Assembly (NCBI GenBank): GCA_006226965.1
Contig: SBGQ01000079.1
Location: forward strand, 1 to 37,665
DNA length: 37,665 bases
Direction: 5' to 3'
Origin: a bacterium
GTDB lineage: Bacteria; Bacteroidota; Rhodothermia; Balneolales; M1805
Position 1 is the first letter of the stretch, and every line of letters begins with the position of its first letter. Both the position numbers and the translations under genes were made by a program. Of the stretch, positions 1 to 37,665 are shown piece after piece. The notes under the pieces are model-generated. The model ran no database searches. It saw only the letters and a list, made by a program, of their open reading frames with translations, and had not been told where the DNA came from.

Positions 1-271
1 CGCTTCGCTATACACGTTTTTGAGAGATGCTCAGATTGCTGCTTTCGCAGCAATGACGGGGTAAATATTGTCATCTGGGAACTGGCAACCAAGCAAAAGT
101 ACGCTTCGCTATACACGTTTTCGAGAGATGCTCAGATTGCTGCTTTAGCAGTAATGACGGTGGCTTTTATGTCATGCCGTTGAAAAACGGCATCTGGGAA
201 CTGGCTCACAAGTACGCTTCGCTTTACACGTTTTTGAGAGATGACTAGATTGTTGCTTTCGCAGCAATGAC
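1..271. repeat. Degenerate tandem copies of a ~100-bp hairpin-bearing repeat
   Basis: Three copies of a unit beginning CGCTTCGCT start at 1, 102 and 215; the first is cut by the window edge. Each contains a short hairpin with a TTTC or TTTA loop (about 38-55, 137-154 and 250-267) followed by AATGAC, and part of an ATGCCGTT/AACGGCAT hairpin is seen near 173-192. The same unit, diverged, is embedded in the 8921-9798 array. GTCAT at 171-175 and ATGAC at 267-271 form short inverted ends, as in a MITE-like or REP-like element. No ORF is supported here. Confidence 0.85.
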
Positions 272-393
272 TAAAAAAAAAATTGTATGAATAAAGTCAA
301 AAACGAAAAATTGAGTTATCCAATTGAAATTCGAAATACAGCTAAGCCTGAGAGCATCAAATAAAAAGATAATTACCAAATCGGCAGTGAAAT
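272..393. other. AT-rich intergenic stretch, nothing recognised
   Basis: Between the repeat block and the promoter of the first gene I see only AT-rich sequence with no convincing ORF, RNA gene or repeat. Confidence 0.5.
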
Positions 394-421
394 TTGTTGA
401 AATACAAAAACTTTAACTTTG
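394..421 (+). promoter_or_regulatory. Bacteroidota-type promoter of the TPR/HTH gene
   Basis: TTG at 394-396, 17 bases, then TAACTTTG at 414-421, matching the TTG / TAnnTTTG pattern known for the primary sigma factor of Bacteroidota. It lies about 100 bases before the ATG at 519. The same box and spacing recur at 36165-36192. Confidence 0.55.
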
Positions 422-518
422 AATACTCGTGTTTTTTAATATACTTGGCGTGGTTAGTACTTTGAATTCAAGTACTTATGCAAGGGTTTAAAATTGTTAT
501 TTCAAATTCGGTATTTAG

Positions 519-2207
519 ATGATAGCTCAACTTGTTGTTTTTCTTCTGGGTGTATTTCTTGCGAACAATCCTGCTATTCACACATTCTATCAAATAGAAG
601 ATGTATCGATTATTCCCAAAAAGGTTAAAGACGATATCGATAAGCTCGTTATAGACGCCGATCACCTGTTTAGTTCAAACCCCGATAAATCTTTTGAGCT
701 TTCCACTTTAGCGCTAGAGAAATCAGTAATCATGAATTATAAAGAGGGAGAGGCGAGTGCCTATCTCATTTTATCGAAGGTAAAACACTTACAAGGCAAG
801 TATGTTGAAGAACTCGAACTACTGATGAAGGCGCAAAAAATAGAAATTGAATTAAACGAAGCTCAGCGTCTGGTTCAGTTGTGGTTCAACTTGGGAAGGG
901 CTTTGTATTCAAGCAAAAATATAGCTGAATCCAAAGTGATGTATGCGAAAGCATATCAAGCACTTAAAAGCATGAACGATTCTACGTATATCGCCGAATA
1001 TTATAGTCAGATGGGGAGTATTTATTTAGATGAATCGGTGATTGACAGCGCGGGAGTTTATTATCAAAAAGCCTTGAGTTTATACACAAAATTGAACCAC
1101 AAAAGTGGTATTTCGACAATGTTAAATCGATTAGGAGATCTGCACCTAAAGCAAAAGAACTACGATAAAGCGTTAAGCTATTATCAACAGAATTTCGATT
1201 TGGTTCTTACTTTCGATAACAAGTACAACTTATGTGAATCGAATATAAACATGAGTAAGGTTCTTATTGAAATGGGGAATTATACCAGAGCAGAGCAATT
1301 TCTCAATAAAGCGAACGACATTGTGGATTTAATTGATTCGAATGAAATGCTTAAGGAGATTTTGTATGGGTATTATTCCATTAATTTGGCTAGAAAAAAC
1401 TATGAAAAAGCCATTCTTTACTTAGAGAAGTTTTATGATACGCAACTTAAAATCAGTGAAGAAAACAGTAAAAGTAACCTCGCAAACTTACAATCAATCT
1501 ATGATAAAGAGTCAGAGATTTACTCTGTTAAGTTAATTCAAAAAGAAAATGACGTTCTGGCTTGGCGTTTTAAACTCATTCTCATTGTTTTAATCTCAGT
1601 AATTATTCTGAGTATCATCGGATTTTTTGGGTATTGGCAGTTAAATAAAAAGAACAAGTTGGTTTTAGAAAAAGAAAGCGAATTAAAGTTTTCCAAAGAC
1701 CGGGAAAAAGAACTGTCCGATAAAATGCTCCAACAGGAATTAGATTACAAACAGAAAGAATTGGTGACATTCACTCTTAGTTTAACACATAAAAACCAAC
1801 TGATTGAAGATATTCGTGATGCGATAAAAGAAGTGTTAAGACAAACTGAGTCAAAATCGCGAATGGAGCTTACCAAAATCATAAAATTGATTGACCATAG
1901 CTTAAATATCAACGAAGATTGGGATCATTTTAAAACAGCATTTGAACAAGTACATCAATCCTTCTTTCAGGAACTGTCTGTTCGTTTCCCTGACTTGAAT
2001 GCTAATGACCAACGTTTGTGTGCTCTCATCAGCTTAAATCTGAGCTTAAAAGAAGTGGGAGAAATTTTAGGTATTTCTTCTGATTCCGTTAAGATGGCAA
2101 GATACCGTTTACGTAAGAAAATGAACTTGAATTCAGAAGACAATTTGAATGACTTCTTATTTAAGCTAAAAAATGACGCTCTTAGCAGTTTTAACGCAAG
2201 TAATTGA
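519..2207 (+). CDS. TPR sensor protein with C-terminal membrane-anchored HTH domain
   Basis: 562 residues. An N-terminal hydrophobic signal or anchor (about 1-16) precedes TPR helices (roughly 40-310), a single membrane helix (about 352-372), a coiled coil (about 376-420) and a C-terminal LuxR-like helix-turn-helix (about 492-540) with the residues NANDQRLCALISLNLSLKEV. This layout is common in Bacteroidota: TPRs on the outside, a helix through the inner membrane and a DNA-binding-like domain in the cytoplasm. What it senses is unknown. The start is fixed by an in-frame TAG directly before the ATG. A shorter relative lacking the HTH lies at 5988-7091. It is probably a one-component regulator; target genes cannot be read from the sequence. 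Confidence 0.85.
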   Translation: MIAQLVVFLLGVFLANNPAIHTFYQIEDVSIIPKKVKDDIDKLVIDADHLFSSNPDKSFELSTLALEKSVIMNYKEGEASAYLILSKVKHLQGKYVEELELLMKAQKIEIELNEAQRLVQLWFNLGRALYSSKNIAESKVMYAKAYQALKSMNDSTYIAEYYSQMGSIYLDESVIDSAGVYYQKALSLYTKLNHKSGISTMLNRLGDLHLKQKNYDKALSYYQQNFDLVLTFDNKYNLCESNINMSKVLIEMGNYTRAEQFLNKANDIVDLIDSNEMLKEILYGYYSINLARKNYEKAILYLEKFYDTQLKISEENSKSNLANLQSIYDKESEIYSVKLIQKENDVLAWRFKLILIVLISVIILSIIGFFGYWQLNKKNKLVLEKESELKFSKDREKELSDKMLQQELDYKQKELVTFTLSLTHKNQLIEDIRDAIKEVLRQTESKSRMELTKIIKLIDHSLNINEDWDHFKTAFEQVHQSFFQELSVRFPDLNANDQRLCALISLNLSLKEVGEILGISSDSVKMARYRLRKKMNLNSEDNLNDFLFKLKNDALSSFNASN

Positions 2208-2272
2208 TAGACAAGAGATTCGTGAATTGAGTTACCTGTTGTAAACCGGTAAAAATCTGATTTTGTTAACCT

Positions 2273-2322
2273 TGTATATAGCTGTACTTCATGTATATAG
2301 CTCTACAAAACGCCTACCTTTG
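2273..2322 (+). promoter_or_regulatory. Globin promoter with direct-repeat operator candidate
   Basis: TACCTTTG at 2315-2322 fits the TAnnTTTG -7 box, but no TTG is seen at the expected -33 position. Instead an 11-base direct repeat TGTATATAGCT occurs at 2273-2283 and 2292-2302, 19 bases apart and reaching into the -33 area. This suggests a promoter that needs an activator or is blocked by a repressor; the protein is unknown. Confidence 0.45.
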
Positions 2323-2349
2323 TTTCGAGTTAACAAATCATAGAAGCTT

Positions 2350-2784
2350 ATGCTAAACCATCGCGAAATCCTTCTTATCAAAATGTCTTGGAGCTACATT
2401 GTTCCAATGTCAGATACCATCGGGTTTGAATTTTATTCCTATTTGTTTTCAAAGAATCCGGAGATTAAACGGCTTTTTGAAAACTCGATTCAAAATCAGT
2501 CCAAGAAATTGATGGACACGTTAACGTTTATTATTGTTAGCCTGATGCATCTTAATACTCTTGAAAATTACATCGAAGTAATCGCGATGAAACATCAGGC
2601 GTATCCGATACAAGAAGAGCATTACGATATGGTTGGCAATGCGTTAATTCATACGCTCAAAGTGAATTTAAAACAGACTTGGGATAAAGAGACAGAAGCG
2701 GCTTGGATAAAACTGTATAATAGGATTGCTGAAATCATGATTTCAACTTCAAAAAAGCATACAGTTTCACATCTGGCATCATGA
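2350..2784 (+). CDS. Single-domain bacterial globin (Vitreoscilla-type)
   Basis: 144 residues, the length of a single-domain haemoglobin without the flavohaemoglobin reductase. The proximal haem ligand is His82 in the segment AMKHQAYPI, followed by the usual HYDMVGNAL helix. Gln50 in NQSKKLMDTL sits at the distal E7 position typical of Vgb/Hmp-type globins, and Phe43 fits CD1. It binds haem and O2 or NO in the cytoplasm; the family is linked to NO detoxification or microaerobic O2 supply. It stands alone on the plus strand, 142 bases after the TPR/HTH gene, with its own promoter candidate carrying a direct repeat. Family assignment is firm; the precise ligand and role are inferred. Confidence 0.85.
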   Translation: MLNHREILLIKMSWSYIVPMSDTIGFEFYSYLFSKNPEIKRLFENSIQNQSKKLMDTLTFIIVSLMHLNTLENYIEVIAMKHQAYPIQEEHYDMVGNALIHTLKVNLKQTWDKETEAAWIKLYNRIAEIMISTSKKHTVSHLAS

Positions 2785-2981
2785 TAAGCATATTGAGCTT
2801 GTAGAAGTTTATTCTTCAGAAGTAGTATTTCAGACAGCCGATTTATTTAAAAATAAATAAATAAGTAACCGACTTGTAGAACATACAAGAGCGGGCAAAG
2901 ACTGTTTGAGAGTCAAAAAGTAATAGAAAATTCTACGTACCAAAAACATTTCATAACAAACGATAATTAAATAAAAGGTCT

Positions 2982-5771
2982 ATGTTAAAACGATTCGTAC
3001 ACGTTAGTACAATTTCACTATTGGGGATTTGGAGTACAGTTTCCGCTCAAGAAACAACATTTATTCAACCGACAAAAGAATGGAAAAGTGTTCAGGAAAG
3101 TGATAATTCCCCTAAAATTAATATTCATTCCAATGGTTTTGTTATTGGTGATATTAATGCAGACGGTTTAACGGATATTGCGTTTTCACAACGAACGAGA
3201 GATGCCAGAACAGATGATTTAAGTGATTATGCCTATCAGACAGTGATATTTTTAGGCGGAAACGAAAGCTTTACTCCCGATTTGGAATATTGGGGACGTT
3301 TAGTGCCGATTGGTGATATCAATAACGATGAATACGACGATTTTTTGCTCGAAACAGGTGAATTTACGTTTGATTTATACACCGGAAATGAGGAGTCTCC
3401 GCTACGATTCGAACAGCAATTTGAAATTCAGAATTTCACGGATTACGGTCAGTATAGCAGGGTGAATGTGATAAACCAAGACATTGACGAAGACGGTTAT
3501 AATGATGTGATTATGGTGAATGCGATTACATCGTTTGTAATGATTAAAGGGAATGCAGACTTAAGCAATATTGCTATCTCTTATCATGATTTGGGTCAGG
3601 TTATAAATACTCCCATAATTCCAATACCAAGCGGAGAAAGTGGATTTCCTCGTTTTTTAACGATTAACACGGGAAATCAACTCGTTTTATTCAATTACAT
3701 AGATGGGGCTTTCTCGATTGATGCGTTAATTGAAGCGGCATCGGCTTTGCCCTTATCAACCAATTTGTATAAAAACTATGTTACACTGGAAGATTTTGAC
3801 GGGGATTCGCACAAGGATTTACTGGTATATACCGAAGATTTAAGTAAGCCCAAGAAGGCTGTCTTAACTTACAACAACAGTACTAAACTGTTTTTTAATA
3901 CGCTATCTATCATACACACCGGTTTTTTACAGCCCATGGGAGATTTGAATCATGATGGGAAACTGGATTACATCGGGGCAAATGTTCAAACTAACAATGA
4001 ATTGCATTTGTTTTACGGCGCAGGCAATTTGGAACAAGCCTTATTACTCGGAGAAAAATTGACTCAAATTCAGAATAGTAATATTTCAACGTATTGGTCT
4101 GAAACGTATTTGAGTAGAAGTCATATATTGCATGATGTTTCCGGTGATCATTTAGATGATTTTTATGTAACAAATTATAAGAGTGCAACTGAAATTACGC
4201 GTTTGAAAATTCACGGTAATGCTGACTCTTCAGTCCAAATAGAAGAAGATAGTATGGATAAAAGTTTCTATACATCAACCTATGGATCTGTTTATTCTGT
4301 CGGAGATATGAACGGCGACGGTATTCAGGATTTTGCAATGGCTAATAGAATGCTCGGGCAAATTCACATTTATTTCGGTGGGACTTATAAATCGGAACCA
4401 GATAAAATTATACAACTCAGTTATCACACCTATTCATTTTCACACGGCGATTTTAATGGCGACGGGTTTCAAGATATTGCATTTCAGAATATGACAAGCA
4501 GTGAGAATATGGGAATAGTTCTAGGCGGAATTTCCATATCAGAAACTCCGGATGTGGAAATAGCTATTCAATCGGGGCAATACTCCATTTCCGGCGTTGA
4601 TTTTATTGGAGATATAAATGGTGACGGAAAAGACGATATCGCCATTGCCTATTACAATGGAAAAAACGCATCCAATTATTTGAAGTCATCAATCGGTTTG
4701 CTTTACGGGAGTACGACATTGCCGACAACTACCGATTTGATAATGGAAGATCAGGCATTTTATTCAGAAGCTTTTTTGGGTACAACAATGAAGTCTTTAG
4801 GTGATGTAAACCATGATGGCTTCGGTGATTTTGTTGTTTCAAATTATGCTAAAAAAAATCTGTATCAATGGTCGAATACAGGAGATATTCTCGTGTATTT
4901 GGGAAAAGAGTCGGGTTTAGATTATCCGCTTCAACGATTGTATGTAAAAGAAGACTCTGTTACTTGGTTCGGGCATTATATACAAGTCGGAGATTTTAAT
5001 AACGATACAGTTACAGATATTTTAGCCGTTCAATTTAGAAGCTTAAAATCGACCGCATTCGCTTACGTATTTACCGGGAATGAAGACGGGATTTTTAATG
5101 AAACACCAATTTCAATCAGTTTGCCTTTAATTGATGGATTCGGACAGCCGAGCAAACAAACTCATACCGATTTTGGTTGGGGAAATGTTAATTCCTATGT
5201 GAAAGATTCCAGAACAAAAATAGTTGTTCAATCATTATTCGGTTCGCATGCACTTATTTTTGATGCTGAAGATTTAATGAACGGGGTTCAAAATCCGGAA
5301 AAGGTTCTAGTTGCAAAAAATACTTCTTCAAACCTCGGAGGCCTTTTTGGTTCGGCAATTGGTAAGTTCTTCGGAGACGATAAAAACTACATCATCTTAG
5401 CGCAGGAAAATGATAATAACGACGCATACCAAAGCTCAAGGGCATATGCTTATCCTTTAGATGAAGAAATAACGGCTACTGAAACGGCAAACTTCGATTT
5501 ACCGGAAAGTGTACGTTTGTATCAGAATTATCCGAATCCGTTTAACCCTGTTACACAAATACAGTACGAGCTTACTCATCAATCAGTAGTTAGTATCGAA
5601 GTATTTAATATGCTCGGACAAAAAGTTGCTGTATTGGTTCATAATAAAGTGATGAGTGCCGGAAATCACAAAGTAAGCTTTAACGGTGAAGCATTGTCGT
5701 CAGGAATCTATATCTATCGTTTGCGTGCAAACGGGACATCTCTGACATCAAAAATGAGTTTAATCAAATAA
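2982..5771 (+). CDS. Secreted FG-GAP/VCBS repeat protein with T9SS type A sorting domain
   Basis: 929 residues. A Sec signal peptide (about 1-22, ending VSAQ) is followed by a long array of FG-GAP/VCBS repeats with eleven calcium-binding-type loops (for example DMNGDGIQD, DFNGDGFQD, DINGDGKDD, DVNHDGFGD), which should fold as integrin-like beta-propellers. The last 83 residues start YQNYPNPFNP and hold a NMLGQKV strand and a SSGIYIYRL end, the type A C-terminal signal recognised by the type IX secretion system. The protein should cross the outer membrane and be released or attached at the surface. No enzyme domain is visible, so adhesion or matrix binding is the likely role. RBS AAAAGG lies just upstream, and a strong hairpin follows at 5786-5831. 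No T9SS machinery genes lie in the window. Confidence 0.88.
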   Translation: MLKRFVHVSTISLLGIWSTVSAQETTFIQPTKEWKSVQESDNSPKINIHSNGFVIGDINADGLTDIAFSQRTRDARTDDLSDYAYQTVIFLGGNESFTPDLEYWGRLVPIGDINNDEYDDFLLETGEFTFDLYTGNEESPLRFEQQFEIQNFTDYGQYSRVNVINQDIDEDGYNDVIMVNAITSFVMIKGNADLSNIAISYHDLGQVINTPIIPIPSGESGFPRFLTINTGNQLVLFNYIDGAFSIDALIEAASALPLSTNLYKNYVTLEDFDGDSHKDLLVYTEDLSKPKKAVLTYNNSTKLFFNTLSIIHTGFLQPMGDLNHDGKLDYIGANVQTNNELHLFYGAGNLEQALLLGEKLTQIQNSNISTYWSETYLSRSHILHDVSGDHLDDFYVTNYKSATEITRLKIHGNADSSVQIEEDSMDKSFYTSTYGSVYSVGDMNGDGIQDFAMANRMLGQIHIYFGGTYKSEPDKIIQLSYHTYSFSHGDFNGDGFQDIAFQNMTSSENMGIVLGGISISETPDVEIAIQSGQYSISGVDFIGDINGDGKDDIAIAYYNGKNASNYLKSSIGLLYGSTTLPTTTDLIMEDQAFYSEAFLGTTMKSLGDVNHDGFGDFVVSNYAKKNLYQWSNTGDILVYLGKESGLDYPLQRLYVKEDSVTWFGHYIQVGDFNNDTVTDILAVQFRSLKSTAFAYVFTGNEDGIFNETPISISLPLIDGFGQPSKQTHTDFGWGNVNSYVKDSRTKIVVQSLFGSHALIFDAEDLMNGVQNPEKVLVAKNTSSNLGGLFGSAIGKFFGDDKNYIILAQENDNNDAYQSSRAYAYPLDEEITATETANFDLPESVRLYQNYPNPFNPVTQIQYELTHQSVVSIEVFNMLGQKVAVLVHNKVMSAGNHKVSFNGEALSSGIYIYRLRANGTSLTSKMSLIK

Positions 5772-5785
5772 TCCGGAGGATTCTT

Positions 5786-5831
5786 GAGGCAGTCTGCCAA
5801 GGTTAATTGGTGTTTCCTTGGCGATTGCCTC
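5786..5831 (+). terminator. Strong hairpin after the T9SS-cargo gene
   Basis: Arms 5786-5802 and 5816-5831 pair over 16 bp with a single bulged T (5795); the loop is 13 bases. No T-run follows, so it may be a terminator without a U-tract or a 3'-end stabiliser of the long upstream mRNA. Confidence 0.5.
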
Positions 5832-5987
5832 TTGAAGTGCGTTTTCTGTAGATTGAATCGGAAGTAGGGAACGCTCAATAATCATAATATTTATAACAGT
5901 TTTGATGTTTTGTTTGATTCAGATTTTCGCTTAATTAGCATTAGATATTAATACTCTGCGTCACATAACAAAGAAATAGGGAATCAA

Positions 5988-7091
5988 TTGAAATACTTTA
6001 GAATTGCTGTGTTTTGTCTTGTTTTAGGGCTTTTATCTAGTGTTGATGTACATGCACAAAAAGTGCAAGACATTAAAAATTTGAATGAGGAAGGGAAAAA
6101 ATTAACGGCCTCAGATAGTTATAAAGCTCAGGAGATTTTGTTAAAAGCTCATAAAATGGCTGTTAACAATTCAAATGATTCGTTGCAGATGGAGATTGAA
6201 AAAAATCTTGGGATAACCAGTTTTTACAAAGGTGATTTTAACGAAGCAATTACGTGGTACAGAAAATCGAATGAATTAGCGCTACAACGGGCAGATTCAG
6301 CCATGAATATAAAACTGTTATTTAATATAGGGCAGGCATATTCGAATTTGGGTGATTTTGAAAAAGCAGAACAATATTACAATGAAACGGTAAAGAAATT
6401 CAGCTCCGAACACACCGATATGAACATTATCGGAAATGCGTATATCTCTTTAGGTGTAATGAAACGCCGATTAGGGAATAGTCAGGATGCGATTTCTTAT
6501 TTCCAAAAAGCCTTAATTGTAATGGAATCGTCGGAAAATATGGAAGGTGTTGCTCAGAGTTATGTGAACTTAGGTAACATCTATATGGATGTAAATGAAT
6601 TCGACGCTGCAAAAGCTTCTTTAGATTCTGCGTTAGCCATCTCAAAACGTGTTAAATCGATTAACGGTGAAGTGAATTCAATTCGAAGTTTGAGTGAATT
6701 TCTGTTACTAACCGGGAAGTGTAAAGAAGCCGTTACGCTAATAAAAATGGGTTTAAAAACGGCTGAGGAACGTAATATGAGGCCTCAGAGAAAAGAATTT
6801 TATTCAAAATTAAAGCGTGCGTATGAATGTTTGGATGATTTTAAACAAGCATTGTACTGGCAAGAAAAGTTTACAGTGTTAAGTGATTCGTTAAACAAAA
6901 ATGCTCAGTTAAAAGAAATTCTTAAAGTTGAAAACTCAGCTTTGGAAAAAGCCAATCTAGTTAATGAATCAACGTTAAGAACGCAGACCTTACTCATTGT
7001 TATTAATACTGTTGTATTTCTATTGTTGATTGTTTTCGCATACAAGTTCTTTAAAGCCAAACAACAATTGAATAAAGAAAAGACTTCTTAA
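5988..7091 (+). CDS. Membrane-anchored periplasmic TPR protein without output domain
   Basis: 367 residues from a TTG start. The start is chosen because it gives a clean signal peptide (MKYFRIAVFCLVLGLLSS, ending VHAQ) and no ATG lies nearby. TPR motifs fill about 30-320 (for example NIGQAYSNLGDFEKAEQYY, NLGNIYMDVNEFDAA). One membrane helix (about 333-353) is followed by a 14-residue basic tail, and then the protein stops. Compared with the TPR/HTH protein at 519-2207 it has the same plan up to the membrane helix but lacks the coiled coil and HTH. It could be a natural short form that works with a partner, or a gene that lost its 3' part. A bidirectional terminator follows directly. Ligand unknown. 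Confidence 0.75.
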   Translation: MKYFRIAVFCLVLGLLSSVDVHAQKVQDIKNLNEEGKKLTASDSYKAQEILLKAHKMAVNNSNDSLQMEIEKNLGITSFYKGDFNEAITWYRKSNELALQRADSAMNIKLLFNIGQAYSNLGDFEKAEQYYNETVKKFSSEHTDMNIIGNAYISLGVMKRRLGNSQDAISYFQKALIVMESSENMEGVAQSYVNLGNIYMDVNEFDAAKASLDSALAISKRVKSINGEVNSIRSLSEFLLLTGKCKEAVTLIKMGLKTAEERNMRPQRKEFYSKLKRAYECLDDFKQALYWQEKFTVLSDSLNKNAQLKEILKVENSALEKANLVNESTLRTQTLLIVINTVVFLLLIVFAYKFFKAKQQLNKEKTS

Positions 7092-7113
7092 TGAGGTCAA
7101 CATAATATCAAGT

Positions 7114-7155
7114 AAAAAAAAGAGATTACCGGAATTAACCGATAATCTCTTTTTA
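7114..7155. terminator. Bidirectional terminator between TPR gene and M28 peptidase gene
   Basis: AAGAGATTA/TAATCTCTT arms plus CGG/CCG after one mismatch, with an A-run on the left and a T-run on the right. It can serve the plus-strand TPR gene and the convergent minus-strand peptidase gene. Confidence 0.8.
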
Positions 7156-7177
7156 GTTTTAGGAACAAGTGACAGGA

Positions 7178-8731
7178 TTAATCTAATCCGCCTTTTCTGT
7201 TGGGTGAACGTGGACTCGGCCATTCACTTTGTTTACCGGTTCTTGGGTTAATCGGTAATACAGATTGGTCGCGTGGGAACGTTTTGTCGTCTTCACTCGC
7301 CATATAGGTCAAAATTGCAGTTAAAATGGCATTATAGCGAACATCATCAAATACGATTTTATCATAAGTGTCTAAGTTCGTATGCCAAGTATAATTCCAG
7401 TAAGACCAACTGAGAGAACTCAAAGAGAAAGCAGGAGCACCGGCAGCAAGGAAGGAAGCGTAATCAGAACCGCCGCCGCCCGGAGTGCCCGGAAAGCTTG
7501 TTTCAATATGTTTTTTGATTTCCTGAGGAACAGGGTAGAGCCATCTGTTGATAAACTCATACGCATGTAAGAATCCTTGTCCGCTGATATTGGTAACACG
7601 ACCCGTTCCGTTATCTTGATTAAAGACTGCCTGAATACCTTTAACTAATTCCGGATGATCTTCAACAAACGCACGTGAACCGTTTAAACCTTGTTCTTCA
7701 CTTCCCCAAAGTCCAATTACGATTGTACGTTTAGGGTTTGGATAATACTTCTTGAGCAAACGGGCGGCTTCCATCATCGTGATTGTACCGGTTCCGTTGT
7801 CAGTAGCGCCTTGGCCGCCATCCCAAGAATCAAAATGTGCAGATAGTACGATGTATTCTTCCGGTTTTTCTGTTCCAGGAATAGTTGCAACTGTATTAAA
7901 AGTCTGCATTGGCTTTAGGTTCTTGGAGTCTGCATTGACTTTAATTTTTGGTTGATTACCGTATTCTGCCAGACGGTACAATAAACCGTAGTCTTCTAAG
8001 GAAATATCTAAAGTCGGGATTTTTTTAGTATATGAACTGAAAATCTTATTTGCGCCGAAACCTTGTGACCAATAGGAGCTGATAATTCCGACAGCGCCTG
8101 CTTTTTCTAAGGCTTCCGGTAAGGCTCCGCGTCCACGATAGCCGGTCTTTTGTAAACGAGTTCTCCATGCATCGTTCACAGAGTCTTTTAAAGCTTTCAT
8201 TTTTTGAAAGGATTCTTCTGTCGCAAATTCTTTCCAGTTGTATTCCGGACGCCCGGTTGGTTGATTGGCAGAAATCATTACGAATTTACCTTTTGCATTG
8301 GGTAACCATGCAGCATATGCGGCAGAATCAGCCAAATCGGGTAAAATGATGACTTCGGCTTCAATCCCTTTTTTTGAAGTTCCCGGACTCCAAGCTAACA
8401 TCATTCCTTGTAATGTTTTAGTGCGCGGTGCTACTAAATCGATGTGCGTTACACCGCGTTGCCATCCGCGCCATTCGCCCCATTGTTCATTTTTTGCATC
8501 AATTCCCCAAGCATTGAATTGATTTACAGCCCAATCGTGAGCTTGTTTTTGTTCCGGAGTACCGACAAGACGAGGACCGATAACATCTAATAATTCGTGC
8601 GCCAATCGCTCTAATTGAGAGTTTTCGTTGGCTTCTTTTACCATTTGATCAATAACAGCATTGTTTTGTTGCGCTGTTACTGAAAACGTTACAAACAAAG
8701 CAAAAGCAAAAATGCTATAAAAACGCTTCAT
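7178..8731 (-). CDS. Secreted M28-family zinc peptidase (carboxypeptidase Q-like)
   Basis: 517 residues when started at the ATG at 8731, which gives a signal peptide MKRFYSIFAFALFVTFSVTA; the longer reading frame adds 16 residues before it and is unlikely. A PA-like inserted domain (about 120-270) precedes the M28 catalytic core. The two-zinc site is visible: His299 and Asp301 in AHFDSWDGG, bridging Asp311 in ATDNG, the catalytic-region Glu345/Glu346 in GSEEQG, Asp373 in NQDNG and His450 in TWHTN. It should be a periplasmic or secreted aminopeptidase or dipeptidase of the plasma glutamate carboxypeptidase type. The gene is alone on its strand, preceded by the repeat-rich intergenic stretch and ended by the shared terminator. 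Substrate is not predictable. Confidence 0.88.
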   Translation of the reverse strand: MKRFYSIFAFALFVTFSVTAQQNNAVIDQMVKEANENSQLERLAHELLDVIGPRLVGTPEQKQAHDWAVNQFNAWGIDAKNEQWGEWRGWQRGVTHIDLVAPRTKTLQGMMLAWSPGTSKKGIEAEVIILPDLADSAAYAAWLPNAKGKFVMISANQPTGRPEYNWKEFATEESFQKMKALKDSVNDAWRTRLQKTGYRGRGALPEALEKAGAVGIISSYWSQGFGANKIFSSYTKKIPTLDISLEDYGLLYRLAEYGNQPKIKVNADSKNLKPMQTFNTVATIPGTEKPEEYIVLSAHFDSWDGGQGATDNGTGTITMMEAARLLKKYYPNPKRTIVIGLWGSEEQGLNGSRAFVEDHPELVKGIQAVFNQDNGTGRVTNISGQGFLHAYEFINRWLYPVPQEIKKHIETSFPGTPGGGGSDYASFLAAGAPAFSLSSLSWSYWNYTWHTNLDTYDKIVFDDVRYNAILTAILTYMASEDDKTFPRDQSVLPINPRTGKQSEWPSPRSPNRKGGLD

Positions 8732-8820
8732 AGATAAGTATTTAGTGAGTGTTGAGGTTTTCGCAATATAATGAAGCACATGAAAGTAGCATGATTAAAA
8801 GCTGTAAATGAAAGTAAAGT

Positions 8821-8908
8821 GATTAGGTGATTAGGTGATTAGGTGATTAGATGATTAGATGATGTAATGATGTAATGATGAAACGATGTAATGATGTAAT
8901 GATTTTGT
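8821..8908. repeat. Octamer tandem array GATTAGGT / GATGTAAT
   Basis: Eleven consecutive 8-base units in register: GATTAGGT three times, GATTAGAT twice, GATGTAAT twice, GATGAAAC, GATGTAAT twice, then a degenerate GATTTTGT. It lies 90 bases upstream of the minus-strand M28 gene. Shorter octamer runs of the same type lie upstream of tex (12764-12803) and guaD (29874-29889). Confidence 0.9.
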
Positions 8909-8920
8909 AACGTAAAGATT

Positions 8921-9798
8921 CGTCACTCCCGTGCATACGGGAGTCTCGTATCGTTTAGGAGTTTTGTAGCATCCATAAGCGTTAACCAATTCATACATTG
9001 GAGAGTATTCAGAAAAAGCCGTCATACCATTGAAAAACGGCATCTAGAAACTGGCAATCAAGCAAAAATACGCTTCGCTAAATGTGTTTTTGTGAAATAC
9101 CCAGATTACGGCTTTCGCCGCAATGACGGTGTTCCAGTGTCTGGATTTCGGTACATATAAAACCTTAGATACCATTGTCAAAAACTTCCGTCACTCCCGT
9201 GCATACGGGAGTCTCGTATCGTTTTGGAGTTTTGTAGCATCCATAAGCGTTTACCAACTCATAAATTGGAGAGTATTCAGAAAAAGCCGTCATACCGTTG
9301 AAAACGGCATCTAGAACTGGCAATCAGGCAAAAATACGCTTCGCTAAATGTGTTTTTGTGAAATACCCAGATTACGGCTTTCGCCGCAATGACGGTTTTC
9401 CTGTGTCTGGATTTCGGTACATATAAAACCTTAAATACCATTGTCAAAAACTTCCGTCACTCCCGTGCATACGGGTTCTCGTATTGTTTAGGATTTTTGC
9501 AGAATCAAAAAGCGTTTACCAACTCATAAATTAGAGAGTATTCAGAAAAAGCCGTCATGCCGTTGTAAAACGGCACCTAGAAACTGGCAATCAAGCAAAA
9601 ATACGCTTCGCTAAATGCGTTTTTGTGAAATACCCAGATTACGGCTTTCGCCGCAATGACGGTGTTCCAGTGTCTGGATTCCGATACATATAAAACCTTA
9701 GATACCATTAAAAAAAACTTCCGTCACTCCCGTGCATACGGGAGTCTCGTATCGTTTAGGATTTTTGCAGAATCAAAAAGCGTTTACCATTCTTAAAT
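8921..9798. repeat. Tandem array of ~267-bp units with conserved hairpins
   Basis: Units start with CGTCACTCCC at 8921, 9189, 9455 and 9722 (periods 268, 266, 267); the fourth is partial. Units are nearly identical by eye. Each has a hairpin ACTCCCGT / ACGGGAGT with loop GCAT (8925-8944 in unit 1; damaged in unit 3), then a roughly 110-bp part related to the repeats at 1-271. That part holds an ACGGCA-type hairpin and a CGGC-TTTC-GCCG hairpin, and is bounded by CCGTCAT (9019-9025) and ATGACGG (9123-9129). There are no unique spacers and no protein-coding signal. With the octamer array it makes up most of the gap between the M28 and thioredoxin genes. Confidence 0.9.
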
Positions 9799-9975
9799 GG
9801 TTGAATATTCTTTCGTCCGAGGAAATCGCAGTACTATGAAATGATTCGACGATAGAAAAAACGAAAAAGATAAGGAGTGAGAAAAAAACTCTAATGCTAT
9901 GAATCCACGAAATTCATCACATACATATTGAAAACATAAATAAGACTTATAAGTATTAAATTAATTCATAATCCC
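9799..9975. other. Intergenic, nothing recognised
   Basis: AT-rich stretch between the repeat array and the thioredoxin promoter; no ORF, hairpin or repeat that I would defend. Confidence 0.4.
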
Positions 9976-9983
9976 TATTTTTG
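9976..9983 (+). promoter_or_regulatory. -7 box upstream of thioredoxin gene
   Basis: TATTTTTG matches TAnnTTTG and lies about 75 bases before the ATG at 10059. No clear -33 TTG is present, so confidence is modest. Confidence 0.4.
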
Positions 9984-10058
9984 GTGAGAAATAAGAATCG
10001 TGATTTATTAAATGTGCTTCACACATTCGATGAATTTAACACTATAATCTATACAATC

Positions 10059-10424
10059 ATGGCAGTTGAACTTTTAACCGTTGAGACTTTTAAAGAAAAA
10101 GTTTTTAATTACGAAACCTCGCAAGAATGGAAATACAATGGAACCAATCCTTGTGTAATCGACTTTTATGCGGATTGGTGCGGACCTTGTAAAATGGTTG
10201 CTCCAATTATCGAACAACTCAAAACCGAATACGACGGTAAGGTAGAATTCTACAAAATTGATACCGAAGACCAAGTGGAATTAGCTTCAATCTTCGGAAT
10301 CAGAAGTATTCCGTCCATTCTATTTGTTCCGGTTGACGGACAACCTCAAATGGCAGCAGGCGCTTTGCCAAAAGACTCGTTCAAACAAATTATCAAAGAA
10401 GTATTGAACGTAGAGAAAGTATAG
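10059..10424 (+). CDS. trxA: Thioredoxin
   Basis: 121 residues with the start at the ATG at 10059 (MAVELLTVETF); the frame opens at 9981 but the first 26 codons overlap the -7 box and match nothing expected. The active site is DWCGPCKM, and the cis-proline loop is RSIPSILF. The N-terminus is about 15 residues longer than E. coli TrxA. It is a cytoplasmic dithiol oxidoreductase that reduces protein disulfides and is itself reduced by thioredoxin reductase. It is monocistronic, with its own promoter box and a strong shared terminator at 10428-10456. A second, atypical thioredoxin-fold protein lies at 36225-36590. Confidence 0.93.
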   Translation: MAVELLTVETFKEKVFNYETSQEWKYNGTNPCVIDFYADWCGPCKMVAPIIEQLKTEYDGKVEFYKIDTEDQVELASIFGIRSIPSILFVPVDGQPQMAAGALPKDSFKQIIKEVLNVEKV

Positions 10425-10427
10425 AAG

Positions 10428-10456
10428 AAAAGGGCAGTAATAACTGCCCTTTTTTG
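10428..10456. terminator. Bidirectional terminator between trxA and tex
   Basis: AAAAGGGCAGT / ACTGCCCTTTT arms with an AATA loop and T-runs on both strands; it ends the convergent trxA and tex transcripts. Confidence 0.88.
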
Positions 10457-10486
10457 TTTCATATGTGTAATCTTGAATAGTAAATT

Positions 10487-12664
10487 TTATACTAAAGCTA
10501 AACTGATACGCCCGCGTTCGGGTTCGATAGCTTCGATAGTAACCGTAATGATATCGCCCACAGATACAACATCAAGCGGATCTTTTACTTTTTCACCGCC
10601 GCGACTCATTTTACTTACGTGAAGCATTCCGGCTTCTTTTACACCGATATCCACGAAAGCACCAAAATCAACCACGTTGCGTACAGTACCTTCTAGTTTT
10701 TGACCCGGTTTCAAATCTTCCATTTTCAAAATGTCTGAACGGAGAAGAGGTTGAGGGAAATTGTCACGAGGGTCACGTCCCGGTTTTTGTAAGTTTTCCA
10801 CAATTAAATCGAGTGTCGGAACACCGATTCCTAATTCTTCGGCGGTTTTACGAACGTTTAAGTCTTTGAGCTTCTTAATGGTATCAGAATCAGGATTGGC
10901 GATCACTTCCGATTGTAAACCGAGTTTTTCACAGACTTTTTGTGCGGCATCGTAACTTTCCGGGTGAATAGCGGTGTTATCAAATGGATTGCTAGATTCG
11001 GGAATACGTAAAAATCCCGCAGCCTGCTGAAAACGGAATGGACCCATTCCCGGAACTTCCATCAACTGGTCGCGCTTGCTGAAAGGGCCTTTTTCTTCAC
11101 GAAACTTCACGATTCCTTCAGCTACTTTTTGAGTTAAACCGGAAACGTGTGTTAATAATGCCATAGAAGCGGTGTTTAAGTTTACACCAACGGTATTTAC
11201 CGCAGATTCAACCACATCATCCAAAGATTTCATGAGCTGAACTTGGTTAACGTCATGTTGATACAAGCCGACACCGATAGATTTTGGGTCAATTTTTACC
11301 AATTCCGCCAATGGGTCTTGTACACGTCGGGCAATAGAAATATTTCCGCGTTGCGCTGCATCCAAATCAGGGAATTCTGTTTTTGCTAACGGAGATGCAG
11401 AATATACCGAAGCCCCGGCTTCATCAACTATGATATATTGAATATCTAAATCGGCTTTGAGCGTTTTTAATCGCTGAATAAAATTAGCGATGAATTGTTC
11501 GGTTTCTCGGCTGGCTGTTCCGTTTCCGATGGCGATTAAGTTCGCATTATAACGTTGAACCAGTGCTGCGAGTGTTGCTTCGGATTGCGCCACTTCGTTA
11601 TGCGGTGGAACGGGGTAGATGGTTGTTCCTTCTAAATATTTACCGTATTCATCCACAATCGCCACTTTACAACCTGTTCTGTAGGCAGGGTCAACACCGA
11701 TAACTACTTTCGATTTTAATGGTGGTTGAAGCAGTAATTTACCGAGGTTAGTCGCAAAAATTTTGATGGCGTGCTGGTCGGCTAATTCGGTGAGTTCATT
11801 GCGTAATTCGCGTTCTAAGGAAGGAAATAACAAACGTTTGTAAGCGTCTTCGGTGGCATCGAGTAAGTAGTCGGTAAACACAGAATCTTCATCTTTAACG
11901 ATGTATTCGTCCATGTTTTCCAACTCGTGTTCCATGTTGATGTCAACAGAAACCATTAAAATACCTTCACGCTCACCACGATTTAAAGCCAGAGTTTGAT
12001 ACGGTTTTAAATATTTGATGGGCGATTTAAACTCGTAATAACTTTCATAAGCGGTACGGTCTTTCACAGAAGATGCTTTTTTAGAGCTGATTGATCCGAA
12101 TTTGCGTAAATCTTCACGGATTCTGTCGCGCACTTCAATATGCTCGGAAATCCATTCTGCTACGATATCAGATGCTCCTTGGAGCGCTTCATCAACTGAA
12201 TTAACTCCTTTGTCTTTATCAACAAAAGCTTTTGCGTGTTCTTCCGGTTCACCTTTTTTGATTTCCTGATCCCAAATCATTTTTGCTAAAGGCTCTAAGC
12301 CTTTTTCTTTAGCGACACTCGCTTTGGTTTTGCGCTTTGGTTTGTAAGGCAGATATAAATCTTCCAAAGTTTTTAAATCGTCAGCGTTTTGAATGGCTGT
12401 TTCGAGTTCCGGCGTGAGTTTTTCTTGTTCTTTGATGGATTTCAAGATGGCTTCTCGACGCTGTTCGAGCGCACGTTTTAATTCAACTGCATCACGAATA
12501 AGACGAATTTGTTCTTCATCGAGTCCGTCTGTTACTTCTTTACGATAGCGCGCTAAAAAGGGGACCGTAGCACCTTCATCGAGCAAGGTAGTTACAACTT
12601 GAATTTGTTTTGCTGAAAAGCCAAGCGATTTAGATAAGCGCTCAAAAATTTGAATATCTGTCAT
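10487..12664 (-). CDS. tex: Tex-family RNA-binding transcription accessory protein
   Basis: 725 residues. In order: the Tex N-terminal helical region (about 1-190, with VPFLARYRKE), a YqgF/RNase H-like domain beginning about 319 (VIGVDPAYRTG), helix-hairpin-helix segments (about 490-560, with LMEVPGMGPF) and a C-terminal S1 domain (about 650-725, GTVRNVVDFGAFVDIGV). Slightly shorter than the usual 770-odd residues because the tail after S1 is missing; all domains are present. Tex binds nucleic acid and acts in transcription or RNA turnover. It is a single gene, convergent with trxA. A short octamer repeat lies upstream at 12764-12803. Confidence 0.93.
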   Translation of the reverse strand: MTDIQIFERLSKSLGFSAKQIQVVTTLLDEGATVPFLARYRKEVTDGLDEEQIRLIRDAVELKRALEQRREAILKSIKEQEKLTPELETAIQNADDLKTLEDLYLPYKPKRKTKASVAKEKGLEPLAKMIWDQEIKKGEPEEHAKAFVDKDKGVNSVDEALQGASDIVAEWISEHIEVRDRIREDLRKFGSISSKKASSVKDRTAYESYYEFKSPIKYLKPYQTLALNRGEREGILMVSVDINMEHELENMDEYIVKDEDSVFTDYLLDATEDAYKRLLFPSLERELRNELTELADQHAIKIFATNLGKLLLQPPLKSKVVIGVDPAYRTGCKVAIVDEYGKYLEGTTIYPVPPHNEVAQSEATLAALVQRYNANLIAIGNGTASRETEQFIANFIQRLKTLKADLDIQYIIVDEAGASVYSASPLAKTEFPDLDAAQRGNISIARRVQDPLAELVKIDPKSIGVGLYQHDVNQVQLMKSLDDVVESAVNTVGVNLNTASMALLTHVSGLTQKVAEGIVKFREEKGPFSKRDQLMEVPGMGPFRFQQAAGFLRIPESSNPFDNTAIHPESYDAAQKVCEKLGLQSEVIANPDSDTIKKLKDLNVRKTAEELGIGVPTLDLIVENLQKPGRDPRDNFPQPLLRSDILKMEDLKPGQKLEGTVRNVVDFGAFVDIGVKEAGMLHVSKMSRGGEKVKDPLDVVSVGDIITVTIEAIEPERGRISLALV

Positions 12665-12763
12665 GTTAGTCGTTCTTCAATAGATGGAATAAAATTCTAA
12701 AAGCGGCACAAAATAAGAGGGGTGTGGGATTGTAGCAAATGAAAAGATGATTAGCGTTGTAAA

Positions 12764-12803
12764 GATGTAGCGATGAAACGCTAAATTGATGCAATGATTT
12801 TTT
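12764..12803. repeat. Short octamer run upstream of tex
   Basis: Five 8-base units in register: GATGTAGC, GATGAAAC, GCTAAATT, GATGCAAT, GATTTTTT. GATGAAAC is identical to a unit of the 8821-8908 array. Confidence 0.6.
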
Positions 12804-12808
12804 TGAAA

Positions 12809-12897
12809 AGCTTAGAACCACGTTTTAGAGTATTCAAAATAGTGCTCCAAGAGAGTTTCAATCAGAAATCCGATTCGAAGCATAGCTTAGAACCACG
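12809..12897. repeat. Direct repeat of a 14-base sequence
   Basis: AGCTTAGAACCACG occurs at 12809-12822 and again at 12884-12897, 75 bases apart. No function is suggested. Confidence 0.6.
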
Positions 12898-12900
12898 AAG

Positions 12901-12940
12901 CGATACGAAATGATACGAAGTGATACGAAGCGATACGATA
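12901..12940. repeat. Ten-base tandem repeat (TGATACGAAG type)
   Basis: Four contiguous 10-base units: CGATACGAAA, TGATACGAAG, TGATACGAAG, CGATACGATA. It is intergenic, between tex and hisN. Confidence 0.85.
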
Positions 12941-12980
12941 GTACTACGAAGTGAAATCGTCCATCAAAAATTTATATACT

Positions 12981-13028
12981 CTGCCATCTGCCATCTGCCA
13001 TCTGCCATCTGCCATCTGCCATCTGCCA
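12981..13028. repeat. Heptamer microsatellite (CTGCCAT)x6
   Basis: Six perfect CTGCCAT units (12981-13022) and a partial seventh (13023-13028), 85 bases before the hisN start. A pure array of this size is prone to slippage; because it lies outside the reading frame it could only affect expression or spacing. Confidence 0.92.
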
Positions 13029-13112
13029 AAAACACTTGATTAAGCAATATTAACCCTCAATCAATCAAGAATCCCACAAAAGGGTTGCCTCAAAATTCGT
13101 ATTTTCACCGCC

Positions 13113-13895
13113 ATGAAAATCAACCCCGATACATTACTGCAACAGGCCGTTTCCTGGGCAAAAGAAGCAGGAAATCATACCCTCAACTATTTCAATAAAG
13201 GCATTGAAGTGTTGAATAAAGCAGATGATTCTCCGGTTACCATCGCCGATAGAGAAGCTGAACTCATTATCAGAAAACGAATAGAAGAAACCTATCCAAC
13301 ACACGGAATTATCGGCGAGGAATACGGCACAAAAGAAGGGTCGGAATCAATTACATGGATTTTAGACCCGATTGACGGTACAAAATCATTTATTCACGGA
13401 GTGCCATTATATACTACTTTAATCGGGGTCTTAGTAGAAAACCAACCGCTCATCGGCGTTATATATGCTCCGGCAACCGGTGAAATTGCTTACGCTTGCA
13501 AAGGTAAAGGCGCGTTTTATAACGATAAACCTACCAAAGTAAGAGCCTGTTCAGACTTAGCAAAAGCCACTTTTTTTACAACCGAGTTATCTCATATTTA
13601 CGCACACGGTTATAAGGCTTTTTTTGATACTACTCACGATGCCTGCAAAATTCATCGTACTTGGGGCGATGCGTACGGCCATATGAAAGTAGCTGCGGGT
13701 CAGGCTGATTTAATGTTCGATCCGATTCTCAATATTTGGGATGCCGCTGCGTTAGCACCCGTAATCGAAGAAGCCGGGGGAATTTTTTCCGATACTAAAG
13801 GACGATTTTCTATCCATGGCGGTAACGGTTTTTCTTGTTCACCCGAATTATATCCAAGTGTAATCACTCTTTTAGAAGCGCATACTCAACAATGA
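13113..13895 (+). CDS. hisN: Inositol-monophosphatase-family phosphatase, probably histidinol-phosphatase
   Basis: 260 residues. The metal-binding residues of the IMPase fold are all present: Glu69/Glu70 in IIGEEYG, Asp85 and Asp88 in the WILDPIDGT motif, and Asp210 in IWDAAA. The segment RTWGDAYGH (182-190) resembles the histidinol-phosphatase branch (HisN) more than SuhB/CysQ. The predicted reaction is L-histidinol phosphate to L-histidinol with Mg2+ in the cytoplasm. No other his gene lies nearby, so related activity on inositol phosphate or PAP remains possible. Its TGA overlaps the ATG of the next gene (ATGA at 13892-13895), suggesting translational coupling. Confidence 0.8.
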   Translation: MKINPDTLLQQAVSWAKEAGNHTLNYFNKGIEVLNKADDSPVTIADREAELIIRKRIEETYPTHGIIGEEYGTKEGSESITWILDPIDGTKSFIHGVPLYTTLIGVLVENQPLIGVIYAPATGEIAYACKGKGAFYNDKPTKVRACSDLAKATFFTTELSHIYAHGYKAFFDTTHDACKIHRTWGDAYGHMKVAAGQADLMFDPILNIWDAAALAPVIEEAGGIFSDTKGRFSIHGGNGFSCSPELYPSVITLLEAHTQQ

Positions 13896-16243
13896 AACTC
13901 TTCTTTTTAAGCTTATTTTCCTTAATCGTTCTCCAAACTCAAGCACAAAAAATCCCTGATGAAAATGTGTTTGAGACTCAGTTAATTAACCCCTATAAAG
14001 ATTACCCTGAATATCCCAAACGTGATTTCAAATACACAAAAGCTGATTTGGAAATTCGTTATCAGCAGGAAGAAAATCTGTTGCAGGGAATGGTTACCTA
14101 CACAGTTGAGCCACTTTGGAAAGAATCAGAAGTGGTAAAATTACTCGCATTGCGTATGCAAATAGATGATGTTCGAATCAATAATGAGCCGGCATCTTAT
14201 AATTTGCAGGACGATACCTTAATCGTTCAACTAAACGGTGCACGTTCGGCAACTCAGTTTAAGTTGGAAATTGTTTATCAGACTGATGTGAGTTACGGTT
14301 TACATAAAGATCGTTTTGGAAGTGTTTGGACATCCAATCAACCCTACTCAACTGCAAATTATTTGCCGGGTTTTATTCACCCTAGAAATCAAATGCCGTT
14401 TAATGTAAAATTTGATATTCCGGCATCCATGGAAGTGGCTTCAGTCGGGAAATGGATTTCACAAAAAAGTGATGAAACAAACGGTAGAAAAATCGTGAAT
14501 TGGGTTTCATCAAAACCGATTGCAATTACAGATTTCAAATTCGCTATCGGACCATTTCAAGTAGATGAAATTCAATTCGGGATAAAAAAAATTCGCTTGT
14601 ATTCCTATAAATCAAAATTGGATACAGAGCAGAAAAATCAATTATTGACCCGTGCTTATGAACAGCTTCGCAGAACTGAAAATACATTCAGCAGAGAATA
14701 TCCTTTCGAATCTCTGAACTTGATTCACGTAATGGATTCGCGTTGGGAGACAAAATCTTATGCGGCTTCATATGGATATATTTTTGCTAATCAACCGCAT
14801 CAGGATATTCAGATAGACCGAATCGTAATTGCACAATGGTTCGGTGTTAGTAAACAAATAAATCGTTGGTCTGATGCTCATTTTGATGTGCTTTGGCAAG
14901 CATGGTTTCAGGCAAAACAATTCGCTGAACAAACATCATCAGCAGATAATTTGAGTTTATTTGATGAACCTTTTGTGAGTGATTATTCATGGAATAATTT
15001 CGTGAAAAACACACAAGCATTTTTGTTGCCGGAAAATGAACGTTGGTATCATGCATTTCATAAATCAGCTGCCAGTATTTTAGATCGTTCGACAGCTGTT
15101 TTTCAGGCGAGAGATTATAATGATGTGTTTTATAGAGTAACCGGACGTTTGTTCGATTCTTTATACACGGCGCCTGTTCAGGAAGTAGAACAACTCAACT
15201 TGAATGCTGCAATTGTTTACGATGAATTAAAGCATAGTGTCAGTATCCAATTGTCAGGTGATTCGATTGCTCAGGATAAATTACCATTCGATATTGAAAT
15301 TGTGCGTCAGACTGCAAAGGGAAGACCGGTAAAAAGTGTTAAGGTATCTTCATTTGAAAAACCAATCGTTATAACCGGAAATGAAGAAGTCTTAAATGTA
15401 TTAGTGAATGTACCGTCGGTTTCATTTCAAATTAACTACGATAAACCAAGCACGTTTTGGTTACAGCAATTGCGTACTGAAACGTCAGCTTCACTTCGTT
15501 TAGATGCGATTAAAGCATTGTCAGAAACTGAACCAGATCCTGATTTCCAGCTTATGTTATCAGATATGATGAAAGCTGAAACCGAACCGCAGGTGATTGC
15601 TGAGATGGTTCATACGTATGCAAGTCTCACAAAAGGTGCAACGGGAACTGACCAATTCTTTTTGGATCAATTTAGAGTAACAAATCCGTTGGTGAAAAAA
15701 GCAGCATTAGATGCATTCTTAAATTATCCGGAAAATGAAGCGATGTTATTCAACGCGCAGCAAGTGGTAAAAGTGGAAAAAGACACCTCTCTAAAAATGA
15801 GTGCATTGCGAGTAGTTCAACAGCATATGGATTCTGCCGGTTTTGAAAATTACCTCATCAAACAAATAAACGCAGAAAAGGTGTTTGCATTTATTCCGAG
15901 TTTATTCAAAATGCTCACATTTGGTGAAAAAGTGGAACTAACTGACTCTAAACGCACGATGTTGATGGGTTTTACAAAAGACTCATATCCGTTTGAAGTA
16001 AGAAAAGAAGCCATGTTTTTACTTATTGAGTTCGATTTGTTTGTGGATTCAAACGACTCAACAATTTTTGAATGGTATTCTGATTTTGACCCAAGAATTC
16101 GTTTCGCTTTGTTAAATAAATTGCATAGATTCGCAGACGAGAAACAGCGCCGGATTTTGGAAAATCGTTTGCTCGATGAGTATGATTTCAGAATCCGTGA
16201 CAGGCTGGTAGAACTGTCACGATATAAAACGGTGCAGAATTAA
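13892..16243 (+). CDS. Secreted M1-peptidase-fold protein with lost catalytic site (pseudopeptidase)
   Basis: 783 residues from the ATG at 13892, which overlaps the hisN stop and gives a signal peptide MKLFFLSLFSLIVLQTQAQ. The plan is that of M1 aminopeptidases: N-terminal beta domain (about 45-225), a thermolysin-like domain (about 235-430) and C-terminal HEAT-like helices (about 545-783). The diagnostic HExxHxWFG site reads RIVIAQWFG at 310-318: His to Arg310, Glu to Ile311, His to Ala314. The downstream NEGF ligand is QAWF (Ala337), and a GxMEN motif is absent. The frame is fully open, so this is a maintained non-catalytic relative rather than a broken gene. A binding or scaffold role in the periplasm or outer envelope is the inference. 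A small unknown gene follows after 10 bases. Confidence 0.75.
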   Translation: MKLFFLSLFSLIVLQTQAQKIPDENVFETQLINPYKDYPEYPKRDFKYTKADLEIRYQQEENLLQGMVTYTVEPLWKESEVVKLLALRMQIDDVRINNEPASYNLQDDTLIVQLNGARSATQFKLEIVYQTDVSYGLHKDRFGSVWTSNQPYSTANYLPGFIHPRNQMPFNVKFDIPASMEVASVGKWISQKSDETNGRKIVNWVSSKPIAITDFKFAIGPFQVDEIQFGIKKIRLYSYKSKLDTEQKNQLLTRAYEQLRRTENTFSREYPFESLNLIHVMDSRWETKSYAASYGYIFANQPHQDIQIDRIVIAQWFGVSKQINRWSDAHFDVLWQAWFQAKQFAEQTSSADNLSLFDEPFVSDYSWNNFVKNTQAFLLPENERWYHAFHKSAASILDRSTAVFQARDYNDVFYRVTGRLFDSLYTAPVQEVEQLNLNAAIVYDELKHSVSIQLSGDSIAQDKLPFDIEIVRQTAKGRPVKSVKVSSFEKPIVITGNEEVLNVLVNVPSVSFQINYDKPSTFWLQQLRTETSASLRLDAIKALSETEPDPDFQLMLSDMMKAETEPQVIAEMVHTYASLTKGATGTDQFFLDQFRVTNPLVKKAALDAFLNYPENEAMLFNAQQVVKVEKDTSLKMSALRVVQQHMDSAGFENYLIKQINAEKVFAFIPSLFKMLTFGEKVELTDSKRTMLMGFTKDSYPFEVRKEAMFLLIEFDLFVDSNDSTIFEWYSDFDPRIRFALLNKLHRFADEKQRRILENRLLDEYDFRIRDRLVELSRYKTVQN

Positions 16244-16253
16244 ACTCTTTTTT

Positions 16254-16520
16254 ATGAATTTATTAATTCAATTACCGCCGGAAGTTAAACGCAAGGAAAT
16301 GATTGAAGCCTGGGTTTCAGCGTTTGTAAACCAAGAGAACGGTTTCGATAATTTTCAACAGATAGTACATGAATTGATTGATGAAGGGTACAGCAGTCAC
16401 GGTATCAATTGCTTTTTCCTTCATGAATCAACACAAAAGTTTATTAAAAATAAGATTGTTTTAAAGAGAAACACGCCATTTATTGAGGCAGCTTTGTTTC
16501 ATCCTATTTCTTTAAACTGA
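16254..16520 (+). CDS. Small protein of unknown function
   Basis: 88 residues, acidic in the middle, no signal peptide or membrane segment; the segment FDNFQQIVHELIDEGYSSHG looks helical. I do not recognise the family. It begins 10 bases after the M1-like gene without an obvious ribosome-binding site and is closed by a clear terminator, so it is probably the last cistron of the hisN transcript. Open frame, position and terminator make a real gene likely. Confidence 0.6.
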   Translation: MNLLIQLPPEVKRKEMIEAWVSAFVNQENGFDNFQQIVHELIDEGYSSHGINCFFLHESTQKFIKNKIVLKRNTPFIEAALFHPISLN

Positions 16521-16529
16521 TTTTTTCGA

Positions 16530-16551
16530 GCCCGCCAATGCGGGCTTTTTT
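16530..16551 (+). terminator. Rho-independent terminator
   Basis: GCCCGC / GCGGGC with a CAAT loop and a following T-run; it ends the hisN transcript. Confidence 0.9.
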
Positions 16552-16602
16552 GTGTCAACTAGTTGAAAGATTAATTTCTGTAAGTGCTTGAAGTGCAGGC
16601 AT

Positions 16603-16636
16603 AAAAAAAGTCATGCAATAGAAATTGCACGACTTT
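16603..16636 (-). terminator. Terminator of osmC (minus strand)
   Basis: AAAGTC / GACTTT and TGCAAT / ATTGCA arms with one mismatch and an AGAA loop; the A-run at 16603-16609 gives the U-tract on the minus strand. Confidence 0.82.
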
Positions 16637-16660
16637 AAAACTATTCAGATAAGTTCGGTT

Positions 16661-17083
16661 TTATAACAAACGAGCAGTTAACTCAATATTTACTCCTGTT
16701 AATGCTCTTGAAACCGGACAATTTTCTTTGGCTTGTTTTGCGATTTCGAGGAAATGCTCTTCATCAATCTTTTTGATAAACGCTTCTGTTTCCAAATGAA
16801 TATTTGTGATGGTAAATCCGGCGTCCGTTTTATCTAAACGAACTGTTGCGATTGTTGCAACTTGTATGCTTTCGTATCCGGCTTTTCCAAGTGCTGCTGT
16901 TAAAGCCATGGAATAACAACCGGCATGCGCTGCACCAATTAATTCTTCAGGGTTAGTTCCGACTCCGTTTTCAAAACGAGAAGAAAATGAATATTGCCCT
17001 TCAAATGCGCCGCTACCAAACTTGATCGTGCCTGATCCGTCTTTTAAATCATTGTTCCAGACAGCTTCTGCATGACGTTTCAT
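16661..17083 (-). CDS. osmC: OsmC-family peroxiredoxin
   Basis: 140 residues, the standard length. The two redox cysteines are Cys56 in AHAGCYSMAL and Cys122 in NCPVSRAL, with Glu47 in NPEELIGA. The OsmC branch, rather than Ohr, is supported by the N-terminal MKRHAEAVW start and the PEELIGAAHAGC motif. It reduces organic hydroperoxides with its cysteine pair in the cytoplasm. AAGGAG precedes the ATG by 7 bases. It lies 107 bases downstream of lnt on the same strand and has its own terminator, so it may be separately transcribed. Confidence 0.92.
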   Translation of the reverse strand: MKRHAEAVWNNDLKDGSGTIKFGSGAFEGQYSFSSRFENGVGTNPEELIGAAHAGCYSMALTAALGKAGYESIQVATIATVRLDKTDAGFTITNIHLETEAFIKKIDEEHFLEIAKQAKENCPVSRALTGVNIELTARLL

Positions 17084-17190
17084 AAAAACTCCTTAAATCA
17101 TTGAGTGAGAATGGAATACATGAAAACTCCAATAGTGTTCATGTCTATGAATTTGCAAAAAAGAAATGACAAATTAAAGTAGAATATCTT

Positions 17191-18801
17191 CTAATCTTTG
17201 ATTTTAATCAGGACAAAACCTAAAAAGCTGAGAATAAGGCTAAGCCAACCAATCCAATCTCCGTATTTCACATAAAATGTTTCTTCTGTGAGAAGAGGAA
17301 CTTGTTCTGTGACAAATGTGCGTTCCCAGTATCTTGTACGTTTTAAAACTTCGCCATTTGGAAGAATAAAACCGGAGATTCCGTTATTTGCACTTCTAGC
17401 GATTGTTCTTCGTGTTTCAATAGCACGTAAACGTCCGAAATTAAAATGTTGTTCGTGTCCCGGAGTATCGCCCCACCAGCCGTCATTGGTAATTAAACCA
17501 ATTAAGGTTGCACCTTGTTTTACATATTGGCGATTCCAATCAGGAAATACAGAATCATAACAAATCAGAATAGAAGAAGAACCACCTTCAAAAGGTGCAT
17601 TAACGACTTCATAACCACGTCCAAATCCGGCAAAAGAACCCCAAGGAATCCAATCAAAAACATCCAACTTTGAAAGAACCTCAACAAAGGGAAAGCGTTC
17701 TACAAGCGGAACCAAATTGTATTTTCGGTACGGCGTAATTTTACCGTCACGTTCCCAAACCATTGAACTGTTAAAAATATCGTATGGTTCATTATAGCGT
17801 AAGCCACGATAGACTTCCGGTGTTTGTGAAGGGTCTTTATACGTAACCAATTCGTTTAAACCGGATACCAATGTGAGATTCCATTTCATGGCCGAATCTC
17901 TGAATTGAGAAACATAGTGGCTGTGTAAACTCACTAAGGGTTGAATACTGTTTTCCGGGAAAAACATGATTTTAGTTTGTGGAGTTCGAGCAGAATCAGC
18001 TAATGAAAGCAAATTGTGCTGAGCTTCGTTCATGTTTGTGTAACCGGCATTAGGTAAATAAGAGTCATAATTTGGCTGAATAACGGCAACTTCCACATGT
18101 GGATAGGTACTCAAGTCCTTGTAGTTTTTACCTAAATAAGTCATCAGAAAACCAAAAATCACTATCAAAAGAAGAATGAATAATGGAGATGTGGTGTTCT
18201 TTTGATTTGTTGTTTTATGAGTTGAAAATAACTTTTTCCAGTACGGAATTTCCATTTTCTGTATTTCAGCCCAATTCTTGAGGGATTTGTAAAGTGGAAG
18301 AGCGAAATACACGACTAACCATGTAATTCCCAGTTGTCCGGTGAATTCAATGAATTGAATTAGTTTGGGATAATTGCCAAAAGCATTGCCAAGACTCAAC
18401 CAAGGCCAAGCTAAGTCCCATCGAAAATGTAAATATTCATAGGTAGTCCAAATGGACGGAATGAGTAGTACTTTAAATCCGTTGTGCATCTTGGAAATCA
18501 ACACTCTTCGCATCCAAGCAAGTGGAATAGTCATAATAACGGCATTTGCTAAAATCGCTGCTAAACCGCCCGGAACAGTCGCATACATAAGCCAATAAGT
18601 GGTTAGCAAATTCCAAATGGCAAAAGCAGGATATGACCAATAGGCTAATTGTTTACCTGAATCAGCTTTTTCAGCTAATACAAATAAGAGGCAAAAAGCC
18701 GGAAACAATAAAAACGGAGTGCCGACTGTGGGGAAGGATAATGCAAATAGAACTCCGGAAGTAACCGAAATAAACCAAGGAGACTGAAATAGTTTTACCA
18801 T
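17191..18801 (-). CDS. lnt: Apolipoprotein N-acyltransferase
   Basis: 536 residues. The N-terminal half has several membrane helices (about 8-225), followed by the periplasmic nitrilase-like domain (about 235-500) and a final membrane helix (about 512-532). The catalytic triad is visible as Glu283 (FFPENS), Lys360 (YRKYNLVP) and Cys414 (LICYDS). Lnt adds the third acyl chain to the N-terminal Cys of lipoproteins in the inner membrane. This window encodes lipoprotein-type signals on the TsdA-like cytochrome and a cupin, possible clients. It follows rsmI by 36 bases on the same strand; a two-gene operon is likely. Confidence 0.93.
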   Translation of the reverse strand: MVKLFQSPWFISVTSGVLFALSFPTVGTPFLLFPAFCLLFVLAEKADSGKQLAYWSYPAFAIWNLLTTYWLMYATVPGGLAAILANAVIMTIPLAWMRRVLISKMHNGFKVLLIPSIWTTYEYLHFRWDLAWPWLSLGNAFGNYPKLIQFIEFTGQLGITWLVVYFALPLYKSLKNWAEIQKMEIPYWKKLFSTHKTTNQKNTTSPLFILLLIVIFGFLMTYLGKNYKDLSTYPHVEVAVIQPNYDSYLPNAGYTNMNEAQHNLLSLADSARTPQTKIMFFPENSIQPLVSLHSHYVSQFRDSAMKWNLTLVSGLNELVTYKDPSQTPEVYRGLRYNEPYDIFNSSMVWERDGKITPYRKYNLVPLVERFPFVEVLSKLDVFDWIPWGSFAGFGRGYEVVNAPFEGGSSSILICYDSVFPDWNRQYVKQGATLIGLITNDGWWGDTPGHEQHFNFGRLRAIETRRTIARSANNGISGFILPNGEVLKRTRYWERTFVTEQVPLLTEETFYVKYGDWIGWLSLILSFLGFVLIKIKD

Positions 18802-18837
18802 GTGTAACCCGTTGAACAGTAACGCTTAGGAGTATAA

Positions 18838-19518
18838 TTATTCAAAATCTTTTCCGGCTAAAACAACAACAAATTCACCTTTCAGATTTTCGTGAGTTTC
18901 ACAAATAGCTTTGACTTCTGTTATTGTGCCACGAATGACTTCCTGAAAGGTTTTAGTGAGTTCTCGTGTAACTGCAAGTTTACGATCCGCTTGTAAATAT
19001 TCAGCCATTTCATCTAAAAGTTTATGAATGCGATGAACACTTTCATAAATCACGATGGTGCGTTCTTCCTCTAACCACGATTCAACACGTTTTTTTCTTC
19101 CTTTTTTGGGTGGAAGAAATCCTTCAAAAATAAATCGGTCTGATGGAAGTCCACTCAAAACCAAAGCAGTTAAAACGGCACTTGCTCCGGGAATAGCTTC
19201 AACTCGAATGCCACGTTCCTGTGCTTCGCGAACCAATAAAAAGCCGGGATCAGAAATGCCGGGAGTTCCTGCATCAGAAATTAGAGCAATTTGTTTGCCG
19301 CCTTCAACCCAATCGATAATTTGTTGTGTCCGTTGATGTTCGTTATGCAAATGATAGGATTGGGTTGGAGTAGAAATTCCATATTCCTGCAATAATCGGG
19401 CAGAGGTTCGTGTGTCTTCACACAAAATTAAATCCACATTCTTTAAGGTTTCTACAGCTCGAAAGCTGATGTCACCTAAATTACCAATAGGGGTTGCTAC
19501 GAAATAGAGTATAGACAC
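18838..19518 (-). CDS. rsmI: 16S rRNA (cytidine-1402 2'-O)-methyltransferase
   Basis: 226 residues, tetrapyrrole-methylase fold. Hallmarks: VATPIGNLGDIS at the N-terminus, CEDTRTSARLL, LISDAGTPGISDPG and AIPGASA for SAM binding, then EGFLPPKKGRKKR and YESVHRI. It uses SAM to 2'-O-methylate C1402 of 16S rRNA. The start codon is GTG, chosen because the family motif begins at once; no strong RBS is seen. The protein lacks the C-terminal extension of E. coli RsmI. Probably co-transcribed with lnt. Confidence 0.93.
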   Translation of the reverse strand: MSILYFVATPIGNLGDISFRAVETLKNVDLILCEDTRTSARLLQEYGISTPTQSYHLHNEHQRTQQIIDWVEGGKQIALISDAGTPGISDPGFLLVREAQERGIRVEAIPGASAVLTALVLSGLPSDRFIFEGFLPPKKGRKKRVESWLEEERTIVIYESVHRIHKLLDEMAEYLQADRKLAVTRELTKTFQEVIRGTITEVKAICETHENLKGEFVVVLAGKDFE

Positions 19519-19692
19519 GCGTAAAAAGTTAGTTCGAGCGGAAAATACAAAGCTTTTTAAAAGTAATAACTTAAAAGCAGTAAGTATGTCCTATTTGAAA
19601 TACTTATAAGCTTAATCAGTTCTATTTAACGCTTTTAGTGCTAAAGAATTTCTATTTTCAGTTGGCTTATTTATGATCTAGACAGTTAAACG

Positions 19693-20082
19693 ATGAAAGC
19701 ATTTAAACCAATCGGTATTACTCATATAACCATTCGTGTGAACAACATGGCGCGCTCCGAAGCATTTTATTCTGATGTTTTAGGCTTTGAAGTGGAGCGA
19801 AAAATGGGAAAAACTATGACCGTTTATCGCATTGGTACAGATTCTCTTGTTTTGGTTGAAGCAGAAACAGGCTATGATACTGTCTCTAGAGATTATCGTG
19901 TAGATCATTTTGGATTTAATGTTGAATCGGCTGCAATCGTAGATCAAATGGCTGCTTGGTGTAAAGAACACGATGTGAGTATAGTAAGCGGCCCGGGAAA
20001 CAGAAAAAACGGTCGTTATTTATTTATCACAGACCCAGACGGGAATATGATTGAACTATTCCACGAAGACCTTAAAGCGTAA
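19693..20082 (+). CDS. VOC (glyoxalase/dioxygenase fold) protein
   Basis: 129 residues, one complete VOC unit of two beta-alpha-beta-beta-beta modules. Likely metal ligands are His11 (GITHITI), His72 (VDHFGF) and Glu121 (NMIELFHE). Family members isomerise or open small substrates or modify antibiotics; which applies here is unknown. The Crp/Fnr gene begins 4 bases after its stop, so the two are co-transcribed, and this VOC protein heads the sulfur locus. An involvement with sulfur or aldehyde adducts is only inferred from position. Confidence 0.85.
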   Translation: MKAFKPIGITHITIRVNNMARSEAFYSDVLGFEVERKMGKTMTVYRIGTDSLVLVEAETGYDTVSRDYRVDHFGFNVESAAIVDQMAAWCKEHDVSIVSGPGNRKNGRYLFITDPDGNMIELFHEDLKA

Positions 20083-20086
20083 TAAA

Positions 20087-20710
20087 ATGCCCGACTCAGG
20101 TAATATTTTTGATTTTAGTACATCCCCTGAATTACGAAAGAAATTGCAATTAAATTCAATTATTAAAACGTATTTGTCAGGGCAGACCATTGTTCAGGAA
20201 AACAGTCATATTCGTTCTATTCCTTTAGTTGCCAAAGGTGCAGTTAAAGTAATTCGTACCGAAGAAGACGGCAGAGAAATTTTGTTGTATTACATAAAGC
20301 CCGGAGAGACGTGTATTATGTCTTTTTTAGGCGGCATTCATCGAGAAACCAGCAAAGTAAAAGCTGAAGTAGAAGAAGATGCAGAAATTTTCTTTTTGCC
20401 AATTGATAAAGTAACGGAGTTCATAAAAGAATATCCTGAATGGCTTGATTATATCTTCAAACTTTACCATAAGCGATTTGAAGAACTACTCGAAGTAATA
20501 AATGCCGTTGCTTTTAAAAAGGTTGACGAACGTTTAATGTTATTATTACAGAAAAAGGTTGAACTTACAGGGCAAAAACTGATTTCCATTACTCATGAAC
20601 AGTTAGCAAATGAATTAGGAACAGCCAGAGTGGTTGTCTCTCGGTTACTAAAGCAGCTTGAAGAAGACGGAATCGTGCGTTTAGGCCGTAATAAAATTGA
20701 AATGGTTTAA
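20087..20710 (+). CDS. Crp/Fnr-family transcriptional regulator
   Basis: 207 residues from the ATG at 20087; a longer frame starts inside the VOC gene and is unlikely. A cyclic-nucleotide-like sensor domain (about 10-130) and a winged HTH (about 168-205, THEQLANELGTARVVVSRLL) are clear. The N-terminal cysteine cluster of FNR is missing; a single Cys76 sits in KPGETCIMS. Related regulators next to TauE/rhodanese/YeeE genes are common in Bacteroidota, and control of this locus is the natural inference. An inverted repeat TCAGCTA/TAGCTGA lies between this gene and the next (20753-20777) and is a candidate operator. Confidence 0.88.
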   Translation: MPDSGNIFDFSTSPELRKKLQLNSIIKTYLSGQTIVQENSHIRSIPLVAKGAVKVIRTEEDGREILLYYIKPGETCIMSFLGGIHRETSKVKAEVEEDAEIFFLPIDKVTEFIKEYPEWLDYIFKLYHKRFEELLEVINAVAFKKVDERLMLLLQKKVELTGQKLISITHEQLANELGTARVVVSRLLKQLEEDGIVRLGRNKIEMV

Positions 20711-20714
20711 GTCT

Positions 20715-20740
20715 AATAAGTAAAATCTATTAAACTTATT
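20715..20740 (+). promoter_or_regulatory. Weak AT-rich inverted repeat after the Crp gene
   Basis: AATAAGT (20715-20721) and ACTTATT (20734-20740) pair around a 12-base loop. It could be a weak terminator or a binding site; the evidence is limited to the symmetry. Confidence 0.3.
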
Positions 20741-20752
20741 CCTTCATCAATT

Positions 20753-20777
20753 TCAGCTATGTAACAAAAGTAGCTGA
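20753..20777 (+). promoter_or_regulatory. Candidate Crp-family operator upstream of tauE
   Basis: Perfect 7-base arms TCAGCTA and TAGCTGA around 11 bases, about 60 bases before the TauE start and just after the regulator gene. Inferred as a dimer binding site from symmetry and position only. Confidence 0.4.
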
Positions 20778-20839
20778 TAACCCATTTCTAAATTCCGACC
20801 TTAGGTTCAAATTATCATATACTGTAAAAACGTAATTAA

Positions 20840-21637
20840 ATGGATATTGTCGGTTATTTAGCCTCTATACTTATTGGTGTTTCTCTTGGCCTTATTGGCG
20901 GCGGCGGGAGCATCTTAACTGTACCGGTGTTAGTGTACTTATTTTCAGTAAACCCAGTTATGGCAACGGCTTACTCTTTATTTATTGTAGGTTTAACCAG
21001 TGCTGTTGGTTCAGTGAATTATTTCCAACGTGGTTTAGTAAATGTTAAAACTGCAATTATTTTCGGGATTCCATCTATAATAGCGGTGTATTTAACACGT
21101 CACTTTATTATACCTGCAATTCCTTCCGAGGTGTTTACAATCGGGGATTTTGTAGTTACTAAAAGCATTTTGTTGATGGTTCTTTTTGCTGCTCTAATGA
21201 TTGCTGCGTCGTACAGCATGATTAAAAAAGACACAAAAGGCCAGGAAGAAGAGGGTGGCGAACAGAAGTTCAACTATCCGCTCATTTTAATTGAAGGCGC
21301 AGTTGTGGGTATGCTTACCGGCTTAGTAGGAGCCGGAGGCGGATTCCTCATTATCCCTGCTTTAGTGGTACTAAGCAAATTGCCCATGAAAGAAGCAGTA
21401 GGAACATCTTTGGCGATTATTGCGGCTAAATCGTTGCTTGGTTTTACCGGCGACCTTGGCAAGACAGAAATCGACTGGACGTTCTTAGTAATCGTGTCAG
21501 CTTTTGCGATAGCCGGAATCTTTGTCGGTTCGGCATTATCTAAGAAAGTGGACGGTAAAAAATTAAAACCGGCTTTCGGTTGGTTTGTTTTGGTGATGGG
21601 TATTTACATCATCCTAAAAGAAACAGTATTTAAATAG
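20840..21637 (+). CDS. TauE/SafE-family sulfite/sulfonate exporter
   Basis: 265 residues with about eight membrane helices in two repeated halves. Each half carries the family glycine motif: GLIGGGGSILTVP near 17-29 and GLVGAGGGFLIIP in the second half. The family exports sulfite, organosulfonates or related anions across the inner membrane. It is followed after 12 bases by a rhodanese gene and preceded by the Crp regulator. In this setting it probably removes toxic sulfite produced by sulfur oxidation; direction and substrate are inferred. Confidence 0.88.
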   Translation: MDIVGYLASILIGVSLGLIGGGGSILTVPVLVYLFSVNPVMATAYSLFIVGLTSAVGSVNYFQRGLVNVKTAIIFGIPSIIAVYLTRHFIIPAIPSEVFTIGDFVVTKSILLMVLFAALMIAASYSMIKKDTKGQEEEGGEQKFNYPLILIEGAVVGMLTGLVGAGGGFLIIPALVVLSKLPMKEAVGTSLAIIAAKSLLGFTGDLGKTEIDWTFLVIVSAFAIAGIFVGSALSKKVDGKKLKPAFGWFVLVMGIYIILKETVFK

Positions 21638-21649
21638 TCGGTACTGGCT

Positions 21650-22024
21650 ATGAAAAATCAAAAAAAAGTAATTCAAATAAGTTTAACCCTAATTATTGCT
21701 CTAGTTATGTTCAATATTTTTAGTTCAATGTTTGGCTCATCAGATACAGGAAATCTATCTGAAGTAATCGAAAACGGCGCTTTTTTAGTCGATGTTCGTA
21801 CACCTGAAGAGTTTGCAATGGGACATGTTCCCGGTTCAGTGAACATTCCGTTAGATCAAGTTCCTGCTCGTGTGAAGGACTTCAAAGGAAAAGGCGATAT
21901 CGTTGTTTTTTGCCGCACAGGAAATCGTAGCGGACAAGCGAAACGCTTTTTAGAAGCACAAGGAATTGAAAAAATCACAAACGGCGGTTCTTGGCAGAAC
22001 GTAGCGCAACACGCAAAAAAATAG
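21650..22024 (+). CDS. Membrane-anchored single-domain rhodanese
   Basis: 124 residues: an N-terminal membrane anchor (about 8-28), then one rhodanese domain with DVRTPEEFAMGHVPGSVNIP and the active-site loop CRTGNRSG starting at Cys88. Rhodaneses carry sulfane sulfur on this Cys as a persulfide. The anchor orientation suggests the domain faces the periplasm, next to the exported cytochrome, SoxB and DsrE proteins. It lies 12 bases after tauE and is followed by a long multi-part hairpin at 22031-22101. Confidence 0.9.
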   Translation: MKNQKKVIQISLTLIIALVMFNIFSSMFGSSDTGNLSEVIENGAFLVDVRTPEEFAMGHVPGSVNIPLDQVPARVKDFKGKGDIVVFCRTGNRSGQAKRFLEAQGIEKITNGGSWQNVAQHAKK

Positions 22025-22030
22025 CCGGTT

Positions 22031-22101
22031 TCAGGGCAGAGTTCGAGCGAAAAGGTCAATAAGTGCTGATTGGTGCGAGCTTGAACAAAGCCCTGATTTT
22101 T
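22031..22101 (+). ncRNA. Three-tier hairpin after the rhodanese gene
   Basis: An outer stem TCAGGGC/GCCCTGA (22031-22037 with 22090-22096), a 3x3 internal loop, a middle stem GTTCGAGC/GCTTGAAC (22041-22048 with 22079-22086) and an inner stem at 22055-22060/22069-22074, followed by TTTTT. It may be an elaborate terminator or a processed RNA element between the rhodanese and YeeE genes. Confidence 0.5.
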
Positions 22102-22108
22102 AATACTC

Positions 22109-22132
22109 AATTAGGATAAATGAATCCTAATT
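22109..22132 (+). promoter_or_regulatory. Perfect 9-base inverted repeat before yeeE-like gene
   Basis: AATTAGGAT / ATCCTAATT around a 6-base loop AAATGA, 47 bases before the ATG at 22179. It is short and AT-rich, without a T-run. An operator or a leader hairpin are both possible. Confidence 0.4.
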
Positions 22133-22178
22133 CTTTTAAGATACGCTTAGCTTTAATCCTAAAAAATCATCTATTATC

Positions 22179-22748
22179 ATGAATATCTTAGAATTTATTA
22201 CCCAACCTTGGCCGTGGTATGTTGCCGGGCCTTTGATAGGACTTACTGTTCCTGTTTTACTCATCATCGGAAATAAGTCTTTTGGAATTAGTTCTTCATT
22301 AAGACACACTTGTGCGGCTTGTTTTCCTGCTAATATCAAATTCTTCAATTATGATTGGAAGAAAGAGAAATGGAATATGTTCTTTGTTTTGGGAATTTTA
22401 TTAGGTGGAATTTTAACAGCAAACTTTTTATTGAGTTCAGATCCAATTGATATAAATCCTGAATTAAAAGCTGAATTAGCGGCTTATGGAATTACTGAAA
22501 TAAAAGGCTTAGTTCCTGAACAATTATTTAGCTGGGAATTTTTGGCAACACCTAAAGGTCTAATCATGATTGTATTAGGCGGATTCTTAGTGGGCTTTGG
22601 AGCTCGTTATGCCGGCGGTTGTACATCAGGTCATGCCATTATGGGAATTTCTACATTGCAATGGCCGTCTGTAGTTGCTGCTGCATGTTTTATGATTGGC
22701 GGTATTGTGATGGCCAATTTTGTGTTACCCTACATTTTAGCTTTATAA
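22179..22748 (+). CDS. YeeE/YedE-family thiosulfate/sulfur transporter, first half
   Basis: 189 residues with several membrane helices and the family signature [14 protein letters not shown] holding Cys148; further cysteines Cys45 and Cys48 sit in RHTCAACFP. In the fused TsuA-type transporter these cysteines line a pore that relays thiosulfate. Here the protein is split over two adjacent genes, as often in Bacteroidota, with the second half 13 bases downstream. Probably imports thiosulfate or a sulfane sulfur species into the cytoplasm; the substrate is inferred from the family and neighbours. Confidence 0.88.
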
Positions 22749-22761
22749 GGAGACAAGAATT

Positions 22762-23262
22762 ATGCAAACTACTCAAGTACAATCCAAAGAATTCGAAGCA
22801 AGAGCACTTGATTCCATCTGTGTAAACGAGAGTCAATTAGAGCACAAATGGTATCATAATATTAAGTACACCTTAGTTGGTATCGCTTTTGGAATCGTGT
22901 TTATAAAAGCTGAAATCATTAGCTGGTATCGAATTCAGGAAATGTTTCGTTTCCAATCATTCCATATGTACGGAATTATCGGAAGTGCCATTTTAGTTGG
23001 AATGCTTTCTGTTTTGTTGATTAAAAAATTCAATATAAAGACCATTTATGGAGAAGAAATTATTCTCCATCCGAAAGTATTTAATAAAGGTCAAATTTTT
23101 GGCGGACTCATGTTCGGTTTAGGCTGGGCTTTAACAGGTGCTTGTCCGGGACCATTATTTGCTCAAATCGGTTCGGGTGCAACTGTAATTGCCGTTTCTT
23201 TGTTAAGCGCTGTTGCAGGAACATGGGTTTACGGTAAGTTCAGAGATCAATTACCTCATTAA
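22762..23262 (+). CDS. YeeE/YedE-family transporter, second half (DUF6691-like)
   Basis: 166 residues with about four membrane helices and the partner signature GLGWALTGACPGPL holding Cys128. AAGGAG at 22747-22752 overlaps the stop of the first half, pointing to coupled expression. The first 32 residues (Cys20 included) are a hydrophilic extension before the usual start region NIKYTLVGIAFGIVF; no in-frame ATG, GTG or TTG in between allows a shorter start. A strong terminator follows at 23270-23306. Confidence 0.85.
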   Translation: MQTTQVQSKEFEARALDSICVNESQLEHKWYHNIKYTLVGIAFGIVFIKAEIISWYRIQEMFRFQSFHMYGIIGSAILVGMLSVLLIKKFNIKTIYGEEIILHPKVFNKGQIFGGLMFGLGWALTGACPGPLFAQIGSGATVIAVSLLSAVAGTWVYGKFRDQLPH

Positions 23263-23269
23263 TAATTTT

Positions 23270-23306
23270 ATGACTCACTCCATTTCTGGGGTGAGTCATT
23301 TTTTTG
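23270..23306 (+). terminator. Terminator after the YeeE pair
   Basis: A 12-bp stem (23270-23281 with 23288-23299, one G-T pair), a 6-base loop and a T-run. It separates the transport genes from the cytochrome/soxB genes. Confidence 0.9.
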
Positions 23307-23343
23307 TGTCGGAAGCAGAAATCTTAAGAATAGATACATTGGT

Positions 23344-24327
23344 ATGAAAATGAAAAAAATCAGTTTGGCAATACTGTCGATGAGTTTGGTAGCTCTAATT
23401 GCGTGTAGCCAAAACACGAATAATGAACCATCTACAATAAAAAGTAAGGTTACAACCATTTCAATCAATTCAAATGATGATGATTTATGGGTAGCGCCGT
23501 CTATCGATGAAATCAAAAATCAGGAATTAAAAAAACAAGTTGAATACGGCAAAGAACTGATTGCTCATACCGCAAAATATCTGGGGCCAAATGGTTCAGT
23601 TGCTCAAATCAGTAATGGTTTAAATTGCCAGAATTGCCACTTAGATGCCGGAACAAAAGCATATGGTAATAACTACGGCTCAGTTGCTTCAATGTATCCA
23701 AAATTCAGAGGAAGAAGCGGAAGCGTAGAAAACATGACAAAACGTATTAACGATTGTTTTGAACGTAGCTTAAACGGTACAGGCTTAGATTCTACAAGTA
23801 CTGAAATGCTGGCCATAAAAGCATACATGAATTATATCGGTTCAAATGTTCCAAAGGGTACAAAAGCGAATGGTTCAGGTTTTAAAGCCATTCCTTTTAT
23901 GAACAGACCGGCTGACCCCGCAAAAGGTAAAGACGTATATGTAACGCAATGTCAATCATGTCATCAACCGGATGGAAAAGGATTAATGGCTGAAGCAGGT
24001 AACGAATATATTTATCCGCCGCTTTGGGGAAAACACAGTTATAATGACGGCGCCGGATTAAATCGAGTAAGTAATTTTGCTAAATACGTAAAATACAACA
24101 TGCCTTTGGGTACAACTTACGATAAACCCATACTCACTGACGAGCAGGCATGGGATGTAGCGGCTTTTGTGAATTCACAATTCAGACCGCACATCGAAAC
24201 CCCAAATGATTGGCCGGATTTAACGAAAAAGCCAATCGACGCACCTTACGGACCTTATGCTGACGAATTCTCCGTTAAGCAACACAAATATGGTCCATAT
24301 CAACCTATTCAGGATGCCCGCAAATAA
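23344..24327 (+). CDS. Diheme c-type cytochrome lipoprotein, thiosulfate dehydrogenase (TsdA)-like
   Basis: 327 residues. The lipoprotein signal ends LVALIAC with Cys21. Two haem sites are present: C95QNCH and C203QSCH. The first domain has Cys138 in RINDCFERSLNG, matching the unusual thiolate haem ligand of TsdA and SoxA; the second has Met253 in YNMPLG as a likely ligand. The order of domains and linker fits TsdA, which joins two thiosulfates to tetrathionate and passes electrons to cytochromes. A role in loading sulfur for SoxB (SoxXA-like) is the alternative. It sits directly before soxB, behind a terminator, so a new transcript may start here. Confidence 0.82.
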   Translation: MKMKKISLAILSMSLVALIACSQNTNNEPSTIKSKVTTISINSNDDDLWVAPSIDEIKNQELKKQVEYGKELIAHTAKYLGPNGSVAQISNGLNCQNCHLDAGTKAYGNNYGSVASMYPKFRGRSGSVENMTKRINDCFERSLNGTGLDSTSTEMLAIKAYMNYIGSNVPKGTKANGSGFKAIPFMNRPADPAKGKDVYVTQCQSCHQPDGKGLMAEAGNEYIYPPLWGKHSYNDGAGLNRVSNFAKYVKYNMPLGTTYDKPILTDEQAWDVAAFVNSQFRPHIETPNDWPDLTKKPIDAPYGPYADEFSVKQHKYGPYQPIQDARK

Positions 24328-24362
24328 TGATTGGCTCACTTTTGCATCTAGGGTTGTTTCAA

Positions 24363-24391
24363 AAAGCAGAGAATCTAAGGTACTCTGCTTT
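24363..24391 (+). terminator. Hairpin between the cytochrome and soxB genes
   Basis: AAAGCAGAG / CTCTGCTTT, 9 bp, loop of 11 bases, T-rich but interrupted tail. It could be a partial terminator lowering soxB expression relative to the cytochrome gene. Confidence 0.55.
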
Positions 24392-24429
24392 ATCTATTCT
24401 TAATCATCATTAATCTTTTGGAGTGTAAT

Positions 24430-26118
24430 ATGTCGAACAGACGCGATTTCCTAAAAAAAATTGGACTTGCCGGTGCAGGCGCCGGACTCATGCCGGTTTC
24501 ATCATTTGCAATGGGTTCAAATGAAAAAATTACAGGAACAGAAACAGACAAAAAGAAGGGTAAATTCACTGTTTCCATTCTTCAAACTACGGATGTGCAT
24601 TGTCAGATCCATCCGCATGATGAGTTGTTCTGGGAAAACAACAAAGCGGTTTTCAGAAAAACGGGTGGTTATGCTCATTTAGCAACGTATTTGAAGCAAG
24701 AAAAAGCTAAAAATCCGGAAAATACCTTCATTATTGATACCGGAGATATGTTTCAGGGAAGTGAACTTTCCGTTAAAACCACCGGAAAAGCGATGAGTCC
24801 GATTTTAAATGCCTTGGATTACGATTTGTATTTACCGGGAAACTGGGAAGTAGTGTACTACAAAAAAGCGATGCAAAAACTTTTAGGTTCTTTAAATGCG
24901 CCTAAGGTTTGTGCGAATATGTATCACGATTTAGGCGACGGTAAAAAAGGTGAATTGATTTTTCATCCGTATTACATCTGGAATGTGAATGGTGTTAAAA
25001 TCGGTTTCTTAGGGTACACCGATCATTTAGTTCCCAAGCGACAGTCTCCGAATTATAGTAAAGGCATTATCTACACCAAACCGGAAGAGAATTTAGCGCA
25101 CTATGTTAATGTTTTAAGAGAAGATGAAGGTTGTGCTTATGTAATGGTAATTGCACATCTTGGTTTATCACAGCAATTGCACTTATCAAACATACCGGAA
25201 TGCGAAGGTGTGGATTATATTTTAGGTGGTGATACGCACGAGAGGGTACGCAAACCAATTCAAGGGAAATATGCGAAAGTGGTTGAGCCCGGTGCCTTTG
25301 GTTCTTTTGTCGGAAAACTAGATTTGACAATTGAAAACGGAAAAGTAATTAAAGACGAATATCATTTAGTTGAAATTGATGCCGATACGTACAAAGCTGA
25401 TAAAAAAGTTGAAGCCATCATCAAGGAAAATGAACAACCGTTCGCTGATTCCATTCATAAAGTAATCGGTTACAGTACGATTCCGCTTTACCGTTATTTC
25501 GTGATAGAAAATCCGATTGATACGATGATTTTAGATGCGTTAAAATCTCAATTAACTGATGTTGATATCGTTTTATCAAACGGATTCCGTTTTTGTCCGC
25601 CGAATACAAGTCCTGATAAAACAGGAAATATCCCGATTACAAACGGTTATTTGTATGATATGCTTCCGGTAAACTCTCCGGTAAGAATGGCCACAGTAAA
25701 CGGTAAACAATTGCATGATTGGCTCGAAAAAGAGTTAAATAACGTTTTTGCTGATGACGCTTCCAAACGTTTCGGCGGTTGGGTAATCAAATTCAAAGGC
25801 ATGGAAGTTAAGTTTAAAGCCTTCGAAGAAATGGGAAAACGTGTTCAGGAAATAACAGTAAACGGAAAGCCATTGGATCCGAATAAAGAGTACAAGATTT
25901 CGGCTTGTGAGCGAGATGGTGATCCTGACGATGTATTATGCCGAATCAAAGGTGTGAAAGACGCTAAAAACGCACCGTTTTCTTTGCATGATGCAGTTAC
26001 AAGCTATTTAGCAAAACATTCACCCGTAACGCCGACACCTCCAAAAGCTGCTCAAGCGTTGGATGCTCCTGAGACCTTACTGACTCAGGTTCACGGTGTT
26101 GATTACGCTTTTTATTAA
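24430..26118 (+). CDS. soxB: SoxB-like Tat-exported thiosulfohydrolase (5'-nucleotidase superfamily)
   Basis: 562 residues from the ATG at 24430 (GGAG upstream). The Tat signal is NRRDFLKK followed by a hydrophobic Ala/Gly stretch. The metallophosphatase domain has D55VH, GD at 105-106, GNWE at 137-140, His243 (IAHLG) and GGDTH at 266-270. Trp in place of the catalytic His of GNHE is a feature I associate with SoxB rather than nucleotidases, as is the C-terminal part with MGKRVQEITVNGKPLDP. SoxB cleaves sulfate from SoxY-bound sulfur intermediates in the periplasm with Mn2+. Flanked by TsdA-like cytochrome and DsrE genes; no SoxYZ in the window. Family certain; natural substrate uncertain. 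Confidence 0.8.
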   Translation: MSNRRDFLKKIGLAGAGAGLMPVSSFAMGSNEKITGTETDKKKGKFTVSILQTTDVHCQIHPHDELFWENNKAVFRKTGGYAHLATYLKQEKAKNPENTFIIDTGDMFQGSELSVKTTGKAMSPILNALDYDLYLPGNWEVVYYKKAMQKLLGSLNAPKVCANMYHDLGDGKKGELIFHPYYIWNVNGVKIGFLGYTDHLVPKRQSPNYSKGIIYTKPEENLAHYVNVLREDEGCAYVMVIAHLGLSQQLHLSNIPECEGVDYILGGDTHERVRKPIQGKYAKVVEPGAFGSFVGKLDLTIENGKVIKDEYHLVEIDADTYKADKKVEAIIKENEQPFADSIHKVIGYSTIPLYRYFVIENPIDTMILDALKSQLTDVDIVLSNGFRFCPPNTSPDKTGNIPITNGYLYDMLPVNSPVRMATVNGKQLHDWLEKELNNVFADDASKRFGGWVIKFKGMEVKFKAFEEMGKRVQEITVNGKPLDPNKEYKISACERDGDPDDVLCRIKGVKDAKNAPFSLHDAVTSYLAKHSPVTPTPPKAAQALDAPETLLTQVHGVDYAFY

Positions 26119-26124
26119 AAACTA

Positions 26125-26169
26125 TTCAGGGCTTATCTTACTTTTGCTTACGGTAGGGTAAGTCCTGAG
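26125..26169 (+). other. Long 17-18 bp stem-loop between soxB and dsrE-like gene
   Basis: 26126-26142 pairs with 26152-26168 over 17 bp including four G-T pairs (18 if 26125-26169 is counted), loop TTTGCTTAC. No T-run follows. In RNA this would be a strong intercistronic hairpin, possibly protecting the upstream mRNA. Confidence 0.6.
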
Positions 26170-26197
26170 CTCTAATTCATAAACTAGGTTAGTTACT

Positions 26198-26626
26198 ATG
26201 ATGAAGTTTCTTTTTTTGATTTTGATGAGTACTGCAAGTTTAATCCCTTTTAAATCTTGGGCTCAAGAATCGGCTGAAGAGCCCTATAAGATTGTTTTTC
26301 AATTGGTTTCGGCTGATAGTACGGTTCATAAATCATTCTTAAAACAACTAAAAAACATTTTAGCTGCCGACCCGCGAACAGATATTAAAGTAGTTTGCCA
26401 TGGACCCGGGATTCAATTAATCATGAAATCAAAATCTACTCAACTTGATAAAATTAGAGAGTTCAGCAAAAAAGGAGTTGAGTTTGTAGCCTGCGAGAAC
26501 ACAATGAAGGGCAGAGGGATTCCGAAAGAAGATATTTTGGAAATCGCCACTTACGCAGAAGCAGGAATTCTGCACATAGTTAAACTGCAAAGAGAAGGCT
26601 ATGCCTACATAAAAGCAGGATATTAA
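26198..26626 (+). CDS. Periplasmic DsrE/DsrF-like protein
   Basis: 142 residues with a signal peptide (about 1-22, ending SWA). The DsrE fold shows the segment IKVVCHGPGIQLI with Cys67 and FVACENTMKGRG with Cys99, the usual positions for sulfur-carrying cysteines. DsrE-type proteins accept and pass on sulfane sulfur; an exported one next to SoxB and a membrane rhodanese suggests a carrier for periplasmic persulfide. If SoxYZ is truly missing from the genome this is a candidate substitute, but that is only inference. Confidence 0.82.
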   Translation: MMKFLFLILMSTASLIPFKSWAQESAEEPYKIVFQLVSADSTVHKSFLKQLKNILAADPRTDIKVVCHGPGIQLIMKSKSTQLDKIREFSKKGVEFVACENTMKGRGIPKEDILEIATYAEAGILHIVKLQREGYAYIKAGY

Positions 26627-26749
26627 ATATGTGCAAGAGAAATCGTCGGTGTTGTAATAAGGTGCGTATTCCGTAGTTGTTTTGCTGATATTAATTAAGC
26701 AGCAATTTTAGAATTTCATCAACCTAAAACCCTATTTACTAAATTTATT

Positions 26750-28177
26750 ATGATGCAATCATTACGTATTGTAGCACTCTTTGTGTATTTGTTTTTTCCT
26801 GTAATTTTATTTGCTCAACATCAGGAAGTGAGCGAAGATCCGGATTTGTGGCGCGGACACAAAATGGAAGCAGAAGATTCAACCGCTTTAATTCATGCCT
26901 TTAAAACCGGAAAAGTAAGCGGACATTTTCGCCATATGATTATGGCAACTCAAAATGAAGGTGATTTAACCGATTATTTTGCGTTTGCTAGCGGTGGTGG
27001 TATTCGATACGAAACCAATCGCTTTTATGGTTTTAATGTTATTGTAAGCGGATTTTTCATTTTTAATAATTACTCAACTGATTTGGGTAAACGAGACCCG
27101 CAAACCAATGCTATCAATCGTTATGAAATTGGACTTTTTGATATTGAAGATCCTCATAATACATCTGATATAGACCGTTTGGAAGAGTTGTTGGTTGAAT
27201 ACACTACTGAACATTCAAAAACTACTTTCGGAAAGCAGTTGGTTAATACTCCTTTTATCAATTTGCAAGATGGCAGAATGCGTCCGACTGGTGTTGAAGG
27301 AATCTGGCACGAACAAAAAGCCGGGGCACATTCCTTTCAGTTGGGATGGTTGTATTATATGTCTCCCAGAAGTACAACGGAATGGTATGGAGTAGGAGAG
27401 TCAATTGGCTTATTCCCGACCGGTAAAAACCCTGACGGAACAGTTTCTGAGTATGAAGGAAATTTGGAAAGCAAAGGGATTGCCGTTGCAAATTGGAATT
27501 ACACAGGTGTAAAACACCTCAAAGTAGATGTATGGAATTATTGGGTTGAAAATATTATTAACACGGGAATGGTTCAGCTTGAATACAGCATACCGACACA
27601 TAGCGGTTCAACGTGGTTAACAGGTCTACAAATTACGCGTCAAGATGCCATTAACCACGGCGGAAATGAAGATGAGGCCAAAACCTATATTGAAAAAGGT
27701 GCTCATTCTTGGGTCTTGAGTACACGTTTAGGGTATAAAACGCAACGTTGGAATTCCAGTTTAAACTATACGCGAATTACTGCAGACGGACGTTTTGTGT
27801 TTCCTCGTGAGTGGGGGCGTGAGCCATTCTACACATTTTTGCCTCGGGAGAGAAATGAAGGTGCAGGAGATGTTCATGCCGTTGTAGCCAAAACCATGTA
27901 TAAACCGAAAGAATCACATTGGGATACAGAACTCGCTTTAGGCTATTATCATTTGCCTGATGTTACAGATACTGAGTTGAATAAATATGGTTTACCTTCG
28001 TATTGGCAAACGTATGTTGATGCCAGTTATCATTTTGAAGGCTTTCTAAAGGGCACTGAAGTGCATTTTATGTGGGTTTCGAAATGGAATGCCGGAGAGG
28101 CCAATATCAATTTGAGTTCTATAATTAATAAAGTGAACATGAATCACTTTAGCGTTATTGTGAACTATCATTTTTAA
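26750..28177 (+). CDS. OprD-family outer-membrane porin
   Basis: 475 residues. A signal peptide (about 1-22, ending LFAQ) is followed by alternating beta strands and ends in VNYHF, a typical outer-membrane beta-signal with terminal Phe. The N-terminal segment AFKTGKVSGHFRHMIMATQN and the LVEYTTEHSKTTFGKQLVN region resemble OprD-type porins, which pass small acids and other anions. It is the last gene of the sulfur locus and is closed by a terminator; it probably lets thiosulfate or another sulfur anion into the periplasm. Confidence 0.78.
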   Translation: MMQSLRIVALFVYLFFPVILFAQHQEVSEDPDLWRGHKMEAEDSTALIHAFKTGKVSGHFRHMIMATQNEGDLTDYFAFASGGGIRYETNRFYGFNVIVSGFFIFNNYSTDLGKRDPQTNAINRYEIGLFDIEDPHNTSDIDRLEELLVEYTTEHSKTTFGKQLVNTPFINLQDGRMRPTGVEGIWHEQKAGAHSFQLGWLYYMSPRSTTEWYGVGESIGLFPTGKNPDGTVSEYEGNLESKGIAVANWNYTGVKHLKVDVWNYWVENIINTGMVQLEYSIPTHSGSTWLTGLQITRQDAINHGGNEDEAKTYIEKGAHSWVLSTRLGYKTQRWNSSLNYTRITADGRFVFPREWGREPFYTFLPRERNEGAGDVHAVVAKTMYKPKESHWDTELALGYYHLPDVTDTELNKYGLPSYWQTYVDASYHFEGFLKGTEVHFMWVSKWNAGEANINLSSIINKVNMNHFSVIVNYHF

Positions 28178-28201
28178 TAGATTTTAAGAGTCTGATTATA
28201 G

Positions 28202-28229
28202 AATGCCGTCTTTGAACGGCATTTTTTTA
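28202..28229 (+). terminator. Terminator of the porin gene
   Basis: ATGCCGT / ACGGCAT arms, loop CTTTGA, followed by a T-run. The arms match the ATGCCGTT/AACGGCAT hairpin of the interspersed repeats, so the terminator may have been recruited from a repeat copy. Confidence 0.85.
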
Positions 28230-28252
28230 TGGAATACTAGACAGTATCGCAA

Positions 28253-28440
28253 GACTGTCAATCCCGTGCGAACGGGATTCTCCTATTATTTATGAGTTTG
28301 AATAGTTGTAGATCACTAAGCACCTGACTGTCAATCCCGTGCGAACGGGATTCTCGTATTATTTATGAGTTTGAATAGTTGTAGATCACTAAGCACCTGA
28401 CTGTCAATCCCGTGCGAACGGGATTCTCGTATCTAATACT
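28253..28440. repeat. Three 73-bp direct repeats with GNRA-type hairpin
   Basis: Units start GACTGTCAATCC at 28253, 28326 and 28399; the last is partial. Each has an 8-bp hairpin AATCCCGT / ACGGGATT with loop GCGA. The stem and what follows (CTCGTAT, then GAGTTTG and TAG) resemble the first part of the 267-bp units at 8921-9798. This fills most of the gap between the porin and guaD genes; the rest (28441-28497) shows nothing. Confidence 0.9.
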
Positions 28441-28497
28441 TGGGTTGATTTTTGAGTGCTAACATCGCTTTGGCATATATTCGCAGTACACTTGTTT

Positions 28498-29865
28498 TCA
28501 CTTCTGAGCATCACCTAAAACATACGTTTGCTCAACGGTTCGGTCGTCTCCCAGCATCATCAACACAAATAACTTTTCTTCAATCGTTTTAGTTTTAGAC
28601 ATTCGTAAGTTCATTAAATCGGTTGAATGGGGATTTAAAACAATAAAATCGGCTTCTTTTCCGGCTTCCAAACTACCTATGAACGCTTCCTGATTTAACA
28701 CTTTCGCTCCGCCAAGAGTAGCCAAATAAAACGCCTGTAATGCAGACAAAGGTTTTTCCTCTGATGGATTTACAGCAAACGCTTTCCTAAGTTGAGTTAC
28801 TTTGTAGGCTTCGTTCATGGTTTGAAGCATGGAAAAACTTGTCCCGCCACCAACATCGGTCCCTAAGCCTACTTTCACGTTCTTTTGAGTTGCTTTTTGC
28901 ACATCAAACAAACCGCTACCTAAAAACAAATTAGAAGTAGGGCAAAACGCTATTCCTGATTCCGTGGAGCTCATTACATCCCATTCTTGTTCAGTTAAAT
29001 AAATACTATGTGCAAAAATGGAACGGGAACCCGTAAGCCCGAAATGATTATACACGTCGAGATAGCCTTTGTTATTGGGAAACAAGGATTTAACCCATTC
29101 AACTTCGCCTTTATTTTCACTTAAATGAGTATGCATAAACACATCTGGGTATTCTTGTAAAAGTTGCGCTGCTTTTCCCAATTGTTCCGGTGTTGATGTA
29201 GGTGCAAAACGAGGGGTAACGGCATAAGAAAGTCGGTCTTTATGATGCCATCTTTCAATCAATGTTTTGGATTCTTCATAAGCTGATTCGGGTGTATCGA
29301 GTAAATAATCGGGTGCATTTCTATCCATTAGCACTTTCCCGGCGATGAGTCGCATGTGATGGGATTCCGCCTGTTCAAAAAGCGCTTCAACCGATGAAGA
29401 ATGAACAGTACCGAAAACAAGTGCCGTAGTTGTCCCGTTTTTAAGCAGTTCATCAACAAAAAAAGCAGCAATTGAATCGGCGTACGATTTTGAAGCAAAA
29501 TGCTTTTCAGTAGGAAAAGTATAAGAATTTAGCCATTCCAATAATTGTTCACCGTAGGAAGCTATCATTTCGGTTTGTGGGTAATGGATATGTGTATCAA
29601 TAAAGCCTGGTAAAATGAACTTTCCTGAGTAATCATGGATTCGTGCATTTGGAAATGCGTTTTTTGCATCGTGATAAACTCCCGAAAACACAATTTTTCC
29701 GCTATCGATAACGAGTCCGCCATCTTCGATATACTTTAAGGCGTCGGGATTTGTGCTTGGGTTATCTGTGAAATAGACAAGTGAGGCATGGTATAATTGC
29801 GGAGAATCAGGTAGGGATGAGCACGAACGGATGAGGATAAATAAAAATGGTAAAATGCGCTTCAT
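28498..29865 (-). CDS. guaD: Guanine deaminase with lipoprotein-like N-terminus
   Basis: 455 residues, amidohydrolase fold. Zinc ligands: His92 and His94 in DTHIHYP, further His in MHTHLSEN and FAHSIYL, and Asp in GTDVGGGTS. LLEWLNSYTFPTE is specific to guanine deaminases (guanine to xanthine and ammonia). Unusually, the protein starts MKRILPFLFILIRSCSS, a lipoprotein-type signal with Cys15 although Arg/Ser before the Cys is a poor lipobox. If exported, it would work in the periplasm, unlike the usual cytosolic enzyme. It is alone on the minus strand, divergent from the AraC gene. Confidence 0.85.
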   Translation of the reverse strand: MKRILPFLFILIRSCSSLPDSPQLYHASLVYFTDNPSTNPDALKYIEDGGLVIDSGKIVFSGVYHDAKNAFPNARIHDYSGKFILPGFIDTHIHYPQTEMIASYGEQLLEWLNSYTFPTEKHFASKSYADSIAAFFVDELLKNGTTTALVFGTVHSSSVEALFEQAESHHMRLIAGKVLMDRNAPDYLLDTPESAYEESKTLIERWHHKDRLSYAVTPRFAPTSTPEQLGKAAQLLQEYPDVFMHTHLSENKGEVEWVKSLFPNNKGYLDVYNHFGLTGSRSIFAHSIYLTEQEWDVMSSTESGIAFCPTSNLFLGSGLFDVQKATQKNVKVGLGTDVGGGTSFSMLQTMNEAYKVTQLRKAFAVNPSEEKPLSALQAFYLATLGGAKVLNQEAFIGSLEAGKEADFIVLNPHSTDLMNLRMSKTKTIEEKLFVLMMLGDDRTVEQTYVLGDAQK

Positions 29866-29873
29866 AGCTAAAT

Positions 29874-29889
29874 GATGTAAAGATGAATA
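29874..29889. repeat. Two octamer units upstream of guaD
   Basis: GATGTAAA and GATGAATA are adjacent, directly before the guaD start on the minus strand, in the style of the 8821-8908 array. Too short to stand alone. Confidence 0.3.
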
Positions 29890-30028
29890 AACAAATTGCG
29901 TAAATAATATTAGTCAATTTATGATAAATGGCTAATAAAATAAATAAAAGCCGTAAAGGGGTTTAAATTTTTTGAAAAAGTTAACTTCTTACTTAAATCA
30001 AACTTTTTCTTATCAAAACAATTGAGAT

Positions 30029-30055
30029 TTGTTTGCTTAATAATCGCTAAGTTTG
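30029..30055 (+). promoter_or_regulatory. Promoter of the AraC-family gene
   Basis: TTG at 30029-30031, 16 bases, TAAGTTTG at 30048-30055 (TAnnTTTG). It lies 25 bases before the ATG at 30080. Confidence 0.5.
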
Positions 30056-30079
30056 GTTTGAAATTTATAAGGTATTGCC

Positions 30080-30958
30080 ATGGAAAAGACTGAAGAAAGA
30101 ATAGTGTCCGAATTCAATAATGAATTAAAGCTAAAGGGTTTTAATGTGTTTCAAATTGAAAAGGATGGAAATGCAACAAAGATCTATAGTCGTAAAGATT
30201 TTTATAAAATTTGTCTTACAACTGGTAAAAGTGTTATTCATTACGCTGATAGAAGTTTTGAAGCGGACGATACAATCTTGTTCTTCGGGAATCCGCATAT
30301 TCCATATTCATGGGAGACTTTATCAAGAAAATATGTGGGTTATACCTGTTTGTTTTCTGAGGAATTCATCAAGGCAAGTGTGCGTTTAGAGAGTTTGCAA
30401 CAATCGCCTTTGTTTAAAATTGGTGGTACTCCAATTCTTCAGATTTCTAATGAACAGCGCGAATTTTTGAACAGTATTTTTAAAAAGATGATTGATGAGC
30501 AACAGTCGAATTATGAGTATAAAGACGAGTTGATACGTAATTACATTCAATTAATTATACATGAGGCTTTAAAATTACAACCGTCTTTGAACTACGATAA
30601 TCAGAAAAATGCATCTTATCGTTTAACATCTGTGTTTCTTGAATTGCTTGAAAGGCAGTTCCCTATTGAGACTTCTTCCGCACCATTAACACTTACAACA
30701 GCGCAAGATTACGCAAAGGATTTAGGTGTTCATGTGAACTATTTGAACAGAGCTGTAAAAGAGGTTACCGGAAAACAAACAACTGCACACATTCGTGAAC
30801 GAGTTTTGCAGGAGTCTAAAGCTTTATTGCATCATACTAAATGGAACATTTCCGAAATAGCATATGCTTTAGGTTTTGAGTATCCGGCATATTTTAATAA
30901 TTACTTTAAAAAGTTGTCAGGTTTAACTCCAACTGAATTTCGACAAGTGGAAGTTTGA
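30080..30958 (+). CDS. AraC-family transcriptional regulator
   Basis: 292 residues. An N-terminal cupin-like sensing domain (about 30-170) is followed by two HTH motifs in the AraC domain (about 190-290): AKDLGVHVNYLNRAVKEVTG and ISEIAYALGFEYPAYFNNYF with the closing KKLSGLTPTEFR. Such regulators respond to a small ligand. It is immediately upstream of the cupin/alcohol dehydrogenase/aldo-keto reductase cluster in the same direction; the arrangement recalls E. coli yqhC-yqhD-dkgA, which answers aldehyde stress. Activation of the downstream promoter at 31011 is inferred. Confidence 0.88.
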   Translation: MEKTEERIVSEFNNELKLKGFNVFQIEKDGNATKIYSRKDFYKICLTTGKSVIHYADRSFEADDTILFFGNPHIPYSWETLSRKYVGYTCLFSEEFIKASVRLESLQQSPLFKIGGTPILQISNEQREFLNSIFKKMIDEQQSNYEYKDELIRNYIQLIIHEALKLQPSLNYDNQKNASYRLTSVFLELLERQFPIETSSAPLTLTTAQDYAKDLGVHVNYLNRAVKEVTGKQTTAHIRERVLQESKALLHHTKWNISEIAYALGFEYPAYFNNYFKKLSGLTPTEFRQVEV

Positions 30959-30989
30959 ATTTTATAATCATTGGTTTGATTTTTATTAA

Positions 30990-31024
30990 CTGAATGGTTG
31001 CTGTCTGAATTAACTTTGATTCAG
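30990..31024 (+). promoter_or_regulatory. Promoter of the cupin-ADH-AKR cluster with AraC-site candidates
   Basis: TAACTTTG at 31011-31018 is a good -7 box, but the -33 TTG is missing at the usual distance. CTGAAT occurs at 30990-30995 and 31005-31010, 15 bases apart, and its inverse ATTCAG at 31019-31024. The arrangement suits an activator replacing the -33 contact. Confidence 0.45.
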
Positions 31025-31044
31025 ATAATCAAACATTAGGTAAC

Positions 31045-31515
31045 ATGAAATTTTTCAAACTCACTTATGTACTCCTTTCTCTGTTAACCTTTTCGGCATG
31101 CTCTTTTGAAGATGATATTCAAGCCATTTTTCCTCAAGGTGTAAAAGGTTCATCCGAATTATTTACCGGAAATGCTTGGAATTATGGATTAGTACAACCG
31201 GATTCCGTCTTTACAACACTTGTTGGAAATGTGTACTTCGAGCCGGGCGCTCGCAGTAATTGGCATTCTCATCCTGCCGGACAAATTTTGGTTATTACTA
31301 GCGGCATCGGATATCATCAAATTGAAGGAAAAGAAATAGAAATAATCCGAAAAGGAGATGTAATTCAATGTCCGCCAAATGTAAACCACTGGCATGGTGC
31401 AAGTCCGAATGTTGGCCTTCAGCAACTTTATATTGTTCCCAATACAGAAAAAGGAATAGTGGACTGGAAGCAAGCGGTAAGCGATCAAGAATATTTCAAA
31501 CTAAGCAACAAATAG
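31045..31515 (+). CDS. Cupin lipoprotein
   Basis: 156 residues. The lipoprotein signal ends LLTFSAC (Cys19). One cupin domain carries metal-ligand-type residues NWHSHPAGQ and NHWHGAS. It resembles the cytoplasmic cupin at 34117-34515, which has WHTHPAGQ and VHWHGAA, so the cluster holds an envelope and a cytosolic copy of the same fold. Possible activities are isomerase, lyase or binding of a small carbonyl compound; none is shown. First gene of the cluster, 10 bases before the alcohol dehydrogenase gene. Confidence 0.8.
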   Translation: MKFFKLTYVLLSLLTFSACSFEDDIQAIFPQGVKGSSELFTGNAWNYGLVQPDSVFTTLVGNVYFEPGARSNWHSHPAGQILVITSGIGYHQIEGKEIEIIRKGDVIQCPPNVNHWHGASPNVGLQQLYIVPNTEKGIVDWKQAVSDQEYFKLSNK

Positions 31516-31525
31516 TAGAGGAAAC

Positions 31526-32725
31526 ATGGATAATCAACAAAAAGCGAATGGGTTCTCACGTAGGGACTTTTTAAAAAATACGGTAACTGCCGGGGCGGGG
31601 ACTCTGCTCGTAAATCCAATGAATCTGTTTTCACAAGACGTTAACACAAATAATCAACACATTATGGGTAAGAATATTAAATCAAAAGGCTATGCAGCAA
31701 AAGATAACTCCGGAAAATTAAGTCCTTGGGAGTTTGAAAGACGTCCGGTAGGAGAACATGACGTGCTTATAGATATCAAATTTGCAAGTATTTGTCACTC
31801 TGATATCCACCAAATGAAAGGTGATTGGGGGCCACAACAATATCCGCAAGTTCCGGGACACGAAATCGTCGGAATAGTTGCTGCTGTTGGTTCTAAGGTT
31901 ACCAAATTCAAAGTTGGTGATCGTGCAGGTGTTGGTTGTATGGTTGATAGTTGCATGGAATGCGATAGCTGTAAACATGGCGAAGAGCACTATTGTGAAA
32001 ACGGCAAAACGGTATTTACCTATGGTTATCCAATGAAAGATTCACCAACGGGAATTTCACAAGGGGGTTATTCAAATAATATCGTTGTTCGCGATCACTT
32101 TGCCGTTCACATTCCTGAGCATATCAGTTTTGAACAAGCGGCTCCATTATTATGTGCCGGAATAACAACATATTCACCGTTAATGAATGCAAATTTTAAG
32201 ATTGGTGATAAAGTCGGCGTTGCAGGAATTGGCGGATTGGGTCACTTAGCCGTGAAACTTGCAGTATCAAAAGGAGCAGAAGTGTATGCATTTACCACTT
32301 CACCAAGTAAAGTAAACGATATTAAATCGTTTGGGGTTAAAGAAGTTATCGTTGTTGATAATCCATCAAAATTAGCTCCTTTTAAAGGACAATTAGACTA
32401 TATGATTTCAACCATACCGGTTCAGTTCGATGTAGCATCTTATGCGTCTGTAGTTAAACCCAATGGCTTTTTTACACAAGTTGGAATGCCGGTTGGTTTT
32501 CAGTTAACACTCAGCAATATCGGTTTAGCCGGTTCAAGAGTGAATTTTAATGCTTCATTAATTGGCGGAATTCCGGAAACTCAGGAAGTGATTCACTATT
32601 GTGCTGACAATGGCATATATCCGGTAATTGAAGTCATAAAAGCAAATCAAATTAATGATGCATGGGATAAAGTCTTAAATAATGAAGCACGTTATCGCTA
32701 TGTAATCGACGCATCAACATTTTAA
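31526..32725 (+). CDS. Zinc-dependent NAD(P) alcohol dehydrogenase with Tat signal
   Basis: 399 residues, CAD/YahK type. Catalytic zinc: Cys90 (ICHSD), His112/Glu113 (PGHEIVG); structural zinc: Cys143, Cys146, Cys149 and Cys157. The nucleotide-binding loop is GVAGIGGLGHLAV. It reduces aldehydes or oxidises alcohols with NADP(H). The N-terminus carries SRRDFLKN plus a hydrophobic stretch, a Tat signal, about 47 residues longer than cytosolic relatives. Met48 could be an internal start giving a cytosolic form, but no RBS precedes it, whereas AGAGGA precedes the ATG at 31526. Export of an NAD(P) enzyme is unusual. Confidence 0.85.
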   Translation: MDNQQKANGFSRRDFLKNTVTAGAGTLLVNPMNLFSQDVNTNNQHIMGKNIKSKGYAAKDNSGKLSPWEFERRPVGEHDVLIDIKFASICHSDIHQMKGDWGPQQYPQVPGHEIVGIVAAVGSKVTKFKVGDRAGVGCMVDSCMECDSCKHGEEHYCENGKTVFTYGYPMKDSPTGISQGGYSNNIVVRDHFAVHIPEHISFEQAAPLLCAGITTYSPLMNANFKIGDKVGVAGIGGLGHLAVKLAVSKGAEVYAFTTSPSKVNDIKSFGVKEVIVVDNPSKLAPFKGQLDYMISTIPVQFDVASYASVVKPNGFFTQVGMPVGFQLTLSNIGLAGSRVNFNASLIGGIPETQEVIHYCADNGIYPVIEVIKANQINDAWDKVLNNEARYRYVIDASTF

Positions 32726-32754
32726 AAAGACAAACACATAATAGGATACAAAAA

Positions 32755-33621
32755 ATGATTTTAAACGAAACTTTTACACTTTATAATGGCGTTCAAATTC
32801 CTAAACTTGGTCTTGGAACCTGGTTTATTTCAAACGAACAAGTACAACAAACCGTAGTTGATGCAGTTCATTTAGGTTATCGCCACTTCGACACGGCTCA
32901 GGCTTATCAAAATGAAGCGGGCGTTGGATTAGGTGTGAAAAATGCCGGTGTTAAACGCGAAGAGTTATTTATTACTACAAAATTAGCTGCAGAAATAAAA
33001 TCATATGATGCTGCTGTAGCTTCAATAAATCAATCTCTTGAAACATTAGGCTTGGAATATATTGACTTGATGTTGATTCACAGCCCAAAACCTTGGATGG
33101 AATTTCATGAAGATGATTCATTCTTTGAAGGTAATTTGGAAGCGTGGAGAGCATTGGAAGAGGCTTATAAAGCAGGAAAATTGCGCTCAATCGGTGTATC
33201 AAATTTTCAGAAAGCCGATATCAAAAATATTCTGAAATCAGCTTCGGTAAAACCAATGGTAAACCAAGTATTAGCACACATCAGCAATACTCCTTTTGAA
33301 TTGATTGAGTACTGCAAAACAGAAGGAATTCTTGTACAGGCTTATTCACCTGTCGCTCATGGTGAGTTATTGAAAAATGAAAACGTGGCTAAAATTGCTG
33401 AAAAATATAAAGTAACAATTGCTCAGCTTGGAATCCGATACTGTTTAGAGTTAGGGTTGCTTCCATTGCCAAAAACGGCAAATCCAGCTCACTTAAAAAA
33501 CAATGCTGATGTTGATTTCCAAATTTCAGCAGAGGATATGGAATATTTGGTGAATATCGACCCCATAAAAGATTACGGTTCTGCAAGCATGTTTCCTGTT
33601 TACGGCGGACGCTTAAAGTAA
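32755..33621 (+). CDS. Aldo-keto reductase (2,5-diketo-D-gluconate reductase-like)
   Basis: 288 residues, complete AKR barrel. The catalytic tetrad is Asp46, Tyr51, Lys76 and His109 (RHFDTAQAYQNE, TTKL, LIHSP). SIGVSNF and the NADPH-binding LPLPKTAN segment are present. It reduces aldehydes and ketones with NADPH in the cytoplasm; methylglyoxal-type substrates are plausible next to an alcohol dehydrogenase and AraC regulator. No signal peptide, unlike its neighbours. The next gene starts 5 bases after its stop. Confidence 0.9.
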   Translation: MILNETFTLYNGVQIPKLGLGTWFISNEQVQQTVVDAVHLGYRHFDTAQAYQNEAGVGLGVKNAGVKREELFITTKLAAEIKSYDAAVASINQSLETLGLEYIDLMLIHSPKPWMEFHEDDSFFEGNLEAWRALEEAYKAGKLRSIGVSNFQKADIKNILKSASVKPMVNQVLAHISNTPFELIEYCKTEGILVQAYSPVAHGELLKNENVAKIAEKYKVTIAQLGIRYCLELGLLPLPKTANPAHLKNNADVDFQISAEDMEYLVNIDPIKDYGSASMFPVYGGRLK

Positions 33622-33626
33622 TCTGG

Positions 33627-34106
33627 ATGACAACCATTGTTGAATCATATTGTAAATGCTTGATTCTACTCTCAGTAGTTTCAAGCATTACCTTATTTGG
33701 CAGCGTAAAGCCAAATAAGTGGCATGTTCAACAACTATCTGAATTTCAACCGAAAGAGATTATGTCAAAAATAAGTATAGGAAATCAGGTTTTTACCGTT
33801 CACTTTTTGGATAACGAAACCTCAAAAAGTTTAATTGAACGAATGCCTTTTACTGTCGATTTAGAAGATTACGGCGGAATGGAAAAGATTTTTTTTCCCA
33901 AAGACGGATTAAACACAAAAGGTGCTCCGGATGGTGCTAAACCTGCTAGAGGAGACATCATGTATTATGCTCCTTGGGGAGATGTAGCCATATTTTATAA
34001 GGAATTTCGTTTTGCCAGTGGATTAATTCCAATGGGAAAAATTGATCATATAGACGGCTTTTTAAAAGCTTTAGAAACTACATCAACAGTAACATTTACA
34101 AAATAA
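33627..34106 (+). CDS. Cyclophilin-like fold protein
   Basis: 159 residues. The C-terminal 110 residues match the cyclophilin-like family (Cyclophil_like2 type: RMPFTVDLEDYGGMEKIFF, GDIMYYAPWGDVAIFY). Family members are not proven isomerases. The N-terminal 45 residues contain a hydrophobic segment (about 11-25) that may be a signal. Met46 (33762) follows GAAAGAG and would give a cytosolic form starting MSKISIGNQ; both starts are possible. It lies between the reductase and the second cupin in one transcription unit. Confidence 0.75.
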   Translation: MTTIVESYCKCLILLSVVSSITLFGSVKPNKWHVQQLSEFQPKEIMSKISIGNQVFTVHFLDNETSKSLIERMPFTVDLEDYGGMEKIFFPKDGLNTKGAPDGAKPARGDIMYYAPWGDVAIFYKEFRFASGLIPMGKIDHIDGFLKALETTSTVTFTK

Positions 34107-34116
34107 GAGGTAACGT

Positions 34117-34515
34117 ATGGAAATCTATAAAAATGGAAGTTTACCCTCAATAAAAGGACCGCAAGATTGGTTTACAGGTTCCGTTAGAATCGATCCGCTT
34201 TATCAAAAAAAACAAGTAACAAAAGGCGCAGGAGCCTTGGTAACGTTTGAAGCAGGAGCCAGAACGGCATGGCATACACATCCTGCCGGACAAACCTTAA
34301 TCGTTCAATCCGGAGTTGGTTTAGTTCAGCGTAAAGGCGGACCAATTGTTGAAATTTATCCCGGAGATGTAGTATGGTTCGAACCGGAAGAAGTACACTG
34401 GCATGGTGCTGCTGAGAATAAAGCTATGAGCCATATTGCCATTCAAGAAGAAGTAAACGGTAGTGCTGTAACCTGGATGGATAAAGTAACAGACGAAGAA
34501 TACTCCAGTAAATAA
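34117..34515 (+). CDS. Cytosolic cupin-domain protein
   Basis: 132 residues, one cupin barrel without signal peptide. Ligand-type residues are AWHTHPAGQ, and VHWHGAAENK in the second motif. Similar in sequence pattern to the lipoprotein cupin at 31045-31515. GAGG precedes the ATG, and the gene is closed by the terminator at 34553-34587, ending the cluster. Activity is unknown; the pairing with ADH and AKR points to carbonyl metabolism. Confidence 0.82.
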   Translation: MEIYKNGSLPSIKGPQDWFTGSVRIDPLYQKKQVTKGAGALVTFEAGARTAWHTHPAGQTLIVQSGVGLVQRKGGPIVEIYPGDVVWFEPEEVHWHGAAENKAMSHIAIQEEVNGSAVTWMDKVTDEEYSSK

Positions 34516-34552
34516 TTAATCTGAGAGAATGAACAGGTTAATTTGAAATGGT

Positions 34553-34587
34553 AAAAGATGAAGTGATACTCTCGCTTCATCTTTTTT
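34553..34587 (+). terminator. Terminator of the cupin-ADH-AKR cluster
   Basis: AAAAGATGAAG / CTTCATCTTTT with a loop of about 11 bases and a T-run. Confidence 0.88.
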
Positions 34588-34656
34588 GTTTATTGTGAGA
34601 TTTAAAGATTACTAGTAAGTTGTAAAACCGTTAATTACAAATTTTAGAGCTTGCTT

Positions 34657-35277
34657 ATGAACCCTACTGTTGATGAATATTTAGAAATCGGTTGCGGCCG
34701 ATGTAAATTGGTTGGAACCCCGGAGTGTAAAGTAAACACATGGAGAAGTGAGCTTATTCAACTGAGACATATTATGTTGGAAAGCGGTTTAGTTGAAGAT
34801 CGCAAATGGGGGATGCCTTGTTATACCTATCAAGATAAAAATGTAATTATTGTTACTGCGTTTAAAGAGTTCAGTTCACTTAGCTTCTTCAAAGGTGTTT
34901 TATTGAAAGATGAAAAGAAATTGCTGCATAAATCGGGTGAAAATTCGCAATCAGCACGTTTTTTCAAGTTTACCAGTGTTCAAGAAATTATAGATATCGA
35001 ACCTGAGATTAGAAGCTACATCAAAGAAGCGATTGAAATAGAAAAAGCAGGTAAAAAAGTGGATTTCAAGGAAAAGAATGAATTGGTTTTTCCTGATGAA
35101 CTACTTCAATTATTTGACGAAAATCAGGAGTTTAAAGATGCCTTTTTGGCTTTAACACCCGGACGCCAACGCGGATATAATTTACATTTTTCAGCGCCTA
35201 AACAAGCAAAGACCAGAATTTCAAGAATAGAAAAATTCATCCCTAAAATAATGGATGGTAAAGGTTTTTTTGATTGA
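34657..35277 (+). CDS. DUF1801/YdeI (OmpD-associated) family protein
   Basis: 206 residues from the ATG at 34657; a TTG two codons earlier is less likely. An N-terminal DUF1801-type domain (about 20-120, with WGMPCYTYQDKNVIIV) is joined to a C-terminal YdeI/OmdA-like tail (LTPGRQRGYNLHFSAPKQ, then RISRIEKFIPKI). The N-terminus carries CGRCKLVGTPEC (three Cys), possibly metal-binding. The family is linked to bacteriocin or stress protection, but no activity is established. Single gene. Confidence 0.78.
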   Translation: MNPTVDEYLEIGCGRCKLVGTPECKVNTWRSELIQLRHIMLESGLVEDRKWGMPCYTYQDKNVIIVTAFKEFSSLSFFKGVLLKDEKKLLHKSGENSQSARFFKFTSVQEIIDIEPEIRSYIKEAIEIEKAGKKVDFKEKNELVFPDELLQLFDENQEFKDAFLALTPGRQRGYNLHFSAPKQAKTRISRIEKFIPKIMDGKGFFD

Positions 35278-35419
35278 TTGGGAATCGCGCTATTCTAATA
35301 ATGTACTGCAATCAGTTCTTTATTGATTCATTTTCAAAGTCGCTAGATTAGCAACTTAAAGAGCTTATAGTTCATTTAGAATTACTACTTTACTCCCAAC
35401 GAGATATAGGAGATTAAAT

Positions 35420-36103
35420 ATGTACAAATTTGTATTGATGCTAGTACTGACTGTATTAGTAAATCTAGGCGCTTATGCACAAACAGCAGAGCAAAAAAAA
35501 GAAATGAATAGGCTGCAAACAGAAAAAACGAGCCTTGAACAGCAATTGAACAGGGCAACTGATCCTGCAAGCAAAGCTGCGCTTCAAACGAAAATTGTTG
35601 CTGTAAATGCAAAAATTACATCGCTTTCGAAAGAGATGAAAAACACTGCACCTGAAGAGGCAAAAAAAGCTAATCCTGACGCGTTATCAAAAAAAATTGC
35701 CCGACTTGAAAATGAAAAGGCGATGTTAGAGCAAAAAATGGAAAAGTCGAAGTCTGTTACTGAAAGAAAAGAGATTCAAAACAAAATTATTACTATTAAT
35801 AATAAAATCGCGGATCTAAAATCAGATGTTAAAAAAAGCTCACATAATCAAACAAATAAAGCAGAGCAAATAGAGAAGCAAAAGAAAGCATCCCAAGCAC
35901 AACAAGAGATGAAAAAATTGGGAGATGAACGAAAAAAGATTCAAAAAGAGTACGATGAGATTGAAGCTCAGATAAAAAAAGGCGAGAAAATGCCCAACTC
36001 ATACAGCAAAAACACAACATTAAAAGCTGCAAAAGCAAAGCGCGATAAACTCAAAAAAGATTTGGATGATATCGATGCGAAAATTAAAAAACTAAAAAGC
36101 TGA
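35420..36103 (+). CDS. Secreted coiled-coil protein of unknown function
   Basis: 227 residues with a signal peptide (about 1-20, ending GAYAQ). The rest is strongly charged, Lys/Glu/Gln-rich and predicted to be almost wholly coiled coil in three segments (about 22-75, 90-140 and 150-227), with repeated LEQQL, LENEKAMLEQKM and KLKKDLDDI patterns. AGGAG lies just before the ATG. No catalytic motif; a periplasmic structural or chaperone-like role is possible but not shown. Confidence 0.75.
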   Translation: MYKFVLMLVLTVLVNLGAYAQTAEQKKEMNRLQTEKTSLEQQLNRATDPASKAALQTKIVAVNAKITSLSKEMKNTAPEEAKKANPDALSKKIARLENEKAMLEQKMEKSKSVTERKEIQNKIITINNKIADLKSDVKKSSHNQTNKAEQIEKQKKASQAQQEMKKLGDERKKIQKEYDEIEAQIKKGEKMPNSYSKNTTLKAAKAKRDKLKKDLDDIDAKIKKLKS

Positions 36104-36164
36104 CACCCGAAAAAAGCTCTTTAAATAGATAAAAACGATTTCTTTTATAAAGCTTGAAAACCAA

Positions 36165-36192
36165 TTGTAAACGGAATTATTCGATAACTTTG
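36165..36192 (+). promoter_or_regulatory. Bacteroidota-type promoter of the thioredoxin-like gene
   Basis: TTG at 36165-36167, 17 bases, then TAACTTTG at 36185-36192, the same box and spacing as at 394-421; 33 bases before the ATG at 36225. Confidence 0.6.
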
Positions 36193-36224
36193 GTTTGTTA
36201 ATTCACAAATAAAAGGTGTTTCGC

Positions 36225-36590
36225 ATGAAAAACTGGACTCTCGATTCTTTTATTCAATACCTGAATGAAAACGAATATGTAATTACTTTTTTTGAAGGTA
36301 AAGATTGTAGAGTTTGCCATGCTTTATTACCCAAAATGGAAGAACTCGTAAATAAAGAGTATTCGAATACACCCATGATCGTTGTAAATACCGATGAAAA
36401 CCCAGATATAGCCGGACAAAATATCATATTCAGTTTACCGGTTATTCTTGTGTTTAAACAAGGGCGAGAAGTGGCTAGAATCAGCGGTAAAAATCCAATG
36501 TATGAAATAAATGAGCAACTAAAACGCACACTCAATTATTCAGAGGATGATAATCCGTATTCATCACTTTTCGAAAACCTGGCTGATTAA
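36225..36590 (+). CDS. Thioredoxin-like protein with CRVC motif
   Basis: 121 residues from the ATG at 36225, with AAAAGG 8 bases before it; a GTG three codons earlier overlaps that site. Thioredoxin fold with the active-site segment GKDCRVCHALLPK (CRVC rather than CGPC) and the cis-proline loop SLPVILVF. No signal peptide, so cytoplasmic. The altered dipeptide between the cysteines would change the redox potential. It has its own promoter and terminator and is unlinked to trxA. Confidence 0.82.
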   Translation: MKNWTLDSFIQYLNENEYVITFFEGKDCRVCHALLPKMEELVNKEYSNTPMIVVNTDENPDIAGQNIIFSLPVILVFKQGREVARISGKNPMYEINEQLKRTLNYSEDDNPYSSLFENLAD

Positions 36591-36595
36591 CACAT

Positions 36596-36628
36596 AAAAG
36601 TCTCTATTTTGTAGAGACTTTTTTTTTG
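36596..36628 (+). terminator. Terminator of the thioredoxin-like gene
   Basis: AAAAGTCTCTA / TAGAGACTTTT, 11 bp, loop TTTTG, followed by a T-run. Confidence 0.9.
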
Positions 36629-36642
36629 AAAAGGAATTTTTG

Positions 36643-37623
36643 ATGACAACTAACAAACAAATTCGTTGGGGTATTCTTGGTCTCGGGAAAATCGCCCATA
36701 AATTCGCTCAGGATTTGCTGCTCAGCGAACACGCCGTTTTATATGCAGTAGCATCAAGAAGCCAAGAAAAAGCAGTTGATTTTGGCACACAGTATCAAGC
36801 AAAAGCATGTTATTCTTCCTACGAAGCAATGCTGGAAGACCCCAATGTGGATGTCGTTTATATCGCAACACCACATGTCAATCACTTCGAGTGGACTTTA
36901 AAAAGTTTGCAAATGGGTAAACACGTTTTATGTGAAAAACCAATGGGAATGAATGCCAAACAAGTTGAACTTGTAAAAGCTGAAGCAGAAAAAAGGAACC
37001 TGTTTTTGATGGAAGGCATTTGGACTCGATTTATTCCGATGACAGAAAAACTCCTTCAACTGCTTAATGAGAACCTTTTAGGAAAGTTGATTTCCATTCG
37101 CGCTGATTTTGGTTTTAAAGCGCCTTTTGATCTTAATAAAAGAATATATAATAAATCTTTAGGTGGCGGTTCACTTTTAGATATTGGGATTTATCCGATT
37201 TATTTGAGTCTGCTTTTGTTTGGTAAACCCAAAACGGTTCAAGCTTCAGCGCGATTTACTTCAACACAAGTTGATGCGACTTGTATGATGATGTTTGGTT
37301 ATGATGCTGGACAAAAAGCCATGTTGGAATCTACTATTGAAACGACTACACCAACGGAAGCCTATATTTTTGGAACGGAAGGCAGTATTCACTTACACCC
37401 AAGATTTCATCATACCGAAAAAATTACGTTGAATCTAAACGGACAAGAGCAGTTTTTTGAAGAAAAGTATCTGGGAAACGGATATATCCATGAAATTGAT
37501 GAAGTAAATCAATGCTTGTTCAATGGTAAAACAGAAAGCGAAAAATTGCCGATGCAAACCAGCTTGGATTTGGCCTCTATCCTAGATGAGGTTCGGGCGG
37601 AAATTGGTTTGGAATACAGTTGA
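36643..37623 (+). CDS. Gfo/Idh/MocA-family NAD(P) oxidoreductase
   Basis: 326 residues from the ATG at 36643, with AAGGA just upstream. The N-terminal Rossmann fold has GILGLGKIAHKFA, and the catalytic-region Lys lies in CEKPMGMN; the C-terminal beta domain carries GGGSLLDIGIYPI. It resembles the dihydrodiol/xylose dehydrogenase branch. It oxidises or reduces a sugar or cyclitol with NAD(P); the substrate is unknown. Single gene, with a terminator starting at 37645. Confidence 0.9.
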   Translation: MTTNKQIRWGILGLGKIAHKFAQDLLLSEHAVLYAVASRSQEKAVDFGTQYQAKACYSSYEAMLEDPNVDVVYIATPHVNHFEWTLKSLQMGKHVLCEKPMGMNAKQVELVKAEAEKRNLFLMEGIWTRFIPMTEKLLQLLNENLLGKLISIRADFGFKAPFDLNKRIYNKSLGGGSLLDIGIYPIYLSLLLFGKPKTVQASARFTSTQVDATCMMMFGYDAGQKAMLESTIETTTPTEAYIFGTEGSIHLHPRFHHTEKITLNLNGQEQFFEEKYLGNGYIHEIDEVNQCLFNGKTESEKLPMQTSLDLASILDEVRAEIGLEYS

Positions 37624-37640
37624 AACGGACAGTGTCCGTT
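37624..37640. repeat. Short palindrome after the oxidoreductase gene
   Basis: AACGGACA / TGTCCGTT around one G, directly behind the stop codon. Confidence 0.5.
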
Positions 37641-37644
37641 AACA

Positions 37645-37665
37645 AAAAAGGCAGTCAATTGACTG
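37645..37665 (+). terminator. Terminator cut by the window edge
   Basis: An A-run, GG and the 14-base palindrome CAGTCAATTGACTG; the second arm and T-run would lie just past the window end. Confidence 0.55.

Follow-up and report, generated by a model that had tools for sequence, protein, structure and literature searches.

Candidate SoxYZ-independent thiosulfate oxidation by a TsdA-type cytochrome and a distinct clade of SoxB-like hydrolases in Bacteroidota

We analysed a 37,665-nucleotide stretch of DNA (the window) from a Balneolales bacterium, in which a TsdA-type cytochrome, a SoxB-like hydrolase, an exported DsrE-family protein and a porin are encoded side by side. Our favoured reading, to which we give a probability of roughly 0.55, is that this cassette was acquired horizontally and oxidises thiosulfate through tetrathionate rather than SoxYZ; the analysis shows which genes are present, that hits to SoxY, SoxZ and SoxC are lacking, the clade and active-site residues of the hydrolase, the recurrence of the cluster and its horizontal transfer, whereas we infer the substrate, the direction in which TsdA works and each of the transfer and transport steps. 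The route as a whole draws support from the TsdA identity of the cytochrome, the SoxB-like features of the hydrolase, the association of the hydrolase with TsdA, the lack of SoxY among carriers, the recurrence of persulfide dioxygenase, TauE and YeeE genes, and a genetic precedent in Erythrobacter flavus.

Layout of the cluster and identity of the cytochrome

The features of the cluster are as follows.

20051–20710, + strand: Crp/Fnr-type regulator, probably the local regulator (Pfam cNMP_binding and HTH_Crp_2)
20840–21637, + strand: TauE/SafE sulfite exporter-like membrane protein (Pfam TauE, 158 bits)
21650–22024, + strand: single-domain, membrane-anchored rhodanese with active-site CRTGNR (Pfam Rhodanese; N-terminal hydrophobic segment)
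22179–22748, + strand: YeeE/YedE half-transporter 1 (Pfam Sulf_transp; NCBIfam TsuA-related, under cut-off)
22762–23262, + strand: YeeE/YedE half-transporter 2, DUF6691 type (Pfam Sulf_transp and DUF6691)
23270–23299, + strand: intrinsic-terminator-like hairpin, 13 pairs and a T run (pattern scan; consensus match only)
23344–24327, + strand: TsdA-type diheme thiosulfate dehydrogenase/tetrathionate reductase, probable lipoprotein (150 bits to PDB TsdA; conserved ligands)
24430–26118, + strand: SoxB-like Tat-exported dimetal hydrolase, GNWE clade (profile, residues, tree and model)
26198–26626, + strand: exported DsrE-family protein, conserved at a single Cys, Cys99 (Pfam DsrE, 41 bits; alignment)
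26750–28177, + strand: OprD-like outer-membrane porin (Pfam OprD, 26.3 bits)

An open-reading-frame check bore out the arrangement given in a preliminary description of this DNA, with the cytochrome, SoxB-like, DsrE and porin genes adjoining and co-directional on the + strand. The OprD-like assignment of the porin also held, its Pfam match standing barely above the cut-off (26.3 against 25). A TTG at 24418 is a possible other start for the SoxB-like gene. The hairpin divides the cluster into a 5′ transporter half and a 3′ cytochrome–porin half, and because it lies, with its T run, directly 5′ of the cytochrome gene, positions 23344–28177 look like a transcription unit. The upstream genes (20840–23262) belong to the same story as the cytochrome–porin genes. 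Counterparts of the Crp/Fnr-type regulator, at 36–37% identity, lie near the clusters of two other loci (L032 and L035).

The cytochrome had been described as a diheme protein with two CxxCH motifs and a Cys ligand of TsdA/SoxA type, and the comparison resolves it as TsdA: it scores 150 bits against the Allochromatium vinosum TsdA structures, and only 38 bits against SoxA, so that the SoxA reading is rejected. Both CxxCH motifs, the Cys ligand (DCFER) and a Met ligand (NMPLG) align with TsdA, and the signal sequence is lipobox-like (LIAC). In the alignment, heme 2 has an Asn–Met pair, the same as in Campylobacter jejuni TsdA, an enzyme whose tetrathionate reduction is faster than its thiosulfate oxidation (PMC6879331). 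TsdA being bidirectional, this likeness is a point in favour of a reductive or detoxifying cassette, in which TsdA would use tetrathionate as an electron acceptor and the SoxB-like enzyme would hydrolyse thiosulfonates such as sulfocysteine and glutathione thiosulfonate. We regard such a cassette as distinctly improbable, however, as the clustered genes for a persulfide dioxygenase, a sulfite exporter and sulfur importers indicate oxidation of sulfane sulfur.

The SoxB-like hydrolase and its active site

The preliminary description of the hydrolase as Tat-exported and SoxB-like, with a GNWE motif, is upheld. The protein opens with a Tat-type RRDFL sequence, carries GNWE at residues 137–140, and scores 258.5 bits with the NCBIfam SoxB model (TIGR04486), which is under the curated 550-bit cut-off and above the scores of nucleotidase models. 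The genome holds only one further match to the SoxB model, a gene on contig 77 that carries GNHE and resembles ordinary nucleotidases.

In a maximum-likelihood tree, from which the SoxB of Erythrobacter flavus was left out, the window protein falls in a GNWE clade of 20 proteins with support of 100/100. Canonical SoxB (100/100), a large signal-less HW[ED] family (100/99) and the nucleotidases (99/97) each stand apart from it. By eye, the GNWE proteins have Tat-type or lipoprotein-type export signals, and none is visible in the HW[ED] proteins. A relative on a sphingomonad plasmid (L058) is of the HWE type, and a contig scan for HWE relatives gave no Erythrobacter match. NCBI labels relatives ‘bifunctional metallophosphatase/5′-nucleotidase’.

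The residue table separates the groups further. Nucleotidases have GNH[DE] with a catalytic His and Asp, whereas in the SoxB, HWE and GNWE groups alike a Trp occupies the position of this His and the Asp is missing; the three groups also have in common Ser383 and Arg387, which nucleotidases do not share. At the His–Asp dyad the window protein has W139 and V142, and the whole GNWE clade has Trp with Val or Ile. Positions 138 and 268 are Asn and Asp in the GNWE clade and His/His in SoxB and HWE proteins; one GNWE member has Gly instead of Asp at position 268. Alignment with UshA and SoxB suggests that Asn138 and Asp268 bind metal, and by this comparison the second metal site of the GNWE proteins is of a different kind from both the SoxB/HWE and the nucleotidase sites.

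An AlphaFold2 model of the window protein (pLDDT 85, pTM 0.86) has Thermus thermophilus SoxB as its top structural match (E 1e-39, TM 0.79). Nucleotidases follow just behind, so the fold by itself is not decisive. An ordinary 5′-nucleotidase-family phosphoesterase that lies near sulfur genes by chance would share this fold, and Asn138 is kept as in nucleotidases. The loss of the nucleotidase dyad across the clade, with Trp for the His and Val or Ile for the Asp, the separate position in the tree and the recurring sulfur-gene neighbourhood all speak against a nucleotidase, which we consider very unlikely and reject on active-site residues and phylogeny. As the preliminary description had supposed, the hydrolase thus lies outside the nucleotidase clade. 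Judged from residues and tree, the GNWE proteins are a separate exported clade, neither nucleotidase nor canonical SoxB, and this branch with its metal site looks like a distinct, new variant. The Asn/Asp site could also signal another substrate, which counts against the proposed route.

Sox genes, recurrence and origin of the cassette

The preliminary description noted that SoxYZ was missing, and this extends from the window to the whole 3.78 Mb genome: a profile search with positive controls elsewhere in the phylum found no SoxY, and a search for SoxZ, run without a positive control, found none either. SoxA and SoxX gave nothing above cut-off in the genome: the SoxA profile reached 35 bits, on the TsdA gene, against a cut-off of 110, and SoxX no more than 27 against 61. 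SoxC gave zero matches. Among the 394 sampled genomes of the phylum, SoxY was positive in 47 and in none of the 18 GNWE carriers, a mutual exclusion that is not statistically significant (P of no overlap 0.11). The assembly is in 184 contigs, which, together with the uncontrolled SoxZ search, leaves some room for a SoxYZ pair overlooked through a gap or divergence, the hydrolase then being a divergent true SoxB. We hold this to be exceedingly unlikely, given the completeness of 100%, the SoxY result (0/18 carriers against 47/394 genomes) and a SoxB score well under the 550-bit cut-off.

The recurrence of the cluster in other genomes lacking SoxY is borne out by 21 GNWE loci, which comprise the window, three plasmids and 17 genomes, with flanks of mostly 8–10 kb. 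TsdA lies within 3 kb of the GNWE gene in 13 of the 21, a DsrE gene of either type in 12 and an OprD-like porin gene in 11; within 10 kb, TauE is found in 13 and an MBL-rhodanese persulfide dioxygenase in 12. YeeE pairs likewise recur. With relatedness ignored, TsdA is present in 13/18 GNWE carriers against 30/376 other genomes (Fisher p ~3e-10), and by genus in 8/11 carriers against 14/159 others (p ~3e-6).

Two further observations count against the route. TsdA is absent from 5 of the 18 carriers, four of which have DoxX and a divergent DsrE directly beside the GNWE gene, and three loci (L028–L030) have no other cassette genes nearby, their genomes having TsdA elsewhere. DoxX as a DoxD-type maker of tetrathionate in the TsdA-less loci was not upheld, the Pfam match being to DoxX, not DoxD.

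Searches of plasmids returned three close carriers of the GNWE gene: the full cassette occurs in Runella slithyformis and R. rosea, in each case plasmid-borne, and a Pontibacter plasmid has part of it. No GNWE relatives were found in the viral contigs searched, and we found no relevant literature on thiosulfate use by R. slithyformis. Within the window's order, a GNWE protein occurs in 1 of 129 genomes, the window's own; the other match in the order is of the HWE type. The nearest relatives of the window protein (72–74% identity) belong to other classes, while the flanking lnt gene has its top matches in the window's own order at about 39–47% identity. Taken together, this distribution and the normal kinship of lnt make horizontal acquisition of the cassette most likely. 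A contaminant contig is ruled out by that kinship and by the GC content, which is uniform along the contig.

The carrier question, the proposed route and known systems

In the preliminary description the DsrE protein, or the membrane rhodanese, was to take over the carrier role. The DsrE protein does have the signal peptide and two Cys residues reported for it; the significance of the second was not sustained, as Cys99 is kept in 36/36 aligned sequences and Cys67 is not, ruling out two catalytic Cys. As a covalent substitute for SoxYZ, DsrE would be loaded at Cys99 as a Cys-S-thiosulfonate by TsdA-made tetrathionate, the SoxB-like enzyme would free sulfate, and DsrE would retain a persulfide for transfer. 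There is precedent in Metallosphaera cuprina, where DsrE3A reacts with tetrathionate to give a Cys-S-thiosulfonate that is handed on, with the later sulfonate release unexplained (PMC4175335). SoxY too gets loaded by tetrathionate. The window DsrE is exported, is encoded adjoining the SoxB-like gene and has a single invariant Cys; a DsrE gene lies immediately 3′ of a related SoxB-like gene in Methanoculleus, and a divergent DsrE gene is 3–43 bp from the SoxB-like gene in four loci.

Against this, DsrE is missing from the flanks fetched for 8 of the 21 loci, among them four that retain TsdA (L034, L036, L040 and L041), the SoxY arm is the working site of canonical SoxB, and the DsrE3A precedent is cytoplasmic with two reactive Cys. 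We therefore disfavour DsrE as an obligatory carrier on account of the eight loci; the role appears chemically plausible, and as the explanation of the cassette we judge it unlikely. A broader form would have the exported Asn/Asp-site family cleave the sulfonate off a Cys-S-thiosulfonate that tetrathionate from TsdA has placed on DsrE, a single-Cys DsrE replacing SoxYZ, and would see a cytoplasmic version in the signal-less SoxB-like proteins of methanogens whose genes have a DsrE gene next in line; this we consider quite unlikely. A carrier role for DsrE or the rhodanese is accordingly not established, DsrE being absent nearby in those eight loci and the Erythrobacter flavus pathway described below being proposed to run without a carrier.

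In the tetrathionate route that we favour, the OprD-like porin would admit thiosulfate and the periplasmic TsdA-type cytochrome would couple thiosulfates in pairs, making tetrathionate. From this tetrathionate, or from a thiosulfonate derived from it, the Tat-exported SoxB-like dimetal hydrolase would then cut a terminal sulfonate, giving sulfate and sulfane sulfur. The sulfane sulfur may pass to the rhodanese and to Cys99 of DsrE, and the YeeE/YedE pair would bring it into the cell; sulfur import has been shown for the YeeE-like SoxT1A (PMC11582611). There, a cytoplasmic MBL-rhodanese persulfide dioxygenase would oxidise it to sulfite, which TauE would carry out. The window genome has one such dioxygenase (L168:8808–10214, contig 176), outside the cluster, although it is inside the cluster in relatives. 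The type is found in most genomes of the window's order, so this gene is no special evidence for the route.

If the proposed route is real, heterotrophic Bacteroidota-type bacteria would have a mobile capacity for SoxYZ-less thiosulfate oxidation, concealed by the 5′-nucleotidase annotation of its key enzyme, and surveys that count soxB or soxY would overlook the organisms. It would make a case for asking what SoxB-type enzymes do without a carrier, and provide a natural metal-site variant with which to probe what gives a dimetal phosphoesterase the ability to hydrolyse sulfonates.

Among the closest known systems is the TsdA–SoxB–Sdo pathway of E. flavus 21-3, a strain without the Sox complex (PMC7608252). 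Deletion of tsdA or soxB there nearly ends sulfur-globule formation, tetrathionate rises in the soxB mutant with zero-valent sulfur not found in the medium, and tetrathionate itself is the proposed substrate of SoxB, with no carrier needed; the authors name Bacteroidetes among carriers of both tsdA and soxB (PMC7608252). Genomes with SoxB and TsdA, other Sox genes being absent, are also reported from a sediment survey (PMC12345210). The preliminary description's suggestion of a reduced, different thiosulfate route thus stands in so far as the route dispenses with SoxYZ; a route that combines TsdA with SoxB in the absence of the Sox complex has been published before, hence the pathway is not new and the cassette is less novel than was implied. 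The two systems share TsdA, a SoxB-family protein without the Sox multienzyme complex and, with the reservation that the gene of the window genome is of an order-wide type, an MBL-rhodanese sulfur dioxygenase; a sulfite exporter is mentioned in the E. flavus genome. The window cassette differs in having DsrE, the OprD-like porin and the YeeE pair, and in its dioxygenase lying outside the cluster.

The window protein resembles canonical SoxB (TIGR04486; T. thermophilus 2wdc, Paracoccus) in its fold, its export by the Tat route, the Trp that replaces the catalytic His and the Ser/Arg signature. It differs in its Asn138 and Asp268 (His/His in SoxB), its Arg447 (Gln in SoxB), N138-W139-E140 in place of the HWE motif, an identity of 21–22% to 2wdc, its own clade, and the lack of SoxYZ and SoxAX. 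With the 5′-nucleotidase/UshA family it shares the fold and dimetal scaffold, but not the catalytic His–Asp dyad. The DsrE protein resembles M. cuprina DsrE3A, of the DsrE3A–TusA thiosulfonate transfer (PMC4175335), in family and in tetrathionate-linked chemistry; DsrE3A is cytoplasmic, with two reactive Cys and TusA as its partner, whereas the window DsrE is exported with one conserved Cys. The cytochrome, lastly, matches the TsdA proteins of A. vinosum and C. jejuni in its two CxxCH hemes, the Cys of heme 1, the Met of heme 2 and homology across both heme domains. It differs from them as a probable lipoprotein encoded in a cluster without TsdB, and the Asn preceding its heme 2 Met is C. jejuni-like.

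Variation among GNWE loci

Several loci of the GNWE clade (exported SoxB-like hydrolases, including that of the window) that lack the TsdA cytochrome gene encode in its place a DoxX membrane protein and a divergent exported DsrE protein:

L027, 1-399: DoxX and divergent exported DsrE
L035, 11000-11859: the same pair
L042-L044: the same pair

The two genes are adjacent, and in Pontibacter are apparently fused into one. Together, DoxX and the divergent DsrE protein possibly provide an alternative route feeding the SoxB-like hydrolase. In one GNWE member, at locus L007 (contig G293:C32), glycine replaces Asp268 within the GDTHER motif; the read may be wrong at this codon, or perhaps the protein has lost a metal ligand.

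The HWE family and its archaeal members

The HWE family of SoxB-like proteins is very widespread: GTDB representative genomes contain at least 577 candidates, and the matches listed from these come from lineages that include Alphaproteobacteria, Bacillota, Chloroflexota and archaea. Its members are commonly annotated as nucleotidases, and genes for persulfide dioxygenase, TauE or YeeE often lie nearby. Signal-less SoxB-like proteins carrying the SoxB-type HWE motif are also encoded in methanogens, and at the archaeal loci listed here a DsrE-family gene with the conserved cysteine lies directly or closely 3' of the SoxB-like gene. The loci are as follows:

L073-L152: HWE family loci
L090, L091, L092, L095, L106, L108: archaeal SoxB-like and DsrE genes (Methanoculleus and other archaeal contigs)
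L090 and L091, about 10000-11770: SoxB-like/DsrE region

Plasmid-borne relatives and canonical soxB

Rhodanese and TauE genes adjoin a GNWD-type relative on a Natrinema plasmid, and similar proteins are present on other haloarchaeal plasmids. A plasmid of Methylosinus trichosporium OB3b provides a further SoxB-DsrE neighbourhood: two genes of the DsrE family come after a canonical soxB and soxZ.

L071, 3863-5791: GNWD-type relative, Natrinema plasmid
L062, 2689-5333: soxB, soxZ and two DsrE-family genes, M. trichosporium OB3b plasmid
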